From assembly GCF_030068615.1 (NCBI RefSeq), contig NZ_JASJOC010000001.1, forward strand, positions 496,001 through 560,000: a DNA stretch of 64,000 nt. Direction: 5' to 3'. Position 1 is the stretch's first letter; each line of letters begins with the position of its first letter. Of the stretch, positions 1 to 64,000 are shown in pieces. The stretch comes from Halostagnicola sp. A-GB9-2. Its GTDB lineage: Archaea > Halobacteriota > Halobacteria > Halobacteriales > Natrialbaceae. The notes below the pieces were generated by a model, which made no database searches, was not told the DNA's origin, and saw only the letters and a list, made by a program, of their open reading frames with translations. Position numbers and translations under genes: made by a program.

Positions 1-369
1 AAACAGCGACACAAGGCGGGTCGACGAACGAAACGTCAGGGTGTCAACCGAATCGGTCGACGCAAGAACATCCAGCGGATGGGTGAAGAACGCGTCTCCC
101 GAAAATACCCCAACATGCGGGTTCTCAACAGCTACTGGGTCGGAGAAGACGGCAGCCAGAAGTGGTTCGAAGTGATCCTCGTCGATCCGAACCACCCGGC
201 CATCGAGAACGACGATGATCTCGGCTGGATCTGCAACGATAACCACACCAACCGCGCGTTCCGCGGCCTCACCAACGCGGGTAAATCGAACCGCGGACTC
301 CACACCCGTGGAAAAGGCGCAGAGAATGTCCGTCCGTCGAACAACGGCGGTAGCACCGACGCGAAGTAA
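1..369 (+). CDS. rpl15e: 50S ribosomal protein L15e, 5'-truncated by the window edge
   Basis: This is the C-terminal part of ribosomal protein L15e, an archaeal/eukaryotic protein of the large subunit. The reading frame is open from base 1 without a start codon, and the visible 122 residues begin with a very basic stretch (KQRHKAGRRTKRQGVNRIGRR). The family core follows: a segment containing RKYPNMRVLNSYWVGEDG, then WFEVILVDPNHPAI, and a basic Gly/Asn/Arg-rich tail. The ATG at 79 is internal, not the true start, because the upstream codons fit the family. The N-terminal third lies outside the window. Confidence 0.96.
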   Translation, partial: KQRHKAGRRTKRQGVNRIGRRKNIQRMGEERVSRKYPNMRVLNSYWVGEDGSQKWFEVILVDPNHPAIENDDDLGWICNDNHTNRAFRGLTNAGKSNRGLHTRGKGAENVRPSNNGGSTDAK

Positions 370-610
370 GCCGCCGATTTCTCGATTTTGAGACACTGCC
401 GGCTGTACGTCGTTCACGATTCTCGTCGCCCCGAGGTACGAGAATCTTCACATAGTTACAGCCGACAGTATACCTCGTCTCGAGAGATTTCACTCTCGAG
501 TGCCCGACACCACCCAACTGCCGCAGCGGTTCCACTCGAACCGTACCCCGACGCCGCGCGAGAGACATAGAGATACCGAGAAAGACAACCAGCCGGGAAT
601 CGGGCAGACA

Positions 611-620
611 CTTATTTTGT
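611..620 (+). promoter_or_regulatory. TATA-like box for the uspA gene
   Basis: The A/T-rich element CTTATTTTGT lies about 27 nt before the ATG at 641. This is the spacing expected for a haloarchaeal leaderless transcript and supports the ATG at 641 over the in-frame codon at 500. Confidence 0.55.
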
Positions 621-640
621 TCCCGACCGTATTTTCGCGT

Positions 641-1075
641 ATGAGCAAACGCATTGTCGTCCCGGTTGACAACTCGGACCGTTCGACCGACGCACTCGAG
701 TTCGCCGTCACCGAGTTCCCCGACGCCGACATTACGGCGTTAAACGTCCTCGACCCGGGAGACTTCTACGCGGCAACCGGCATGGAAGGCGGAGCGATGG
801 CCAACTACGACCAGATCCAACAACACCACGAGAACCAGGCCGACCAGATCTTAAAAAACGCCAGCGAACTCGCCGCCGAACACGGGGTAGAGATCGACAC
901 GGACCGCGTCATTGGTGGTATCTCTCGCTCGATCGTCGATTACGTCGAGGAACACGAGGCCGATCAGATCATCGTCGGGAGCCACGGCCGGACCGGTGCG
1001 AGTCGGATTCTCCTGGGAAGCGTCGCCGAAACGGTTGCGCGCCGATCACCCGTTCCGGTGACGATCGTCAGGTAA
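641..1075 (+). CDS. UspA-family universal stress protein
   Basis: The 144-residue cytoplasmic protein is a single Usp domain. It starts SKRIVVPVDNS (the first beta strand with the Asp that contacts nucleotide) and ends with the ATP-binding signature G-x2-G-x9-G-S in GSHGRTGASRILLGS. A TATA-like box 27 nt upstream supports the start. Family members bind ATP and help survival under stress, but individual targets are rarely known. It stands alone in its orientation pair, so the context adds no specific role. Confidence 0.9.
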   Translation: MSKRIVVPVDNSDRSTDALEFAVTEFPDADITALNVLDPGDFYAATGMEGGAMANYDQIQQHHENQADQILKNASELAAEHGVEIDTDRVIGGISRSIVDYVEEHEADQIIVGSHGRTGASRILLGSVAETVARRSPVPVTIVR

Positions 1076-1287
1076 CCCCCGGTTCTCGAGCGGAAGTGAT
1101 GGGATTCGAGCCGAACGTCGGCAACATGAAGAAGAATCTGGCGACGATCGCGCCCAGTTTCCCGGCGGAGGCCCACCCCACGAATATGATCTCGTCCGCC
1201 CCGCCCCGATCGACGGTCAGGACGACTACGTTTCGCACAATAGCAGTCATACGAACGGTTACGGTGGTCGACCCCCTGACGTCGATT

Positions 1288-1716
1288 ATGTCCGCAGATC
1301 CAGTTCGAATCGGATTCGTCTGCGTCCAGAACGCCGGACGGAGTCAGATGGCGACCGCGTACGCGGAACGCGAGCGCGACCGGCGAAATCTCGAGGACGA
1401 CATCGAGATCCGATCCGGCGGAACCCATCCGGCCGACTCCGTTCACGACATCGTTCTCGAGGCGATGGCCGAAGAGGGGATCGACCTCGCCCAGCGCGAG
1501 CCTCAAGAGATCTCCGAGGCGGAACTCGAGTCGTGTGCGTACGTCGCGACCATGGGCTGTTCGACGCTCGAGATCGACGCCGAAACGGACGTTCGAGATT
1601 GGGACCTAGCGGATCCTCACGGGCGAGCGCTCGAGGAAGTCCACGAGATTCGCGACGAGGTTCGAGGACGGGTCGAAGGGTTGTTCGACGAACTCGAGAA
1701 AGCCGAACTGCGGTAA
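1288..1716 (+). CDS. low-molecular-weight protein-tyrosine-phosphatase / arsenate reductase-like protein
   Basis: The 142-residue protein carries the P-loop C-x5-R of the low-molecular-weight phosphatase fold (CVQNAGRS, Cys12 to Arg18) near the N-terminus and the general-acid motif DPHG near residue 109 (DWDLADPHG). These residues fit either phosphotyrosine hydrolysis or thiol-dependent arsenate reduction. No ars genes are adjacent, so the substrate is open. The ATG at 1288 places the P-loop at its usual distance from the N-terminus, and the longer upstream reading frame is not protein-like. Confidence 0.83.
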   Translation: MSADPVRIGFVCVQNAGRSQMATAYAERERDRRNLEDDIEIRSGGTHPADSVHDIVLEAMAEEGIDLAQREPQEISEAELESCAYVATMGCSTLEIDAETDVRDWDLADPHGRALEEVHEIRDEVRGRVEGLFDELEKAELR

Positions 1717-1778
1717 CGAATTGCTCAAAATTGATTGATAGGAGCGAGCGCCCAGTTACGTAATCGGTGCGTTAGACA

Positions 1779-2237
1779 TTACACCGAAACGGTCTGGGTA
1801 CGTTCGCGCTCGGACTCGGACTCCGGTGGCCGAATGTCGAGATCAGCGCGCAGCGCCTCGATCGCGTCTTCGGGATCCGTTTCGGAGTTGAAGACGCGGT
1901 CGAAGCCCATCCCACGGAACTTCTCTTGGGTTTCCTCGAAATCGTTCTGGCCGACCGAGAGATTGCCGCCGATGTAGGTCGTCACGTCCTCGAGGTCCGC
2001 GTCCGCGACTCGTTCGTGGAATCCCTGACAGTCCTGTTCGGCGTGGCCGTAAAGCGAAGAGACGAGTACAGCTTCGGCGTCGTGATCCGTGGCGGCGTCG
2101 ACGAACTCCTGCTGGGAGCTCTGGACGCCGAGGTTGATGACGTCGAACCCTGCCGCGTTCAGCGCCTGCTCGAGGATCGTAATGCCGACGACGTGTGCGT
2201 CGGAGCCGATCACGCCGAGGATAACTGTCTTCGTCAT
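1779..2237 (-). CDS. mamA: methylaspartate (glutamate) mutase, cobalamin-binding S subunit
   Basis: This 152-residue subunit binds adenosylcobalamin for interconversion of glutamate and 3-methylaspartate, a step of the haloarchaeal methylaspartate cycle for acetyl-CoA assimilation. The cobalamin signature D-x-H-x-x-G is present (Asp13, His15, Gly18 in GSDAHVVG), followed by SSLYGH and the GGN loop (IGGNLSVG). The ATG at 2237 gives the family's usual N-terminus (MTKTVILGVIGSD), and the 11 codons upstream are unlikely to be translated. The catalytic E subunit and methylaspartate ammonia-lyase, often neighbours, are not here. Also called glmS or mutS. Confidence 0.9.
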   Translation of the reverse strand: MTKTVILGVIGSDAHVVGITILEQALNAAGFDVINLGVQSSQQEFVDAATDHDAEAVLVSSLYGHAEQDCQGFHERVADADLEDVTTYIGGNLSVGQNDFEETQEKFRGMGFDRVFNSETDPEDAIEALRADLDIRPPESESERERTQTVSV

Positions 2238-2459
2238 TGTCGTACTTCGATGGTCAGCGGGGACGTACATAAACCTAATGATTCATCATGTTATATCCTC
2301 GCGCACAGCGATTTTTTGGCCTCAGCCGTCACTATCTGGAGAACGTTAACGAAAGATCAACGAAATCCCGAGAAGCGCCGCCGTTCGTCACAGACGGTTG
2401 GGAATGTCAAGTTTCGGTGGGCCGACTCGAGCGATCGCCCCGCTCCGATCCACCCACGA

Positions 2460-3176
2460 TTACGCCTTCACGGTAGTGAGCGCATCGACGACCGAATCGG
2501 TCCGTCCGCGTGCCCGTTCGATACCGTCGTCGCCCGCCGCGATCAGCGCGAACACGCCGGCGACGTTCGCGTCCGCCGTTTCGACGATATCGAGGAGCAG
2601 TTCCTGCGTCTCGCCCGAGCGGATGAGGTCGTCGACGACCAGAACGGATTCACCCTCGCCGACCGAGGATTCCGGCAGATAGTAGGTGATCTCGATGCCG
2701 GAGTCGAGCCGCTCGCGGGCTTCGATGAACTCCTCGACTGCTGTCTCTTTTCGTTTTTTCGCGTACGCACACCGCGTTCCGTAGTAGCTCGCGAGCGCCG
2801 CCGCGAGCGTGATGCCGTCGGTTGCGGCCGTGAGAACGACGTCCGGCCGCTCGAAACCGAAACTGTCGGCGACGACGGGGGCCGCGAGGTTCAAAAACGG
2901 CTGATCGAAGACCACGCCGGAGTTATCGACGTATCCTTCGCCGTCGACCTGGATCCGCGCCTCGAGCTCCTCGGCGAGGGCCTCCTTCCCGAGATCCTCG
3001 ACGACGGCCCGAGCGCGGTCGGTCCCCGGAAGCACGTGCCCGTTGACGTACCGGTTGAGGTCGCCCGCCGGAAGGCCGGTTTTGGCCTCGAGTTCGTCGT
3101 AGGTGCGGGTTTCCTTGAGCATGCACAACACGTCGACGGCGCGCAACTGGAGGGCTGCTTTCTCAGCTCTGTTCAT
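2460..3176 (-). CDS. phosphoribosyltransferase-like transcriptional regulator (COG0856 / GfcR-related)
   Basis: The roughly 238-residue protein has an N-terminal helix-turn-helix (about residues 1-60, with TYDELEAKTGLPAGDLNRYV) joined to a PRTase domain with the PRPP-loop motif SVLVVDDLIRSGET. It is related to orotate phosphoribosyltransferase, but pyrE is a separate gene at 5954-6478, so a regulatory role is more likely, as for the GfcR family of haloarchaeal PRTase-type regulators. The ligand and targets cannot be read from sequence. It follows thrS on the same strand after a 99-nt gap. An ATG at 3188 is an alternative start. Confidence 0.8.
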   Translation of the reverse strand: MNRAEKAALQLRAVDVLCMLKETRTYDELEAKTGLPAGDLNRYVNGHVLPGTDRARAVVEDLGKEALAEELEARIQVDGEGYVDNSGVVFDQPFLNLAAPVVADSFGFERPDVVLTAATDGITLAAALASYYGTRCAYAKKRKETAVEEFIEARERLDSGIEITYYLPESSVGEGESVLVVDDLIRSGETQELLLDIVETADANVAGVFALIAAGDDGIERARGRTDSVVDALTTVKA

Positions 3177-3275
3177 ATGGATATGCACGATTCCACAAAT
3201 ATGGATATTTCGAAAGAGCGAAGCGGAAGAATCAGCACGAAAGTGTAAACGAATGGGCGCGGCGATTCCGTCGAG

Positions 3276-5231
3276 TTACTCCTCGAGGAAGTCTGGCTCG
3301 GGTCGCTTCTCGTCGCGTTCTGCCTCGAGGTGCGCTCGGAACGCGTCGATTTCGACGTCGTACTCCTGGTCCTCGAATCGGTCCCGCACCGAAATCGTGC
3401 CGTCGTCTTCCTCGTTGTCACCGACGATGATCTGGTAGGGCACGCGGTCGTCGTGGGACGCGCGGATCTTTCGTTCGAGCGTCGAATCTCGGTTGTCGAC
3501 CTCGACGCGGAACTCCTCGAACTCGTTGGCGACGCGATGAGCGTAGCCGAGGTTCGAATCCGAAATCGGGAGCACGCGGATCTGTTCGGGCGCGAGCCAG
3601 AACGGGAAGTTCCCCTCGTAGTGCTCGATGAGCATCATGAAGAAGCGCTCGTAGGAGCCATAGAGCGCGCGGTGGATCATGACCGGGCGGTGCTCTTCGT
3701 TGTCCTCGCCGACGTAGGAGAGGTCGAAGCGCTCGGGCATGTTGAAGTCGAGTTGGACCGTCGGGCCGTCCCAGTTGCGGCCGATAGCGTCCTCGAACGC
3801 GAAGTCGATCTTCGGCCCGTAGAACGCCCCGTCGCCCTCCTCGACGTCGTACTCGAGGTTGCGCTTCTCGAGCACCGATCGGAGTTGGGATTCGGCCTTC
3901 TCCCAGATTTCGTCGCTCCCGACGCTCTTCTCGGGTCGCGTCGCGAGTGCCATCTCGAACTCGAGGTCGAACGTCTCGAGGACGTCGGTGATCATGTTGA
4001 TGATCGTCTCAACCTCGTGTTCGATCCCCTGGGGCTTGACGAACAGGTGACCGTCGTCGATGGTAAAGGCCCAGACTCGCGAGAGTCCGGAGAGTTCGCC
4101 CCGCTGTTCCTTCCGGTACACCTTCCCGTTTTCCGCGTACCGAACCGGCATGTCCCGGTAACTCCAGGAGTGGTCCTGGAAAATAGCGGCGTGACCGGGA
4201 CAGTTCATCGGCTTCAGGCCGAACTCGTCGTCGCCGACGTCGAAGATGAACATGTCGTCCTCGTAGTTCTCGTAGTGACCCGAACGGTGCCAGAGGTCCG
4301 TCTTGAACACGTGAGGCGTCTCGACGTAATCGTAGCCCGCGTCCTCGTTCAGCTCCTCGACGAAGGACTCGAGTTCCCGGAGGACCGTCTTCCCCGGCGG
4401 GTGATACAGCGGGAGACCGGGACCCGTGACGTCCTGGATCGAGAAGAGATCCATCTCGTTGCCGATCTTTCGGTGGTCTCGCTCCTCGGCTTCCTCGAGG
4501 CGATTGAGGTAGTCCTCGAGGTCCGACTCGTCTTCGAATGCCGTGCCGTAGATCCGCGTCTGCATCGTGTTGTCCTCGTCGCCGCGCCAGTACGCGCCGG
4601 CGATCTCGAGGAGTTTCACGGCCCCGATTTCGCCCGTCGACTCGACGTGGGGGCCGGCACAGAGGTCCTCCCACTCGCCCTGACTGTAGAAGGTGACCTG
4701 CTCGCCCTCGGCGGCGAGTTCGGAGAGGAGCTCGAGTTTGTACGGCTCGTCGGCGAGTCGTTGCTCGGCGTCTTCGATCGAGACCTCCTCGCGTTCGATC
4801 TCGTAGTCTTCCTCGATGATCTCTTCCATCTCCGCCTCGATGGCCTCGAGATCCGATTCGTCGATATCGAGGCCATCGAAGTCGTAGTAGAAGCCGTCGT
4901 CCGTCGGCGGCCCGATAGCGAGCTTCGGGTCGTCGTAGTGGCGTTCGACTGCCTGTGCGAGGCAGTGAGCCGCCGAGTGGCGCATGACTCGCAGGGATTC
5001 GTCCGATCCCTCCGTGATGATCTCGAGTGCCGCGCCGTCGTAGGCGGGTGCTTCTTTTGCAACGAGGTCGCCGTCGAGTTTTCCGGCGACTGTATCCCGA
5101 CCGAGTCCGGGGCCGATCTCGTAGGCGCAATCTTCGACCGTCGCGCCAGCGTCGACCTCGAGCTCCGATCCGTCGGGGAGGACGACGACGATCTGTTCCT
5201 GTGATTCTGCTTGTGAGTCTGGTTCTGACAT
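3276..5231 (-). CDS. thrS: threonine--tRNA ligase, bacterial-type with editing domain
   Basis: This 651-residue enzyme charges tRNA-Thr. An N-terminal TGS domain (about 13-75) is followed by the SAD editing domain with His85/His89 (HSAAH) and Cys191/His195 (CAGPH), which hydrolyse mischarged Ser-tRNA-Thr. The class II core has zinc ligands Cys344 (MNCPGH), His395 (DDGH) and His520 (IHRALYGS), and the C-terminal anticodon-binding domain ends at DFLEE. The bacterial-type editing domain, not the archaeal DTD-like one, is present, which suggests old transfer from bacteria. Every expected motif is present, so it is probably functional. Confidence 0.97.
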
Positions 5232-5562
5232 GGCTGTGGCTGTGTCTTATGAGTAAGTGGTGGGACTCCGTCGAGAAGTCCAGTGGTGTCGCGCACGTGC
5301 CGTTCGTCGAACGACCGAATTCGAGACGACGAACGATAGGTGAGTGTTAAAAGCGGGCGAACGGCCCTGTAAAACGGACACCTACCATCGTGATTACGCG
5401 TAGTCTCGAGTAGGTTAAAAGCGTTGTGATGGTGAAGCGGCGAACGAGCCCTCGCAGGCGTCCGGAGAGCAGTTACAACGGCGGTCGTTCGCAGATCAAC
5501 GACCGCTATCGGGGACCGGTGTAGACTGAACTGTTTTCAGGCCTCGAGCAGTTCGTACACCC
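5232..5562. other. intergenic region between divergent thrS and a small membrane protein gene
   Basis: This 331-bp stretch separates the leftward thrS start from the rightward gene at 5563. It holds several A/T-rich TTAAAA elements (near 5347 and 5415) that could be promoters. A 31-codon reading frame from the ATG at 5429 is rich in Arg and Ser and does not look like a real protein. No tRNA or other RNA structure was recognised. Confidence 0.5.
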
Positions 5563-5856
5563 ATGGTGTTCGATCCGTTCCCGTTCGATGAAGACGACGA
5601 GGATTCGTTCCCGCTCGGGGACGAGTCGTCGTCGGACGACGCCGCGTTCGAGGAGGACATTCAGAAGATTCCTCGGGAACGGTTGATGACCTTCGTCTAC
5701 ATTCTGGTGCTCGTCCAGGCCGGCCTGCTGGCGGGAAGTCTCGGGTTGATGCTTCTGGCGATCCAAGGGCAGGTGCTCGTCGGCGGGGGCCTCGCCGTCG
5801 TCGGTATCCTCGCGTTCGCGCTCGCGGTGTACCGATATTACAGCCACAAAGAATGA
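5563..5856 (+). CDS. small haloarchaeal two-helix membrane protein
   Basis: The 97-residue protein has an acidic N-terminal half (about residues 1-35, many Asp/Glu/Ser) and then two hydrophobic segments at about 42-66 and 70-90, ending YRYYSHKE. This is a common haloarchaeal layout for conserved uncharacterised membrane proteins (DUF73xx type). The acidic part probably faces the cytoplasm. No enzymatic motif is visible and no operon partner is evident. pyrE lies convergent downstream. Confidence 0.72.
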   Translation: MVFDPFPFDEDDEDSFPLGDESSSDDAAFEEDIQKIPRERLMTFVYILVLVQAGLLAGSLGLMLLAIQGQVLVGGGLAVVGILAFALAVYRYYSHKE

Positions 5857-5953
5857 ACGGGACGACCGAGGAGTGAATTCGACATACCGGTATCGGGCGA
5901 TCAGCTCCGTCGATCAGCGAGACGCAACCACGATCACCGGGATTCCAACACGG

Positions 5954-6478
5954 TCATCGGGACTCCAGCAACTCGCTCGCGGTCACGAGCGACTCCATCT
6001 CTACGCCCGCCTCTTCGACATTCTCTCGGCCACCCTCCTCGCGGTCGACGACTACGAGCGCCCGTTCGACCGTCGCCCCCGCATCCCGAAGCGCTTCGAC
6101 GGCGTCGACGAGACTCGTTCCGGTCGTGACGATATCCTCGACGACGACGACTTCCTCCCCCTCCTCGAGTCGGCCTTCGACCAGATTCGCGGTTCCGTAG
6201 TCCTTTCGTTGCTTGCGCGCGATGACGTAGGGAACGCTCGCGGCGACGCTGGTCGCAGCGGCCAGCGGAACGCCCCCGAGCGCGACGCCGCCGAGTTTGT
6301 CGTCCTCGTCGAGTCGGTCTGCGAAGGCCTCGGCGATGGCCTCGAGACAGTCGGGATCGGTTTCGAAGAGGTACTTGTCGACGTAGTACTCGCTGGTTCC
6401 GCCGTGGGAGAGTTCGAACTCGCCGAACCGAACTGCATCGGCCGCGCTGAGCGACTCGATGAGGTCCTGATTGGTCAT
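5954..6478 (-). CDS. pyrE: orotate phosphoribosyltransferase
   Basis: The 174-residue enzyme adds phosphoribose from PRPP to orotate, giving OMP in pyrimidine synthesis. The PRPP-binding loop is textbook ([13 protein letters not shown]), and the N-terminal [17 protein letters not shown] and the RKQRKDYG stretch match PyrE. Length is typical. It is transcribed alone, convergent with the small membrane protein gene and divergent from the esterase gene. Confidence 0.94.
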
Positions 6479-6607
6479 GCTCGAAGCAGTGACCCGAGAC
6501 GAAATAAACGGTGTGGAACGCGGCCGCTCACATCGCCGAATCGGCGAGCGGAACGAGTGATTTCCGGCGGACGTAGCTTTTTATCCCGGAGCCAAGTATG
6601 TCGAACA

Positions 6608-7579
6608 ATGGAAGCGTTCCGCGCCGACGAGCCCCACCCCGACGTACAGGCGTTTCTCGAGGTCTACGAATCGATCGACGCGCCGGACTTTAGCGACCTC
6701 TCGCCGAAGGCCGCTCGAGGACTCTTCGAGGACATGATCGATCGCGGCGACTCGCCGATCGAACTCGCGTCGATCGAGAACCGCAGTATCGACGGCCCCG
6801 ACGGCGACCTCCCAATCAGAATCTACGAGCCAAGCGACGAGCCCGAATCCGATCGGCCGCTGCTCCTGTACTTCCACGGTGGCGGGTGGGTCATCGGCAG
6901 CATCGACACCCACGACGGAACCTGTCGAAAGCTCGCCGCGGAATCCGGCTATCCCGTCGTCAGCGTCGATTACCGACTCGCTCCGGAACACCCGTTTCCC
7001 GGCGGACTTCGGGACTGTTACGCCGCCCTCGAATGGGCCGCAGACGCCGCTCCCGACCTCGACGCAGACCCGACACGAATCGTCCTCGCGGGCGACAGCG
7101 CCGGCGGAAACCTCGCCGCGGGAACGGCCCTGTTCGCACGCGATCAGAACGGCCCCGACGTCGCCGCGCAACTGCTCGTCTACCCCGCGACGGGAGACAT
7201 CACCGAGACTGACTCCTACGAGGAAAACGGCGACGGCTACTTCCTGACCGCAGACGAGATGACGTGGTTCGAGGACCACTACTTCGAGAACGAGATTCAA
7301 CGGGGGAACGTCTACGCTGCACCGCGGCTCGCGGCCGATCTCTCGGGACTCCCGCCGGCGACGATCCTCACCGCCGGCTTCGATCCGCTTCGAGACGACG
7401 GCGCCGCCTACGCCGACAGACTCGAGGAGGCGGGCGTTCCCGTCACCTACCACAACTACGACGACATGATCCACGGCTTCTTCGGAATGACCGAGGAGCC
7501 GACGAACTTCGATCGGGCTCACGAAGCCCACGACGACGCGATCACGGATCTCCGCTCGAGGCTGGAGACGGGCGAATAA
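6608..7579 (+). CDS. alpha/beta hydrolase of the hormone-sensitive lipase (esterase family IV) group
   Basis: The 323-residue esterase shows the oxyanion-hole motif HGGG (His90-Gly93), the nucleophile Ser164 in GDSAGG, and the catalytic Asp259 (AGFDPLRDDG) and His289 (MIHGFFG). The family hydrolyses short-to-medium acyl esters, with no substrate implied here. The ATG at 6608 is chosen because the longer reading frame upstream runs antisense through pyrE. No signal peptide is visible, so it is probably cytoplasmic. Confidence 0.92.
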   Translation: MEAFRADEPHPDVQAFLEVYESIDAPDFSDLSPKAARGLFEDMIDRGDSPIELASIENRSIDGPDGDLPIRIYEPSDEPESDRPLLLYFHGGGWVIGSIDTHDGTCRKLAAESGYPVVSVDYRLAPEHPFPGGLRDCYAALEWAADAAPDLDADPTRIVLAGDSAGGNLAAGTALFARDQNGPDVAAQLLVYPATGDITETDSYEENGDGYFLTADEMTWFEDHYFENEIQRGNVYAAPRLAADLSGLPPATILTAGFDPLRDDGAAYADRLEEAGVPVTYHNYDDMIHGFFGMTEEPTNFDRAHEAHDDAITDLRSRLETGE

Positions 7580-7603
7580 AAAGAGAGAACGCAGAAGGGC
7601 AGG

Positions 7604-8065
7604 TTACAGGTTCGGACGCGGCATCTCCTGCAGTTCTTCGATCTCCCCTGTCTTTTCGACGCGTTCGTACTGTCGTCGCCACGGGTCCCGCGGGAACAAC
7701 CCATTTTCGTCGAACAGCTCGCGTGCGTCGTCCGTGATTCGGTAGAACTTGTAGGGGAATCCTCGAGTTCGTTCCCCCGCTTCGATCTCGAGCGCTTCGA
7801 CGACGCCGACACTCTGAAGGGTTTTCAGGTGATTTCTGATGGCGTCTTTCTCGAGGCTCGGGTTCATGTAATCGAGTTCGTCGACGCTCGGAGCGCCCTT
7901 TGGATGGCCGATCACGTCGGCAATGAGATTCGCGCGGCTTTTGTCCGTGGCCTTCTGGAGCGCCTTCCACGTGTTGAACTCCGTCCCCGGCCCTACGTTC
8001 CCGCCACCGCCGTTGGGCTGCGTCGTTTGCGGGTGCATATCGACTACTACTGGTTCATCCGGCAT
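7604..8065 (-). CDS. winged-helix transcriptional regulator, haloarchaeal
   Basis: The 153-residue protein has a Gly/Asn-rich N-terminus (QPNGGGGN) and a winged-helix domain over about residues 35-120, with the recognition-helix-like DAIRNHLKTLQSVGVVEALE and the wing GFPYKFYRIT. An ATG at 8065 is preferred over the GTG at 8071. A phased 11-bp repeat array begins about 16 bp upstream of the start and covers its promoter region, so autoregulation through that array is a plausible inference. The next gene at 8242 is divergent. Confidence 0.78.
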   Translation of the reverse strand: MPDEPVVVDMHPQTTQPNGGGGNVGPGTEFNTWKALQKATDKSRANLIADVIGHPKGAPSVDELDYMNPSLEKDAIRNHLKTLQSVGVVEALEIEAGERTRGFPYKFYRITDDARELFDENGLFPRDPWRRQYERVEKTGEIEELQEMPRPNL

Positions 8066-8080
8066 AAACACTTGGTTGCT

Positions 8081-8179
8081 GAGACCGAGTGTTTCTCAAG
8101 TATTTCTCGAGTGATCCTTCAGTGTATACCAAGTGGCTCTCAATCATTTCTTAAGTAGATCTCGGATAATTCTCAAACA
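8081..8179. repeat. nine degenerate 11-bp tandem repeats with helical phasing
   Basis: Copies start at 8081, 8092, 8103, 8114, 8125, 8136, 8147, 8158 and 8169, exactly 11 bp apart. The approximate consensus is TTTCTCAAGTA; the clearest copies are TTTCTCAAGTA (8092), TTTCTCGAGTG (8103), TTTCTTAAGTA (8147) and ATTCTCAAACA (8169). The core is near-palindromic (CTCAAG, CTCGAG, CTTAAG). The array fills the 176-bp gap between a regulator gene and a divergent gene, and one copy per helical turn would put all sites on one DNA face. Confidence 0.7.
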
Positions 8180-8241
8180 ATACCCTAAATGCTCATCAAA
8201 CTGATCGGAACATTGATTGATTCGTCGTTCGTTGTCGGCGT

Positions 8242-8871
8242 ATGTCGAACCCTGATGACGCTTCACGGACGGACCCCAACAACGGCTATATCGACGGCGT
8301 TGATTCCGGTGAGTTAGCCGAGGCGGACGGAAACACGCTCTCTCTGACACCGGCCCAGCACGAACGGCTCAAAAACCGTCTCCACGGGGAACGGTTTGCG
8401 GACATCAGACGGGCCGATCAGCGGTACCTGGTGATCGGACGCGGTGGCGACGACGGCCCGGGAAAACGGCGACGGACAGTCTGTGCCCTTCTCGACGAGC
8501 GGCGCTCGGCGACCGCCTTCCGACTCGAGGATTTTGGCTTCACCGGCGAGGAAGTGGAACTGTGGGCCCCGGCGTTCGATATCCTCTCCGGGATGGCGAC
8601 CCACGTCGTCGGCGTCCTCGAAGATTACGATGGCGGGCACGTCTGGGAGCTCGGATACCTCTATCACCATCAGTCTCACATCCGAGACGTTCTCTGGTTG
8701 CTAAAGCGCGTTTACGAAACGGAAGCGAAACGACGCGAACAGTACGATAACGGCATGGCCGCGTCCCATCTCGCCGCGCTCGAGGAAGCTGCCGGCGACC
8801 ACGTTATTTCGTGGACGGTCCCTGAAGACCTTCCGGATGCAGTGAAAGAGATTCCCGCGACGCCCGAATAG
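8242..8871 (+). CDS. conserved haloarchaeal hypothetical protein
   Basis: This 209-residue soluble protein is not firmly recognised. A central region (about 60-140) has alternating strand/helix character: YLVIGRGGD, then HVVGVLEDYDGGHVWELGYL. The last part weakly recalls the GTAWEIG segment of nucleoside 2-deoxyribosyltransferase-like folds, but I would not assign that. The C-terminus is helical and charged. It is divergent from the winged-helix regulator across the 11-bp array and may be its target. Confidence 0.65.
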   Translation: MSNPDDASRTDPNNGYIDGVDSGELAEADGNTLSLTPAQHERLKNRLHGERFADIRRADQRYLVIGRGGDDGPGKRRRTVCALLDERRSATAFRLEDFGFTGEEVELWAPAFDILSGMATHVVGVLEDYDGGHVWELGYLYHHQSHIRDVLWLLKRVYETEAKRREQYDNGMAASHLAALEEAAGDHVISWTVPEDLPDAVKEIPATPE

Positions 8872-8925
8872 TCCCGACAACTAGTGCCGAAAAGAGGAAT
8901 CGGATGTCCGATCGTTCGCTCGAGG

Positions 8926-9471
8926 CTACCAGGGTTCGTTCTTCAGTCCCAGTTTGTACGCGATCATGTTCGTCGTCACGTGAAGCACCGGCGTGAGGAC
9001 GACGACGACGAGAATAACGCCCAGGGTGAACCAGTCGAAGAACCACTCGGGTGCGAGCAACGCCGTCAGCGGCAGCGAGACGACGACGAAATCGAGCTGG
9101 TCGACGCCGGGGAACATCGCCCCGCGTTGTCGTCCCGTCCGCCGTTTCGCGAACGAGGCGAGGATGTCGCCGAGCATCGCACCGCCGGCGAGTCCGAGCG
9201 CGGCGAGCGGGGTGAACTCCGGCAGGTCGAATCCGACCGCACTGCTAACATCGGACGCAAAGAACGTCAGAATCCCCGCGAGTGCGATCCCGGCGATCAC
9301 GCCGGCGGCCGTGCCGCGCCAAGATTTTCCGTCTCCTAAAACGCGTTTGTCGCCCCACGTCCGACCGCCGTCGATCGGCCGTCCGCCGCCGGCTAACACG
9401 GCGGCGTTGTTCGGAACGTAGGCGGGCAACATGACCCAGAACGCGATAGCAACTGTCTCGAGTATACCCAT
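8926..9471 (-). CDS. carS: CDP-2,3-bis-(O-geranylgeranyl)-sn-glycerol synthase (CDP-archaeol synthase)
   Basis: The 181-residue membrane enzyme uses CTP to activate unsaturated archaetidic acid, forming CDP-archaeol for archaeal polar lipids. It has about four or five hydrophobic segments and the family hallmark loops LAGGGRPIDGGRTWGD, LGDGKSWRG and GDILASFAKRRTGRQRG, with the acidic/basic residues that bind CTP and metal, plus FPGVDQLDFVV. The ATG at 9471 starts at the hydrophobic N-terminus (MGILETVAIAFWVM); the longer frame reads into unrelated sequence. Confidence 0.93.
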   Translation of the reverse strand: MGILETVAIAFWVMLPAYVPNNAAVLAGGGRPIDGGRTWGDKRVLGDGKSWRGTAAGVIAGIALAGILTFFASDVSSAVGFDLPEFTPLAALGLAGGAMLGDILASFAKRRTGRQRGAMFPGVDQLDFVVVSLPLTALLAPEWFFDWFTLGVILVVVVLTPVLHVTTNMIAYKLGLKNEPW

Positions 9472-9541
9472 ATTTCCCGGAAGGAACCAGCGTGTCTTAA
9501 CCGCTGGTGATTCGTCTCGAGAAACGACGTTCACTTCGACG

Positions 9542-9748
9542 TCAATCTCCGCCGCCCATTCCGTGGAGTTCGCGACGGAGCGAGGCTGCGGAGATGCCGA
9601 TGACTCCGCCAACGAGCGCGCCCGCGACGAACGTGTCCCACCCGCCCACCGCAGCGACACCCAGCCCGAACGCGAGCGGCGGGCCGAGCGCGAGCAAAAC
9701 GAGTTCGATCGCGACGACCGTGGAATTCTTGGGTTCTGACTTCCCCAT
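9542..9748 (-). CDS. small haloarchaeal membrane protein upstream of carS
   Basis: The 68-residue protein has two hydrophobic helices (about residues 11-31 and 37-56) and a short C-terminal tail ending LHGMGGGD. It lies 70 bp upstream of carS and 13 bp downstream of another membrane protein gene, on the same strand, so the three may be cotranscribed. Conserved small membrane proteins of this shape next to carS are typical of haloarchaea. Function is unknown. Confidence 0.72.
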   Translation of the reverse strand: MGKSEPKNSTVVAIELVLLALGPPLAFGLGVAAVGGWDTFVAGALVGGVIGISAASLRRELHGMGGGD

Positions 9749-9761
9749 ATCCGGGCTTCCC

Positions 9762-10109
9762 TCAGCTCCCGTCGCCGTATCGCTTGCGGAATCGGTTGCT
9801 CACGTGGGCGGGTAACGGACTCGAGTTCCGTCCCATCTTGCGGTGCATCCAATACTGAACGACAGTGGGTAACGCGGAAAGGATGACGATCGGCGTGAAC
9901 ACCTGTGCGTCTAGACTCCGCCCGCTGAGCAGCCACAACAGACACGCTGCGCCCGCAAGGCCGACGAGCCCCATCACGAGGGTATATAGAACGAAGAGAC
10001 GCGGTGCCTCAGTGCGATCCCCGGAATCGTACAACCGTGTTTCGTACACGCCGACGATACCGGCGAGGAGAAAAAGACACGAAATAATCGCGACGAGTGC
10101 GCTGTACAT
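9762..10109 (-). CDS. haloarchaeal three-helix membrane protein
   Basis: The 115-residue protein has three hydrophobic segments (about 2-21, 41-61 and 69-90) and a basic C-terminus (RFRKRYGDGS). The ATG at 10109 is preferred over 10136 because a TATA-like GCTTATGC lies about 28 nt before it, which fits a leaderless transcript. It is the first gene of a likely three-gene unit ending in carS. No known domain is recognised. Confidence 0.68.
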   Translation of the reverse strand: MYSALVAIISCLFLLAGIVGVYETRLYDSGDRTEAPRLFVLYTLVMGLVGLAGAACLLWLLSGRSLDAQVFTPIVILSALPTVVQYWMHRKMGRNSSPLPAHVSNRFRKRYGDGS

Positions 10110-10219
10110 ACGAGATATGTGTCTGTTCGATAGCATAAGCGTTAGCTTTTCGCCGCTGTCGACTCCCCCTCGCTCGGCAAAGGGAAGGGCTCTTAATCCC
10201 CTAGTGTGAGCTTCACTAC

Positions 10220-11098
10220 ATGGCTTCGTGGAAACGGGACTTTGCGAGCGGGCTCATCGTTCTCGGCCCGATCCTCGTGACGCTCTATGTCATCTACTGG
10301 GTTTACGGACTTATCGCCGGGCTGGTTCCTGGTCTTATTCTCGAGCCGTCCGCCCTCGAGCCGCTGATTCCGGGCGACAGCGCGGAGGCCCAACAGACCC
10401 GCGAACAGCTCGCCCAGTTGCTTCGCGTCCTCGTCGTACTGACGGTGTTTACGATCTTGACGTTCTCCGTCGGCTACCTCATGCGAACCACCGTCGGCGG
10501 GCTGTTCGAGCGAATCGTCGACGATATCGCAAATCGGGTTCCGGTGATGCGGGTCGTCTACAACGCCTCGAAGATGGCCGCCGAAACTGCCTTCGGCGAA
10601 CAGGAATCGCTACAGAAACCGGTCAAACTCGAGACGTGGGACGGACTTCGAATGACGGCGTTCAAGACCGGAAAGGAAACCGATGACGGTCGCATCGTGC
10701 TCTTTTTGCCGACTTCGCCGAACATCACGACGGGGTTCGTCATCGAAGTCGAGCCGGACCGTCTGACAGAACTCGATGAAGACGTTGAAGACGCGCTCAC
10801 TCGAGTCTTGAGCGCCGGGTTCGGCGATGCGGAAAAGGATCGACGGATTGACGCGGGCGTCCCCATCGATGTCGTTGATGAACGGATGTCCGAAGTCAAA
10901 GAATCGGTCGACCAGCAAACCTCGGAGGTCAGAGAAACCGTCAGCGAACAGACCTCAGAGGTCAAGGGAACGGTGAGCGAACAGGCTTCGGAGGTCAAAG
11001 AAACCGTCAGCGAACAGGCTTCGGAAGTCAAAGATGCCGTCACCGACGAGCAAACGGAATCCGGTGATAGTGACGTCTCATCCCAGCGCAACGAGTGA
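10220..11098 (+). CDS. DUF502 membrane protein with five hendecad repeats at the C-terminus
   Basis: The 292-residue protein has two transmembrane helices (about 8-38 and 66-86) and a soluble DUF502 domain to about residue 215, including the conserved RVPVMRVVYNASK and LFLPTSPNITTGF. A tail of five 11-residue repeats (residues 224-278, consensus SEVKETVSEQA) follows and should form a right-handed coiled coil. The family is of unknown function. The repeats are an addition beyond the usual domain end, encoded by near-identical 33-bp DNA units. Confidence 0.88.
   Translation: MASWKRDFASGLIVLGPILVTLYVIYWVYGLIAGLVPGLILEPSALEPLIPGDSAEAQQTREQLAQLLRVLVVLTVFTILTFSVGYLMRTTVGGLFERIVDDIANRVPVMRVVYNASKMAAETAFGEQESLQKPVKLETWDGLRMTAFKTGKETDDGRIVLFLPTSPNITTGFVIEVEPDRLTELDEDVEDALTRVLSAGFGDAEKDRRIDAGVPIDVVDERMSEVKESVDQQTSEVRETVSEQTSEVKGTVSEQASEVKETVSEQASEVKDAVTDEQTESGDSDVSSQRNE
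10889..11053 (+). repeat. five 33-bp in-frame tandem repeats in the DUF502 gene
   Basis: The repeats encode residues 224-278: SEVKESVDQQT, SEVRETVSEQT, SEVKGTVSEQA, SEVKETVSEQA and SEVKDAVTDEQ. Copies three and four differ at one residue, suggesting recent expansion by slippage or unequal exchange. Confidence 0.85.
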
Positions 11099-11166
11099 CC
11101 GAACCGGCGTCAGAATCCCGCCGGAGTTCTTAGAACGTAACGAACGAATGAACTGACAATAGCTAC

Positions 11167-12096
11167 TTAGACGTAGTCGAACCACTCGTCGTACTCGTCG
11201 GTTCGGCGCTCGACCACTTCGAAGAACTTGGCCTGAAGCTCCTCGGTCACGGGACCGCGCGAACCGTTGCCGATAACGACGTTGTCGACTTTGCGGATCG
11301 GAGTCACCTCCGCGGCGGAGCCTGTAAAGAACAGTTCGTCCGCCGTGTTGAGCTCTCCTCGAGAGATCGAGACGTTGTCGTGGACGGTGTAGCCGAGATC
11401 TTCAGCGAGTGTGATCACCGTATCGCGTGTGATGCCGTCGAGAATCGACTCCGAAAGCCCGGGCGTGAAGATTTCGCCGTCTCGGACCATAAAGAGATTT
11501 TCGCCCGGCCCTTCGGCAACGGCCCCTTCTTTGTTGAGCACGATCGCTTCGGCATAACCATTGCGGCGGGCTTCCTCGCCAGCGAGCATACTGTTGACGT
11601 AGAGTCCCGTTGTCTTCGCGTTCGTCGGAATCTGACTCGAGGCGTGTTTTCGCCAGGAGGAGATCATCACTTCGATCCCGTTCTCGAGGGCGTCTTCGCC
11701 GAGGTACGCTCCCCACGGCCAGACGGCGATCGCAGTTCTGGTCGGGCAGTCTTCGGGGCTCACGCCCAGCGAGTTGTAGCCGTAGAACGCGATCGGTCGG
11801 ATGTAACACGAGGGAAGTTCCTGTCGCTGGATGAGGTCGACGGTCGCTTCCGTGAGTTCTTCGCGCGTGTGGTCGATCTCCATCTCGTAGGGCTTACAGG
11901 ACTGGTAGAGCCGCTCTAAGTGTTCGTCCCAGCGGAAAATAGCTGGCCCTTCTTCGGTATCATAACAGCGTGCTCCCTCGAAGACGCCACTGCCGTAGTG
12001 AAGTCCGTGTGTCAGCACGTGGATCTGTGCGTCGTCCCAGTCGACAAACTCGCCGTCCATCCAGATCGTGTCGACATCCATCTCGTCGAATCCCAT
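11167..12096 (-). CDS. ilvE: branched-chain amino acid aminotransferase
   Basis: The 309-residue PLP enzyme (fold type IV) transfers the amino group between glutamate and the 2-oxo acids of leucine, isoleucine and valine. Lys161 in TNAKTTGLYVNS is the PLP lysine. Other family marks are VLTHGLHYGSGVFEG near residue 28, YIRP near 98, and FFTGSAAEVTPI near the C-terminus. Length is normal. It is monocistronic, with a 68-bp gap to the convergent DUF502 gene. Confidence 0.95.
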   Translation of the reverse strand: MGFDEMDVDTIWMDGEFVDWDDAQIHVLTHGLHYGSGVFEGARCYDTEEGPAIFRWDEHLERLYQSCKPYEMEIDHTREELTEATVDLIQRQELPSCYIRPIAFYGYNSLGVSPEDCPTRTAIAVWPWGAYLGEDALENGIEVMISSWRKHASSQIPTNAKTTGLYVNSMLAGEEARRNGYAEAIVLNKEGAVAEGPGENLFMVRDGEIFTPGLSESILDGITRDTVITLAEDLGYTVHDNVSISRGELNTADELFFTGSAAEVTPIRKVDNVVIGNGSRGPVTEELQAKFFEVVERRTDEYDEWFDYV

Positions 12097-12223
12097 ACGC
12101 GGGCAGACGGAACCCTCCGTAATGAACGTTCGCGGTTTCGGTCGATATCTTCGGCCGAACGAATTCCGCGATCAGCGGTCAGAAGCCGACAGGTGAACCG
12201 AGATGGACGACGCGGCCGTCGAA

Positions 12224-12919
12224 TCAGCCGAGTCGCTCGAGGACATCCCGGCCCTCGAGATACGCAAAGCCGTAGCGATGGGCGTACGCGCGGGCGTCAG
12301 CGGGTGTTAGTTCCGCACCCGTTTCGTCGTCGAGCATCTCACAGACGACGACTGCCGGTGGAAGCTCGGCGGCATCTGCAAGCGCCAGACCGAGTTCGGT
12401 GTGGCCTTCCCGTTGTGCAAGCAGGTCGGGGGCGGCTCTGAGGAGATGGACGTGTCCGGGGATGCGAAACTCCGTTGCGAAGTCGGTCGCCGACGGATCG
12501 TCGGCCGCCTCCCCGAGTGCGCGAATCGTCGTCGACCGATCGCTGTCCGTAATTCCCGTGTACGTCTCCCGATGATTGACGGTAAAGGAGAACGAGGCGC
12601 GTTCATCGTAACCCAGTTCGTGATCGGCCGCCGCCGGATGGTCGACCTCGTCGGTGTAAAACGGTAAGTCGAACGCGTCGGCAACGTCGTCAGAAAGTGC
12701 GACGCAGATGAGTCCGCCGGCATCGTTACGCATGCGGGAAACGGCGTCGGGAGTGACAGCGTCAGCGTGATAGATCAGATCCGTCTCGCCTTCCCGATCC
12801 GCTGCGTCGTGAACGAGAACCGGATCGCCCGACCGGAGCGACTCGAGTGCATGCCGAAACTCGCTTTCGCCGGTCGTCGCTTCCTGAGCCTCCGTTTCCG
12901 ATCCCGTTTCCGTCCGCAT
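12224..12919 (-). CDS. ribB: 3,4-dihydroxy-2-butanone-4-phosphate synthase
   Basis: The 231-residue enzyme converts ribulose 5-phosphate to dihydroxybutanone phosphate and formate for riboflavin synthesis. Signatures are DAADREGETDLIYHAD (acidic active-site loop), RMRNDAGGLICVAL, ADHELGYDERASFSFTVNHRETYTGITDSDRS and GREGHTELGLAL-like QREGHTELGLAL. Its ATG shares one base with the stop codon of the upstream riboflavin kinase gene (TAATG at 12917-12921), so translation is probably coupled. Confidence 0.94.
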   Translation of the reverse strand: MRTETGSETEAQEATTGESEFRHALESLRSGDPVLVHDAADREGETDLIYHADAVTPDAVSRMRNDAGGLICVALSDDVADAFDLPFYTDEVDHPAAADHELGYDERASFSFTVNHRETYTGITDSDRSTTIRALGEAADDPSATDFATEFRIPGHVHLLRAAPDLLAQREGHTELGLALADAAELPPAVVVCEMLDDETGAELTPADARAYAHRYGFAYLEGRDVLERLG

Positions 12920-13623
12920 TAGCGATCACCCACGTACACGGTCACGTGATCGTCGTCCTCGAGGCCGAGTTCCTCCCGAAGCGTATCGGGTGCGATGACC
13001 TCGAGCTGATCGTCGTCGTGGTGCGTTCGTTCGGGTGCGATCGTGTGGGCGTTTTCGTAGGTCTCGCCGTCGGCCGTCTCGACCGTCGCCGGATAGCAGA
13101 CCGCTGGGCCGTAGGTTCGATCGTCGTCCTCCCAGCCGTCGATCGGAACCGGCTCGAGTGAAGACATCGCGCTTCGGCGGCGAACGCTATCTTCACGAAG
13201 GTCGACATTGAGCGTCCCCGGAAACGGATCGTAGCCGAGTCGCTCCTCGAACTGACGCTTGTATCCCGGGAGCGAGATGTAGTGACGACCCTCGCCCATC
13301 CCGCCGGTTATCGTTCCCTCGAGTTCGATCTCCGCACCCGTCTCGAAAACGCGACGGTAATCCTCGTACTCGGCTCGGAGCATTCCTTCGCCGCCGTCGG
13401 TGATCTCTACCCACTGGCCGTCGCTTACCGTCTCGCGCTCGAGGAGCCCGCCGCTCTCGAGTCGTTGCAACCGTCGCGAGGCAGTCTGATTCGATGCGCC
13501 GAGCCGATCGGAAAGTGCAGAACAGGATATCTTCACGTCGCCGGAGAGCCCACCCTCGAGGGCGAGAAGCTTGAGCACGGCGAGTTCGTCGTGCCCGACG
13601 GCGGACTCGGTTGTCAATGACAT
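12919..13623 (-). CDS. ribK: CTP-dependent riboflavin kinase with N-terminal HTH (RbkR type)
   Basis: The 234-residue protein joins a MarR/winged-helix DNA-binding domain (about 10-90, with [22 protein letters not shown]) to an archaeal CTP-dependent riboflavin kinase domain (about 100-234, with [21 protein letters not shown] and FPGTLNVDL). This layout matches archaeal RbkR, an enzyme that also regulates riboflavin genes. It is coupled to ribB by a one-base overlap. The ATG at 13623 is chosen because a TATA-like element overlapping a dyad lies about 25 nt upstream. Confidence 0.91.
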
Positions 13624-13646
13624 ACCAGCGGCTTCGGTTGGGGGAC

Positions 13647-13658
13647 GTATAAGCATAC
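13647..13658. promoter_or_regulatory. GTAT-N4-ATAC dyad overlapping the ribK-ribB TATA box
   Basis: A perfect 4-bp inverted repeat (GTAT AAGC ATAC) lies about 25-35 bp before the ribK start and coincides with its likely TATA box on the minus strand (GCTTATAC). Because the first gene encodes a DNA-binding riboflavin kinase, this is a candidate autoregulatory operator. The assignment is inference. Confidence 0.4.
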
Positions 13659-13811
13659 CGGATGTGGAACGCGTCCCAAAACTGTGATGGGGTTTGTCGA
13701 CGTTTACTCGCAGTGCCTGATACTCGGCCACTGCAGGCAAAAAGTCACCGATGCGAGAAGGAACTGCTCGAGCGGGTCCCCGCTCCCTCGTCGCGTGGCC
13801 GATACCGAAGA

Positions 13812-14789
13812 TTAGTCACCCACAACCGGGTCGTCCGCCCAGAACTCGCTGTCTTTTTTCAGTTTCGGCACCCAGGTGTCCTTCGTCTTCGAGAGTAACG
13901 CGACGTTCGAGGCGGGAACGTCTTTACACTCCGTAAACTCCGGCATGTACGTTTTAACCTCCTCTGCGAACTCGACGACGTCCTCGTGGTCGGGCATCGA
14001 CGAGCGATCGAGCCGGCCTCGAGAGTGACCGACGTGCATGTAGGATTTGAGTTCGATAAAGTCCGGGTCCGCGCGCTGGTAGTACGCCGCGTAGAGATCC
14101 GGGCTGTGCATGTTTTCGCCGTTGATCAGCGTCGTTCGGAGCACCGTTCGGGTCTCGTCTTTGTCGGCGAGGACGTCCATCGTCTCGAGGAGCTTCTCCC
14201 ACGCGTCGTCCTCCATCGCCTTGACGACCTGATCGAAGGTGTGGCGTTCGGGCGCGTCGACGCTGATGTACAATTGGGTGGGGTCACACTCCCGGATAAC
14301 TTCGGGGCGGGTACCGTTCGAGACCAGGAACGTGGTGATGTCTCGATCGTGGAACGCCTCAATGAGTTCCGGCAGGTAGGGATACAGCGACGGCTCGCCG
14401 TCAAGCGAAATCGCGACGTGTCGCGGTTCCATCGCTTGCTCGAACACGTCGTCGGGGACCTTCTCGTTGCCGCCAAAGCCCGAAAGGAGCTTCTTCTGGA
14501 GGGAAATCGAGGCGTCGACGACGGCTTCGGGGTCGTCCCACTCGACACCGTCGAGTTCGTACGCGTGGCCCGCGTGATCGCGCCAACAAAAGACACAGCG
14601 TTCGTTACAGCGGACGACGGGGGTCATCTGGATGCACCGGTGGGACTCGATGCCGTAGTAAATATTCTTGTAACACTTGCCCTCCCCGCGCAGGGCGTTC
14701 GCGGTCCAGCCACACGTCTGGGCGGCCGTGTGGTTCTCGCTATGATAGTCGGGATCAGAGACCTGCAAGGTCTCGTCTGAATCGCTCAT
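13812..14789 (-). CDS. taw1: 4-demethylwyosine synthase (radical SAM, TYW1 family)
   Basis: The 325-residue enzyme makes the tricyclic core of wyosine from N1-methylguanosine-37 of tRNA-Phe, using pyruvate. The radical SAM cluster ligands are Cys61, Cys65 and Cys68 (CNERCVFC). Three further cysteines, Cys26, Cys39 and Cys52, match those that hold the second iron-sulfur cluster in archaeal Taw1. [20 protein letters not shown] and [14 protein letters not shown] are also family marks. It has no flavodoxin domain, as is usual in archaea. Confidence 0.95.
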
Positions 14790-14873
14790 AGGCGAGCATC
14801 GCAGTGATGAGACAAAAGACGTGTGGTGACGGCTCGAACGATGAGGGAGTTGTCACTCGAGGGAGTGGAGTGT

Positions 14874-14903
14874 AAAACCCGAGAAACGACCGTCGTTTCC
14901 GGG
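14874..14903 (-). terminator. hairpin followed by a T run, after the small membrane protein gene
   Basis: An 11-bp stem with one bulged A (CCCG-A-GAAACGA pairing with TCGTTTC-CGGG; loop CCG) spans 14878-14903. Read on the minus strand it is followed by TTTTACA. It lies about 60-85 bp past the stop codon of the gene at 14964-15290, so it is a plausible terminator for that transcript. Confidence 0.5.
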
Positions 14904-14963
14904 TTGAAAAGTACGATTGTCGCCGAATGCATTCACCTTGCCAATCAATAGCCTATTACTGCC

Positions 14964-15290
14964 TTATGGCATGAGACTGCGGTGTTTCGCCTCGTGCCAG
15001 GCGTCTCGAGCGAACACCGTCGCTTTCTCGAACGATCCAGTCACTGGTGAGGCGTCGCCCGGCGAGCGATACGTCGCGATTAACGACCACATGATCGTCG
15101 TTGCGGCCGCGCCCATCGCTGAAAACGTCATCCCGAGCGTCGTAAACGTAAACGCGTACGCGGCACCGACCAGCATCGACGGCAGGCTCGTTCCCAGGGG
15201 GACACGAGCGCTTACGTCACGCAACGTTGGCGCGAGGAAAACGATCGAAAGTGAGCTTCCAAGCATGAACACGAAGTCTTGCCACATCAT
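14964..15290 (-). CDS. haloarchaeal small membrane protein
   Basis: The 108-residue protein starts at one of two adjacent ATGs (15290 or 15287: MMWQDFVFM) and has three hydrophobic stretches (about 5-20, 35-50 and 52-68) with a cytoplasmic-looking C-terminal tail, SFEKATVFARDAWHEAKHRS. A TATA-like element in the A/T-rich sequence near 15312-15320 supports this start as leaderless. No domain is recognised. Confidence 0.66.
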   Translation of the reverse strand: MMWQDFVFMLGSSLSIVFLAPTLRDVSARVPLGTSLPSMLVGAAYAFTFTTLGMTFSAMGAAATTIMWSLIATYRSPGDASPVTGSFEKATVFARDAWHEAKHRSLMP

Positions 15291-15718
15291 CAAAACAACG
15301 TACTCGATGGAGCGTAAATATAGCCTTTGATTCAGAAGATGATTGTTGTAAATATATTCAATGAATATTGACTGTTTCGGCCGGAGAGAGCTTGCTAACG
15401 CCGGCATCCGCCGAATCCCACACGGTTATCAATGAGTGGTTGTCTCATCATCCTCGGGAGCTACTGCGCACTTCCGAGCGCACACCGCACGCTCGAGCGG
15501 GATCGTTCAGTCGCGCGACGAACGAGTATCGCGGCTCGAACCGTTCGAATATCCAACTACTCGTCGCTGTTTCGATCGTTCCAGCGGGTAAATCTCAGAG
15601 TGATCACGTTCAATCACGTATTACTCGAGTGTTCGGTATTTCTCCCGTCGACCAACACCGCGACTCAGGGAAAACGGCGTTCGGAAAGTCGGACAAAAAC
15701 GGTCGGTCGAATAGCAGT
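15291..15718. other. 428-bp gap without a supported gene
   Basis: The part near 15300-15380 is A/T-rich and probably carries the promoter of the leftward membrane protein gene. The rest has overlapping frames on the plus strand (15368-15767) that are Arg/Ser-rich and not protein-like. No RNA structure or repeat was recognised. Confidence 0.45.
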
Positions 15719-16399
15719 TTACGCGGACCGAACCCGCTCGATCACCCCTAGCGTCGCGTCCGCGTGAACGTCCTCGAGCACTTCGTCGGCGGCCCCTCGA
15801 GCCGCGTCATCGGCGTTTCCCACGGCGAACGATCGACCGACGACCTCGAACGTCGAGACGTCGTTTTCGGAGTCGCCGACGGCGACGGCCTCCTCGAGGT
15901 CGAGGTTCGTGTGTTCGGCGATGGTTCGAACGCCATCTCCCTTGTTCGGCGCTGGGTCTTTGACATGGTAAGCGTAGCCCGTGTCGACGACTTCGAGACC
16001 GTAGCCGTCGGCGATTTCCCGAAGCGGTTCGACTGGCTGGTCGTGCTGGACCGCGATTTCGGTTTCCCGCCAGCGGTTGACGGTGTCCTCGGGACCCCAG
16101 CCGAGACTGTAGCCAGCGGCTTCGTACTCTCGCGCGACGGCCTCCGCGGCATCGCGGTCCGCCGTAAAGAAGACGTCGTCGCCGGTATAGACCGCGCCGC
16201 CGTTTTCGGCGACGACCAGTTCCGGAATGCCGGCGAAGTGACAGAGCGCGACGGGGTAGGGAAACGCCTTCCCGGTCGCGATCACGACCGGAGCCTCCCA
16301 CTCGAGGAGCGGGTCGAAGAGCCGGGGATCGATTCCCCAGCCTTCGGGCCGGGTCAACGTGCCGTCGATGTCGAGGACCAGCGGTGGGTCGCGTTCCAT
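15719..16399 (-). CDS. phosphoglycolate phosphatase, HAD superfamily (archaeal type)
   Basis: The 226-residue enzyme has HAD motif I DIDGTLTR (nucleophile Asp9, acid Asp11), a type-IIB cap in the middle (SLGWGPEDTVNRWRETEIAV), and the final motif GDSENDVSTFE. Lys in DPAPNKGDGVRTI serves as motif III. This matches archaeal phosphoglycolate phosphatases of the sucrose-phosphatase-like group, which clear 2-phosphoglycolate. Related HAD enzymes act on other sugar phosphates, so the exact substrate is inferred. Confidence 0.86.
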   Translation of the reverse strand: MERDPPLVLDIDGTLTRPEGWGIDPRLFDPLLEWEAPVVIATGKAFPYPVALCHFAGIPELVVAENGGAVYTGDDVFFTADRDAAEAVAREYEAAGYSLGWGPEDTVNRWRETEIAVQHDQPVEPLREIADGYGLEVVDTGYAYHVKDPAPNKGDGVRTIAEHTNLDLEEAVAVGDSENDVSTFEVVGRSFAVGNADDAARGAADEVLEDVHADATLGVIERVRSA

Positions 16400-16506
16400 A
16401 CGTAGTAACGAGGATTGTGGACCATATATTTTGCATCACGACTGCGGCCGAATCGGCCTCGCGTTCAATTTGGGTCGAAAATGAGATCGTAAATTGGTCG
16501 CCGCGC

Positions 16507-17574
16507 TTACAGCGTCGGGACCCACGACGCGTCGGGGAAGACCCCCGCGAAGTACAGAACTGCGACCAGCAGCGTCCCGAAGACGATCGCGGCCGCGGGC
16601 GGGTCGACGTGGGTGTCGCCGTGGGCGAAGAACACCCGCTGGAAGAGTTCGGCGAACAGCGCACAGATCACGCCGAAGATCAGCGCGACGATCAGCGCAC
16701 CCGATTGGCCGACTCCGGCGATGACGGCGTCTCCGCTCGCCATCACGGCGAGTGCGGCCGTCCCGGCGGGGAGCGTGATGTGGTGGGTTACCGGCACTTT
16801 CTCGATGCCAAGGTTGAGGAACAACAACGACGCCGCGCTGATTCCGAACGCCAGGAACGGGCTTTGACTCGCGATGGCGATCCAGCCGCCCAGAATGCCG
16901 GCGAACGCGCCGAGCGTTGCGACGTGGCCCCACTTGTACTGGTGGGGAAGCCACGGTTCGACGGCGAACCGTCCGAGCTCCGTGGCTGTTTTCGCGGCAC
17001 CGTTGGCTGGTTTATCTGCGGCGATGACTTCTCCGCCATCCGTGGCCGTTCGTCGCTCTCCGCGCTCGAACGGGCTCATATCGAGGATATTGCTCCCGCG
17101 AACCGTCCCGATGATGCTGTAGCCCAGAATCAGTCGGTGGAAGATCGCCGAGAGGACGACACCCATCGCGATCGGATCGTACGGAAGCGCGAGGGTATCG
17201 GAGGCTACCTGTATCCACCAGCCGAGCAGTCCGAAGGAAGCACCGACGATCAGAACGTCGGGTTTTGTTCCGAGCGCCTGGGAGATGTTCTTCGCCTGAT
17301 GGTAATCGCTGGCGAATCCGTCCATGTATCCGCGCCTCGCGGCGTAGGCCGTCGCCGCCACGCCGCCTGCGAAACTGACCGCTGGCGAGAACGCCGGTCC
17401 GAAGGCGATCTGGTCGGTGATGGCACCGTCACCGCCAGCGAGGACGGACGCCTCGCCGGCGATCACCATGAAGCCGGTGAAGACGAACGCCGGAAGCGGA
17501 CCGAACGCCGCGCCGAACGCGCCGCCGCCGAGCGCGGCGATCATGTTCGCGAGATCGAACAGTGCGTCGATCAT
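16507..17574 (-). CDS. GlpX-like multispanning membrane protein, putative glycerol facilitator
   Basis: The 355-residue protein has eight or more hydrophobic helices, Gly/Ala-rich, interrupted by a hydrophilic loop at about 170-215. It starts inside the stop codon of glpK (4-base ATGA overlap, 17571-17574), so it is translationally coupled to glycerol kinase. In Haloferax volcanii the glycerol kinase gene is followed by a membrane protein gene called glpX, proposed as a glycerol facilitator; this gene has the same position and character. It is not related to bacterial GlpX (fructose bisphosphatase) or to aquaporin-type GlpF. Confidence 0.78.
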   Translation of the reverse strand: MIDALFDLANMIAALGGGAFGAAFGPLPAFVFTGFMVIAGEASVLAGGDGAITDQIAFGPAFSPAVSFAGGVAATAYAARRGYMDGFASDYHQAKNISQALGTKPDVLIVGASFGLLGWWIQVASDTLALPYDPIAMGVVLSAIFHRLILGYSIIGTVRGSNILDMSPFERGERRTATDGGEVIAADKPANGAAKTATELGRFAVEPWLPHQYKWGHVATLGAFAGILGGWIAIASQSPFLAFGISAASLLFLNLGIEKVPVTHHITLPAGTAALAVMASGDAVIAGVGQSGALIVALIFGVICALFAELFQRVFFAHGDTHVDPPAAAIVFGTLLVAVLYFAGVFPDASWVPTL

Positions 17575-19115
17575 TCATCCACACCGTCCGTCGCCCAGTC
17601 GAGCGACCTGTCCACCGCGTCGGACCACCGTCCGTACATTTCGTCGGCGTCCTCGGCGTCCATCTCGGGTTCAAACTGTCTGTCGATCTGCCAGTTGTCG
17701 CGAAGCCCCTCGACGTCGCTCCAGTAGCCGACGGCGAGCCCGGCCGCGTAGGCCGATCCGAGCGCCGTCGTCTCGTCGACGACCGGTCGCGAAATCTCCG
17801 AGCCGATGATATCCGACTGGAGCTGACAGAGGTAGTTGTTCTTCACCGCGCCGCCGTCGACCTTCAGCGAGGTCATCTCGATGCCCGAGTCAGCCACCAT
17901 CGCCTCAGCGACGTCACGGGTCTGGTAGGCGATCGACTCGAGGGTCGCCCGGACGATGTGTTCCTTACGGGTGCCGCGGGTCATTCCGAGGATGGTTCCG
18001 CGCGCACGTTGGTCCCAGTGGGGTGCGCCCAGTCCCGTGAACGCGGGCACGACGTAGACGCCATCAGTGGAGTCGACGCTCCGAGCGAGTTCGGCGGTTT
18101 CAGAGGGATCGTCGATCAGGGAGATATCCTCGAGCCACTCGATCGCCGCCCCGGTGATGAAGATCGAGCCCTCGAGGGCGTACTGAACGGGTTCGCCCGA
18201 GCGCTGGAAGCCGATCGTCGTGAGCAGGCCGTGGTCGCTCTCGACGGCTTCGCCGCCGGTGTTCATCAGGAAGAACGAGCCCGTCCCGTAGGTGTTTTTG
18301 GCCTCGCCGGCCTCGAAGCACGTCTGGCCGAAGAGAGCGGCCTGCTGATCGCCGAGCGCGCCGGCGACCGGCACTTCCGCCTCAAGGAATCCGTCCGGAT
18401 CCGTCGTGCCGTACGTCTCGTCGTCACTCGAGGGTCGGACCTCGGGCAACATCTCGCGCGGAACGTCGAACTCTTCGAGAAGTTCGTCGTCCCACTCGAG
18501 GTCGTGAATGTTGTACAGCATCGTCCGCGAGGCGTTCGTAACCTCGGTGATGTGGTTCCCCGTCAAATTGTAGATGAGCCAGCTGTCTATCGTACCGAAC
18601 AGCACCTCGCCGCTTTCGGCCCGGTCGCGGATGTCTTCCGGCCGGCTTCGTTCGAGCTTGATCGGATCCGCGTTCTCGAGGAGCCACTCCGCTTTCGTCG
18701 CGGAGAAGTAGGCGTCGGCCTCGAGACCGGTCTTCTCGCGAATCTCCTCGACCATGCCGTCTTCCTCGAGTTGCTCGACCCGATCCGTCGTGCGCCTGTC
18801 CTGCCAGACGATGGCGTTGTGGACCGGTTTTCCGGAATCCGCGTTCCAGAGCACCGTCGTTTCGCGCTGGTTGGTCACACCGATGGCCTCGAGTTGCTCT
18901 GGACTGATCCCCGCCTGACCAAGCGCCGTCGTGATAACGCTCTTTGTCGTTTCCCAGATTTCTATCGGGTCGTGTTCGACCCAGCCGGGTTCCGGATAGA
19001 TCTGTTCGTGTTTCTCGTATGCGTTCGTAACGACCTGTCCGCCGTGGTCGAAGACGATAAACCGTGTTCCGGTCGTCCCCTGATCGACTGCGCCGACGTA
19101 TGTTGAGTCTGTCAC
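17571..19115 (-). CDS. glpK: glycerol kinase
   Basis: The 514-residue FGGY-family enzyme phosphorylates glycerol to sn-glycerol 3-phosphate. Signs are the N-terminal phosphate loop VGAVDQGTTGTRFIVFDHGG, GVTNQRETTVLW, the FGGY-signature region around GGAVKNNYLCQLQSDI, and TGTGSFFLMNTG-like GTGSFFLMNTGG. It starts with GTG at 19115. Cells using environmental glycerol, an abundant osmolyte of halophilic algae, would use it with the divergent glpABC. Confidence 0.97.
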   Translation of the reverse strand: MTDSTYVGAVDQGTTGTRFIVFDHGGQVVTNAYEKHEQIYPEPGWVEHDPIEIWETTKSVITTALGQAGISPEQLEAIGVTNQRETTVLWNADSGKPVHNAIVWQDRRTTDRVEQLEEDGMVEEIREKTGLEADAYFSATKAEWLLENADPIKLERSRPEDIRDRAESGEVLFGTIDSWLIYNLTGNHITEVTNASRTMLYNIHDLEWDDELLEEFDVPREMLPEVRPSSDDETYGTTDPDGFLEAEVPVAGALGDQQAALFGQTCFEAGEAKNTYGTGSFFLMNTGGEAVESDHGLLTTIGFQRSGEPVQYALEGSIFITGAAIEWLEDISLIDDPSETAELARSVDSTDGVYVVPAFTGLGAPHWDQRARGTILGMTRGTRKEHIVRATLESIAYQTRDVAEAMVADSGIEMTSLKVDGGAVKNNYLCQLQSDIIGSEISRPVVDETTALGSAYAAGLAVGYWSDVEGLRDNWQIDRQFEPEMDAEDADEMYGRWSDAVDRSLDWATDGVDE

Positions 19116-19430
19116 TGATGGTCACCCTGGAGCGGCACGCGATTTGTTTACTGCCGATCGCGTGTTACTGGTAAACAATATCTACGATCGTGATAAATGT
19201 TTCCGTACATACTGTTCGTTCGAAACTCGACAACGAAGTTAAACACCAGATAAACCCGATCACTGGGCTACATCTCGGTTCATTCTGGGTTCTATTTCTC
19301 GCAATATCAATCTGGATGCGGCTCCAACCCTGAGAGTGATCGGAAATATATCGTATCGGTAGGATTGTTATGGGCGGTATGGGAGCGTCGGTAAAATAAA
19401 GAGGGCTCGGGCCAACGTCTTGATGAAGGG
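19116..19430. promoter_or_regulatory. divergent glpK / glpABC promoter region
   Basis: This 315-bp gap separates leftward glpK from rightward glpA. An inverted repeat upstream of glpK is given separately. On the plus strand TAAAATAAAG near 19391-19401 is a likely TATA region for glpA, about 35 nt before its ATG. The middle (19180-19370) is A/T-rich and carries no reading frame. Shared control of both operons from here is likely. Confidence 0.55.
19144..19178. promoter_or_regulatory. 35-bp inverted repeat upstream of glpK
   Basis: Perfect 8-bp arms, TTGTTTAC (19144-19151) and GTAAACAA (19171-19178), are separated by 19 bp, giving 27 bp between arm centres (about 2.5 helical turns). The site sits 29-63 bp before the glpK start, the zone of the core promoter. 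It looks like an operator for a dimeric or tetrameric regulator of glycerol genes. Confidence 0.55.
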
Positions 19431-21113
19431 ATGGCACGCAATACGGCGGTTCTCGTTCTCGGCGGCGGCTCGACCGGCTGTGGAATCGCCAGGGATCTGG
19501 CTCGACGCGGCCTCGAGGTAACCCTCGTCGAGCGAGGAAATCTGACTGGCGGAACGACCGGTCGAATGCACGGACTCCTACATAGCGGGGGCCGGTACGC
19601 GGTTTCGGATCAAGCGAGTGCGACGGAGTGTATCGAGGAAAACGAAATTTTGCGGGATATCGCCGGACACTGCGTCGAGATGACCGATGGACTGTTCGTC
19701 CAACGGCCTGAGGATCCCGACGAGTACTTCCGGAAAAAACTCGACGGATGTCGGGAGTGTAACATTCCCGCGGAAGTCCTCTCGGGCCGAGAAGCCCGAG
19801 AGGTCGAGCCGTATCTCGCGAGCGACGTCAAACGCGCGATCAAAGTCCCGGACGGGGCCGTGGATCCGTTCAGGCTCTGCGTCGCGAACGCGCTCGACGC
19901 CGAAAAGCACGGCGCGCGCATCGAGACCCACGCCGAGGTCGTCGACCTCCTTCGGGAGGGCGACGACATCTACGGCGTCGAAGTGAGACACGACTCGGGA
20001 CCCGGAAAACGGGTTCACAGCTCCGCCGGAACGACCGAGGAGATCACGGCCGACTACGTCGTCAACGCGACCGGCGCGTGGGCTGGCCAGATCGGCGAGA
20101 TGGCGAACCTCGAGGTCGCGGTTCGGCCTTCCAAGGGCGTGATGACGATCATGAACGTGCGGCAGGTCGACACCGTCATCAACCGGTGCCGACCGAAGGG
20201 CGACGCGGACATCGTCGTGCCCCACGAAACGACGGCGATTCTGGGGACGACCGACGAGGAAGTCGACGATCCCGACGACTACCCTGAAGAAAACTGGGAG
20301 GTCGACATGATGATCGATACGCTCTCGGAACTGCTCCCGATCCTCGAGGAATCCCGGACGATCCGCTCGTTCTGGGGCGTTCGACCGCTCTACGAACCGC
20401 CGGGGACCGGGACGCAGGATCCCACCGACATCACGCGGGATTTCTTCCTGCTCGATCACGCCGACAGGGACGGCGTTGCCGGCATGTCGACTATCGTCGG
20501 CGGCAAGTTCACCACCTACCGAGCGATGGCCGAGGAGATTTCGGATCACGTTTGTGATAAACTGGGTGTGCGAGCGACTTGCGATACCGCCGACGCGGCG
20601 CTACCGGGGAGCGAGAACCTCGCGGTGCTCAAGGACGCGATGGACGACTTCGGGCTCCGATCGCCGGTCGCGCGTCGCAGCAAACAGCGACTCGGGAGCA
20701 GATCCGCGGACGTTCTCGAGACGGACGATCCCAACCCGGTGATCTGTAACTGCGAAGGCGTCACGCGGGCTGAGATACAGGATGCGATCAGCCAATCCGG
20801 GTCGGACCTCAACGCCGTTCGGATCCGGACTCGAGCCTCGATGGGGAACTGTCAGGGCGGCTTTTGCTGCCAGCAGATGGCTTGCGAGTTACACCCCGAG
20901 TACGACGAGGAGACGACTCGAGCGGCGTTGGACGAACTCTTTCAGGAGCGGTGGAAGGGCGAACGCCACGCTCTCTGGGGCGAACAGCTCTCGCAGGCGA
21001 TGCTCAACTACTCCCTGCACGCGACGACGATGAACCGCGACGGGGATCCGGCAAGCGCCGACGAGCGGGTAGCCTACGACGCCTTCGACGGCGGGCCAGG
21101 GGGGGATCGCTGA
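19431..21113 (+). CDS. glpA: glycerol-3-phosphate dehydrogenase subunit A (anaerobic type)
   Basis: The 560-residue FAD subunit oxidises glycerol 3-phosphate to dihydroxyacetone phosphate. The FAD Rossmann loop [19 protein letters not shown] is at residues 8-26, followed by [14 protein letters not shown]. Near the C-terminus is a BFD-like [2Fe-2S] domain with cysteines in [11 protein letters not shown] and [10 protein letters not shown]. It begins the glpABC operon; glpB starts one base after its stop codon. In haloarchaea GlpABC passes electrons to the membrane quinone pool. Confidence 0.96.
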
Positions 21114-21114
21114 G

Positions 21115-22485
21115 ATGGCCATCGAAGACGACGTGCTGGTCATCGGCGGCGGCCTGGCGGGCGCGACGGCCGCCCTCTCGGCGGCCGAACGCGACGCGAC
21201 GGTTCGGCTCGTCAGTTACAAGCAGAGCACCCTCCGTCACGCCAGCGGCCTGATCGACGTGCTCGGCTACATGCCGACGGGCGTCGACGAAGTGAACGAC
21301 GGGGATGACGGGGGCGACGGCTCCGGAACGGAGACACCGTTGGTCGATCCGTTCGAGGCCATTCCGTCCCTCCCCGAAGGCCATCCGTACGAACGAGTCG
21401 GCCTCGAGACGGTACGCGAGGCGCTGTTGTTTTTCGATTCGATCGCTGGCGACGCCTATGCCGGCGAGCACACCGACGCGAACGCGCTCGTTCCGACCCA
21501 CGGCGGCACCGTCAAACCGACCGCTCGGTACCCGGCGACGACCGCCGCGGGGATTGCAAGCGATCCTCGAGACGCCCTGTTGGTCGGTTTCGAGACCCTT
21601 CCCGATTTCGACGCCCCGCTGGCTTCGGCCCACCTTCAGGCGGCCGAGGTTCCCTTCGAGAGCCGCGGTATCACGCTCTCGTTCCCGGGAATACGGCGAT
21701 CGGATGCGAAGATTACCCGGTACGCACATATCCTCGAGCGAGACGAGTCGGTCGATACGGGTGCCGGCGACGGACCCGCACGGGCGGCGCTCGCCCACGC
21801 GATCGGAACCGAACTCGAGGACGAATCCCGTGTCGGTCTCCCCGCAGTGTTGGGTGACGAACACGCAGACACCGTTCGCCGGGACCTCGAGGAACGACTC
21901 GGGATCGACGTCTTCGAAGTGCCGATGGGGCCGCCGAGTCTTCCCGGCATTCGACTCGAGGAGCTGTTGTACGACGCGCTCGAGGAGGCGGGGGTTCGGG
22001 TGACGACCGGCGTTCCCGTCGTCGATTACGAGCCCGTCGATGGAGCGAACGGTTCAGATACGATCGAGCGGATCGACCACGTTGTCGTCGACCGAAACGG
22101 ACAGCAGGTCCCCTACAGCGCACAGCAGTACGTTCTCGCGACGGGCGGACTGGTCGGCAAAGGCGTCCGATCCGATCGAGATCGAGTCTTCGAACCGATC
22201 TTCGACTGTCACGTCGCACACAGCGCGGATCGGTACGACTGGTTCGTCGACGACGCCTTCGGCGACCACCCGTTCGCTCAATTCGGGCTTTCGGTCGACC
22301 GAGAGCTCCGACCGCTCGAGGAATCCGATGGGGAGGAGGCCGACGACATCGAGTTCTCGAACCTCCGAGCGGCGGGAGCGATACTGGGCGGGTTCGACGC
22401 CGCCGCGGAGAAATCCGCGAGCGGGGTTTCATTGGCGACCGGCTACGCGGCCGGAAGCCGTGCAGGCCAGGAGGCGAGCGAATGA
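21115..22485 (+). CDS. glpB: glycerol-3-phosphate dehydrogenase subunit B
   Basis: The 456-residue flavoprotein subunit begins with an FAD-binding loop, VIGGGLAGATAALSAAERDA, and contains the GlpB-typical HASGLIDVLGY and FPGIRRSDAK segments and the C-terminal LRAAGAILGGFD. It is immediately downstream of glpA and probably cotranslated. It is thought to link GlpA with the iron-sulfur subunit GlpC. Confidence 0.94.
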   Translation: MAIEDDVLVIGGGLAGATAALSAAERDATVRLVSYKQSTLRHASGLIDVLGYMPTGVDEVNDGDDGGDGSGTETPLVDPFEAIPSLPEGHPYERVGLETVREALLFFDSIAGDAYAGEHTDANALVPTHGGTVKPTARYPATTAAGIASDPRDALLVGFETLPDFDAPLASAHLQAAEVPFESRGITLSFPGIRRSDAKITRYAHILERDESVDTGAGDGPARAALAHAIGTELEDESRVGLPAVLGDEHADTVRRDLEERLGIDVFEVPMGPPSLPGIRLEELLYDALEEAGVRVTTGVPVVDYEPVDGANGSDTIERIDHVVVDRNGQQVPYSAQQYVLATGGLVGKGVRSDRDRVFEPIFDCHVAHSADRYDWFVDDAFGDHPFAQFGLSVDRELRPLEESDGEEADDIEFSNLRAAGAILGGFDAAAEKSASGVSLATGYAAGSRAGQEASE

Positions 22486-22524
22486 TAGCGGTTCGACCGA
22501 CGGACGAAGCGGGCGGGCGATGCG

Positions 22525-22575
22525 GTCGACGGACGGCGAGTGGTCGATATAGTCGACGGACGGCGAGTGGTCGAT
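22525..22575 (+). repeat. two direct 24-bp repeats between glpB and glpC
   Basis: Two identical copies beginning GTCGACGGACGGCGAGTGG occupy 22525-22548 and 22552-22575 (period 27 bp). A third, degenerate copy runs from about 22595 into the glpC start codon. They lie in the 130-bp gap of an otherwise tight operon and do not encode a clear product. Confidence 0.75.
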
Positions 22576-22615
22576 CGATTATGCTGAGGACAAATCGACG
22601 GACGACGGTGATTCG

Positions 22616-24010
22616 ATGAGCGATGCACAACAGCCAACGGACGACGGATCGGGAAGCGAGGAGTTCGAACCGGTACAAGTGTTCCCGGAGGCCGAGGAGA
22701 TGGACCTCCGACCGGGTGCCGACGACTGTTACAAGTGCTCGACCTGCGACACGAACTGCCCCGTCGCCGAGGTCGACGACGAGTTCCCCGGACCGAAGTT
22801 CCAGGGGCCCGAGCAGTGGCGACTCAAGCGCCAGGAGGACCACGACATCGACGAGTCGGTGATGAAGTGTTCGAACTGTATGCGTTGTGATAACGCCTGT
22901 CCGTCCGAAGTACCCCTCTCGCAGATGCATAACACGGCAAGAGGCGAGTACGTCGAGGAGAACATGAGCAAGTTCTCTCGAGAGTACTGGCGGAATCGGT
23001 TGCTTTCGAACTACGGGACGATGGCTCGCATCGGAAGTAAAGTACCCCGCCTCACAAACTTCATGATGGGGTTGACAGTGACACAGGTCATAAACGAGAA
23101 GCTACTGGGGATCACGAGCGAACGGGAGTTTCCGTCGTTCGCGACGGAGACGTTCCGCGAGTGGTGGGAAACGCGAGGCGGACACGAGGCCTCGAGGGAG
23201 AACGCTCGAGACGCCAGGGAGAGACGAGACGACTCGAGCGACGACGAAAGCAAGCGCGTCGCGTACTTCCACGGCTGTTATTCGAACTACAACACGCCCG
23301 AGGTCGGGAAGGCGATGGTTCGGGTATTCGAACACTTCGGCTACGAGGTGCTGGTTCCGGACCAGCGGTGTTCGGGGACGCCGATGTACGCGAACGGGAT
23401 GCTCGACGACGCCGAACGCGCCGCCGAGACGAACGTCGCCGAACTCGCCTCGGCGATCGAAGACGGCGCGGACGTCATCGCCTCCTGTACGTCGTGTTCG
23501 ATGTCGCTCCGCCAGGAGTACCCCGAACTCTTCGATTTCGAGGATACCGAAACGGTCGCTACCCACACCTGGGAAGCCCTCGAGTACCTCCGGATTCACG
23601 AGGATCTCGAGGCCGAACTCGAGACAGCGAGCGTCGATATGTCGAACTTTGCCTATCACGCGCCGTGTCACGCGCGGAATCAGGGCCTCGATGGCCAGAC
23701 CGTCGAGGTCCTCTCGTCGATTGACGGCGTGGAAGCCGAGGACGTCGGCGACTCGTGTTCAGGCATCTCCGGCACCTACGGGTGGAAAGAAGAGAACTAC
23801 GAGACGTCGATGAAGATCGGCGGGGAGATGTTCGAGCACATGGAAGGGGCCGACGCCGAGTCCGGGATGACGGAGTGTCCGACCTGTGCCATGCAGATGG
23901 AACACGGAACCGGCTACGAGATCAAACACCCGCTCGAGGTGCTTTCTGCGGCGCTGGCCGACTCCGAAACGCCGGAGGCAACGAAAGCGAGCGGAGAGGA
24001 AGCGGTGTAA
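22616..24010 (+). CDS. glpC: glycerol-3-phosphate dehydrogenase subunit C, iron-sulfur protein
   Basis: The 464-residue subunit has two [4Fe-4S] ferredoxin motifs: Cys38, 41, 44, 48 and Cys85, 88, 91, 95. Two CCG (heterodisulfide-reductase-like) domains follow, with RCSGTPMYAN and CTSCSMSL in the first, and YHAPCHARNQG with CSGISGTYG in the second. GlpC anchors GlpAB to the membrane and passes electrons to quinone. Its stop codon shares one base with the ATG of the AAA gene. Confidence 0.95.
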   Translation: MSDAQQPTDDGSGSEEFEPVQVFPEAEEMDLRPGADDCYKCSTCDTNCPVAEVDDEFPGPKFQGPEQWRLKRQEDHDIDESVMKCSNCMRCDNACPSEVPLSQMHNTARGEYVEENMSKFSREYWRNRLLSNYGTMARIGSKVPRLTNFMMGLTVTQVINEKLLGITSEREFPSFATETFREWWETRGGHEASRENARDARERRDDSSDDESKRVAYFHGCYSNYNTPEVGKAMVRVFEHFGYEVLVPDQRCSGTPMYANGMLDDAERAAETNVAELASAIEDGADVIASCTSCSMSLRQEYPELFDFEDTETVATHTWEALEYLRIHEDLEAELETASVDMSNFAYHAPCHARNQGLDGQTVEVLSSIDGVEAEDVGDSCSGISGTYGWKEENYETSMKIGGEMFEHMEGADAESGMTECPTCAMQMEHGTGYEIKHPLEVLSAALADSETPEATKASGEEAV

Positions 24011-25158
24011 TGGATCTGCACGAACGAATCGGTCGGCGACAGTCCGCACACAACGGTGGACAGCTCGTCGTCGATCAAGCGTATCTCAGCCCCGCCGTCC
24101 ACTCGTCCGAACCCGTCGGTCGAGGCTCCGTCCTCGAGCGCTGTCTGGACGTTCTCGAGCCGGTGTTCGACGGCGAGTTACCGCCACCGTTCGCAGTCGT
24201 CGGGCCGGCGGGGTCGGGGACCTCCGCGGTTGTTACGGCGTTGTTCGCGGAGCTGAACGACACCTTCGGGGACTCCGACCGGGTGATCGGAACGTCGACG
24301 CGAATGGAACGAACCGGACCGACGACGTGGTTCCTCTACATCGATGGCCGCCGGGTCAAGACGCCGTTCGCGTTCTACCGCGAAGCCCTTTCGACGATCA
24401 CCGACGAGGCGGTTCCCGAAAGCGGGATCGGAACCGACGAGCTTCGGGAACGATTTGTGGCCAAACTCGAGCGACCCAACCACCGCGCGGTGGTCGCGAT
24501 CGATCACCACAACGAACCTGAAACTCTCGAGTACGAGCGCGTTCTCGAATTGCTCGAGCCAGTCAGCGATCACGTCGGAACCGCCGTTGTCGGCACGCGC
24601 GAACCCGACGAATGGCACGGATCGACGATAACGGCCCCGGCGTACCGCCAGCACGAACTCGTCGATATCGTCGCCGATCGGGCATCGACCGGCCTCGCCG
24701 CCGGTGCACTGGACCACGATTCCATCCGCGACATCGCCGACTGGGCTGACGGAAGCGCTCACGACGCGCTCACAACACTGTACGTCGCAGCGGTCCTCGC
24801 AAACGACGATGATGCGACACAGATTCGCAATGAACACCTTGAGACGGCGATGGCAGACGTGCCGACGGACGGGATCCATATTGATCGAACGCTGACGTTA
24901 TCGGAAAACCGCCAACAGGTTCTTCTAGATTTATTATCCGTTTCAGCCGAGTCGGAGCCGATCCGCGAGGTCGCACGCAAGATCGAATCGGAGTCATCAG
25001 TGACTGCGAGTACCGTCACTCGATTTCTGTACGAACTCGCGGATCGCGGGGTTCTCGAGCGCGTTGGACTGCCGTCGACGGGCTCCGGACGTCGCCCGAG
25101 TACGGTCGAACCGCGATTTTCACCGATCGCGTTTCGGTCGCTCGTCGCGGTGCGGTAA
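24010..25158 (+). CDS. ORC/CDC6-like AAA protein with degenerate Walker motifs and C-terminal winged helix
   Basis: The 382-residue protein has the layout of an Orc1/Cdc6-type ATPase: a P-loop region at residues 65-72, a strand with VVAIDHH at 161-167, a lid, and a winged helix at about 305-375 (ARKIESESSVTASTVTRFLYEL). But the P-loop reads GPAGSGTS, with Thr71 in place of the essential lysine, and Walker B has His in place of Glu, so ATP hydrolysis is doubtful. It is coupled to glpC by a one-base overlap. It may be a DNA-binding regulator, but that is inference. Confidence 0.72.
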   Translation: MDLHERIGRRQSAHNGGQLVVDQAYLSPAVHSSEPVGRGSVLERCLDVLEPVFDGELPPPFAVVGPAGSGTSAVVTALFAELNDTFGDSDRVIGTSTRMERTGPTTWFLYIDGRRVKTPFAFYREALSTITDEAVPESGIGTDELRERFVAKLERPNHRAVVAIDHHNEPETLEYERVLELLEPVSDHVGTAVVGTREPDEWHGSTITAPAYRQHELVDIVADRASTGLAAGALDHDSIRDIADWADGSAHDALTTLYVAAVLANDDDATQIRNEHLETAMADVPTDGIHIDRTLTLSENRQQVLLDLLSVSAESEPIREVARKIESESSVTASTVTRFLYELADRGVLERVGLPSTGSGRRPSTVEPRFSPIAFRSLVAVR

Positions 25159-25220
25159 CGAATCAACGAGCGGTTATTTTTTGTAGTCTGCACACAAATG
25201 ATAGATAGTGAAGAGGTAGT

Positions 25221-27302
25221 ATGAGTATTGAATTCAAAGACACGACAGAACCAACCGGGCTCGAAGTATATGATTCGATCGAGCAACGGCGTTTACAAAT
25301 TAAGACCTCCAAACCTATTTTTCCGACGCCGGTGCCGACGGAAAACTTCCATTTTCCCGTGGATAAATCCTGTACGTTCGAAACGACCGAACTCGTTTTC
25401 GATCAACTCTATTCTGTCACAATTCACAACGAAACGGGTCGAGCAGTACAAAATTTAGATGCGGGTGATTCGATTAGTTTCGATGACGGAACGCAGTTTG
25501 TCGGCCTCAGTGGGCCTATTCGGTTGTACGTGCAACTCGATTGCCCGGCTATGATACAAGTGGGGATGAAGTCGATTCGAATATCGCTCGGTACCGAAAC
25601 GACTGTCGGACTCGGTATGAGATCGCTTCACGAACACCCCGCCGAGACGATCACGACTCCCCGCGAGATAGAACCGATGATGAAAGCGGTCTCGGCGTTT
25701 CCTTCGGCGCTAAAAACGACGAGTCCGGAACGGGCGTGGCCGACGCTCCGGGGGCATCCTCCGCTCGTCGAACTCGGAGACGAACTGCAGATTCCGGACG
25801 CGATCGACCAACCGGATAACGACATTCGGATAACGATCCCGCCGGACTACCGGAACCTGTTTTACGCCGCCCCGCTCGCGTTTTATCTCGGAGCGACCGT
25901 TCAGCCAGGGTCCGAGCCAACACTCGAAACAGCTGAGTTCGACTATTCACTCGGGTCAGAGTGTGAGTTAGAAGATGAGTTCGCTCGACTACTGAAACAG
26001 ATCTTCTTCCTCGACTGCTTGACCCGAACTGAAGGTATTTTCGGGAACAAACTTCACGAACGAACGACGCTGGAGGGTGAGATTCCGTTCGACCTCGCCG
26101 AGACGTACTCGCTATCACTGTCCGAACAGCTCGAACGGTATCTCGACATCCCGTATGGTTGGATCGAACAACATATCCCTCGCTGGCCGCTGACCGCCCA
26201 CCTTCCGTCCACTCCTTCGAACGTCGAACTGCTTCCGTTTATCGTCAACGAGCTCGGAATCATCCGCGAAACTCGAGGGAATTCGAGACAGCAGGTGGCT
26301 CGACAGGATCCAACAAACGCCCAATTCGTCCGCTCGGCGAGTGAGTACAGGACCGAAAATCCCGATCTACCGTCGAACGGTTCACCGTTCGTCACACCGA
26401 GCGTCACGGAAGAATCCATCGAACACGCGTGGTTCGGTGACGATATCCCGCTCAGTGCGTCGAAAGCGTCGATCGAAGCCTATCGAAGCCAATTATCCCG
26501 CGGTTCGCTCCGCGAATCGATCGAGATATTGCTCGTCTGTAACGACGCACGGATGACGGACGAACACGATTTTCTGGACCAAACCTACGGAAATCGCGAA
26601 ACGCTTCCGTTCGACATCGACTCCGAGTTCGGCGTCAGTACGGATCGTCTCGCAGAACTGCTGACTGACGGCGGCTACGATTTCGTCCACTATATTGGCC
26701 ACGCCACCGAAGACGGTATCAAGTGCCTGGATGGGGATCTCGACGTGAGAACGCTCGAGTCAGTTGATGTCGGGGTTTTCTTCCTGAACGCCTGTCGCTC
26801 GTACGAACAGGGACTTGCACTCACTCAACGTGGGGCACACGGAGGCGTGAGTACGTACAACGACGTCATAAACGAGTACGCCGTCGAAACCGGCGAAATG
26901 ATGGCCCGATTGCTCAACCGTGGCTTTTCGCTCCGAGGCGCGCTCGAGATTACGCGAGAGAACTCAACGCTCGGTGACGAGTATCTCATCGTCGGCGACG
27001 GTTCCGTGGATATCGCCCAAACTGAGGGGGGAGCTCCGTCGATCATCTCCCTCGAGGAGCACGACGATTCCGAGTTCGGGTTCGCACTGCAGTCGTATTC
27101 GACGAAGGAATTTAAACTCGGTTCGGTGACGGCATCTGCACTCGAAGCTGTCGACGATTTGCACCTAAGTCCTGGACAGCCACCGGCCTCGAGGGTTGAA
27201 AAACAGCCGTTAGAAGAGTACCTCACCTGGACGGAACTGCCCGTTCTAATCGACGGCGACTTGCGGTGGAACGACGGTATCGGACCGCTCCCGATTAACT
27301 AA
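25221..27302 (+). CDS. CHAT / caspase-like domain protein
   Basis: The 693-residue protein ends in a caspase-fold CHAT-like domain (about 430-640) with the His of YDFVHYIGHATEDG (His494, alternative His490) and the Cys of FFLNACRSYEQG (Cys525), the expected catalytic pair. About 430 residues precede it: a beta-rich part to about 140, then a charged helical part, neither recognised. A short A/T-rich sequence before the ATG and lower GC in the first third suggest a different history. It lies 62 bp after the AAA gene on the same strand. Proteolysis of an unknown target is the inferred role. Confidence 0.78.
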   Translation: MSIEFKDTTEPTGLEVYDSIEQRRLQIKTSKPIFPTPVPTENFHFPVDKSCTFETTELVFDQLYSVTIHNETGRAVQNLDAGDSISFDDGTQFVGLSGPIRLYVQLDCPAMIQVGMKSIRISLGTETTVGLGMRSLHEHPAETITTPREIEPMMKAVSAFPSALKTTSPERAWPTLRGHPPLVELGDELQIPDAIDQPDNDIRITIPPDYRNLFYAAPLAFYLGATVQPGSEPTLETAEFDYSLGSECELEDEFARLLKQIFFLDCLTRTEGIFGNKLHERTTLEGEIPFDLAETYSLSLSEQLERYLDIPYGWIEQHIPRWPLTAHLPSTPSNVELLPFIVNELGIIRETRGNSRQQVARQDPTNAQFVRSASEYRTENPDLPSNGSPFVTPSVTEESIEHAWFGDDIPLSASKASIEAYRSQLSRGSLRESIEILLVCNDARMTDEHDFLDQTYGNRETLPFDIDSEFGVSTDRLAELLTDGGYDFVHYIGHATEDGIKCLDGDLDVRTLESVDVGVFFLNACRSYEQGLALTQRGAHGGVSTYNDVINEYAVETGEMMARLLNRGFSLRGALEITRENSTLGDEYLIVGDGSVDIAQTEGGAPSIISLEEHDDSEFGFALQSYSTKEFKLGSVTASALEAVDDLHLSPGQPPASRVEKQPLEEYLTWTELPVLIDGDLRWNDGIGPLPIN

Positions 27303-27441
27303 AGAGACTTAATGCGACACCGAAAGAGACTGCTGATGCGGGTCTGACAAAGTCTGATGAACCGAGTGTAGAAACGCTCCTCGAATATTCGTACCATATC
27401 GGAACAGCTGTACTTCTCGGATAGTTTGTTGAGACGAAGTC

Positions 27442-27558
27442 TTACGGACCAACCTGTGTGTACGTCCCAGCGGCCGCCGTTCCAACCTGGCTGAGCAACA
27501 GCACCAGAGTGAACAGCGCGCCGATCATTCGTGGGTGCGATACGAGGTAATCTTTCAT
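27442..27558 (-). CDS. 38-residue hydrophobic peptide gene of a haloarchaeal small-protein family
   Basis: A short frame from the ATG at 27558 to the TAA at 27442 encodes a peptide starting MKDYLVSHPRMIGALF, then a Leu/Val-rich helix (LVLLLSQVGTAAAG) and the end TYTQVGP. The HPRMIG start followed by one hydrophobic helix is a pattern I associate with short conserved haloarchaeal proteins (DUF7503-like). It could be a membrane or signal-type peptide. It converges on the CHAT gene. It is too short for ordinary ORF calling. Confidence 0.7.
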   Translation of the reverse strand: MKDYLVSHPRMIGALFTLVLLLSQVGTAAAGTYTQVGP

Positions 27559-27825
27559 GGCATCTGTTGCGGACATTGCATTCTATCAGTTGTTGCCATT
27601 GGTAATAAATTTATCTTATGTTCTCGGAGATTTTTTATGTAAAATATATCCTCAAAATAATAAGTTCAGCGTATTGCGAGAAGAGAAATGCAAGCAGAGA
27701 GACGATTTCCTCGCCTCATTTCCATCAAATCTGGGTTCTAAGCGACGATGGAAACGAGTGCATCGACACCGCCGGGCGCAGTATCCGGGAGAGCACAATT
27801 CGCCGAACTACCGTCGCTCAGACCA

Positions 27826-28752
27826 CTAATACTCGAGATCGTCGGTGTTCCGGTCGACGATCAGTACCGCGAATCCACCGATTACCGCGGCGAGCACGGC
27901 GGCGGTCGGCGACCCAGCAGTCGTCTCGTTGAGATTCCCCCGCACCTCCTCAAGTGGCAGTCGAAGCGCCCCGACCATCAAACTGACGAGAAAGACGAGC
28001 GTCGCGGCCCGGTACCGGTCGAGGGCATGGCGAACGAGATGAGCCATCGAAAACAACCCGATCACGGCACCGACGCCGAAGACGGCGACGATACCGCCCG
28101 CATCGATGATCGGAGTGAGCGATTCGCCGTTGACGAGTCCGAGTACGCCGTCGACGAACGTACTCAACACGCCGGTCATGTACTCGTACTGACCGAGTAT
28201 GAGGAGGAAAAAGGCACCCGACACGCCGGGCAACACCATCGCACAGATCGCGACGGCACCGGCGAGAAAGACCATCGGCAGGCCGTGAGAGGCGTTAGTA
28301 CCGGTGACTCCGGTAATGGCGAGTGCGAGAAGGATCGCGACTGCCGCTACACCGAAGCGTTTGGGCGTCCACGTCTCGATATTATCGTATAACACGACAG
28401 CCGACGCGGCGATCAAGCCGAAGAAAAAGCCGTACGTCGGTACTGGCAGCGAGTTCACCGCGTAATTCATCAGTCGAGACAGGGCCACGATCGCCGTTGA
28501 GACACCGAGTCCGAGCGCCAGCAAAAACAGCGCATCCGTTCGTTCGACCAACTCGAGCAACGCTTCGCGCCCCTCCGGAGTGTGAACCCGGACCGCTGGG
28601 CCGAACTCCCGTGGATCGATCGCCGTGATCGCATGGATCATCCGATCGTAGATGCCGACGATCAGCGCGATCGTCGCGCCCGAAACCCCCGGGACGACAT
28701 CGGCCGCACCCATCGAGAACCCCTTACAGTAGACCAGGAGAAATTCACGCAT
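27826..28752 (-). CDS. DUF368 membrane protein, probable polyprenyl/dolichyl-phosphate transporter (PopT family)
   Basis: The 308-residue protein has eight or more hydrophobic helices and the two pseudo-repeated signatures of DUF368: VVPGVSGATIAL (residues 19-30) and VLPGVSGAFFLL (173-184). In bacteria DUF368 proteins were shown to bring undecaprenyl phosphate back across the membrane. The gene lies 89 bp downstream of aglB on the same strand, so recycling of the dolichyl phosphate released by AglB is an attractive, untested role. Confidence 0.85.
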   Translation of the reverse strand: MREFLLVYCKGFSMGAADVVPGVSGATIALIVGIYDRMIHAITAIDPREFGPAVRVHTPEGREALLELVERTDALFLLALGLGVSTAIVALSRLMNYAVNSLPVPTYGFFFGLIAASAVVLYDNIETWTPKRFGVAAVAILLALAITGVTGTNASHGLPMVFLAGAVAICAMVLPGVSGAFFLLILGQYEYMTGVLSTFVDGVLGLVNGESLTPIIDAGGIVAVFGVGAVIGLFSMAHLVRHALDRYRAATLVFLVSLMVGALRLPLEEVRGNLNETTAGSPTAAVLAAVIGGFAVLIVDRNTDDLEY

Positions 28753-28841
28753 CGCTCGAGGGTATTCTGGGTGTCGGGAAAAGCGTTCTCACTTGCCAGG
28801 GACGTGTCAGAATCGAAATGTACCCACGAAACTACTTCGGG

Positions 28842-31800
28842 TTATTCCGCGTCGGCCGCAGTCTCGTCTTCTTCGTCATCTTCTTCGGTTTCGTCCTCGC
28901 CGTCAGCTTCAGTTTCGTCTTCATCACCGTCGTCCGCTGTTTCGTCTTCAGCGTCATCGTCTGCTTCTTCGTCGTCATCCGCTTGTTCGCCCTCGTCAGC
29001 CGCTTCGCCGTCATCCGCTTGCTCGCCGTCTTCCACGTCGTCAGCCGGATCGCCTTCCTCGTCGTCTTCGGCCGGTTCGAGCTCGATGCCGTCAACCTCT
29101 TCTCCGTTGACCACCGCGGTCTCGGAGACTTCGACTTCGCCGTAGTACTGGTGGACGTAGTCCAGGCCGCCTTCGGTGGACGTCACGGTGAGGTTGTAGT
29201 CCTCGATCGCCTCGACGCTACTCTCGGTGTAGCCGTCGTCGACGTCGAGTTCTTCTTCGGTCGCATACGGTACCGTCAGCTCGAAGCTTCCGTCATCTTC
29301 GATATCGGCTTCCTGCGCGTAGCCGACCGTGCGTTCACCTTCGGTCTCGAGCTCGAGCGTCGCCGTGATCATCGCGCTGTCGTCGCCAGCGAGCTCGTCG
29401 TCGTCGATGTTTCCGGTGATCGTCGCGCCGTCGACGCGCTCGAAGGTTTTGACGCCGGAACCGACCTGCCCGCCGAAGGTCTCGACGTCGTACGGAGACT
29501 GCCGTTGGATCTGATTGAGTTCGTTGTTGAGCGCCTGGGTATACTCCAGGTTGACGCCCATCTGTGGCTGGCCGTCATCCATGAGGACTTCGTCGCCGTC
29601 CATGATGGCGTAACTGATGAAGGTGGTCGTCTGGATGTTGTTCTCGTGGACGAGCCGGTAGTTCTCCATCCCGTGGGCGTCGTCGAAGTACAGCTGTGAG
29701 AGCATCGTCTGGCCGTAGAGCGTCTCGTCGACGAAGTCGTCGTCCTCGAGGTCCTCGGCGGTGATCGTCTCGCCCTCCTCGTAGTCCGCCGGGAGCGAGT
29801 ACGCCTGCCGGTCGGGGCCGGTCCACTGCGTGATCGCACCGAACTTGCCGCCGGCCATCGAGCCGTCGATCATCACGTAGCGCATCTCTTCGTTGCCCTC
29901 GTCGACTTCCTCGAGAGCGGCCTCGAGTTCCTCGTCGGAGACGTCTTCCCAGTCGACGTCCGCGTCATCCCTGATCGCGTCGAGGATCATCTCGCCGCGT
30001 TCTTCCGAGTCGGCGGTAAGGTACGCCGAGGAAGATCGAGCGTTTTGCTGGAACGGGTTCGAGTGTGGAATCCGCTCGGATTGGGTCGTTATCAGGTGGC
30101 CGTAGTCCCACCACGACATGACCCCGTAGGCGCCCTCGGGGTACTGATAGTCACCGCCGTCCGGATAGTCGTAGTTGCCGAAATAGTCGAGTTCGCTGGC
30201 GTTGTCCGCACCGCCGTAGTTACCCGGTTCGGGTGTGTTTTCTGCGAGCCACTCGTTCGACGGCTGCCAGATCATCGAATCGGAGTGTGGCGACGGACCG
30301 GGGTTGTCTTCCTCTGGATCGGATGCGGTGAGGGTCCAGACGCCCCCGCCGACGGCAAGCGGGATCGACGCGAAGACGACCAACACGACCATCCCGATAA
30401 CGATTATCTGGTAGGTTTCGATCTGTCTGGCGCTCTCGAGACCGGCCTCGAGATCGAGGTTGATAATCCGTCCGATGTCCGCGATGAACACCGCGTTGAG
30501 CACGGCCACCGCGAGGACGAGGTAGTAGGAGAATCGAACCTGCGTCGCGGCCATACTCGTCAGGAATATTGCCCAGATGATCACGAGCGTGTATTCGGCG
30601 CGGAACTCGCGATCGAAGTACGGTCTCGCAATGAGGAACGCGATGCCGAGCAACATCGTGTAGAATGCCGCTCCGAACTCATTGAAGACGTGCGTCGAGA
30701 GGAAGTCATCCGGTCGCTGCGCTTCCTGGATCGTCGCATCAGTGTCGACGCCCCCGAACGGGAACAGCCGCCGAGCGAGATTGTCGTAGATCGTATCGAA
30801 GAGTTCCGGCAGCGCCAGCGCCATGGTGAGGAACGCGACCAGAATCAACCCGCCGATCGCCGCCGGGTAATACATCCGGTCGATATCTCGGTTGTTCCAC
30901 TGTCGTGCTAACCAGGCCATGAACACACAGCCGACCCCGACTAACAGTGCGGCGGTCGGTTGGACGTAGCCGAAACTCGTCGCGCTCGAGCTCCACTCTT
31001 CGATGAGCAGTGCCGTAATGAGCGCAGTGACGCCCATGCTCACGGCACCGACGAAGGCGACGTGGTCGGGTGAAACACCCCGAACGTAATCGAGACAGAG
31101 TTGAACGGTGAAGAAAATCGCGAGAATACCGACGAGGACGACGCCCGGTGGCCAAACCCAAATGTACAGCGCCAGCGCGAGTCCCGCGAGGGCACTGTAG
31201 ATTGTCGGCGCTTTGAGCGTCCCCCAGTCCTTGTCAAGCAGGAGTTCGTAGATCGGTTGCTCTCGTTCGCTGGCCCGAAGCGCAACCATCATCGCCAGCA
31301 CGGCAATCGCCATGAACAACACTTCGGCGACGTGGTGTTGTAGTTGGCCGACCGTGGTCCGGCTGAGGAACTGGCCGGGGACGAGCGCGAGAATAACGAT
31401 CGAGACGATACCGCCGAACGTCCCGCCGAGCCGTCGGCCCATGAAGAACACGGGGATCGCGACGAGCGCGGCCATCACGGGAACGGACAGTATGGCGACG
31501 GTAAAGAGCGTCTCAGAAGAGGGATCACCCAGGCCGACGATCATCGCCGCCGTGACGATAAGCTGATCGAACAGGGTGCCGAACTGGCCGACGTATCGTC
31601 CGGACGGAAACCCGGTAAACACGTCGAATGGCATCGTATACGGATAGTTCTCTGATGTCCACTCGATCGTCCGCCAGTGATAATACGAGTCGATACCTCC
31701 GAGCATCGGCGTGCCGTCTTCGTACGTGAAGTTATTCTGGGGCCGGACCCGGACCCAGTACATAAATAGCATCACAATCCCGATAACGGGAAGATGATAC

Positions 31801-31868
31801 CACTGCTTCAACGTCTCGAGGAAGGAAGACTCCGTTTCCTCTCCGACGTGTTCGGTGTCGGTACTCAT
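28842..31868 (-). CDS. aglB: dolichyl-phosphooligosaccharide-protein glycotransferase AglB
   Basis: The 1008-residue STT3-family enzyme transfers a lipid-linked glycan to asparagine of exported proteins. The N-terminal half holds about a dozen helices, the metal-binding Asp60 in GGIDSYYHW and the TIxE-type motif TIQE near 379-382. The soluble domain has the hallmark WWDYG at 586-590. The last 80 or so residues are a low-complexity Asp/Glu tail with repeated ADD/DEE units. It is divergent from aglG. All expected catalytic marks are present. Confidence 0.97.
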   Translation of the reverse strand: MSTDTEHVGEETESSFLETLKQWYHLPVIGIVMLFMYWVRVRPQNNFTYEDGTPMLGGIDSYYHWRTIEWTSENYPYTMPFDVFTGFPSGRYVGQFGTLFDQLIVTAAMIVGLGDPSSETLFTVAILSVPVMAALVAIPVFFMGRRLGGTFGGIVSIVILALVPGQFLSRTTVGQLQHHVAEVLFMAIAVLAMMVALRASEREQPIYELLLDKDWGTLKAPTIYSALAGLALALYIWVWPPGVVLVGILAIFFTVQLCLDYVRGVSPDHVAFVGAVSMGVTALITALLIEEWSSSATSFGYVQPTAALLVGVGCVFMAWLARQWNNRDIDRMYYPAAIGGLILVAFLTMALALPELFDTIYDNLARRLFPFGGVDTDATIQEAQRPDDFLSTHVFNEFGAAFYTMLLGIAFLIARPYFDREFRAEYTLVIIWAIFLTSMAATQVRFSYYLVLAVAVLNAVFIADIGRIINLDLEAGLESARQIETYQIIVIGMVVLVVFASIPLAVGGGVWTLTASDPEEDNPGPSPHSDSMIWQPSNEWLAENTPEPGNYGGADNASELDYFGNYDYPDGGDYQYPEGAYGVMSWWDYGHLITTQSERIPHSNPFQQNARSSSAYLTADSEERGEMILDAIRDDADVDWEDVSDEELEAALEEVDEGNEEMRYVMIDGSMAGGKFGAITQWTGPDRQAYSLPADYEEGETITAEDLEDDDFVDETLYGQTMLSQLYFDDAHGMENYRLVHENNIQTTTFISYAIMDGDEVLMDDGQPQMGVNLEYTQALNNELNQIQRQSPYDVETFGGQVGSGVKTFERVDGATITGNIDDDELAGDDSAMITATLELETEGERTVGYAQEADIEDDGSFELTVPYATEEELDVDDGYTESSVEAIEDYNLTVTSTEGGLDYVHQYYGEVEVSETAVVNGEEVDGIELEPAEDDEEGDPADDVEDGEQADDGEAADEGEQADDDEEADDDAEDETADDGDEDETEADGEDETEEDDEEDETAADAE
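28848..29085 (-). repeat. acidic low-complexity repeat encoding the AglB tail
   Basis: The 3' end of aglB is a run of GA[CA] and GAG/GCC codons encoding about 80 residues of Asp, Glu, Ala and Gly. The purine/pyrimidine asymmetry is strong. The tail likely keeps the external domain soluble in high salt; no specific function is shown. Confidence 0.7.
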
Positions 31869-32065
31869 TCACTTGGAACTGTCCCAAGCCAAGAATAAGC
31901 TTTGTCATCTCCTCGTCGCCTCAACTATCGGATTATTCGATATATGGAGGGCTATCTCCGGTGAATGCGCGATCTTATCAGTTGAACGGCAAATCATGCA
32001 ATCAGTACGGTACGTGTCGTATCTCCGTTTCGGCAGAGCCGACACTCACGACAGCCGAACAAAAA

Positions 32066-32075
32066 GGCTTATTCG
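32066..32075 (+). promoter_or_regulatory. TATA-like box of aglG
   Basis: GGCTTATTCG lies about 28 nt upstream of the ATG at 32099. The spacing fits a leaderless transcript and supports that start over the longer reading frame that begins at 31961. Confidence 0.55.
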
Positions 32076-32098
32076 CCGTTCACCGTAACCGACCGTCG

Positions 32099-33040
32099 AT
32101 GAAGGTCTCCGTCGTCATTTGCACGTACGCGATGGAGCGCTACGACGTCTTTTCCGAATGCGTCGATAGCGTCCTCGCACAAACGTACGACCCCCTCGAG
32201 ACCGTGATCGTCGTCGACGGAAACGAGGACGTCTTCGAGCGCGTCGAAAACGACTACGGGGAACACGAGGGCGTTACCCTGCACTGTAACGACGAGAACA
32301 AGGGCATCTCCTACAGCCGGACGAAAGGTGCCGAACTCGCCGACGGCGAGGTCGTCGCGTTCATCGACGACGACGCCGTCGCCGAACCCGACTGGATCGA
32401 CGAACTCGCTCGAGTCTACGAGGAGACCGACGCGAACGCCGTCGGCGGCCACGTCGCGGCCGACTGGGTGACCGAAAAGCCCGATTTCTTCCCCGCGGAG
32501 TTCTACTGGCTCGTCGGCTGTGACGAACGTGGGATGGGCGAGCACATGGAGGAACTGCGAAACACCTACGGCTCGAACATCTCCTACCGACGAGACGTGT
32601 TCTTGAACGTCGGCGGCTACGATCAGAACACCGGCCGCAAAGGTGACAGGCATATCCAGGCCCACGAAGCTCCAGTCTGCATCCGAATCGCGAACAAGTA
32701 CGGAACCGGCGTGATCTACAATACGGACGCCGTCGTCCACCACAAGCTCTTTGAGTACCGCGGGGAGTTTCGCTGGCTCGTCTTCCGCTCGTTCTGGCAG
32801 GGCTACTCGAAGCGGATCATGGACCTGCTCCTTCCCGAGGCGTCGGGCGATAAAAACGACTACCTGAAACAGCTCATGATCGGGTTCGTGCCGGCACGAC
32901 TCAAGAGCCTCCTCGCCGGCCCATCGCTTCCGAAGGTCAAACAGCTTGTCGCGATTTTCGTCTTCACCGCGGCCGTCGGCTTTGGCTACCTGTATGGACT
33001 CTCGAAATCGAACTCGTCGCTGATCGGCGAGGAGTCCTGA
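32099..33040 (+). CDS. aglG: GT2 glycosyltransferase AglG-like (hexuronosyltransferase of N-glycosylation)
   Basis: The 313-residue enzyme starts MKVSVVICTYAMERYDVFSE, has the metal-binding DDD (90-92, FIDDDAVAEPDW) and ends with a hydrophobic helix (about 275-300). The core, including NTYGSNISYRRDVFLNVGGYD and GRKGDRHIQAHEAP, closely follows Haloferax AglG, which adds the second sugar, a glucuronic acid, to the dolichyl-phosphate-linked glycan. The exact sugar here is inferred. It lies 6 bp upstream of a GT4 gene on the same strand and divergent from aglB. Confidence 0.87.
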   Translation: MKVSVVICTYAMERYDVFSECVDSVLAQTYDPLETVIVVDGNEDVFERVENDYGEHEGVTLHCNDENKGISYSRTKGAELADGEVVAFIDDDAVAEPDWIDELARVYEETDANAVGGHVAADWVTEKPDFFPAEFYWLVGCDERGMGEHMEELRNTYGSNISYRRDVFLNVGGYDQNTGRKGDRHIQAHEAPVCIRIANKYGTGVIYNTDAVVHHKLFEYRGEFRWLVFRSFWQGYSKRIMDLLLPEASGDKNDYLKQLMIGFVPARLKSLLAGPSLPKVKQLVAIFVFTAAVGFGYLYGLSKSNSSLIGEES

Positions 33041-33046
33041 TCGACG

Positions 33047-33994
33047 ATGCCCTCAAATCGTCCGCTTCGAGTCCTCCACCTGACGACCTCTCGGGAGGTG
33101 TTTTTCGACCAGCAGATCGAGACCCTCGAGGCCAAGGGCGTCGACACGACGGTGGTCGTGGTTCCGGGCGAAGACCAGATCGACGGCGACATGGGAAGTG
33201 GCCGCGGTGCATGGGAGTACCTCGAGTACTTCCCGCGCGTGCGACGAGCGCTCCGGGACGGCGACTTCGACGTAATTCACGCGAACTACGGGCTCACCGC
33301 CCCCTACGCGATCACCCAGCTATCGCTTCCCGTCGTCCTCACGCTGTGGGGATCCGACGTCATCGGCTTCGACGGGTACGTATCGAAAGCCTGCGCTTGG
33401 CGCTGTGACGCGATCACCGTTCGAAGCGAGGAGATGCGCGAACTGCTGGGCCGGGACGCACATATCCTCCCGAGCGGCATCGACCTCGAGCGCTTCGAGC
33501 CGATGGACCATGCCGAGGCCCGCGAGCGAGTCGGCTGGGAGCCGAACAAAAAACACGTTCTCTTCCCTTACTCGCCCGACTACGAGCGCAAGAACTATCC
33601 CCTGGCCGAGCGCGTCGTCGAGGACGCTCGAGCGCGCCTCGAAGACGATATCGAACTCCAGACCATTTCCGGGGTCGACCACGAGGAGGTCCCCGTCTAC
33701 ATGAACGCCGCCGATGCGTTGTTGCTCACCTCGAAACACGAAGGCTCACCGAACACGGTCAAGGAGGCGATGGCCTGCGATCTGCCGGTCGTCTCGACCA
33801 CCGTTGGCGACGTGCGCACGCGACTCGCCGATGTCTCGCCCTCGGGCGTCGGCAAAACTCAGGACGAACTGGTCGATCACCTCGTCTCGGTTCTCGAGAC
33901 GGAAACCCGTTCGAACGGTCGCGAAGAAGTTCGGGAAGTCAGCTGGGATCGGATCGGGGACCGGATTCTCGGAATTTACGCGGACGTTTGCTGA
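33047..33994 (+). CDS. GT4-family glycosyltransferase
   Basis: The 315-residue GT-B enzyme begins RVLHLTTSREVFFDQQIETL, has an N-domain ending near LTLWGSDVIGFDG, the acceptor-side LPSGIDLERFEPMD, and the donor-binding E-x7-E segment in TSKHEGSPNTVKEAMACDLPVV. It probably adds one sugar of the surface glycan from a nucleotide donor, on the cytoplasmic side. It is in an operon with aglG (6 bp apart). Donor and linkage are unknown. Confidence 0.88.
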   Translation: MPSNRPLRVLHLTTSREVFFDQQIETLEAKGVDTTVVVVPGEDQIDGDMGSGRGAWEYLEYFPRVRRALRDGDFDVIHANYGLTAPYAITQLSLPVVLTLWGSDVIGFDGYVSKACAWRCDAITVRSEEMRELLGRDAHILPSGIDLERFEPMDHAEARERVGWEPNKKHVLFPYSPDYERKNYPLAERVVEDARARLEDDIELQTISGVDHEEVPVYMNAADALLLTSKHEGSPNTVKEAMACDLPVVSTTVGDVRTRLADVSPSGVGKTQDELVDHLVSVLETETRSNGREEVREVSWDRIGDRILGIYADVC

Positions 33995-34081
33995 TCGGGG
34001 CTGTACCAAGCGGTCGCCGTCGTTATTCAGCGACCGATACCACTCGCCGGATTTCGAGACCGGACGATAGAGTAATCGCGG

Positions 34082-35527
34082 TTATCGACCCGTAACGCGC
34101 GGAATTTCGATCGGGGCGTTGTTTCGAACGACATCACGGAAGTGAGGTGACATCGCGAAGAGGACGACGACGTACACTACGGCACCGCCTGCGACGATCG
34201 CCGCGGTGACAGCCGTTGACTCGAGGCTTTCCGAGGGTGGGCTGACGAACGTCGTAACAGGATAGACGACAGCGCCCATCGCGATGGCTGCGACCCACTG
34301 GCGAGCGATTTCGACCAGTGGCAGTTCGAACTCGAGGTGGTGACCAAGCGCATAGAACGCGCCGATGAGTCCCAGCCCAGCCGATAGCGCCGTTCCGATC
34401 GCAGCACCGGTCCAACCGATAGCGGCGACGAGACCGACGTTTGCGACGACGTTCGAGACGATGAACAGACCGTTGACGCGAAACGCGATGTCCGGCCGAT
34501 CGAGCCCGTTGAGCGTATTGAGCAACTGATCGAAGTACGAGTACAGTAACGAACCCAACAGCAAGATCGGGAGGACGTACTGGCCCTCGACGAACTCCGT
34601 GCCGTAGATCGCCAGCACACGGTCACCGACGAGTATCCCGCCGATAATTCCCGGAATGAGGACGAACCCCGCGAACGCGAGGGCCTCCGTCGTCAGGCTC
34701 GCAACGTGACGGTGCTCGCCGTCCGTATCGTGCTTACTGATCTCGGGGAACATCGCGGTACTGATTGCGGATCCGAAAATCAGGAAGAACGAACACAGCG
34801 CCCAGACGATGGAGTACACGCCGACGAGCGCGCTCGAGACGAGCGCCCCCAAGACGAGAATGTCGACTTCGCTGAACGTTTTGCCCTGTACTCGCCCAAT
34901 CCACGCGTACTTCGCGAAGTCGACGAGTCGTTTGTAGTGGCGACGCGTGGGCCGCTCGAACGGCGGTGTGAGCACGATAGCGGCGACGAATGCGGACATC
35001 ATCCAGCCCGTCGAGTAGCCGATGAGCATCCCAGTAAGTTCCAGTCCGGCGAGGACGAGCGCGACCTGGACGAGCGCCCGACCACCGATTTTCAGGGGCT
35101 TGAGAACAGCATAGATGTGCACCTTGTGCTGGCCCTGCAAGGCTGCGTTGAACAGGGAGTTACACAGAACCGCGACCAACATGAGGATCACGATGAGGTG
35201 GACGTCCTCGCCGACGTAGGCGTTCAATTGATCCTGGAAGACGAGCACGCCGATCGCGAGAACGACGAATATCGACCCGATGATCGATGCGCCCGCCCAG
35301 AAGTACGCATACGAATCGGTCTCCTCGCTCATGCGCTTGGTGATCGCACTCGAGAGGCCTATCTTGCCGCCGATACCGAGCCAGGTGACGACAGCCAGCG
35401 CGATGGAGTAGTAGCCAAGAACTTCTGCACCGAGGACGCGAGCGAAATAAATCGTCGCGACGAAACCGATCGCCGAGGCGGCGATCTCGGTAACGAACTG
35501 GAGGAACGACGTTTGACCGATTCTCAT
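34082..35527 (-). CDS. MOP-superfamily polysaccharide flippase (AglR/Wzx type)
   Basis: The 481-residue protein has 12 to 14 hydrophobic helices and the usual flippase start RIGQTSFLQFVTEIAASAIGFVATIYFARVLGAEVLGYY. In Haloferax AglR, a member of this family, is involved in moving charged dolichyl phosphate across the membrane. The location among glycosyltransferases and aglB fits that role. The ATG at 35527 is preferred; the 41 upstream codons are Arg-rich and not membrane-protein-like. Confidence 0.87.
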   Translation of the reverse strand: MRIGQTSFLQFVTEIAASAIGFVATIYFARVLGAEVLGYYSIALAVVTWLGIGGKIGLSSAITKRMSEETDSYAYFWAGASIIGSIFVVLAIGVLVFQDQLNAYVGEDVHLIVILMLVAVLCNSLFNAALQGQHKVHIYAVLKPLKIGGRALVQVALVLAGLELTGMLIGYSTGWMMSAFVAAIVLTPPFERPTRRHYKRLVDFAKYAWIGRVQGKTFSEVDILVLGALVSSALVGVYSIVWALCSFFLIFGSAISTAMFPEISKHDTDGEHRHVASLTTEALAFAGFVLIPGIIGGILVGDRVLAIYGTEFVEGQYVLPILLLGSLLYSYFDQLLNTLNGLDRPDIAFRVNGLFIVSNVVANVGLVAAIGWTGAAIGTALSAGLGLIGAFYALGHHLEFELPLVEIARQWVAAIAMGAVVYPVTTFVSPPSESLESTAVTAAIVAGGAVVYVVVLFAMSPHFRDVVRNNAPIEIPRVTGR

Positions 35528-35718
35528 AGTTGCGTCGAGGTGGCGTCGACGGCCACCCGTCTGTCCGCGTCTTTCGGTGCCACGGCTATCAGTCTGATCA
35601 TGTGTACGAAAAGCCCTTATGGAACGACTCGAGCGGCTGGGACAACTCAAGGGGCAGACATCGAGCGGCGGCTACTCTCGACTATAATCCGTTCTGTGTC
35701 GCCGTCGGCTCGCGGCGA

Positions 35719-36984
35719 TCACAGGAGCGCTTCGACCGAATCGGTTATCGCCGCGACGTCGACCCGCAAATCGTCCCCGACAGACTCACAGAGGTGATAC
35801 TCGTACTCAAGGCCGAGCGCGGCGGCGAGCATCCAGTAGGTCGGTTTGATCTTGGAGCCGAACAGTTCGACTACCGCACAATCGTTCGCGAACACGGAGT
35901 TGGCAAGGCCGGCCCCGTGCGGAGCAATAACGATATCCGCTTCGAGAAAGAGTCGGACTTGCTCGGCGAACGAGAGCGACGAGAGCGTGTAGCGTTCGAA
36001 CCCGCGGTTCGCGAGTGAATCGAGGAGTTCGTCTCGGTTGCGGACCCGTCGCCGGTCGGCATCCGCACGCGAGATGTACACCCGTCGACCGCGGCCCGCA
36101 GGGCGGGTCTCGATTTCGGAGCTGGTGTCGGAACGCTGCGAGGAAGTCGTTTCTCGAGCGGCGGACCGGAGCCACCGGCAGGCAGCCGGCGACGTGAGCT
36201 TGTACGACAGATCGTACGTGAACCGGTGGGCGTAGGTCGACCGGGGCTGCTCGAGAGAGCGAACCGAGGGCACGAGCAATCCTTCAATCGTCGTCGGCTC
36301 CCCGGTCCACGTTTCGACGCGTTCAGGTCCGTACCCGAAAAACGCGAGCGACTCGAGAACCCAACTCGACGCGTTATCCGGAACGAGAATCGTCGCGCGC
36401 TCGCCAGTCTGTTCTTCCCACCGCCGGAGTCCCTCGAGTCGCGGGAGTGCGGTCAACGTCCAGTGGGAGTAGCCGCCGAGACAGCCGTCGACGAGCGAGC
36501 ACACCGTCTGCAGACGACGCTCCCCCTCGCTCGGAGTCCCGAGCGATGATTGATCCCACAGCGCCCGCCTGAGCAGGGACGGGTCCGCCAACAGCGACTG
36601 CTCGAGTGTGTCGCGCCGACTGAGCGACGTCTCGAGGAGCAACGAGCCGTCCGGCCGAACGGATAAGGAGTCCCGCCCGATGAGTCGAGCCTTCGGCAGT
36701 CGGCAGACGAACGGTTGCCCGAGCGAAAACGAACCGGCCATCCGCTCGAGTTCCGAGGGTGCACTCGACGGAGCGTCGAGCGTGATTGACTCCTCGGAGC
36801 CGAACGCGAACACGTCGGCACCCGGCGTTCGAGCGAGCTCCGCGCGCCTGAGGTAGCTAATTCTGGTATCCAGTGCGAGTTTGCCCGCGAACAGCCTCGG
36901 CGCGGCCCCGGTTTCAATCCCGCGTTTGAGCAATTCGAGGACTCCGACGTCGCGAACTTTCTGTCGAACTCGTCGGAGCGGCAT
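35719..36984 (-). CDS. GT61-family (DUF563) glycosyltransferase
   Basis: The 421-residue protein has the GT61 C-terminal motif series: VYISRADADRRRVRNRDELL, then FAEQVRLFLEADIVIAPHGAGLANSVFA, and VVELFGSKIKPTYWMLAAALG. Before that, GGYSHWTLTALPRL and LVPDNASSWVLESLAFFGYG match the family. GT61 includes xylosyl- and GlcNAc-transferases; the donor here is unknown. The ATG at 36984 has a TATA-like CTTATC about 26 nt upstream, better than the GTG at 37077. Confidence 0.84.
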   Translation of the reverse strand: MPLRRVRQKVRDVGVLELLKRGIETGAAPRLFAGKLALDTRISYLRRAELARTPGADVFAFGSEESITLDAPSSAPSELERMAGSFSLGQPFVCRLPKARLIGRDSLSVRPDGSLLLETSLSRRDTLEQSLLADPSLLRRALWDQSSLGTPSEGERRLQTVCSLVDGCLGGYSHWTLTALPRLEGLRRWEEQTGERATILVPDNASSWVLESLAFFGYGPERVETWTGEPTTIEGLLVPSVRSLEQPRSTYAHRFTYDLSYKLTSPAACRWLRSAARETTSSQRSDTSSEIETRPAGRGRRVYISRADADRRRVRNRDELLDSLANRGFERYTLSSLSFAEQVRLFLEADIVIAPHGAGLANSVFANDCAVVELFGSKIKPTYWMLAAALGLEYEYHLCESVGDDLRVDVAAITDSVEALL

Positions 36985-37134
36985 ATGAATCGTTCCAAAA
37001 GCAGCGGATAAGTCGCTGACGGTTCGAGCCGGAATAGCTAACGGCTCAGATCGGAACCGTTGCCGGATCGGAGTCACTGCCGGTCCGACTCTAAATCACG
37101 GATTATTTAGTCGATCTCTCCGTACCCCAGATCA

Positions 37135-37890
37135 ATGACACTACTGGAGAGAACGCGATCCGTTCTCTCTTCCGGCGGAGTTCGCGGTCTCGTCTCGTCC
37201 GGACGAGCGTTTCTCTGTCATCACCCGCTTCTGGTTCGGGTGGTCGCGCGCGCCCGATTGGAGTACTACCGGTCGGTCGGCCCGTACGACGCCCTCGCGG
37301 ACCCGTTTACGCTCGTCTCAGTCGATCCAAACGAAATTTCGGTAGCCAACAGATCCATCGACAAGTACCTCGCGACAGGGGCCGTTCGAGGGGGCGACTG
37401 GGACCTTCAGACGACCCCCTACGAGGCGTCGATCAAGCACCGCTCGGTCGAGCAGCGGTACATCGACGGCAAGGCGTGGACTGAGACAGACGTCTACGGC
37501 GAACTGTGCCGCCGAATCGACGAGGAGGGCGAGGCCGACGGCTGCTTCTCGAGAGACGACCTCGAGCGTCGATACGAGCGGATCGACCGACTGTACGAGA
37601 GCATTCGAAATCGCGGGTACGATCCGACGAAGCAGTACGAGGGTGCCGACTCGAGAATAGCGTCGTCGCTCGATCAGGTCTGTGTGAGCATCGGGCGGGA
37701 CGGGGACCTCGTCTTTTGCGGCGGCGGGAACCACCGATTGTCGATCGCCAAAGTGCTAGAACTGGAGGCGGTACCGATTCGGGTCGTCGTTCGACACGCC
37801 CGGTGGCAGCAGCGACGTGATCACGTCGCACGGACCGGGGAGACCGAGTTATCGTCCCACCCGGACCTCAAGGACATCCGTCAGCGGTAG
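37135..37890 (+). CDS. ParB/sulfiredoxin-fold-like protein in the glycan cluster
   Basis: The 251-residue protein is not firmly recognised. Its C-terminal part has DGDLVFCGGGNHRLSIAKVL, resembling the G-x-H/R-R-l motif of ParB/sulfiredoxin-like domains, followed by VPIRVVVRHARWQ. The N-terminal part is basic, and the middle has charged helices. Proteins of this kind turn up next to glycosyltransferases and sulfotransferases in haloarchaeal surface-sugar clusters; what they do is unknown. Its 3' end overlaps the convergent gene by 10 bases. Confidence 0.66.
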   Translation: MTLLERTRSVLSSGGVRGLVSSGRAFLCHHPLLVRVVARARLEYYRSVGPYDALADPFTLVSVDPNEISVANRSIDKYLATGAVRGGDWDLQTTPYEASIKHRSVEQRYIDGKAWTETDVYGELCRRIDEEGEADGCFSRDDLERRYERIDRLYESIRNRGYDPTKQYEGADSRIASSLDQVCVSIGRDGDLVFCGGGNHRLSIAKVLELEAVPIRVVVRHARWQQRRDHVARTGETELSSHPDLKDIRQR

Positions 37891-38894
37891 CCGAACGCTC
37901 GAAGTTTCTCCTCGAGGTCCGCTTCGTCCACCGAATCGTACCGCTCCGGCGGATCGGACGTGATCGTCCGCCGTTCCCCGTCGTCGATCACCAGCCAGGG
38001 AACGAGACACAGTTCAGAAGTATGGAGGTAGATCGGGTGTTCGTACCGCTTCCGGAACAACGGGGGTACGCGATCGCCGATTAGTTCGCCGTGGTCGGCA
38101 GTGATAACTGTCTTCCCTTCGAGGTGTGACAGGAGTTCCTCGAGGCGCGCCAAAACGACGTCCAAATTTTCGTCGTACGCCTCCCTCACCTCTTCGTCAG
38201 TCACGTCGATACCGTCCATCGCGGGTGCCTGAATCGCCTGAATAGCCCTCGAATCGTCGTCCGGTTCGTCGCCTGGTTCGTCCCAATCGTCCATTCCTCG
38301 TTCGATAGTCATCCCTCTGACATCGACATCGCGCTCGATTTTATCCCGAAGCTCCTGCCCGGTAGATCCGATATAGGGGGCATGCGGTTGCATAAAGTGC
38401 ATAATGAGGCGTTTGTTCGGGTTTCGATCGAACGCTTGCTTCGACTCCTCGACGACGCCGCTCGGCGGAACCGTCTGGAGGTCTTCGTCCCAGTGGTCGA
38501 AACACGTGACAACCGAGTGAAACGTGTCGTCACCGGCCGCGGTATAATACGTGTTCGCGGTGACATAGACCGTATCGTGGAGGGTTCGTCCCGTAAAATT
38601 CCCTTCGATAAACTCGAGACTCGACGAGCCTCGAGAGACCCGGCGTTGGAGATCGCCGTCGACAGTATTGCGATCTTTGAACGCGTCGTACCGGCACGCG
38701 TCGAGGATGATCAAATTGTCCCAGTCTTCGCTCATCACGTCGGTCCCTTTCCCGTATCTGAGGCGAAAGATCGCGTTCGTGATCGCGTAGAAAAAGTACT
38801 GGGGGTTATCGGCGAAGAATTTTACGGATTTTCGACAGAGTCCGGTAAGCCCGTGACGATTGTAAACGTCAGCCGCATTGCGTAGGAGGCCCAT
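37881..38894 (-). CDS. alkaline-phosphatase/sulfatase-fold hydrolase
   Basis: The 337-residue enzyme has the N-terminal metal site NLIILDACRYDAF, a possible nucleophile in RGSSSLEF, and the later metal site VITADHGELIGD. The C-terminus ends LRAFGYR, the L-x-x-[LF]-G-Y motif common in sulfatase-like enzymes. No formylglycine-type C/S-x-P-x-R motif is visible, so sulfate ester hydrolysis is unproven; a phosphodiesterase or phosphotransferase is possible. The ATG at 38894 has a TATA-like TTTATACTG about 28 nt upstream. It is a likely paralogue of the next gene. Confidence 0.78.
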   Translation of the reverse strand: MGLLRNAADVYNRHGLTGLCRKSVKFFADNPQYFFYAITNAIFRLRYGKGTDVMSEDWDNLIILDACRYDAFKDRNTVDGDLQRRVSRGSSSLEFIEGNFTGRTLHDTVYVTANTYYTAAGDDTFHSVVTCFDHWDEDLQTVPPSGVVEESKQAFDRNPNKRLIMHFMQPHAPYIGSTGQELRDKIERDVDVRGMTIERGMDDWDEPGDEPDDDSRAIQAIQAPAMDGIDVTDEEVREAYDENLDVVLARLEELLSHLEGKTVITADHGELIGDRVPPLFRKRYEHPIYLHTSELCLVPWLVIDDGERRTITSDPPERYDSVDEADLEEKLRAFGYR

Positions 38895-39084
38895 GTACGC
38901 GAGGAGTGGCACTGATCAGTATAAAGTTCCTATGTACGCGGAAGAACAGGATTCGGGACGACACTTCATCCGCGAAAATCTCTATCTGCGAGAAGCGTGA
39001 CGACCGTCGCGGTCCGGGAACGAAGTTCGACGGTAGGGGTAGATCCGTACGCCACAGTTCGACGGGCAGGGGGAGTCGATACGC

Positions 39085-40077
39085 CTATAGGTACCCTAAC
39101 CCTTTCAATCGTTCCTCGGCCGAGGTCGTCCGGGACGGTAACTCCTCTCGGTCCGGTTCGTACGTTTCGGTATCGACGGCAGACGTTCTGATCCAGGGTA
39201 CCCGTCGAACACAGGGCAATGGACACCCGATAATATGCTTGTAAAACCCGTACTCGCCGAAGGCTTCCCCGTGGTCGGCAGTGATAACGACTCGGTCCAT
39301 GTCGGTACTCTCGAGCAGTAATTCCACGTCATCGAGAACGTACCGAAGGTTCTCTAGGTACAGTTCCCACACTGTTTCGCGAGAGACGTTTCCGGCTTTG
39401 AGGTCGTCGAACGGTTTCTCCAGTCCCTCGTCGGCGAGCGGAAACGGATTGTGGGGGTACATATAGTGGACGATCAGTTTTTCCGGATCTCGAGATCTGG
39501 CGGTGGAGATCGCTCTATCAGTGGTAAACCGAGGAGGCTTGCGGTTGAAATCGCCCGCTTGCTCGTATTTCCACAACTCCTCGAGGTGATCGAAATCGTC
39601 GTCGTCGACGACGTCGTAATCCGTCGGGCCGAACGGAATAGCGTCCCGAACCGGCGGATGGTCCTTTCGTTCGAACACCGACTCAGTATACGGGTTCCCG
39701 GTGATATACGACGTCTCGGCTATGTCGTCCTCATGTTCTCTGGTGAACGTAAGCGGCATCCATTCGAAGGATGTACTGCCGACAGATCGGATCGAATCGA
39801 CCGATTCGATGAACTCGTATTCGGGCGCAACCTCCTCGATCGCATCGACCCTGCACGCGTCCAGTATGACCAGCATATCCCACTCGCGATCGTAGACGTT
39901 CGTTCCGATCGGCACTCGAGAAGAGATTTCTAAGAGGAAAGAAACGTACACAAAATACATGCTCCGAATGATCCGTTTTACAAACGGTCCATCGTCGGAA
40001 CGGAGATGATCCACGCTTTCTCGCACCCACTGGGAGAAACTGACGGGCATAGGAGCAGGTTGAGATTCGACTGGCAT
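39085..40077 (-). CDS. alkaline-phosphatase/sulfatase-fold hydrolase, second copy
   Basis: The 330-residue enzyme shares the layout of the gene at 37881-38894: DMLVILDACRVDAIEEV, the putative nucleophile region VGSTSFEWMP, HYMYPHNPF, VVITADHGEAFGEYG and the end LKGLGYL. It has no formylglycine motif. The start at 40077 (MPVESQ) is preferred because a TATA-like CATAAACTAA lies about 25 nt upstream. It is likely involved in modifying or moving a phosphorylated or sulfated group of the surface glycan; that is inference. Confidence 0.78.
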   Translation of the reverse strand: MPVESQPAPMPVSFSQWVRESVDHLRSDDGPFVKRIIRSMYFVYVSFLLEISSRVPIGTNVYDREWDMLVILDACRVDAIEEVAPEYEFIESVDSIRSVGSTSFEWMPLTFTREHEDDIAETSYITGNPYTESVFERKDHPPVRDAIPFGPTDYDVVDDDDFDHLEELWKYEQAGDFNRKPPRFTTDRAISTARSRDPEKLIVHYMYPHNPFPLADEGLEKPFDDLKAGNVSRETVWELYLENLRYVLDDVELLLESTDMDRVVITADHGEAFGEYGFYKHIIGCPLPCVRRVPWIRTSAVDTETYEPDREELPSRTTSAEERLKGLGYL

Positions 40078-40295
40078 GTCTTTTTTGATTAGTTTATGCC
40101 GTTTGGGGGACGCTAATCCCGTTTTACGCACGGCTACGCCGTTAAACCCCGCCGAGTCTTGAGTCGCCCTCGACGAACGGCGAATACGCGACGAGGAGCC
40201 GAATTGAGCGTCGGTGCGGAGACGGCGACGACTCGTCGGGCGTTTAGAGACTGTGGACCATCACGTTTTAGACGGAGAACTGAATACTAACGGTG

Positions 40296-41783
40296 ATGAA
40301 CGTACTCGTGGTCGTCGTCGATGCCCTTCGAACGGATCGGGTGGGTGCCTACGGCGGGCGTCCGGTGACGCCCACCATCGACGAGCTTGCCGCTTCCGGG
40401 ACGCGCTTCGAGCGGGCCTACAGCACGATCAATGCGACCGACCCCGCGTTGACATCGCTACAGACCGGCCGACTTCCGCGAACACACGGCGTCGTCAATC
40501 ACGGATCACACGTCACGGACGCGGAAAAGCGAGCGATCGAAGGGACACCGACGCTTCCGGTCGCCCTCGAGGAACGGGGATACGATACGGGCGCGTTCGG
40601 TCGCCCCCTCGGTCGCTGGCATCGACGGGGCTTCGATCGCTATCCAGAGCTGTCCTCGGCCCACTGGCGTCTCAAGTCCCTCGAGAAGTCAGCGAGCAGT
40701 TTGCTGTACGGAATTCACCCCGCCATCGGAGATACGATATCGAGGACGTACAACGCCCTCACCGGTCGAACGGGAAGCGACGACGAGGACGGCGTGGTCA
40801 AGCAGTTTACTGACTTTCTCGACGACGCTGAGGAGTTCTACTCGCTCGTCCACCTGATGGACACGCACACGCCCTACGACGTGGACGACGACCTCGTCGA
40901 GCGCTATCTCGAGGAATATGACTACGAGAACAGGCCGCTCTCGGAGGTTGCGTCGGAGTTCCCGACGGGCTCGATCACCGCGAACAGTCTCACCCCCGGC
41001 GGCGTCGTCAATCAGGACAACGAACGGTGGGAGGACCACGATGTCGGCGTCGGCACCGCGCTCGCCCGAGCCCAGTACGACGCGGCGGCGACCGAAGCCG
41101 ATCGAACCATCGACGGCCTTCTCGAGGCCCTCGAGACCCGTGAACTGCTCGAAGAGACCCTCGTCGTCGTCCTCGCGGATCACGGAGAGTCACTCGGCGA
41201 ACACGACATCTACTTCGAACACCACGGGCTCTACGAATCGACCGCTCGGATTCCGCTCATTGTTCGGCCACCCGGCGAGAGCGCCGAGCAGTCCGACGAA
41301 CTCGTGAGTATCACCGATGTCGCACCCACGGTTCTCGACATCCTCGATGGTCACGACAATCGCGAGGAATCCGCGTTCGACACCGACGGACAGTCCCTTC
41401 GACCGCTTCTCGAGGACGAAGCGGGCTGGGAGAGTCGGGATTCGCTGTTGCTCGAGGAGGCGAACACCCAGCGATTCAGGGGCGTCAGAACCGACCGGTG
41501 GAAGTACCTCGAGGCGGTCGATGGGGATCCGACCTGTCGGTACTGCGAACGGCCCCACGGCGCGAGCGAGCAGTTGTACGACCTCGAAGGAGATCCCGAG
41601 GAGACGGACGATCTCGTCGACGAGCGCCCCCAGAAGGCGGCCGAACTTCGAGACGAGTTAGCCGCCTCGCTCTCGGCTCACGAAGCGCGATCCGAAACGT
41701 CGGACGGTTCGGACGGCAAGGGGGTAGAGTATGACGACGAGGAAGAAGTGCTGGACCGGCTCGAGTCGCTCGGCTATAGATAA
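40296..41783 (+). CDS. sulfatase-family (alkaline phosphatase superfamily) enzyme with Thr at the nucleophile position
   Basis: The 495-residue protein has the whole sulfatase-fold layout: VLVVVVDALRTDRVGAYG, PTIDELAASGTRFERAYST, then NATDPALTSLQTGRLPRTHGV where sulfatases have C-x-P-S-R, then LVVVLADHGESLGEHDIYFEHHGLYE and a C-terminal ETDDLVDERP...ESLGYR. The nucleophile site reads Thr-Asp-Pro-Ala-Leu, with Thr instead of Cys/Ser, so no formylglycine can form; Thr is used by phosphoglycerol- and phosphoethanolamine-transferases. The ATG at 40296 is preferred to the GTG at 40293. Confidence 0.84.
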   Translation: MNVLVVVVDALRTDRVGAYGGRPVTPTIDELAASGTRFERAYSTINATDPALTSLQTGRLPRTHGVVNHGSHVTDAEKRAIEGTPTLPVALEERGYDTGAFGRPLGRWHRRGFDRYPELSSAHWRLKSLEKSASSLLYGIHPAIGDTISRTYNALTGRTGSDDEDGVVKQFTDFLDDAEEFYSLVHLMDTHTPYDVDDDLVERYLEEYDYENRPLSEVASEFPTGSITANSLTPGGVVNQDNERWEDHDVGVGTALARAQYDAAATEADRTIDGLLEALETRELLEETLVVVLADHGESLGEHDIYFEHHGLYESTARIPLIVRPPGESAEQSDELVSITDVAPTVLDILDGHDNREESAFDTDGQSLRPLLEDEAGWESRDSLLLEEANTQRFRGVRTDRWKYLEAVDGDPTCRYCERPHGASEQLYDLEGDPEETDDLVDERPQKAAELRDELAASLSAHEARSETSDGSDGKGVEYDDEEEVLDRLESLGYR

Positions 41784-41898
41784 TTCGCCCGCTCCGGAAT
41801 TGCTTCGAGGCTCTCTCGAGGTGAATTATCTCTTGAACGGACACGATCCTGTCGAAGTAACCGAAAGTATTTGTCTTCACGTAGTGACCGTTTTCGAT

Positions 41899-42639
41899 AT
41901 GCAGGCTGTCGTCCTCGCCGCAGGCAAAGGTACACGCCTTCGGCCACTCACAGAAGACAAGCCGAAGGTCCTCGTAGAGGTCAACGACAAACCGCTCATC
42001 GAGGACGTCTTCGACAATCTCCTCGAGATCGGCGTCGACGAGTTCGTCGTCGTCGTCGGCTACATGAAAGAGAAGATCATCGAGCGCTACGGCGACGAGT
42101 ATCAGGGCGTGCCGATCACCTACGCGCACCAGCGCGAACAGCTCGGCCTCGCCCACGCGATTTTGCAGGCCGAACCCCACATCGACAACGATTTCGTCCT
42201 GATGCTCGGCGACAACATTTTCCGCGGGAACCTCGGCGACGTGATCAACCGTCAGCGCGAGGACCGCGCCGACGCCGCGTTCCTCGTCGAAGAGGTGCCG
42301 TGGGAAGAGGCCTCCCGATACGGCGTCCTCGATACGAACGAGTACGGCGAGGTCGTCGAAGTCATGGAAAAGCCCGATGAGCCGCCGTCGAATCTCGTGA
42401 TGACCGGCTTTTACACGTTCACACCGGCGATCTTCCACGCCTGTCACCTCGTCCAGCCATCCGATCGCGGCGAGTACGAACTCCCGGACGCGATCGACCT
42501 GTTGATCCAGTCCGGCCGGACTATCGACGCGCTTCGAATGGACGGCTGGCGTATCGATGTCGGCTATCCCGAAGACCGCGACCGAGCCGAAGAACGGATC
42601 GCGGATGATTCGGGCGTTATCGCCGAGGGCACCGACTAA
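41899..42639 (+). CDS. aglF: sugar-1-phosphate nucleotidylyltransferase, AglF-like
   Basis: The 246-residue enzyme begins QAVVLAAGKGTRLRPLTEDKPKVL (the nucleotidyltransferase signature) and has LGDNIFRGNLGDV, EKPDEPPSNLVMTGFYTFTPAIF and GWRIDVGYPED. It matches haloarchaeal AglF, a glucose-1-phosphate uridylyltransferase that supplies UDP-glucose for the glycan. The sugar and nucleotide specificity is inferred from the context. The ATG at 41899 starts right at the signature. Confidence 0.87.
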   Translation: MQAVVLAAGKGTRLRPLTEDKPKVLVEVNDKPLIEDVFDNLLEIGVDEFVVVVGYMKEKIIERYGDEYQGVPITYAHQREQLGLAHAILQAEPHIDNDFVLMLGDNIFRGNLGDVINRQREDRADAAFLVEEVPWEEASRYGVLDTNEYGEVVEVMEKPDEPPSNLVMTGFYTFTPAIFHACHLVQPSDRGEYELPDAIDLLIQSGRTIDALRMDGWRIDVGYPEDRDRAEERIADDSGVIAEGTD

Positions 42640-42760
42640 GACCGCGAGACCAAGCGGAGAGACTCCGTTTGAAACGTCGACTCTGTGTTCCAGCTCGATT
42701 CATCTCAAAATCTGGCATGGTCCGTAAGCGACTAACCACCCCTACTCATCTAGGGCGAGT

Positions 42761-43744
42761 ATGAACGTTCTCGTCACCGGTGGGGCGGGCTTTATCGGCT
42801 CTCATATCGCTCACCGGCTGGTATCGCACGGACATACCGTCGTCGTCCTCGACGTGTTAGATCCGTACTATAACCCGGCGATCAAGGAGCGAAACCTCGA
42901 GCTGTGCCGCGAGGAAGGCGGCGACCGATTTACGTTCGTCAACGGCTCGATCACCGACGAAGCGCTCGTCAACGAGGTCGTCTCCGAGCACGATATCGAG
43001 TTTATCTACCACCAGGCCGCACAGGCGGGCGTCAGGACGAGCGTCGAGAATCCAAAGAAACCCCACGAGATCAACACGACCGGTCTCCTCAACCTCCTCC
43101 TCGCGGCCGACGAACACGGGGTAAAACGGCTCGTCAATGCCTCCTCCTCGTCGGTCTACGGCGAGGTCGAGTACCTTCCCTACGATGAGGAACACCAGAA
43201 CGTTCCACAGAGCCCCTACGGCGTTACCAAACTCACGGCAGAACACTACTGTCGCATCTGGAACGACCTCTACGACGTAAACACCGTCTCCCTTCGCTAT
43301 TTCACGGTCTACGGGCCGCGAATGCGACCCAACATGGCGATCACGAACTTCACCTCGAGATGTCTCAACGGTCACCCACCGGTCATCTACGGCGACGGAC
43401 AGCAAACGCGCGACTTCACCTACATCGACGACATCGTCGACGCAAATCTCTCCCTACTCGAGACCGAGGCGGCCGACGGCGAGGTGATGAACGTTGGCTC
43501 GACGGGAACGATCACGATCGAAGCCCTCGCGGAGCACGTTATCGACCAGACGGGTGCGGATGTCGGCATCGAGTACACCGAGCCGAAAGAGGCCGACGCG
43601 CGACACACCCACGCCGAGGTTTCGAAGGCCAACGAACTGATCGACTACGAGCCCTCGACGGAGATTCGTGACGGCGTCGGTCAGTTTGTCGAGTGGTACC
43701 GAGCGAACCGCGAGTGGTACGAACCGTTAGTGCTCGATTCCTGA
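42761..43744 (+). CDS. NAD-dependent nucleotide-sugar epimerase/dehydratase
   Basis: The 327-residue extended SDR enzyme has the NAD loop GGAGFIGSH (residues 7-15), the active-site NASSSSVYGE and YGVTK (Tyr/Lys), RYFTVYGPRMRPNMAI and DGQQTRDFTYIDD. It is closest in look to UDP-glucose/UDP-glucuronate 4-epimerases. Standing after AglF, it probably converts the UDP-sugar made there. The product sugar is unknown. Confidence 0.88.
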   Translation: MNVLVTGGAGFIGSHIAHRLVSHGHTVVVLDVLDPYYNPAIKERNLELCREEGGDRFTFVNGSITDEALVNEVVSEHDIEFIYHQAAQAGVRTSVENPKKPHEINTTGLLNLLLAADEHGVKRLVNASSSSVYGEVEYLPYDEEHQNVPQSPYGVTKLTAEHYCRIWNDLYDVNTVSLRYFTVYGPRMRPNMAITNFTSRCLNGHPPVIYGDGQQTRDFTYIDDIVDANLSLLETEAADGEVMNVGSTGTITIEALAEHVIDQTGADVGIEYTEPKEADARHTHAEVSKANELIDYEPSTEIRDGVGQFVEWYRANREWYEPLVLDS

Positions 43745-43781
43745 AGCCGCGCGCCCTCTTTTTGGAGCGGTCGTCATCGAG

Positions 43782-44507
43782 CTACTCGAGCGTTGCTTCG
43801 GTCACTCGAATCCGTCCGCGGGTGCCGTCCCACTCGGTCTCGTACTCGAGGTCGATGCGTCGATCCATGTGCGGACCGTCGACGACCAGCGTTTCGAACT
43901 CGCCACCCTCGCCGAGCAGGTGAACGCCGTACTCGTCGTTGAGTTCCGCGAGGTCCTCGAGCGCGTCCTCGTCCAGCGTCCGTCCCAGCCACGATTCGTC
44001 GAGGCCGTGGGCCGCGACCTGAATGATCACGATTTCGAATCCCGCCTCGAGCATCGTCTCACCAAGTTCTCTGGGATCCTTCTGCCAGAGCGGGGCGAAG
44101 AGATCACAGTCGAGTCGGTCGCACATCCCTTCGATACGGCTCGTCTGGTACTCGCTCTCGACCGCGCCCGCGGTGAGTCCCGCGATTCCACCGTCGAGTT
44201 CGGGCTCGAGGTCCTCGAGTGCGGCTTCGAGTGGCTCGAGTTCGTCGTCGCCCTGCTCGCCCGAATCCTCGGCGGAACTCGCATCGAAATCGTCCGGTTC
44301 GACGTCGACCAGCGGGATGTCGACGCTTTCGGCTGCGAGTGTCGCGAGGTCCGTTTCGGGGACGTGGTACATGTACGAGTCGCCCGTCGGATGGACGGTC
44401 ACCAACCGTTCGACCGCCAATCCGTGCTCTAACGCTTGATACAGCGCCCACGAGGAGTCCTTTCCGCCGGAAAAGAGGCTGATCCACGCGCCAGCTTGGT
44501 CGCTCAT
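43782..44507 (-). CDS. dph6: diphthine--ammonia ligase (Dph6 family ATP pyrophosphatase)
   Basis: The 241-residue protein has the PP-loop SGGKDSS (residues 13-19) and the family segments GAVESEYQTSRIEGMCDRL, LWQKDPRELGETMLEAGFEIVIIQVAAHGL and YGVHLLGEGGEFETLVVDGP. Dph6 amidates diphthine to diphthamide on elongation factor 2. A hydrophilic acidic insert (about 75-100, DDFDASSAEDSGEQGDDELE) is unlike many relatives and probably a halophilic addition. It is convergent with the epimerase gene. Confidence 0.9.
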   Translation of the reverse strand: MSDQAGAWISLFSGGKDSSWALYQALEHGLAVERLVTVHPTGDSYMYHVPETDLATLAAESVDIPLVDVEPDDFDASSAEDSGEQGDDELEPLEAALEDLEPELDGGIAGLTAGAVESEYQTSRIEGMCDRLDCDLFAPLWQKDPRELGETMLEAGFEIVIIQVAAHGLDESWLGRTLDEDALEDLAELNDEYGVHLLGEGGEFETLVVDGPHMDRRIDLEYETEWDGTRGRIRVTEATLE

Positions 44508-44540
44508 GCGCTACGGTACGTCGCCGGGAATAAATGGATG

Positions 44541-44604
44541 CCGAGTGCGAGTGCGCGTCGGCGCGGACCCTACCGAGTGCGAGTGCGCGTCAGCGCGGAT
44601 CCTA
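44541..44604. repeat. two tandem 32-bp repeats upstream of dph6
   Basis: Copies 44541-44572 and 44573-44604 begin CCGAGTGCGAGTGCGCGTC and differ at two positions. They lie 34-97 bp upstream of the dph6 start and immediately left of the TnpB element end. They could be a promoter duplication or a trace of the insertion. Confidence 0.8.
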
Positions 44605-44731
44605 CCTAATTCAGCGAGAGAGTCCCCGCCGTTTACGGCGTCCTCAGAACGCAAGCGTTCTGATGGGCATCGCAAACCTTCGGTTTGCTCAACGGGCGTG
44701 AATCGCGTCACTCGACTACGCGAACCACCGG

Positions 44732-44872
44732 TTACTCCCCGGCCGGAGTCTCCAAGTCGTCGGCGGCGTGGATCAACATCCCACGCCACGTCAGGCCGTG
44801 TTCGTTTTTCACGCGTTTGATGCGCTCATACTGTTCGTCGTCAGGGACTTCGATGTTAACGTGGTTCGACAC
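44732..44872 (-). CDS. small protein gene associated with haloarchaeal TnpB elements
   Basis: The 46-residue protein starts with GTG at 44872 (SNHVNIEVPDDEQYERIKRV) and continues NEHGLTWRGMLIHAADDLE. It is divergent from tnpB, with 56 bp between starts, and inside the element. Such short proteins with a strand-helix-helix look next to haloarchaeal IS1341-type tnpB genes are a pattern I recognise; a ribbon-helix-helix-like repressor is possible but unproven. Confidence 0.68.
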   Translation of the reverse strand: MSNHVNIEVPDDEQYERIKRVKNEHGLTWRGMLIHAADDLETPAGE

Positions 44873-44928
44873 ACTATCTACGAGAATACGTAGGTTTATG
44901 TTAGCTTCGTTCGTACACAGAGGTAGCG

Positions 44929-46209
44929 ATGAAGCGCACCAACGAGTTCGAAGTAGTACCCCAGTCCGACGCGGACGAGGAGTTGCTTCGACGCCTGTTG
45001 GACGCTTCAGCCGCACTCTGGAACGAAATCAATTATCAGCGCCGAACCAACTTCGGCGACCCGGACGGCGACGTTTGGGAGATCGACGAATACCGCGGAC
45101 GGTACGGCGGTACGCTCGGCGCGTCAACCGTTCAGCAGATCGAACGCAAGAACCGCGAAGCGTGGCGTTCGTTCTTCGCACTCCGGGAGAAGGGCGAAGC
45201 CAACGGCAAGCCCGGCTTCTGGGGCAATCAAGACGAGGGCCGCGAACTGCGGACGTACATCCGAAACACGTCGTACTCGGTCGAGTGGGGCGAATACTCC
45301 CGTCTCGAGATTCTTGTCGGTCAAGACCTGAAAGAGGAGTATGGTCTTGGATACCAAGAACGCCTCCGGCTCAAGGTTCGGGGCGAACCCAACTGGAACG
45401 AGTACGACAAGCAGGGTCGGTTGGAACTGTATTACGACGATGTGAGCGAGACGTTCAGGGCCTTTCAGCCAGTCACTATCGACAATTCTCGACTGGCACA
45501 ACCACTGGCGGACGAAACCGCCGCTCTGGATATTGGCGCAAACAACATCGTCGCCTGTACGGTTTCGACCGGCGAGCAGTACCTGTACGAAGGCCGCGAC
45601 CTGTTCGAACGATTCCACGAGACCACGCAACGGACCGCCGAACTTCAGTCGAAGCTCGAGGACGGCCGGTACAGGTCGAAACAGATCGATTCGCTGTACC
45701 GTCGTCGGACGCGGCGGCGCGAGCACGCACAGGACGCGCTTTGTCGAGACTTGATCGAACGACTGTACGACGAGGGTGTTTCGACAGTGTACGTCGGCGA
45801 CTTAACCGACGTGCTCGAGACACATTGGTCGGTTAGGACGAACGCCAAGCTGCACAACTTTTGGGCGTTCCGGCGGTTCGTCGGGCGGCTCGCCGACACC
45901 GCCGAGGAGTTCGGTATCAGCGTCGAAGTCCGCACAGAAGCGTGGACCTCTCAAACGTGTCCGAACTGCGGTTCGGCCGAGGACACGACTCGGCACCAAG
46001 ACACGCTGACGTGTACCTGTGGCTTCGAAGGCCACGCGGATCTCGTTGCAAGCGAGACGTTCCTGAGGCGGCACGAAGAAGTAGCACGGCCGATGGCACG
46101 GCCCGTGTGCCTCAAGTGGAACAGCCACGACTGGCTGGAGTCACCACGCTCTCCCCGTCCCAACGAGGAGCACACGAACCCGCAAGTTGCCTCCGTGGAC
46201 TCGGCGTAG
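44929..46209 (+). CDS. tnpB: RNA-guided endonuclease TnpB (IS1341-type transposase OrfB)
   Basis: The 426-residue protein has the RuvC-like core of TnpB: Asp201 in [13 protein letters not shown], a middle RuvC strand [11 protein letters not shown] (around 287-297), a zinc ribbon with CPNC (344-347) and CTC (362-364), and Asp371 in [12 protein letters not shown]. The canonical middle Glu appears to be Gly290. The start ATG at 44929 and full C-terminus suggest an intact frame. TnpB uses an RNA from the element's right end to cut target DNA. Confidence 0.91.
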
Positions 46210-46258
46210 CCGAGACTCCCAGCGCGAGGAAACCCCGGCGTTCACGCCGGGGAGGATG
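46090..46258 (+). ncRNA. predicted omega RNA / sense-overlapping transcript at the tnpB 3' end
   Basis: TnpB-type elements express a guide RNA that overlaps the 3' end of tnpB and extends to the right end; haloarchaeal IS1341 elements are known to make such sense-overlapping transcripts. Here the strongest structure is the hairpin at 46233-46252. The guide would be read from sequence just right of the element, i.e. the end of the DUF373 gene. The 5' limit is a guess. Confidence 0.4.
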
Positions 46259-47602
46259 TCATTGATCCGCGTTCGTGCTCTCGTCCGTCGTATGTTCGTC
46301 GTCGTCCGTTTCGGACCTCGTGCTTCGACCGGGCTCCGTTTCCCGGCTCCGGTTCCCGTCGGTTTTCGACTTCGCACCGCCGTCTGTAAGTTCGGACTCA
46401 GAACCGCGATCAGTTAGTTCGGCTGCAGTCGCCTCGCCGTCTCGAGCCTGTTCCGAGTCGGCGTCCGGTTCGTCCTCCGGGACGGTGCCACTGAACGAGG
46501 AGGCGATTCGGACGCCGATCAGACTCACGAGGAAGCCAGCCACGACGAAGATCGCGAGGCGTTCGCCGGCGGTTATCTGGAAGCTCTCGACCGATCGCCA
46601 ACCGAGGTAGAGATCGGGAACCGTCAGCGGACCGATTTCGCCCTGGGTCTCGAGGAAGTACGCTGAAAAGCCTCGAACGACGAGTCCGATCGCGATGACG
46701 ATAAAGGGAAGGTTGAGATAGGATGCCCGCAACGGCCGTTCGCCGATGATTTCGTCGAGCAGGCGCCCGGCGCTCGCGGTAAGCGCAGCTGCGGCGAGCC
46801 ACGGGACCCCCTCGAAGGCGAACGTGGCGGCGGGGATAAGTACCTCCCCGCTCTGGGGCTCCTCGAGGCCGGAAATGCCCAGTGCACCGGCAAAGATGCC
46901 GACGAAGGTGAGCCCGGCGGCGACGACGTAGGTGACGATCGACACCTGCCCCGTGTACAGCGACTCCCTGATCTGGTGTGCGAATCCGGTCATGAGTTCG
47001 TCGATGTTGAACCCCTTGTACAACAGGAAGAGCCCGATGACGGTCGTGATCGCGGCCGCACCCACCGCGGGGCCGAAGACGGTCGCCAGCATCGGAAACA
47101 CGAGTAAGGTGAGTCCGATCGGCACCAGCACCGTCTGGCGAAGTTCCTCGTCCGCGAGAAATTGCTTGAGCAGGTAGTACGTCGACTCGATGTCTCTGGC
47201 CTGTCGAACGACGACCCGATCGACCGAGTCGACCTGCACGCGGCTCTCGACGATCGGAACCAGGCGTTCGTCTTCGGCGCTGTCGATAACGACAACCGCC
47301 GAATCCGGATCATGCTCTGCGATGAGTTCGTCCAGCTGGCGCGCGACGGCTCGATCCGCCGAGACCATCGAATCGCGTTCGCCCGAAACGACCGCGACGA
47401 CGGTCTCTTCGTTCTCGTCTCGAAGGTTCTGGGCGACCCGGAGAGACTCGAGCAAACAGTTTACTCCGGAGTCCTCGGGATCCGCGAGTCCGACATCAGT
47501 CACGAGCGCGCGCACTGCCTCCCAGCCGACGATCGGGGACTGGAGGCCGGTTCGGCGGCCGACCTCGTCGGTCCGGTCGAGACAGATGACCAGCGTAGTC
47601 AC
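46259..47602 (-). CDS. DUF373 family membrane protein
   Basis: The 447-residue protein has a cytoplasmic N-terminal part (TTLVICLDRTDEVGRRTG...) of about 150 residues, with strand-loop patterns and EDERLVPIVESRV, then five to seven helices between about 160 and 375, and an acidic Asp/Glu/Ser/Thr C-terminal tail. It is DUF373, of unknown function and widespread in archaea. The GTG at 47602 is preferred because TTTTATCG lies about 30 nt upstream; GTG 47626 is possible. The right end of the TnpB element touches its stop codon. Confidence 0.82.
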   Translation of the reverse strand: MTTLVICLDRTDEVGRRTGLQSPIVGWEAVRALVTDVGLADPEDSGVNCLLESLRVAQNLRDENEETVVAVVSGERDSMVSADRAVARQLDELIAEHDPDSAVVVIDSAEDERLVPIVESRVQVDSVDRVVVRQARDIESTYYLLKQFLADEELRQTVLVPIGLTLLVFPMLATVFGPAVGAAAITTVIGLFLLYKGFNIDELMTGFAHQIRESLYTGQVSIVTYVVAAGLTFVGIFAGALGISGLEEPQSGEVLIPAATFAFEGVPWLAAAALTASAGRLLDEIIGERPLRASYLNLPFIVIAIGLVVRGFSAYFLETQGEIGPLTVPDLYLGWRSVESFQITAGERLAIFVVAGFLVSLIGVRIASSFSGTVPEDEPDADSEQARDGEATAAELTDRGSESELTDGGAKSKTDGNRSRETEPGRSTRSETDDDEHTTDESTNADQ

Positions 47603-47707
47603 GGTAGACGTTCGACGCCCTGCCACGATAAAACCACGTACTCTTTCGCTCGTCTGCGAGCGGATTCGGGCTCGAAACGGGTTCCCGTTTGCCGGGAATC
47701 GTGTCGA

Positions 47708-48712
47708 TCAGGTTCGGAGTCGGAAGCCCCGATCCTCGGCAATCCCGGAAATCCCGGCACCAAAGGCGTAGGCGACCTGTTGGGCGCCGCCACCGACCCT
47801 TCGCATCAGCGGCTGCGGCGGCTCGAACTCCTCGATCGTCACGTCGTCGATCGCCAATCGATCCGCCAGTTCGTCCTCGAGGTCCCGTTTCGTGCCGAGT
47901 TCGTCGACGAGACCCATCTCGTGGGCGTCCTCGCCGAGGTAGATCCGGGCTTCGGTTTCGCGAACCAGTTCGGCGTCTATGTCGCGACCGTCGCTGACCC
48001 GTTCGACGAACGTCTCGTAGTAGTCGTCGATCAGCCCCTGTAAGTACGCGCGTTCGTCGTCGTCCATCTCTTTGAGCGGCGTGCCGGCATCCTTGAAGTC
48101 GCCCGCGGCGAATCGCTCGTAGGAGAGCCCCACCTTTTCGGCGAGGCCGGTTGCGTTGACTCGAGAGCCGATGACGCCGATCGAGCCGACGATGCTCGCG
48201 TCTCGAGCCCACAGTTCGTCGCAACCGCTCGCGATCCAGTAGCCGCCGCTAGCACAGAGATCAGTCGTGTAGGCGATCGTCGGCCCGTCGAACCGCTCGG
48301 CCGCGAGCCTGATGTCGTCGCTCGGGACGACCTCGCCGCCGGGCGTGTTCAGCTTCACCAGCAACGCGTCGACGTTGCCGTCCTCGTTCGCCCGGTCGAT
48401 CTGGTCGACGATGTCGTCCGCCGGGGTCGCGCTCGGGCTCGAGGGAAGCGGACCGCCGCCGCCGTCACGACTGATCGGACCGTCAACGGCGACTTCCGCG
48501 ACGTTGTATCCGGGGAACACCGAACGCGCGATGTTGCCCGCGATTCGGATCCCGATGACGACGACCGCGAGCGCCAGGAGGATACCGAACAGCTGCGTGA
48601 GCGATTCGGGAACGACGACGAACAGCCCGACGCCGGCGATCGCGAACACCGCCGTGCAGGCGGCGACGATCACGAACCGCCCCAATCCGGTACGACTAAC
48701 CACCGAAGACAC
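47708..48712 (-). CDS. sppA: signal peptide peptidase SppA
   Basis: The roughly 334-residue S49-family serine protease has two hydrophobic N-terminal helices (about 12-34 and 41-58), then the protease domain with the nucleophile Ser155 in DLCASGGYWIASGCDELWA and the general base Lys193 in NATGLAEKVGLSYE. It degrades signal peptides left in the membrane after secretion. It starts with GTG at 48712 (or 48703). Upstream frame extension is not protein-like. The domain faces outside. Confidence 0.88.
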   Translation of the reverse strand: MSSVVSRTGLGRFVIVAACTAVFAIAGVGLFVVVPESLTQLFGILLALAVVVIGIRIAGNIARSVFPGYNVAEVAVDGPISRDGGGGPLPSSPSATPADDIVDQIDRANEDGNVDALLVKLNTPGGEVVPSDDIRLAAERFDGPTIAYTTDLCASGGYWIASGCDELWARDASIVGSIGVIGSRVNATGLAEKVGLSYERFAAGDFKDAGTPLKEMDDDERAYLQGLIDDYYETFVERVSDGRDIDAELVRETEARIYLGEDAHEMGLVDELGTKRDLEDELADRLAIDDVTIEEFEPPQPLMRRVGGGAQQVAYAFGAGISGIAEDRGFRLRT

Positions 48713-48877
48713 CTCGTTGCATGGACGTACCTCCGGGAGCCCATCTGTTAAGCGTTCACGTCTCGACTCGTCTTCTCGAGACGGAAAACGGAGAGACGTG
48801 CCCGCCTCGCGACTGTCGTTCGGCGCATCTGCAGGCCGCCGTGCTATCACTCCCGCCGGCATAGCAACCCACCAGCG

Positions 48878-50038
48878 ATGCGACGGCGAAAACTTCTCGC
48901 GGCATGTGGCTGTGGCGTCCTCGGGACGAGTACGTCCGGGTGCCTCGAGTCGCTCCGGCGCGAGGACGCTTGGCGGGAACTCGTCGTCGATCCGCCGGCG
49001 GGCATCTACGTCCCGCCGAAAATCGACGAGATGACGACCTACGGGCTCGAGACTGCGGACGAGTACGCGGTCGCCCTGTTCGCAACTCGTCCGCACTCGT
49101 TCTGGACCGTAACCGGCGATGAGCAAAGCCGAGCGGATCTGCGATCGGACCACGCAGTTCACTTGATGGCGAGCGTCTGGGACGAGGAAACCGAAATGGT
49201 GCTCCCAACCGATATCGCGGTATTGATTCGGCGAAACGGCGACCGCATCGCCGACCGACGACTCTGGCCGATGCTCTCCCAGCGAATGGGCTTTCACTAC
49301 GGCGAAAACGTCGCACTATCCGAGGACGGGACCTACGTCGCCGAACTGACGATCGATCCGGTTCGCCTCGAGCGACTAGGCGAGTTCGGCGACCGATTCG
49401 AACCCCTGGCGACGCTCGAGGTCGAGTTCGAGTACTCGAGCGAGGCAATCGATTCGCTCGATCGGACCCTACTCGACGTCGAGGACGGACGGGGCGATCC
49501 GGGCGCGCTTGAGTTGATGAACGGGTCGCGGGGCGGTGCGTGCGAATCACGCGACGACCACCATACCCACCCGCCGCCCTCAATTGCGCCCGACCCGTCG
49601 TCACTTCCCGGTGCGTACGGAGGCGTCACCTCCGATGGAGATATCGAGTTCGCAGTCACCGCCGGGGAGGGCGCGGCGGGTGGGGCTGACGTGACCAATG
49701 TGACCGACGCGTCCGACATAGTTGAGGAGGCTGAGACGTACCTCGCCGTCTCACCCCGAACCGCGTACAACCGCTGTATCCTCCCTTTTGCCTCCCTTTC
49801 GGCGACAGTCATTCGAGACGGAGCCGAAATTGCGAGCACGGAACTCGCAGAAGCGATCGATCCCAACCTCGAGCATCACTACGGAGCCGATCTCGAGATC
49901 GAGGCGTTCGAAGTCGGTGACGAGGTTTCGATTTCGCTCGAGGCGCCGCCCCAACTCTCGCGACACGAGGGATACGAAACGGCGTTCTTCGATCTCGAGG
50001 ACCAACGGGTTCGGCTCGCGGAACGAAACGCTCGGTGA
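48878..50038 (+). CDS. secreted lipoprotein, iron-transporter-like (DUF7350 type)
   Basis: The 386-residue protein starts MRRRKLLAACGCGVLGTSTSGC, a twin-arginine-like signal with a lipobox TSGC (Cys22), so it is probably anchored outside the cell by lipid. Two repeats of a beta-rich domain follow, with GIYVPPKIDEM, RPHSFWTV and LPTDIAVLIRRNGDR, reminding of periplasmic iron-binding domains. The second half is more acidic, with His-rich DDHHTHPPPS at about residues 227-236. It is near acyl-CoA ligase but not an operon. The function is unproven. Confidence 0.72.
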   Translation: MRRRKLLAACGCGVLGTSTSGCLESLRREDAWRELVVDPPAGIYVPPKIDEMTTYGLETADEYAVALFATRPHSFWTVTGDEQSRADLRSDHAVHLMASVWDEETEMVLPTDIAVLIRRNGDRIADRRLWPMLSQRMGFHYGENVALSEDGTYVAELTIDPVRLERLGEFGDRFEPLATLEVEFEYSSEAIDSLDRTLLDVEDGRGDPGALELMNGSRGGACESRDDHHTHPPPSIAPDPSSLPGAYGGVTSDGDIEFAVTAGEGAAGGADVTNVTDASDIVEEAETYLAVSPRTAYNRCILPFASLSATVIRDGAEIASTELAEAIDPNLEHHYGADLEIEAFEVGDEVSISLEAPPQLSRHEGYETAFFDLEDQRVRLAERNAR

Positions 50039-50081
50039 GGACTTATTGTCCGAGGGCTTGATATCGTGTATACGAGTAACA

Positions 50082-52106
50082 ATGTCCGAACACTCCGGTC
50101 TCGAGGACGTCGACGAAGTGGTCCACCGACCCAGCAAGTCGTTCGTCGAGTCGACGAACGTCGCGGCGTTCATGCGCGAGCACGATATCGCCGACTACGA
50201 CGACCTGATCGAACGCACGACGACGGAACTCGAGGGCGTCGAGGAAAGCGGCGTCGACTGGTTCTGGGACGAACTCGTCGACTATCTCGAAATCGACTTC
50301 TTCGAGCCCTACGAGTCAGTTAGAGACGACAGCGAGGGACCGCAGTTCACCGACTGGTATCCGGGCGGAAAGCTCAACGTGGCCCACAACGTCGTCGACC
50401 GACACGCCGCGGTGGACGAGGCGGCACGAAACCGACTCGCGACGATCTGGGAGGGCGAGGACGGCGAGGTCCGGGAAGTTACCTACCACGAACTCCACCG
50501 AGGGTCGAATCAGGTCGTCAACGCGCTCGAGGAGCGGGGGATCGAAACGGGCGACACCGTCGGGCTCTACATGCCGATGGTTCCGGAGGTCGTCTCGATC
50601 CTCTATGGCTGTTTCAAGGTCGGTGCGATCGCCGTGCCGATCTTCTCCGGCTTCGGCGTCGACGCCGTCGCGACGCGACTCGAGGACGCCGAGTGTTCGG
50701 TGCTGTTCACCGGCGACGGCTTTCTCCGACGCGGCGACCCCGTCTCCCTCAAATCAACTGCGGACGAGGCGATCGAGCAGGCCGGACACGTCGAGCGGAC
50801 GATCGTCTACGATCGACTGGGCTCGAGTGAGGAACATAGTAAGCACCAAATTCCCTGGTCCGACGACCGCGACGAGTGGTGGGTCGACGCCATCGAGGCC
50901 CAAGACGATAGCTACGAGACGAAATCCCTCGAGTCGGGTCGGGAGTCGATGCTACTGTACTCCTCGGGGACGACGGGGACGCCGAAAGGGATCGTCCACA
51001 CCCACGCAGGCGTGCAACTGCAGTGTGCGAAAGAACTCCACTTCGGGTTCGACCTGCAACCCGCGGATCGGTTCTTCTGGGTGAGCGACATCGGCTGGAT
51101 GATGGGTCCCTGGACGCTGATCGGCGTCCACACGTTCGGCGGCACGGTCTTCATGTACGAGGGCGCGCCAGATTATCCGAATCCCGACCGGTTCTGGGAG
51201 GTGATCGACCGACACGGCCTCACGCAGTTCGGCATCTCGCCGACGGCGATTCGGGCCCTTCGAAAGCATGGAGAAGAGTGGCTCGAGGGCCACGATCTCT
51301 CCTCGCTTCGAATCCTTGGGTCGACGGGCGAGCCGTGGGACCCCGAATCCTGGCGCTGGTTCTACGAGCGCGTGGGCGGCGGCGAGTGTCCGATCATCAA
51401 CATCTCCGGTGGGACCGAAATCTGTGGCTGTTTCCTCATGCCGATGCCGACGGAGCCGCTCAAACCCTGTACGCTGGGCGGGCCCGGTCTCGGAATGGAC
51501 ATCGACATCGTCGACGCGAACGGGGAGTCGATCAAAGACGACCACAACCGGGGCTTTCTGGTCGCTCGAGACTCCTGTCCATCGATGACGAAATCGCTCT
51601 GGTCGGGTGACGACCGGTATCTCGAGGAGTACTGGTCGACGTTCGCAAAGCCGCCACTGTGGAACCACGGCGACTGGGCCCAGATGGATGAGGACGGCTT
51701 CTGGTTCCTCCACGGCCGGGCCGACGACGCGCTGAACGTGGCCGGGCGAAAGGTCGGCCCCGCCGAAGTCGAGGGTGTGCTTATCGACCACCAGGCGGTC
51801 AATCAGGCCGCCGCAGTGGGCGTTCCCGACGAGACGAGCGGCACCGCGGTCGTCACCTACGTCATCGTCGAAGACGGTCTCGAGGAGAGCGACGAGTTGC
51901 GAGAGGACCTGCGCACACAGGTCGGCGAGGAGCTCGGAAAGCCGTTCAGACCGCGAGAGATCCTCTTCGTCGACGAGTTCCCCAAAACGCAGTCGGGGAA
52001 AATCATCCGCCGGGCCATCGAGTCGATTTATACGGGCGAAGAACTCGGCGACATGGACAGCATCGAGAATCCGGGGGCGCTTGAGAGACTCGAGAAGGCG
52101 AGATAA
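50082..52106 (+). CDS. AMP-forming acyl-CoA ligase (acetyl/propionyl-CoA synthetase-like)
   Basis: The 674-residue enzyme of the ANL superfamily has the phosphate-binding loop YSSGTTGTPKGIVHTH (about 289-304), the A5 motif around NISGGTEICGC, and A8/A10 motifs GRADDALNVAGRKVGPAEVE (about 545) and PKTQSGKIIRR. The N-terminal ACAS domain DWFWDELVDYLEIDFFEPYE is typical. It activates a short-chain acid to acyl-CoA via acyl-AMP. Acetate, propionate or a branched acid remain possible. Confidence 0.92.
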   Translation: MSEHSGLEDVDEVVHRPSKSFVESTNVAAFMREHDIADYDDLIERTTTELEGVEESGVDWFWDELVDYLEIDFFEPYESVRDDSEGPQFTDWYPGGKLNVAHNVVDRHAAVDEAARNRLATIWEGEDGEVREVTYHELHRGSNQVVNALEERGIETGDTVGLYMPMVPEVVSILYGCFKVGAIAVPIFSGFGVDAVATRLEDAECSVLFTGDGFLRRGDPVSLKSTADEAIEQAGHVERTIVYDRLGSSEEHSKHQIPWSDDRDEWWVDAIEAQDDSYETKSLESGRESMLLYSSGTTGTPKGIVHTHAGVQLQCAKELHFGFDLQPADRFFWVSDIGWMMGPWTLIGVHTFGGTVFMYEGAPDYPNPDRFWEVIDRHGLTQFGISPTAIRALRKHGEEWLEGHDLSSLRILGSTGEPWDPESWRWFYERVGGGECPIINISGGTEICGCFLMPMPTEPLKPCTLGGPGLGMDIDIVDANGESIKDDHNRGFLVARDSCPSMTKSLWSGDDRYLEEYWSTFAKPPLWNHGDWAQMDEDGFWFLHGRADDALNVAGRKVGPAEVEGVLIDHQAVNQAAAVGVPDETSGTAVVTYVIVEDGLEESDELREDLRTQVGEELGKPFRPREILFVDEFPKTQSGKIIRRAIESIYTGEELGDMDSIENPGALERLEKAR

Positions 52107-52313
52107 GGGCTCGGCTGGGTGCCCCTCGAAGTACGCAGGTTGCTCGCCGGAGTCGGGCCAGTTTCTCGTCCTGTCGGTCGATCAGTTCCTCCCGTTACCG
52201 TGAAAAACCGTTATAGTCTGAGCGGGCGTAGTCGTACGTGATTCAGGCCGCCCATCTCGTCGGCATTTTCACGACTGTGCGCGACGGTCCGCAATCATCA
52301 CGGTGAGCAAATC

Positions 52314-52811
52314 ATGGCAACAACATCGAAAAGACAGCACGAACCGGATCGAGCGGTCGACCTCACCCGATTCGAGGGGATGGACGTCTATCAGGAGGGC
52401 GACGAACGCGCTCGAGTCCGCGGTTACTTCCCGTTGACGCCCGGCGCGCCAAACGCGAGCGGACGCGCCGAGGAGATGATGATCGTCTCTCTCGAGATTG
52501 AACCGGGAAACTACCTTCCGTCCCATCGGGATAGCAACGAGGAACTGCTCGTCGTAACGGCCGGGAGAGTCGAGGCGACGATCGGCGACGAAACGATCGA
52601 CATCGAGGCTGGACAGTGTGCGGTCGTCCCCGAAATGGAACCGCACGGCCTCTCCAACGGTGGCGACGAAACCGCGTCCGTCATCGGATTCTTCCCGAAC
52701 ACCGAACTCACTGCGACGTTCGAGAAACCCCTCGAGCCGTTCGGAACGGCGGAAGTGACTATCGGCCCCATGCCGGCCGCTGGTGAGGACGAGACTGACG
52801 ACGAACGCTAA
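52314..52811 (+). CDS. cupin-domain protein
   Basis: The 165-residue protein is a single cupin barrel: motif 1 PGNYLPSHRDSNEELLVVTAGRVEATI and motif 2 AVVPEMEPHGLSNGGDETASVIGFF. Likely metal ligands are His and Glu from these motifs. No partner suggests a substrate. A TATA-like CGTTATAGTC lies near 52209, about 105 nt upstream, so a short leader may exist. Confidence 0.83.
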   Translation: MATTSKRQHEPDRAVDLTRFEGMDVYQEGDERARVRGYFPLTPGAPNASGRAEEMMIVSLEIEPGNYLPSHRDSNEELLVVTAGRVEATIGDETIDIEAGQCAVVPEMEPHGLSNGGDETASVIGFFPNTELTATFEKPLEPFGTAEVTIGPMPAAGEDETDDER

Positions 52812-52920
52812 CGCGCGGTGAACGAGGGAGGACCGGTAGTTCGCTCGAGCGGGTCGACGGTTTCGAACAGAGAGGCCGACAACTCTCGTCTTTCCCGTTC
52901 GCGTATCGCTGCCGCGGCAA

Positions 52921-53397
52921 TTAGCCCTCGTCGAGGAGGACATCGTCCGGTCTCGGATCCTCGGAGGAGTGTGTATCGCCACCGGCCTCCGCGCGCGGAT
53001 TTCGATCGGTTCGGCGCGGACCGTCCTCGTCCTGCTCCTCGAGGAGCGCATCGAGGCGCGCTTCGAACGTTTCTTCGTCGATTTCCCCATTCGCGTATCG
53101 CTGCTGGAGCGTCTCGATCGGGTCCGCTTTCTCGGTCGACTCGTCGTCTTCGTTGTCTTCGTCGTCGCTCGAGAGTACCATGAAGGCGACGACGGCGGGA
53201 ACGAGCAGGATCGCCAGTCCGAACAGCGCGACAACGACTCCGAGAGCGATACTGCCGAGTTCGACGCCGAGAGCGATTCCCGCGAAGACGACGCCGAGGA
53301 CCATCGAGAGCCCCGTCATCACAACGAGTGCTCCAAGTAGCACGCTCAGGACGGTCGCCCACGTCGGCAAGTCGCGAAACCAGGTGGGGAGCTCCAT
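52921..53397 (-). CDS. SHOCT-domain membrane protein
   Basis: The 158-residue protein has two hydrophobic helices (about 12-37 and 44-70) and a cytoplasmic part with a SHOCT domain, DPIETLQQRYANGEIDEETFEARLDALLEE (about 90-119), followed by an acidic/Arg-rich tail. SHOCT is a short oligomerising module. The ATG at 53397 is preferred over 53442. It converges on the cupin gene and diverges from gatB. The function is unknown. Confidence 0.8.
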   Translation of the reverse strand: MELPTWFRDLPTWATVLSVLLGALVVMTGLSMVLGVVFAGIALGVELGSIALGVVVALFGLAILLVPAVVAFMVLSSDDEDNEDDESTEKADPIETLQQRYANGEIDEETFEARLDALLEEQDEDGPRRTDRNPRAEAGGDTHSSEDPRPDDVLLDEG

Positions 53398-53558
53398 AGA
53401 GAACGTACGGTATCTCCCCTCATGTTTATTGTGCGCTACCATTCATACAGTCCCGATACGGGCTGGTCGTTCGTCCGATGTGCGATGGCGGAGACTGGCA
53501 AATGGCTGTCGTCCAGATCCCGTTACGCTTTACCCCCGTCGGGTCGAACCGGCATTCA

Positions 53559-55043
53559 ATGACTGCCCAGACCGTCCAGCAGGGCGACCTCGTCACCGTC
53601 ATCGGCCTCGAGGTCCACGTCCAACTGGAAACCGACACGAAGATCTTCTGTCGCTGTTCGACCGAGCAGACCGACGACCCCAACGAGAACGTCTGTCCGG
53701 TCTGTCTCGGCCTGCCCGGCGCGTTGCCAGTGTTGAACGAGGGAGCCGTCGAAGCGGCCGTCAAGATCGGTAAGGCCATCGACGCGGAGATCCCCGAGGA
53801 GACGCGCTTTCACCGGAAGAACTACTACTACCCCGACCTGCCGAAGAACTTCCAGATCACCCAGTACGACGAGCCGATCTGCCAGGAGGGGGAACTCGAG
53901 ATTTCCGTCGAGGGCGAACGGCGAGATGTCCGTATCGAGCGGGCACACCTCGAGGAAGACCCCGGGAGCCTCCAGCACGTCGGCGGGAGCATCGACACCG
54001 CCGACTACACGCTCGTCGACTACAACCGGGCCGGCACACCGCTGATGGAGATCGTCACGGCACCCGACTTCCGGAGCGCTTCCGAAGTGCGGGCGTTCCT
54101 CGCCGAACTCGAGGAGGTCCTCGAGTACCTCGGCGTCTTCGACGCCGGTCGAGACGGGAGCCTGCGCATCGACGCCAACCTCTCGATTATCGAAGGAGAG
54201 GAGGCCGACGAAAACGGCGAGATCGGAATCGACGCACTCGAGGCCGCAAACCGCACGGAAGTCAAGAATATCTCGAGTCACAAAGGTGCCGAAAAGGCTC
54301 TGGCCTACGAGGAGACCCGGCAGAAAAACGCCATCAAGCGCGGCCGCGTGGTCGAACAGGAGACGCGCCACTGGGACGAGAGCCGTGGGATTACGGTCTC
54401 GATGCGCTCGAAAGAAGAGGAGAAAGATTATCGGTACTTCGAGGAAGCCGACCTGCCGCCGCTTCGGGTCTCCCACTGGAAGGACGAGATTTCGATTCCG
54501 GAGCTTCCGACCGCCCGACGCGAGCGGTTCCGGTCCGAATACGACCTGAACGAGGAGGCGGCATCGAAGCTCACATCGACCAAACAGGTCGCGGATTTCT
54601 ACGAGACCATCGCCGACGAGTTCGATCCCGACCTCGCGGCGACGTGGGTTGCGGACAACCTGCTCGGCGAACTCAACTACCGCGACATGGAGATCACGGA
54701 CATCGAGGACCGACTCGAGGAAGTCACCCGACTCGTCGAACTTGTCGCCGAAGACGAGATCACGGCGAAAAACGCGCGGGAAACGGTGCTTCGAGATATG
54801 CTCGACGACGAACAGGATCCGGATTCGATCGTCGAGGAGGCGGGACTCGGCAAGACCGACGACGACGAGGTGCAGTCGGCCGTCGTCGAGGCCATCGAGG
54901 AGAACCCTGACGCCGTCGAGGACTACGAGAGCGGCGATGACGGCGCGATCAACTTCCTCGTCGGACAGGTCATGCAAAAGACCGGCGGCAGCGCCGACCC
55001 CGGCGACGTCAATCAGCTGTTACGGGCCGAACTCGAGAAATAG
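53559..55043 (+). CDS. gatB: Asp-tRNA(Asn)/Glu-tRNA(Gln) amidotransferase subunit B
   Basis: The 494-residue subunit activates the misacylated aminoacyl-tRNA for amidation by GatA/GatC. The family start is IGLEVHVQLETDTKIFCRCST; then CPVCLGLPGALPVLN (zinc ligands), FHRKNYYYPDLPKNFQITQYD, VDYNRAGTPLMEIVT and the YqeY-like tail GAINFLVGQVMQKTGGSADP. The ATG at 53559 has TTTACC about 30 nt upstream. The partner genes gatA and gatC are not in the window. Confidence 0.95.
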   Translation: MTAQTVQQGDLVTVIGLEVHVQLETDTKIFCRCSTEQTDDPNENVCPVCLGLPGALPVLNEGAVEAAVKIGKAIDAEIPEETRFHRKNYYYPDLPKNFQITQYDEPICQEGELEISVEGERRDVRIERAHLEEDPGSLQHVGGSIDTADYTLVDYNRAGTPLMEIVTAPDFRSASEVRAFLAELEEVLEYLGVFDAGRDGSLRIDANLSIIEGEEADENGEIGIDALEAANRTEVKNISSHKGAEKALAYEETRQKNAIKRGRVVEQETRHWDESRGITVSMRSKEEEKDYRYFEEADLPPLRVSHWKDEISIPELPTARRERFRSEYDLNEEAASKLTSTKQVADFYETIADEFDPDLAATWVADNLLGELNYRDMEITDIEDRLEEVTRLVELVAEDEITAKNARETVLRDMLDDEQDPDSIVEEAGLGKTDDDEVQSAVVEAIEENPDAVEDYESGDDGAINFLVGQVMQKTGGSADPGDVNQLLRAELEK

Positions 55044-55128
55044 CCGGGACGGAGCCGTCGAAGCGCGCTATTTTCACCGACCCCTCTCTCACTCCGAACT
55101 CGCGGAACCCCAGTTCCGCAATCGGGCC

Positions 55129-55138
55129 GGTTATTAGC
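55129..55138 (+). promoter_or_regulatory. TATA-like box of the MBL-fold gene at 55161
   Basis: GGTTATTAGC lies about 27 nt upstream of the ATG at 55161, matching a leaderless haloarchaeal transcript. Confidence 0.5.
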
Positions 55139-55160
55139 CGGGACTGTGTGTCATTAACCC

Positions 55161-56141
55161 ATGGACCGAATTACGCTGGGAAACAACGAGTTCGAAGGCC
55201 AAAACAACGCGTACGTGTTACACGAGGGGAACGAACTCGCGCTCGTCGATACCGGTATCGCAACGGTAGGTGTCAGAGAGGATCTTCGCGAGGGGCTCGC
55301 CGAATACGGCTACGAGTTCGCCGATATCGACGACATCGTACTCACTCACTTTCACACCGATCACGCCGGTCTCGCCGGTGAAATCCAGGCCGAGAGCGAC
55401 GCGGCCGTCTACGCTCACGAAGCCGACGCGCCAATCATCGAGGGCGACGAGGAAACAATCGCCGCCCTCGACCAGCGTCGACGGGAGTACCTCGAGACGT
55501 GGGGCATTCCCGAGTCGAAACAGGAAGACCTCTTGAGCGTTGTCGAGGCGGTTACCGGATTGAACGACACCCACCCGACCGTGACGCCGATCGAGAACGG
55601 CGACGTCCTCGAGGTCGGCGGGTACACCCTCGAGACGGTTCACGCGCCCGGGCACGCGCTAGGGCTGTGTTGCTACGAGCTCACAGAGCGAAACGAAGCC
55701 TTCGTCGGCGACGTCATTTTGCCGGTCTACACGCCCAACGTCGGCGGGGCGGACGTTCGAGTTGATCAGCCGCTCGCGACGTACCTCGAGACGCTGGAGG
55801 CGATCGTCGACCGGGACTACGACCGCGTCTGGCCCGGTCATCGGGACCCGATCGATGAGCCGACGGATCGGGCGCTAACGATCATCGACCACCACCGCGA
55901 CCGAACTGAGCGGGTCGTCGACGTTCTCTCCGAACACGGGCCCGCCGACCCCTGGACCGTCAGCGCGGAACTCTTCGGCGAACTCGAGGGTATTCACATC
56001 GTCCACGGCCCCGGTGAAGCCTTTGCACACCTCGACCACCTCGTTCACGAGGGTCTAGCCGAAGTTGACGACGGCGAGTATCAACTGATCGCGAGCGATA
56101 TCGATCTCGAGTCGGTCGTTCCGTTGGCTGAGGTCCGGTAA
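55161..56141 (+). CDS. metallo-beta-lactamase-fold hydrolase
   Basis: The 326-residue enzyme has the metal motif H-x-H-x-D-H in LTHFHTDHAG (His63, His65, Asp67, His68), then HAPGHALGLCCYEL, FVGDVILP and WPGHRDPI. A C-terminal winged-helix-like stretch (about 250-310) with DPWTVSAELFGELEG follows, as in lactamase-B-like beta-lactamase-2 (LACTB2) relatives. The substrate is unknown. Confidence 0.85.
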   Translation: MDRITLGNNEFEGQNNAYVLHEGNELALVDTGIATVGVREDLREGLAEYGYEFADIDDIVLTHFHTDHAGLAGEIQAESDAAVYAHEADAPIIEGDEETIAALDQRRREYLETWGIPESKQEDLLSVVEAVTGLNDTHPTVTPIENGDVLEVGGYTLETVHAPGHALGLCCYELTERNEAFVGDVILPVYTPNVGGADVRVDQPLATYLETLEAIVDRDYDRVWPGHRDPIDEPTDRALTIIDHHRDRTERVVDVLSEHGPADPWTVSAELFGELEGIHIVHGPGEAFAHLDHLVHEGLAEVDDGEYQLIASDIDLESVVPLAEVR

Positions 56142-56162
56142 CCGACGGCACGGCGCGTGGAA

Positions 56163-58634
56163 CTACTTCTCCGAATACCCGCCATCGGTCGCCGCGGATT
56201 CGCTCGAACGGGCGGACTGACCGCCGCGGGCATCCGCCACGTCCGTATCGAAGCGCTCGAGTGTATCCGAAAGCTCCCCAGCCTGCTGTGCGAGGCTGTT
56301 GACGTTCTCCGTGACGCCGGTGAGCGACGCCGTCTGTTCTTCGGCGGCCGCGGAGACGTTTCCGGCTTCCGCGGCGGATTCTTCGCTGCTCGTGGCGATT
56401 TCGTCGACGGCAGAGACCATCTGTTCGGTCGACGCGGATTGTTCTTCCGTCGCGGTGGAGATTTCCTGGACGCCGCCGTTCGTTTCCTCGGCGTAGTCGG
56501 CAATTTCGGTTAGCGATTCGACCGCCGGTTCGACGGCCTCGGTCCCCTGCTGGACTCGATCGCTCGTTTCCTCGACGACGCGGACGGATTCGTCGGTCCG
56601 CTCGCGGATCGTCTCGATTCGTGTCTCGATTTCGCCCGCAGTCTCTTTTGCGTCGGCCGAGAGACTCTTGATCTCTTGGGCGACCGTTCCGAACCCATCG
56701 GAGTTGCCGCCGTTACCTGCTCGAGCCGCTTCGATGCTGGCGTTTAGGGCCAACAGGTTGGTCTGATCGGCCACGTCCGAAATCGCCTCGACGAGTTCGT
56801 CGATCTGCTCGACTTCCGCCTCGAGCGATCGGATCGTGTCGACGGCCCGCTCCGCTTCGGTCTCGACCTCGTTCATCTCCGAAATCGCCTCTTCGGCGGC
56901 TTCTCGGCCGCGGTGGCTCGAGTCGACGGTTCGTTCCGCGACGGTTTCGACCTGCGTCGCCGTCGAGGCGATCTCTTCCGTGCTCGCGGAGAGTCCGGCC
57001 AGTTCCGATTCGAGCGTCTGGAGTTTTTCGCTCTGTCGCTCGGAGACATCGGAAATCTCCTGAATCGATTCGGCGACCTGTTCACTCGCGTGTTGGACCT
57101 CCCTGCTCGAGGCATTGACCTGCTCGCTCGCTGCCGTCACGTCGTTTGCGAACTGTTTGACGTCTGCGACCGCCCCTTCCATCTCCGCTAACATCTGGTT
57201 GAACTCACGGCCGATTTCAGCCATCTGTTCGTTGTCGATCTGCACGTCTGCGCGAACGGTGAGATCGCCCTCGGCCGCAGCCCGCATGGTCGTGCTGTAC
57301 TGATCGGCCGCACGCTGGAGGTCGTCCATCACCGTTTGTACGTGCTCGCGTTCCGCTTCGGCTTCCTCCTGTGCGGCTTCGGCTTCCGCCTGCGCGGTCT
57401 CGGCCTCGGCTCTCGAGGCTTCGGCTTCGGTCTGAGCCTGCTCAGCTTCGGTGATCTGCGTCCGAAGCGTTTCGCGCATCTCGTCGAACGCCTGATACAG
57501 TTGACCGACTTCGTCGATCCGATCCGTCTGGAGATCCACCGAGAGATCTCCGTTTTCCATTCGCTCGGCACGGTTCCGGAGATCCTCCAGAGGCGTCACG
57601 GTCTGTCGGGCAAGGAAGTAACAGCCCAGCAACAACGAAATGACCCCCGCGCCGATGACGAAGAGGACGCTCCAGCCGACCGCATCGCTCGCGGCGAAGG
57701 CCTGTTCTTCCGGAACCGTCGTAACCGCAACCCAGTTGTTGTCCGCAGTTGCTGCATAGGCGGTAACCAGACCGTCGTCGCCGCGGTCGAACGCAGTCCC
57801 GTCACGAACCGTTCCAAGTTCTTCGATGATTTTCTCGTCGGGGTCACCGCCGAGTTCGTCGCTCGCGAGGACCGTCTCGCCGTCGGTAGTTACGATCATC
57901 GTCTCCTGATCTTCGTGAAGTTGCTGGAGCCCGTCCACGCGGTACTCGATCGTCCCGACGACGACGGCGATCCGCGCTTCGTCACCTTCGACCGGGCTCG
58001 CAAAGGACATCACCTGATCGTCGAGGGTCCCGGACTGATAGGCGGTCGGCGAGTGCCAGACATCGTTAGCCGCCGTCAGGTCGACGCCGGGCTCGATGTC
58101 AGTCCACGGCTCGTCGACGCTCGAGAGCGACTCATCCCGGAGTTCCCCGTTCGTACTCGTCAGGACTTCGTCCTCGTTGGTGTCGATAACGTGGACTTCT
58201 CTGACGTCGACGGGGAGCGTCGCCTGTTCCTGGATAACTTGCGCTTCGGCCGCTTCCGCTTCGGTACCCGCCAGCTCCGAGGACGAGGAGACGGATCGAG
58301 TCTGTGACTCCATCGAGATCATCCACTCGTTGATCGAATCGGCGTGCATGTCGACCGTCGCCGTGAGTTGTTCTTCGGCGTCGTTCTCGACGGTGTTTTC
58401 CGCGTCGACGTAACCGAGTCCGCCGACGACCGAGAGGACGACGACGATCAAGAGAATCGAGATGACGAACTTGGCTCGGAAACTTCCGCGAATCGCGGAC
58501 GGCACGGCGCTCGAGAGTCGGCTCACGATCAAGCCGGCAGTTCCGGACGGTCCGTCGGAATCCGGAGTATCGCTCGAGCCGACCCCGGCTTCGTTCGACG
58601 GATCGACGGCGGTCGTCGGGTCGGTATCGGTCAT
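56163..58634 (-). CDS. chemotaxis transducer (Htr/BasT type) with extracytoplasmic sensor, HAMP and MA domain
   Basis: The 823-residue protein has a first helix at about 57-75, an external sensor domain (Cache-like, to about 315), a second helix at about 325-347, HAMP modules with DLRNRAERMENGDLSVDL and a second near RADVQIDNEQ, and a long cytoplasmic coiled coil. The kinase-control tip is ISDVADQTNLLALNASIEAARAG, and methylation-type Glu/Gln pairs flank it. It starts inside the stop codon of the lipoprotein gene (4-base overlap). It resembles Halobacterium BasT, which senses through a partner binding protein. Confidence 0.9.
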   Translation of the reverse strand: MTDTDPTTAVDPSNEAGVGSSDTPDSDGPSGTAGLIVSRLSSAVPSAIRGSFRAKFVISILLIVVVLSVVGGLGYVDAENTVENDAEEQLTATVDMHADSINEWMISMESQTRSVSSSSELAGTEAEAAEAQVIQEQATLPVDVREVHVIDTNEDEVLTSTNGELRDESLSSVDEPWTDIEPGVDLTAANDVWHSPTAYQSGTLDDQVMSFASPVEGDEARIAVVVGTIEYRVDGLQQLHEDQETMIVTTDGETVLASDELGGDPDEKIIEELGTVRDGTAFDRGDDGLVTAYAATADNNWVAVTTVPEEQAFAASDAVGWSVLFVIGAGVISLLLGCYFLARQTVTPLEDLRNRAERMENGDLSVDLQTDRIDEVGQLYQAFDEMRETLRTQITEAEQAQTEAEASRAEAETAQAEAEAAQEEAEAEREHVQTVMDDLQRAADQYSTTMRAAAEGDLTVRADVQIDNEQMAEIGREFNQMLAEMEGAVADVKQFANDVTAASEQVNASSREVQHASEQVAESIQEISDVSERQSEKLQTLESELAGLSASTEEIASTATQVETVAERTVDSSHRGREAAEEAISEMNEVETEAERAVDTIRSLEAEVEQIDELVEAISDVADQTNLLALNASIEAARAGNGGNSDGFGTVAQEIKSLSADAKETAGEIETRIETIRERTDESVRVVEETSDRVQQGTEAVEPAVESLTEIADYAEETNGGVQEISTATEEQSASTEQMVSAVDEIATSSEESAAEAGNVSAAAEEQTASLTGVTENVNSLAQQAGELSDTLERFDTDVADARGGQSARSSESAATDGGYSEK

Positions 58635-59890
58635 TGGGCTCCCTCCCCCGGCGTCCGTTCGCCGAGAACGGAGATCCCGTCGGATTCGAATCTGAAGTAC
58701 TCGTACTCGACGGAGCCGCCGTCGCCGTTTTCGTCGAACTCGATTTCGCCTGCCGCACCCCGATACCGGACCGGTTCACCCGCCGCGGCGAGTTCGATAC
58801 CGTCAGCGAGTTCGCCCGGCAAGATCTCCGCCCCGTCGCCTTCGGTTACGTCAGCCATCCGCTCGGCGATCGCCGCACCGTCGTTCGCTCCTGCGGCGGC
58901 GTTCGCCAGCAGTATGGTCGCCGCGGCGTCGTAGCTATTCGCGGTGAACACGTCCGGGTCGACTCCGTACTCCTCACGATAGAGCGAGGTGAACGCGTCC
59001 TGGCCGGGACCGGTCGACATCGGCGCGGTTCCGAAGACGTTCGCCATCGGATCGGCGACCCCCTCGGAAACGGTGTCCTCCTGTAACGCGTCGCTAACGA
59101 AAACCGTCTCCTCGCCCTGGTGATCGGCGTAGTACTCCTCGAGCAGGGCGATCCCGCTTTCGGGATAGCAGATGAGAAAGAGAATGTCCGGATCGTCCGC
59201 CAGCGCCTCGCTCAATGGTTCCTCGTAGGACTCGCGCTCCCCGGCGAACGGGATCTGTCGCTGAATTTCGCCGTCGAACGACGCCGAAAAAGCTCCAGAG
59301 AGCTGGCGACCGTAATCGCCCGCCGTGTACAGGGTTGCTGCAGTCGTTGCGTCGTGTTCGGACGTTGCTAACTGCGCGGCGACGACGGCCTGCAACGAGT
59401 CGTCCGGAGCCGTCCGAAACGAGTAGCCTCGATCGTTGAGGATCGACATCGTCGGCGACGTACTTGCCGGCGAGCAGGAGACAACCTCCGCCGGAATCGT
59501 CGCCTGTTGTGTCATCTGTAACGAGATGTCGGACCCCGCCGCTCCGACGATGGCCGGATACCCCTCTTCGACCAGCGTCGCCGCGGCGTCAACCCCGGCC
59601 GTTGGGAGCGTTTCGGAGTCGGCCGTCTCGGTTTCGATATGCACGTCGAGATCCGACGCCTCGAGTTCAACTCTCGGAAGGTCGGTCGCGTTCGAAAGCG
59701 ATTCGCCCATCGACTCGAGCCCTCCAGATAATGGAAGCACGACGCCGTATCGGAGCGTTCGATCGGAGAGAGGCAGTCGATCCTCGCTCTCACCGTCCGA
59801 AAAGGCGTTCGTGACACATCCACCGAGGGCGACCAGCCCACCACAAGTCGCCGCCGAGAGATACTGTCGCCTTCCCACACCGCCGTTCAT
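58631..59890 (-). CDS. substrate-binding lipoprotein of the branched-chain amino acid type, partner of the transducer (BasB-like)
   Basis: The 419-residue protein starts with a twin-arginine-like signal (GRRQYLSAATCGGLVALGGC) and a lipobox (LGGC), then a Peripla_BP_6 fold: RYGVVLPLSGGLESMG, IVGAAGSDISLQMTQQATIP, AATLYTAGDYGRQLSGAF and ANSYDAAATILLANAAAG. It overlaps the transducer gene by 4 bases. No ABC permease or ATPase genes are near, so it probably serves chemotaxis, as Halobacterium BasB does. The ligand is not proven. Confidence 0.87.
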   Translation of the reverse strand: MNGGVGRRQYLSAATCGGLVALGGCVTNAFSDGESEDRLPLSDRTLRYGVVLPLSGGLESMGESLSNATDLPRVELEASDLDVHIETETADSETLPTAGVDAAATLVEEGYPAIVGAAGSDISLQMTQQATIPAEVVSCSPASTSPTMSILNDRGYSFRTAPDDSLQAVVAAQLATSEHDATTAATLYTAGDYGRQLSGAFSASFDGEIQRQIPFAGERESYEEPLSEALADDPDILFLICYPESGIALLEEYYADHQGEETVFVSDALQEDTVSEGVADPMANVFGTAPMSTGPGQDAFTSLYREEYGVDPDVFTANSYDAAATILLANAAAGANDGAAIAERMADVTEGDGAEILPGELADGIELAAAGEPVRYRGAAGEIEFDENGDGGSVEYEYFRFESDGISVLGERTPGEGAQ

Positions 59891-60177
59891 CCGTCCGGTC
59901 CTCCAGCACCTGCGATATGGCTCGTACCCATCCTCCAGTACATACCCATTCGTTCCCTTTCGTCTGTTTCAATATTCTGGCCAAATATGGTGGAAGAAAC
60001 CTTTTGCCACGGTATTAGGTCACGAAGAACGAGCGTTCAAATTCAAATTCGAGCGGGTTCGATCGCCGACAGCTCCGTCGGTGAAACGGTCGAGTTGCCC
60101 GCCCAAAAAACGGGTATCGAACACCGCGAAACGGGTTCGGACGATGAACAACCCGTCTCATAACAGCGCTTCTTCCC
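59891..60177. other. intergenic region, promoter of the lipoprotein-transducer pair
   Basis: This 287-bp stretch is A/T-rich near 59960-60050. On the minus strand CCATATTTGG near 59983-59992 could be a core promoter element. A short dyad CCGAC-AGCTC-CGTCGG-like sequence is near 60067. No reading frame in it looks like a protein. Confidence 0.4.
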
Positions 60178-60972
60178 TCACAACTCCGTCCGAATCGTCT
60201 CGAGATCCCGCTCGTCGTGGCCACAAAGCACGATGGCGTCGCTCCGGCGTTGTTCGTCCTCGAGGAATCGTCGGCTCTCGACCCACGCCCGCTTGCTCCA
60301 GAGGAGGTCTCCGCCCATCGGGTGGCCCTCGTCGTAGTTCTCCCGCGTATAGGCTTGATCGCCCGCGAGGATCACGGTTCCAGCACCATCGAGATCGAGT
60401 CGAACGCCCAGCAACCCGGGCGTGTGGCCGGGAAGGTGAAGGAACTCGAGGTCGGTAAAGTGCTGCTCGCGATCGGCGTGGACGACGCGCCAGTTGAGGT
60501 CTCTGTCGAAGTCTGCGCCGATGTAGGCGTCGCTTCCCGCGTCCGTTTTCGCGCTGTAATAGGCGAACTTGAGCTCTCGCTTGTGGACGAAAATCGGCGT
60601 ATCGGTCCCTTCGAAGGCGTAGAGCCCGCCCGCGTGGTCGAGGTGGAGGTGCGTCTGGATTACGTAGTCGATATCCGCGAGGGCAAATCCCGCCGTCTCG
60701 AGGTCCTCCTCGAGTGGGCAAATCCCGGTGTGTTCGAACGCCGCGTACAGTTCGGCGGGCCAGTGGCCCGAATCCGCCTCGGGATGGGAGCCCGTATCCC
60801 AGAGGATCGTTCCCTCCGGGTGTTCGATGACGAGGTTGTACACCGGCCCGTCGGCCATCACCGTTCCCGGGTTCGGATCCGCCGCCGAACCCACCGTGTG
60901 CCCTTCGAGAATGTTGTTGGCGTCGGTCGTTATCGTGCCGCGCTCGAGCAGGTGAACGTTCGCTTCGACCAT
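60178..60972 (-). CDS. MBL-fold N-acyl homoserine lactonase-like hydrolase
   Basis: The 264-residue enzyme has the metal motif THLHLDHAGG (His108, His110, Asp112, His113), LHLPGHTPGLLGV and ILAGDQAYTRENYD, and a C-terminal DAIVLCGHDERD. These match the AttM/AHL-lactonase group of the metallo-beta-lactamase fold. Its start at 60972 gives the family's usual MVEANVHLLERG; an ATG at 61020 is possible. Haloarchaea do not clearly use AHL signals, so lactone hydrolysis in metabolism is as likely. Confidence 0.82.
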   Translation of the reverse strand: MVEANVHLLERGTITTDANNILEGHTVGSAADPNPGTVMADGPVYNLVIEHPEGTILWDTGSHPEADSGHWPAELYAAFEHTGICPLEEDLETAGFALADIDYVIQTHLHLDHAGGLYAFEGTDTPIFVHKRELKFAYYSAKTDAGSDAYIGADFDRDLNWRVVHADREQHFTDLEFLHLPGHTPGLLGVRLDLDGAGTVILAGDQAYTRENYDEGHPMGGDLLWSKRAWVESRRFLEDEQRRSDAIVLCGHDERDLETIRTEL

Positions 60973-61077
60973 ACGTCGATAACGGAAGCCGGGGTGAAAT
61001 ACCTGCGGAGGACGTTTCATACAGAATAGAGGCCTTTTCGCGAGACGGCTCGGGGTTGCACGTGCCTGCCTCATCCA

Positions 61078-61086
61078 TTTATATTG
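61078..61086 (+). promoter_or_regulatory. TATA-like box of the 44-residue gene
   Basis: TTTATATTG lies 19-27 nt before the GTG at 61105, the spacing of leaderless haloarchaeal transcripts. It is the main support for that start. Confidence 0.55.
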
Positions 61087-61104
61087 ATCTCTTGAATTCC
61101 CAAT

Positions 61105-61239
61105 GTGATCCAAATTTCCACGGTCGTGATCCTTCTTGGAGTCGTCTTTTTGCTCATCCCGATTCCGCCGATCGCGACGATTGCAGGAATCGTCACTATT
61201 CTCCTCGGACTCGTTCTCAGATTCGTCGCCGGGATCTGA
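61105..61239 (+). CDS. 44-residue two-helix membrane protein, GTG start
   Basis: A frame from GTG 61105 to TGA 61237 encodes IQISTVVILLGVVFLLIPIP, then PIATIAGIVTILLGLVLRF and VAGI. Two hydrophobic helices are split by a central IPIPPIAT turn. The layout, with a Pro-rich turn between two helices, is one I recognise from small conserved haloarchaeal membrane proteins. The upstream TATA-like box and consistent codon use support it. No other frame of similar quality is in the region. Confidence 0.75.
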   Translation: MIQISTVVILLGVVFLLIPIPPIATIAGIVTILLGLVLRFVAGI

Positions 61240-61516
61240 AACGAAAGTGACTCGAGCGGACCCTAAAGCGAACGAGAACTCGAGTGACGGCGTCATTTCG
61301 ATCAGCACTCCCGAGTTTGTGGTGTGGCTGGCGGCCAATTTTGGCATTCTTCGACGGATAATCAAGGCGGTTCATAGCAAGTTCGAATCACCGTTTCGTG
61401 CCGACTGTTTTGTCCGCGCAACCGAACACATGACTATTAACGCTCGAGCGGTAAGTAGCGGTAAGAGGTATTTCATCGAGTATGTCACGTAGATACGCGT
61501 TTCAAGGTGGTGAACA
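61240..61516. other. 277-bp intergenic stretch without a supported gene
   Basis: A long leftward frame runs through here but is Ser/Glu/Arg-rich and lacks family character. The sequence before 61517 (GTAAGAGGTATTTC near 61462) may hold the promoter of the next gene. Confidence 0.4.
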
Positions 61517-62182
61517 GTGAATCCGTCCAGAATTGATTTCCTGGTCGACCTCGCCTACGGTGTGATGATTTTCGTCTCGATCGTGCTCATCAACTTCGTC
61601 GGAACCGAGGTCGGTATCGCGTTCGGGCTTGGCGTGTTGATCTCCTACGTCATCCACGTCGTCTGGAAGATGGCTCGATTCGATCCGGAGTGGATGACCG
61701 CGGAGGTTACACAAAACGTCGAGGAAACGCTCACTCGAGAAGTCGACGAAGTCATTGACAAACTCGAGTCGGTGAACGAGCGCGTCGATAGACGACCACG
61801 AACGGAAGAAGTCGAGGAGACTGTCGATCAGAAGGTCGATGAGACGGTTGACGAGACGGTCGAAGAAACCGTCGAAGAGACCGTCGACGAGAAAGTCGAC
61901 GAGACGGTAGACGAAACGGTCGAGGAGAAAGTCGAGAAAACGGTCGACGAGAAGGTCGTCGAGACTGTTGACGAAACGGTCGACGAGAAGGTCGTCGAGA
62001 CGGTAGACGAAACGGTCGAAGAAAAGGTCGAAAAAACCGTCGATGAAAAGGTGGACGAAACTGTCGACGAGACGGTCGAAGAAACCGTCGAAGAAAAGGT
62101 CGAGGAGAAAGTCGAAGAGATAGCGACCGAGGACGAGCCGCTGGCTGGCGACGACGACTCGGAACCGGATTCGACAAACTGA
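61517..62182 (+). CDS. membrane protein with 26 tandem tetrapeptide repeats
   Basis: The 221-residue protein starts with GTG at 61517 and has two hydrophobic helices (about 9-27 and 32-50), a linker with NVEETLTREVDEVIDKLESV, then 26 consecutive four-residue units (residues 99-202) of the type V-[DE]-E-[KT], and an acidic end. The repeat part should form a very long, highly charged helix with Val at every fourth position. Function is unknown; similar lists of VDETVEEKV occur in apolipoprotein-like or coiled-coil proteins, but no real homology is claimed. Confidence 0.82.
   Translation: MNPSRIDFLVDLAYGVMIFVSIVLINFVGTEVGIAFGLGVLISYVIHVVWKMARFDPEWMTAEVTQNVEETLTREVDEVIDKLESVNERVDRRPRTEEVEETVDQKVDETVDETVEETVEETVDEKVDETVDETVEEKVEKTVDEKVVETVDETVDEKVVETVDETVEEKVEKTVDEKVDETVDETVEETVEEKVEEKVEEIATEDEPLAGDDDSEPDSTN
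61811..62122 (+). repeat. 12-bp tandem repeats encoding V-[DE]-E-[KT] tetrapeptides
   Basis: Twenty-six in-frame 12-bp units such as GTCGACGAGACG, GTCGAAGAAACC and GTCGACGAGAAA follow each other without interruption. Synonymous differences (GAC/GAT, GAG/GAA, GTC/GTT) between units show that the protein repeat has been kept while the DNA diverged. Confidence 0.9.
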
Positions 62183-62313
62183 CTCGAGCAACCGATTCGA
62201 ACGAATCGAGGGGTGATTCGACCGACGTTCGTTCAACTGACTGTTGCCAACTCGTGGACGAGTCGCAGTATGCAGGCCATATTGGTTTTACCGTCGTCGG
62301 CACAGAAGCGGGT

Positions 62314-62847
62314 ATGTCAGAACTCGACCGGCGAACGATCGTCAAAGCGCTCGGAATGAGTATTCCGCTTGGCGGACTCGTGAGTTCGTCAGTCTTTGCA
62401 CAGGAGGACGAGAACGGAACCCAAAGCGAGGACAACGACGACGGCGACGAGCCGGATTACGGCGACTGGTTCGACGACGTCGATAACTACGAGGAGACCG
62501 AAGACGAACTCGACGAAGACGAGGTGACCGTCGAAGTGGGGACAGGTGACGACGGCTTCAAGTTCGATCCCCCCGCGATCCGAATCTCCGAAGGGACGAC
62601 GGTGGTCTGGGAGTGGACCGGTGACGGCGGCCAGCACGACGTCGTCCACGACCCCGAAGCAGAGGAAGACGAAGATATCGAAGACGCGAGCGACGCTGAC
62701 GAACCCGAGTTCGAAAGCGAGCTTTCGGACGAGGAAGGCCACACGTTCGAACACGAGTTCGACGGGGCGGGAACGTACCTGTACGTCTGTACCCCACACC
62801 AGACTGTCGGCATGAAAGGCGCAGTCGTCGTCGACGAGTCCGAATGA
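62314..62847 (+). CDS. halocyanin-like type 1 copper protein
   Basis: The 177-residue protein has a twin-arginine-like signal (MSELDRRTIVKALGMSIPLG), an acidic linker, and a plastocyanin domain from about 70. The type 1 copper ligands are His108 (GGQHDVVH), Cys159, His162 and Met167 (YVCTPHQTVGM). Haloarchaeal halocyanins are small exported electron carriers. The Asp/Glu-rich insert (EAEEDEDIEDASDADEPEFE) between the strands is an addition. The ATG at 62314 begins the signal; the upstream frame is spurious. Confidence 0.9.
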   Translation: MSELDRRTIVKALGMSIPLGGLVSSSVFAQEDENGTQSEDNDDGDEPDYGDWFDDVDNYEETEDELDEDEVTVEVGTGDDGFKFDPPAIRISEGTTVVWEWTGDGGQHDVVHDPEAEEDEDIEDASDADEPEFESELSDEEGHTFEHEFDGAGTYLYVCTPHQTVGMKGAVVVDESE

Positions 62848-62880
62848 ATCTCTGGTAGCGGACATCTCCTCTCGTGGCGC

Positions 62881-63582
62881 TCAGAGGAGTCCTCGACACG
62901 CTTCGAGGGACGGAAACCAGAGCGTCTCCTCGCTCCCTTCGTCTCGAACCGCGGGATGAAAGCCGTCAGAGTCACGAACCAGCGGCGACTGGAAGTCCCG
63001 CCCGCCCATCCCGTTTACCGTCGCTCCGCGAGCGAGTCGGGTGAACGCCGGACAGACGAGCACGTCCGCTCCGTCGTACGCGCCGGGTCCGTAGAGAAAA
63101 CACGGCAGTTTCCGTCCGTCGACCGAGAGCGCCGGGTGATCGTGGCCGACGATGTACCGTTCGGCCGTCGAACTCGGCTCCTCGTGACCGTGACAGACCA
63201 CGGTCTTGCCGTCCTCGAGTCGATACTCCTCGCGAGCGGCTCCGTCGTAGACTCCCTCGAGCATCGTGTCGTGATTGCCGGGCGTGACGACGAGCGACGC
63301 GCCGAACGCGTCGATCAGCTCTCGCATCTCCTGGATAGCTGATTCGACGCCGCGTGGAACCCGATCGAACGAGTGCAAGAGATCGCCAGCGATCACGACT
63401 GTCGACGGCTCGTGTGTCTCGAGAAGCGCCTCGAGACGGGAGATGCTGTCGCCCGAATCATCGAGCGGCACCTCGACTCTCGAGGCGGCTCCTTTTCCCA
63501 GATGCAGATCGGCGGCGACGAGTGCGTCCGCCTGCGGGATGAAAACCGAACGCGAGGCGAGCGAAAACTCAGTCTCCACCAT
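62881..63582 (-). CDS. metallophosphoesterase (COG1407 family)
   Basis: The 233-residue protein has the calcineurin-like metal motifs: VAADLHLGKG, VVIAGDLLHSF, VTPGNHDTM, and HGHEEP with VGHDHPALSVDG. It is of the archaeal COG1407 group, often near helicase genes; its real substrate is unknown. Its start lies inside the 3' end of the upstream artA gene (14-base overlap at 63569-63582), so translation may be coupled. Confidence 0.86.
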   Translation of the reverse strand: MVETEFSLASRSVFIPQADALVAADLHLGKGAASRVEVPLDDSGDSISRLEALLETHEPSTVVIAGDLLHSFDRVPRGVESAIQEMRELIDAFGASLVVTPGNHDTMLEGVYDGAAREEYRLEDGKTVVCHGHEEPSSTAERYIVGHDHPALSVDGRKLPCFLYGPGAYDGADVLVCPAFTRLARGATVNGMGGRDFQSPLVRDSDGFHPAVRDEGSEETLWFPSLEACRGLL

Positions 63583-64000
63583 CGGTCGTCTTGTCCACGT
63601 TGACTGCCTCCTCGAGATCGTATTCGTTCCCCGAGAGGATAAAGAGTACCTCCTCTAAGGGCTCGAGGATCTCGGGGAGGATCTTGATGAGGAGGTAGGT
63701 GATCCCCAAGAGTGCGATCACCGATCCAACCTGGGAGATGTAGTTGTGGGCGACGAGGTAGGAGACGCGATTGGCCTCCGCACCCAGATAGGTCGTCATG
63801 ATGTGGACGATCGTCTCCTGCTGGAACCAGCCCCACGGCGATGCGAGGCCGATGAAGACGTTCCGGACGAGGTTGAGGAACCAGATGACGCCGATCGCGA
63901 TGGCGAACGCGACCGCTTTCCGTTTGAGCGGCGCTTTCACGGCGGCGATGAGACCGCCGAAGATGGCCATACTGCCGAGTCCGGTACAGGCCATGACGAT
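63569..64000 (-). CDS. artA: archaeosortase A, C-terminal part (cut by the window edge)
   Basis: The frame is open at the right edge, so the N-terminus is outside. The 143 visible residues have the catalytic Cys in MACTGLGS, the Arg in WFLNLVRNVFIGL and the His in SYLVAHNYISQVGS, in the order of exosortase/archaeosortase enzymes, with four helices. ArtA removes the PGF-CTERM tail and attaches proteins such as the S-layer glycoprotein to archaeal lipid. No clear PGF-CTERM protein was seen in the window. Confidence 0.92.
   Translation of the reverse strand: MVMACTGLGSMAIFGGLIAAVKAPLKRKAVAFAIAIGVIWFLNLVRNVFIGLASPWGWFQQETIVHIMTTYLGAEANRVSYLVAHNYISQVGSVIALLGITYLLIKILPEILEPLEEVLFILSGNEYDLEEAVNVDKTTDGGD

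Follow-up and report, generated by a model that had tools for sequence, protein, structure and literature searches.

The window, by which we mean the whole 64,000-nucleotide stretch of DNA analyzed, contains an N-glycosylation cluster in which aglB is followed by a gene for a DUF368 membrane protein. The features of this region are given below.

27826 to 28752, minus strand: DUF368 membrane protein (PF04018; VCA0040/PopT family), 308 amino acids, candidate carrier (223.8 bits)
28753 to 28841, minus strand: gap of 89 bp between the aglB stop and the DUF368 start (from the sequence and the gaps in relatives)
28779 to 28792, minus strand: promoter-like element GTGAGAACGCTTTT, with CTTTT 31 bases before the ATG (conserved in Natrialbaceae)
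28842 to 31868, minus strand: aglB, archaeal oligosaccharyltransferase, 1008 amino acids (TIGR04154, Pfam domains and WWDYG motif)
31961 to 33040, plus strand: AglG-type glucosyl-dolichyl phosphate glucuronosyltransferase, divergent from aglB (NF041394, 523.8 bits, cut-off 440)
33047 to 33994, plus strand: GT4-type glycosyltransferase of the same cluster (PF13692/PF13439)
34082 to 35650, minus strand: Wzx/MurJ-type flippase, candidate exporter of the loaded lipid (PF01943, 69.5 bits; PF03023, 36.5 bits)
35719 to 37077, minus strand: GT61-type glycosyltransferase of the same cluster (PF04577, 84 bits)

The AglB protein matched TIGR04154 (archaeo_STT3) at 821.1 bits (cut-off 450; profile positions 2–831 of 831). 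STT3, AglB_core-like, and AglB_L1 domains were also detected with Pfam profiles, and the WWDYG catalytic motif was read in the translation as MSWWDYGHLITT. The neighboring protein scored 223.8 bits against PF04018 (cut-off 26; profile positions 1–226 of 246), and its gene is the sole DUF368 representative in the 4.68-Mb genome. Both gene assignments of an earlier sequence-only reading were thus confirmed, as was its placement of DUF368 89 bp downstream of aglB on the same strand.

Family membership and architecture of the DUF368 protein

The protein was scored against equivalog models of two branches of its family. Against the model for VCA0040 of Vibrio cholerae (NF052564), it scored 204.7 bits, with a cut-off of 400, whereas a Vibrio campbellii protein reached 504.6 bits in the same test. 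Against the model for PopT of the Staphylococcus aureus type (NF052563), it scored 110.3 bits, again with a cut-off of 400, PopT being the more distant of the two. Because both scores lie below the cut-offs, we regard the protein as a member of the DUF368 family and not, by those models, as an equivalog of either. The VTT domain of DedA/UptA proteins (PF09335) was not detected in it, and PF04018 is its sole Pfam family.

Sequence identity to Vibrionaceae DUF368 proteins (Vibrio, Salinivibrio, and Photobacterium) was 34–39% over most of the length, and archaeal DUF368 proteins showed 33–39% identity to members from Salinivibrio, Vibrio, and Parabacteroides. The PGVSG and LPGxSG motifs are invariant between archaeal and bacterial proteins, the residues conserved throughout being Gly-11, Met-14, Gly-15, Pro-21 to Gly-25, Met-172, Leu-174 to Gly-176, Ser-178, and Gly-179; the window protein thus shares with VCA0040 the Pfam family and both PG[IV]SG motifs. 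This element occurs once in each half of the chain, and a half-versus-half profile comparison gave a probability of 98 and an E value of 3e-13. Two related halves are a sign of internal duplication, a pattern common in transporters. An AlphaFold2 model built from 20 sequences (pLDDT 80, pTM 0.72) predicts a helix break at both PG[IV]SG sites; a single-sequence prediction (pLDDT 42) was discarded. No sequence relative was found in the PDB, no convincing fold relative by Foldseek (E values of at least 0.019), no fold match in BFVD, and no relative in the viral contigs searched. The best VIA match, to the ZIP transporter BbZIP (Z 9.4, 171 residues, 4.2 Å), was rejected as a fold relative, a similarity of this size being usual among common helical arrangements.

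DUF368 and DedA proteins act as undecaprenyl phosphate transporters in bacteria, and the Haloferax volcanii DUF368 protein, HVO_RS12060, partly complements a V. cholerae VCA0040 mutant (Sit et al. 2022, PMC9876793); the enrichment of DUF368 in Halobacteria was already remarked upon in that study (PMC9876793). A haloarchaeal switch to another lipid or to an ion, with linkage to aglB reflecting only shared control of cell-envelope genes, would agree with scores well under the transporter equivalog cut-offs and with fold searches that returned no relative of known substrate. Such a switch appears very improbable, however, given that the bacterial motifs are kept unchanged in archaeal members and that a haloarchaeal member is at least partly functional in V. 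cholerae (PMC9876793). By family relation, then, the window protein would be a transporter of polyprenyl phosphate in the inward direction, the haloarchaeal substrate being, unlike that of VCA0040, dolichyl rather than undecaprenyl phosphate. A further difference from VCA0040 is that the haloarchaeal gene is tied to aglB.

Linkage of DUF368 to aglB across Halobacteria

Linkage was assessed in 145 Halobacteria genomes, each at least 90% complete, with both families mapped in every one. DUF368 was present in 144, and AglB above the cut-off was likewise present in 144. In 95 genomes, from 39 of the 58 genera and 9 of the 10 families, the DUF368 gene followed aglB on the same strand at a distance of under 1 kb, and in 5 more it did so at under 10 kb. 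In the remainder, DUF368 was far away on the same contig (22 genomes) or on another contig (18 genomes), one genome lacked DUF368, one lacked AglB above the cut-off, and in three the place of DUF368 was not among the matches listed. No close DUF368 gene upstream of aglB or on the opposite strand was found among the matches listed for the 145 genomes. As a control, the DedA family, present in all 145 of these genomes, was beside aglB in none of 150 places among the matches listed. The adjacency of aglB and DUF368 is therefore far beyond chance, and the pairing is real and class-wide.

The sequence-only reading had proposed DUF368 as a direct candidate for lipid return and named adjacency across haloarchaea as a check; a random distribution relative to aglB was not found, and this non-random linkage strengthens the proposal, although about one-third of haloarchaea hold DUF368 away from aglB.

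Neighboring genes were then counted at one locus per genus in 50 genera, two mixed genera being scored as non-adjacent; gene calls were made by a simple script, which may have introduced small errors into the count. DUF368 was the immediate downstream neighbor of aglB in 29 of the 50 genera and its commonest neighbor, the next commonest downstream gene reaching 3 of 50. The immediate upstream neighbor was an AglG-like gene, a known pathway partner, in 23 of 50. The pair thus stays while its flanking genes turn over, and its order could in part be inherited from the class ancestor.

Spacing of the gene pair and a promoter-like element in Natrialbaceae

Among 67 distinct adjacent pairs, with DUF368 start codons picked by a script aided by alignment, the median distance from the aglB stop to the DUF368 start was 38 bp; it was 10 bp or less in 29 pairs and 0 bp or less in 15. 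The stop–start overlaps have the classical forms ATGA, TAATG, and TGATG and were seen in four families. Since the stop abuts or overlaps the start in these 15 pairs, translation of DUF368 is probably coupled to that of aglB in the overlap lineages.

The corresponding gaps in Natrialbaceae were 63–187 bp. All 19 Natrialbaceae DUF368 genes carry GTGAGAACGCTTTT or a near variant, with CTTTT 30–32 bases before the ATG, including two that no longer adjoin aglB yet keep the element. Of the other adjacent genes, 5 of 50 matched a slightly wider pattern, as did 2 of 35 non-adjacent ones; shuffled sequences matched at a rate of 1.35%. In position and form, the element fits the BRE/TATA box of leaderless haloarchaeal transcripts. 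Given this conserved promoter-like element, the DUF368 gene of the window is probably transcribed from its own promoter, with read-through from aglB possible; co-transcription of the window pair is consequently not to be assumed, and a single shared transcript was dropped as a certainty.

A second DUF368 type, aglM neighbors, and the wider phylum

In a tree of 118 DUF368 proteins, a single clade (97/99) held every halobacterial copy, and aglB-adjacent copies were spread all through it. Nested within it, a clade of 19 proteins (99/98) makes up a second type that was in no case adjacent to aglB. Its members come from many genera, either Natrialbaceae or Haloarcula-like, and their position among the Haloferacaceae-like branches points to transfer, by which the second type was probably acquired. 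Both types are found together in some genomes, and in many Natrialbaceae and Haloarcula-like genera the second type replaces the aglB-linked copy. In several genomes with the second type only, aglB keeps its old neighbors, for example a 694-amino acid gene and an AAA gene, indicating that the linked copy was lost cleanly. These two genes come after DUF368 in relatives.

In Haloferax, Halobellus, Halogeometricum, and Haloquadratum, DUF368 adjoins a UDP-glucose dehydrogenase gene, which in the first three genera is the AglM equivalog (NF041297, about 750 bits, cut-off 670). AglM is a UDP-glucose dehydrogenase of the glycan pathway (PMC5867893). It supplies UDP-glucuronate for this same glycan. 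In Haloferax-type genomes, aglB lies one or two genes beyond in some and has been relocated in others. HVO_RS12060 is thus akin to the window protein as a haloarchaeal DUF368 protein whose Haloferax relatives adjoin aglM, and differs in type of locus, aglM standing between DUF368 and aglB in the Haloferax-type loci examined. The published H. volcanii agl cluster runs from aglJ to aglM (PMC3871713, PMC5867893). With DUF368 beside aglM in relatives and the cluster ending at aglM, the H. volcanii DUF368 gene would by analogy lie just beyond the published end, and with the cluster drawn in this way (PMC3871713, PMC5867893) the gene has so far not been counted as part of the agl pathway.

A phylum-wide sample of 247 genomes, about 200 of them non-halobacterial, was also searched. 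DUF368 was present in 34 of these ~200 genomes, none of which had an STT3-type gene closer to it than 10 kb; the nearest STT3 was at 12–15 kb in four genomes of one family. The neighbors of methanogen DUF368 genes were mostly housekeeping genes (a sugar epimerase, a phosphoglycerate-mutase-like gene, Orc1/Cdc6, MCH, and Por genes), by which a site among N-glycosylation genes was ruled out for them. As far as tested within this phylum, tight linkage of aglB and DUF368 is a halobacterial trait.

These distributions bear on the idea that DUF368 is a general dolichyl-phosphate carrier for all pathways that release the lipid outside (AglS mannose transfer, the low-salt glycan, and exopolysaccharide), its place behind aglB being mainly old gene order. 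DUF368 is near-universal in the class whether beside aglB or not, the second type acts from other genomic locations, and methanogens have DUF368 without an aglB-type linkage, all of which a general carrier would accommodate. Old gene order, on the other hand, accounts poorly for a pair that stays while its flanks turn over, for start–stop overlaps in four families, and for the retention of DUF368 beside aglM in Haloferax-type genomes. We therefore consider a general role unlikely, though the most credible of the alternatives to a carrier that serves AglB.

Proposed role in dolichyl phosphate return

In Haloferax, the substrate of AglB is a glycan carried on dolichyl monophosphate (PMC3871713). 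Transfer by AglB therefore leaves dolichyl phosphate, and not the pyrophosphate, outside, which would be a DUF368-type substrate without prior action of a phosphatase. We propose, with a probability of roughly three in four, that the DUF368 protein is an inward carrier for the dolichyl phosphate released by AglB; its substrate, the direction of transport, and its reliance on AglB in vivo are inferred. In the proposed cycle, AglB would shift the glycan from dolichyl monophosphate to asparagine at the outer face, leaving bare dolichyl phosphate. The two-halved DUF368 protein would return the phosphate head group to the cytoplasmic face, where AglJ/AglG-type transferases would reload the lipid. 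The tandem gene pair would match carrier return to carrier release, through start–stop coupling in many families and alongside a separate promoter-like element in Natrialbaceae.

Co-location with AglB is compatible with either direction of transport, and the Haloferax pathway review names no flippase for the loaded tetrasaccharide lipid (PMC3871713), so DUF368 could instead be imagined as the outward flippase of glycan-loaded dolichyl phosphate that supplies AglB with substrate. We find this hard to credit, since the substrate of the bacterial relatives is polyprenyl phosphate in its bare form, and a mutant in such a relative is partly complemented by the H. volcanii protein (PMC9876793); the window cluster, moreover, has a Wzx/MurJ-type flippase of its own (34082–35650).

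The inward carrier proposed here need not be the sole return route, as DedA proteins occur in 145 of 145 Halobacteria and may share this job. The UptA/DedA family (PF09335) resembles DUF368 in its proposed function, polyprenyl phosphate return, and differs in being a separate sequence family that is found in the same genomes and, among the matches listed, not beside aglB. A stronger version of our proposal makes aglB and DUF368 a conserved carrier cycle of two genes in Halobacteria, consisting of the oligosaccharyltransferase and a dedicated return transporter, with start–stop coupling fixing their ratio and the two proteins perhaps in one complex. To this version we would give somewhat less than even odds; if true, it would assign the first dolichyl-phosphate return transporter to an archaeal N-glycosylation pathway.

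The sequence-only reading had held that a return transporter for this lipid is not clearly assigned in archaea. In the archaeal N-glycosylation literature searched, no return route for spent dolichyl phosphate is assigned, whereas the role of DUF368 itself had in part been addressed (PMC9876793), and it is the AglB link that is added here. A search for HVO_1532 found nothing, and no report of aglB–DUF368 linkage was found in the literature searched, most subscription journals lying outside that search. With the family already known, the novelty lies in the link to aglB and not in the kind of protein. A class-wide and often start–stop coupled pair names a specific, testable candidate for carrier return, the best so far, and H. 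volcanii offers a genetically tractable host for the question. Natural tests also exist: lineages without the linked gene carry the second DUF368 type, and 1 of the 145 genomes is without the family.

Gene neighborhood of aglB and DUF368

The following features lie around the aglB/DUF368 pair in the window:

19431–24010 (+), gene group read as glpABC-like, adjoining the ATPase gene
23755–25158 (+), Orc1/Cdc6-like AAA ATPase gene
25221–27302 (+), gene for a 693-aa protein
28779–28792 (−), promoter-like CTTTT element
34082–35650 (−), Wzx/MurJ-type flippase gene, same cluster as aglB/DUF368

The Orc1/Cdc6-like ATPase and glpABC-like block comes after DUF368 in several families, and its presence there marks the ancestral locus. 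The 693-aa protein, relatives of which flank aglB/DUF368 at ~12 Natrialbaceae loci, gave no Pfam or NCBIfam match; it holds the motifs HYIGHATEDG and FLNACRS, read as a His/Cys pair like that of CHAT/caspase-like proteases. The CTTTT element, 30–32 bases upstream of the DUF368 start, is conserved at 18 further Natrialbaceae loci and is specific to this family. The flippase is a candidate exporter of the loaded lipid.

Distribution of DUF368

Among the 145 Halobacteria genomes, DUF368 was missing only from G021 (locus L093; 120 contigs, 1.9 Mb), which has AglB and two DedA genes; this could reflect either assembly loss or genuine natural absence. In family f28 of the same phylum (loci L058 and L063), STT3 lies 12–15 kb from DUF368, whose near neighbors include a gene for a uracil/xanthine permease and another, matching PF02517, that is CAAX-protease-like.

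A second DUF368 type was observed at L071, L078, L092, L118, L127, L131–L134, L141, L143, L146, L151, and L154, at none of which it adjoins aglB. This type was probably acquired by transfer; its neighbors include an M20 peptidase in Haloarcula-like genera and a MutS-like gene in some Natrialbaceae.
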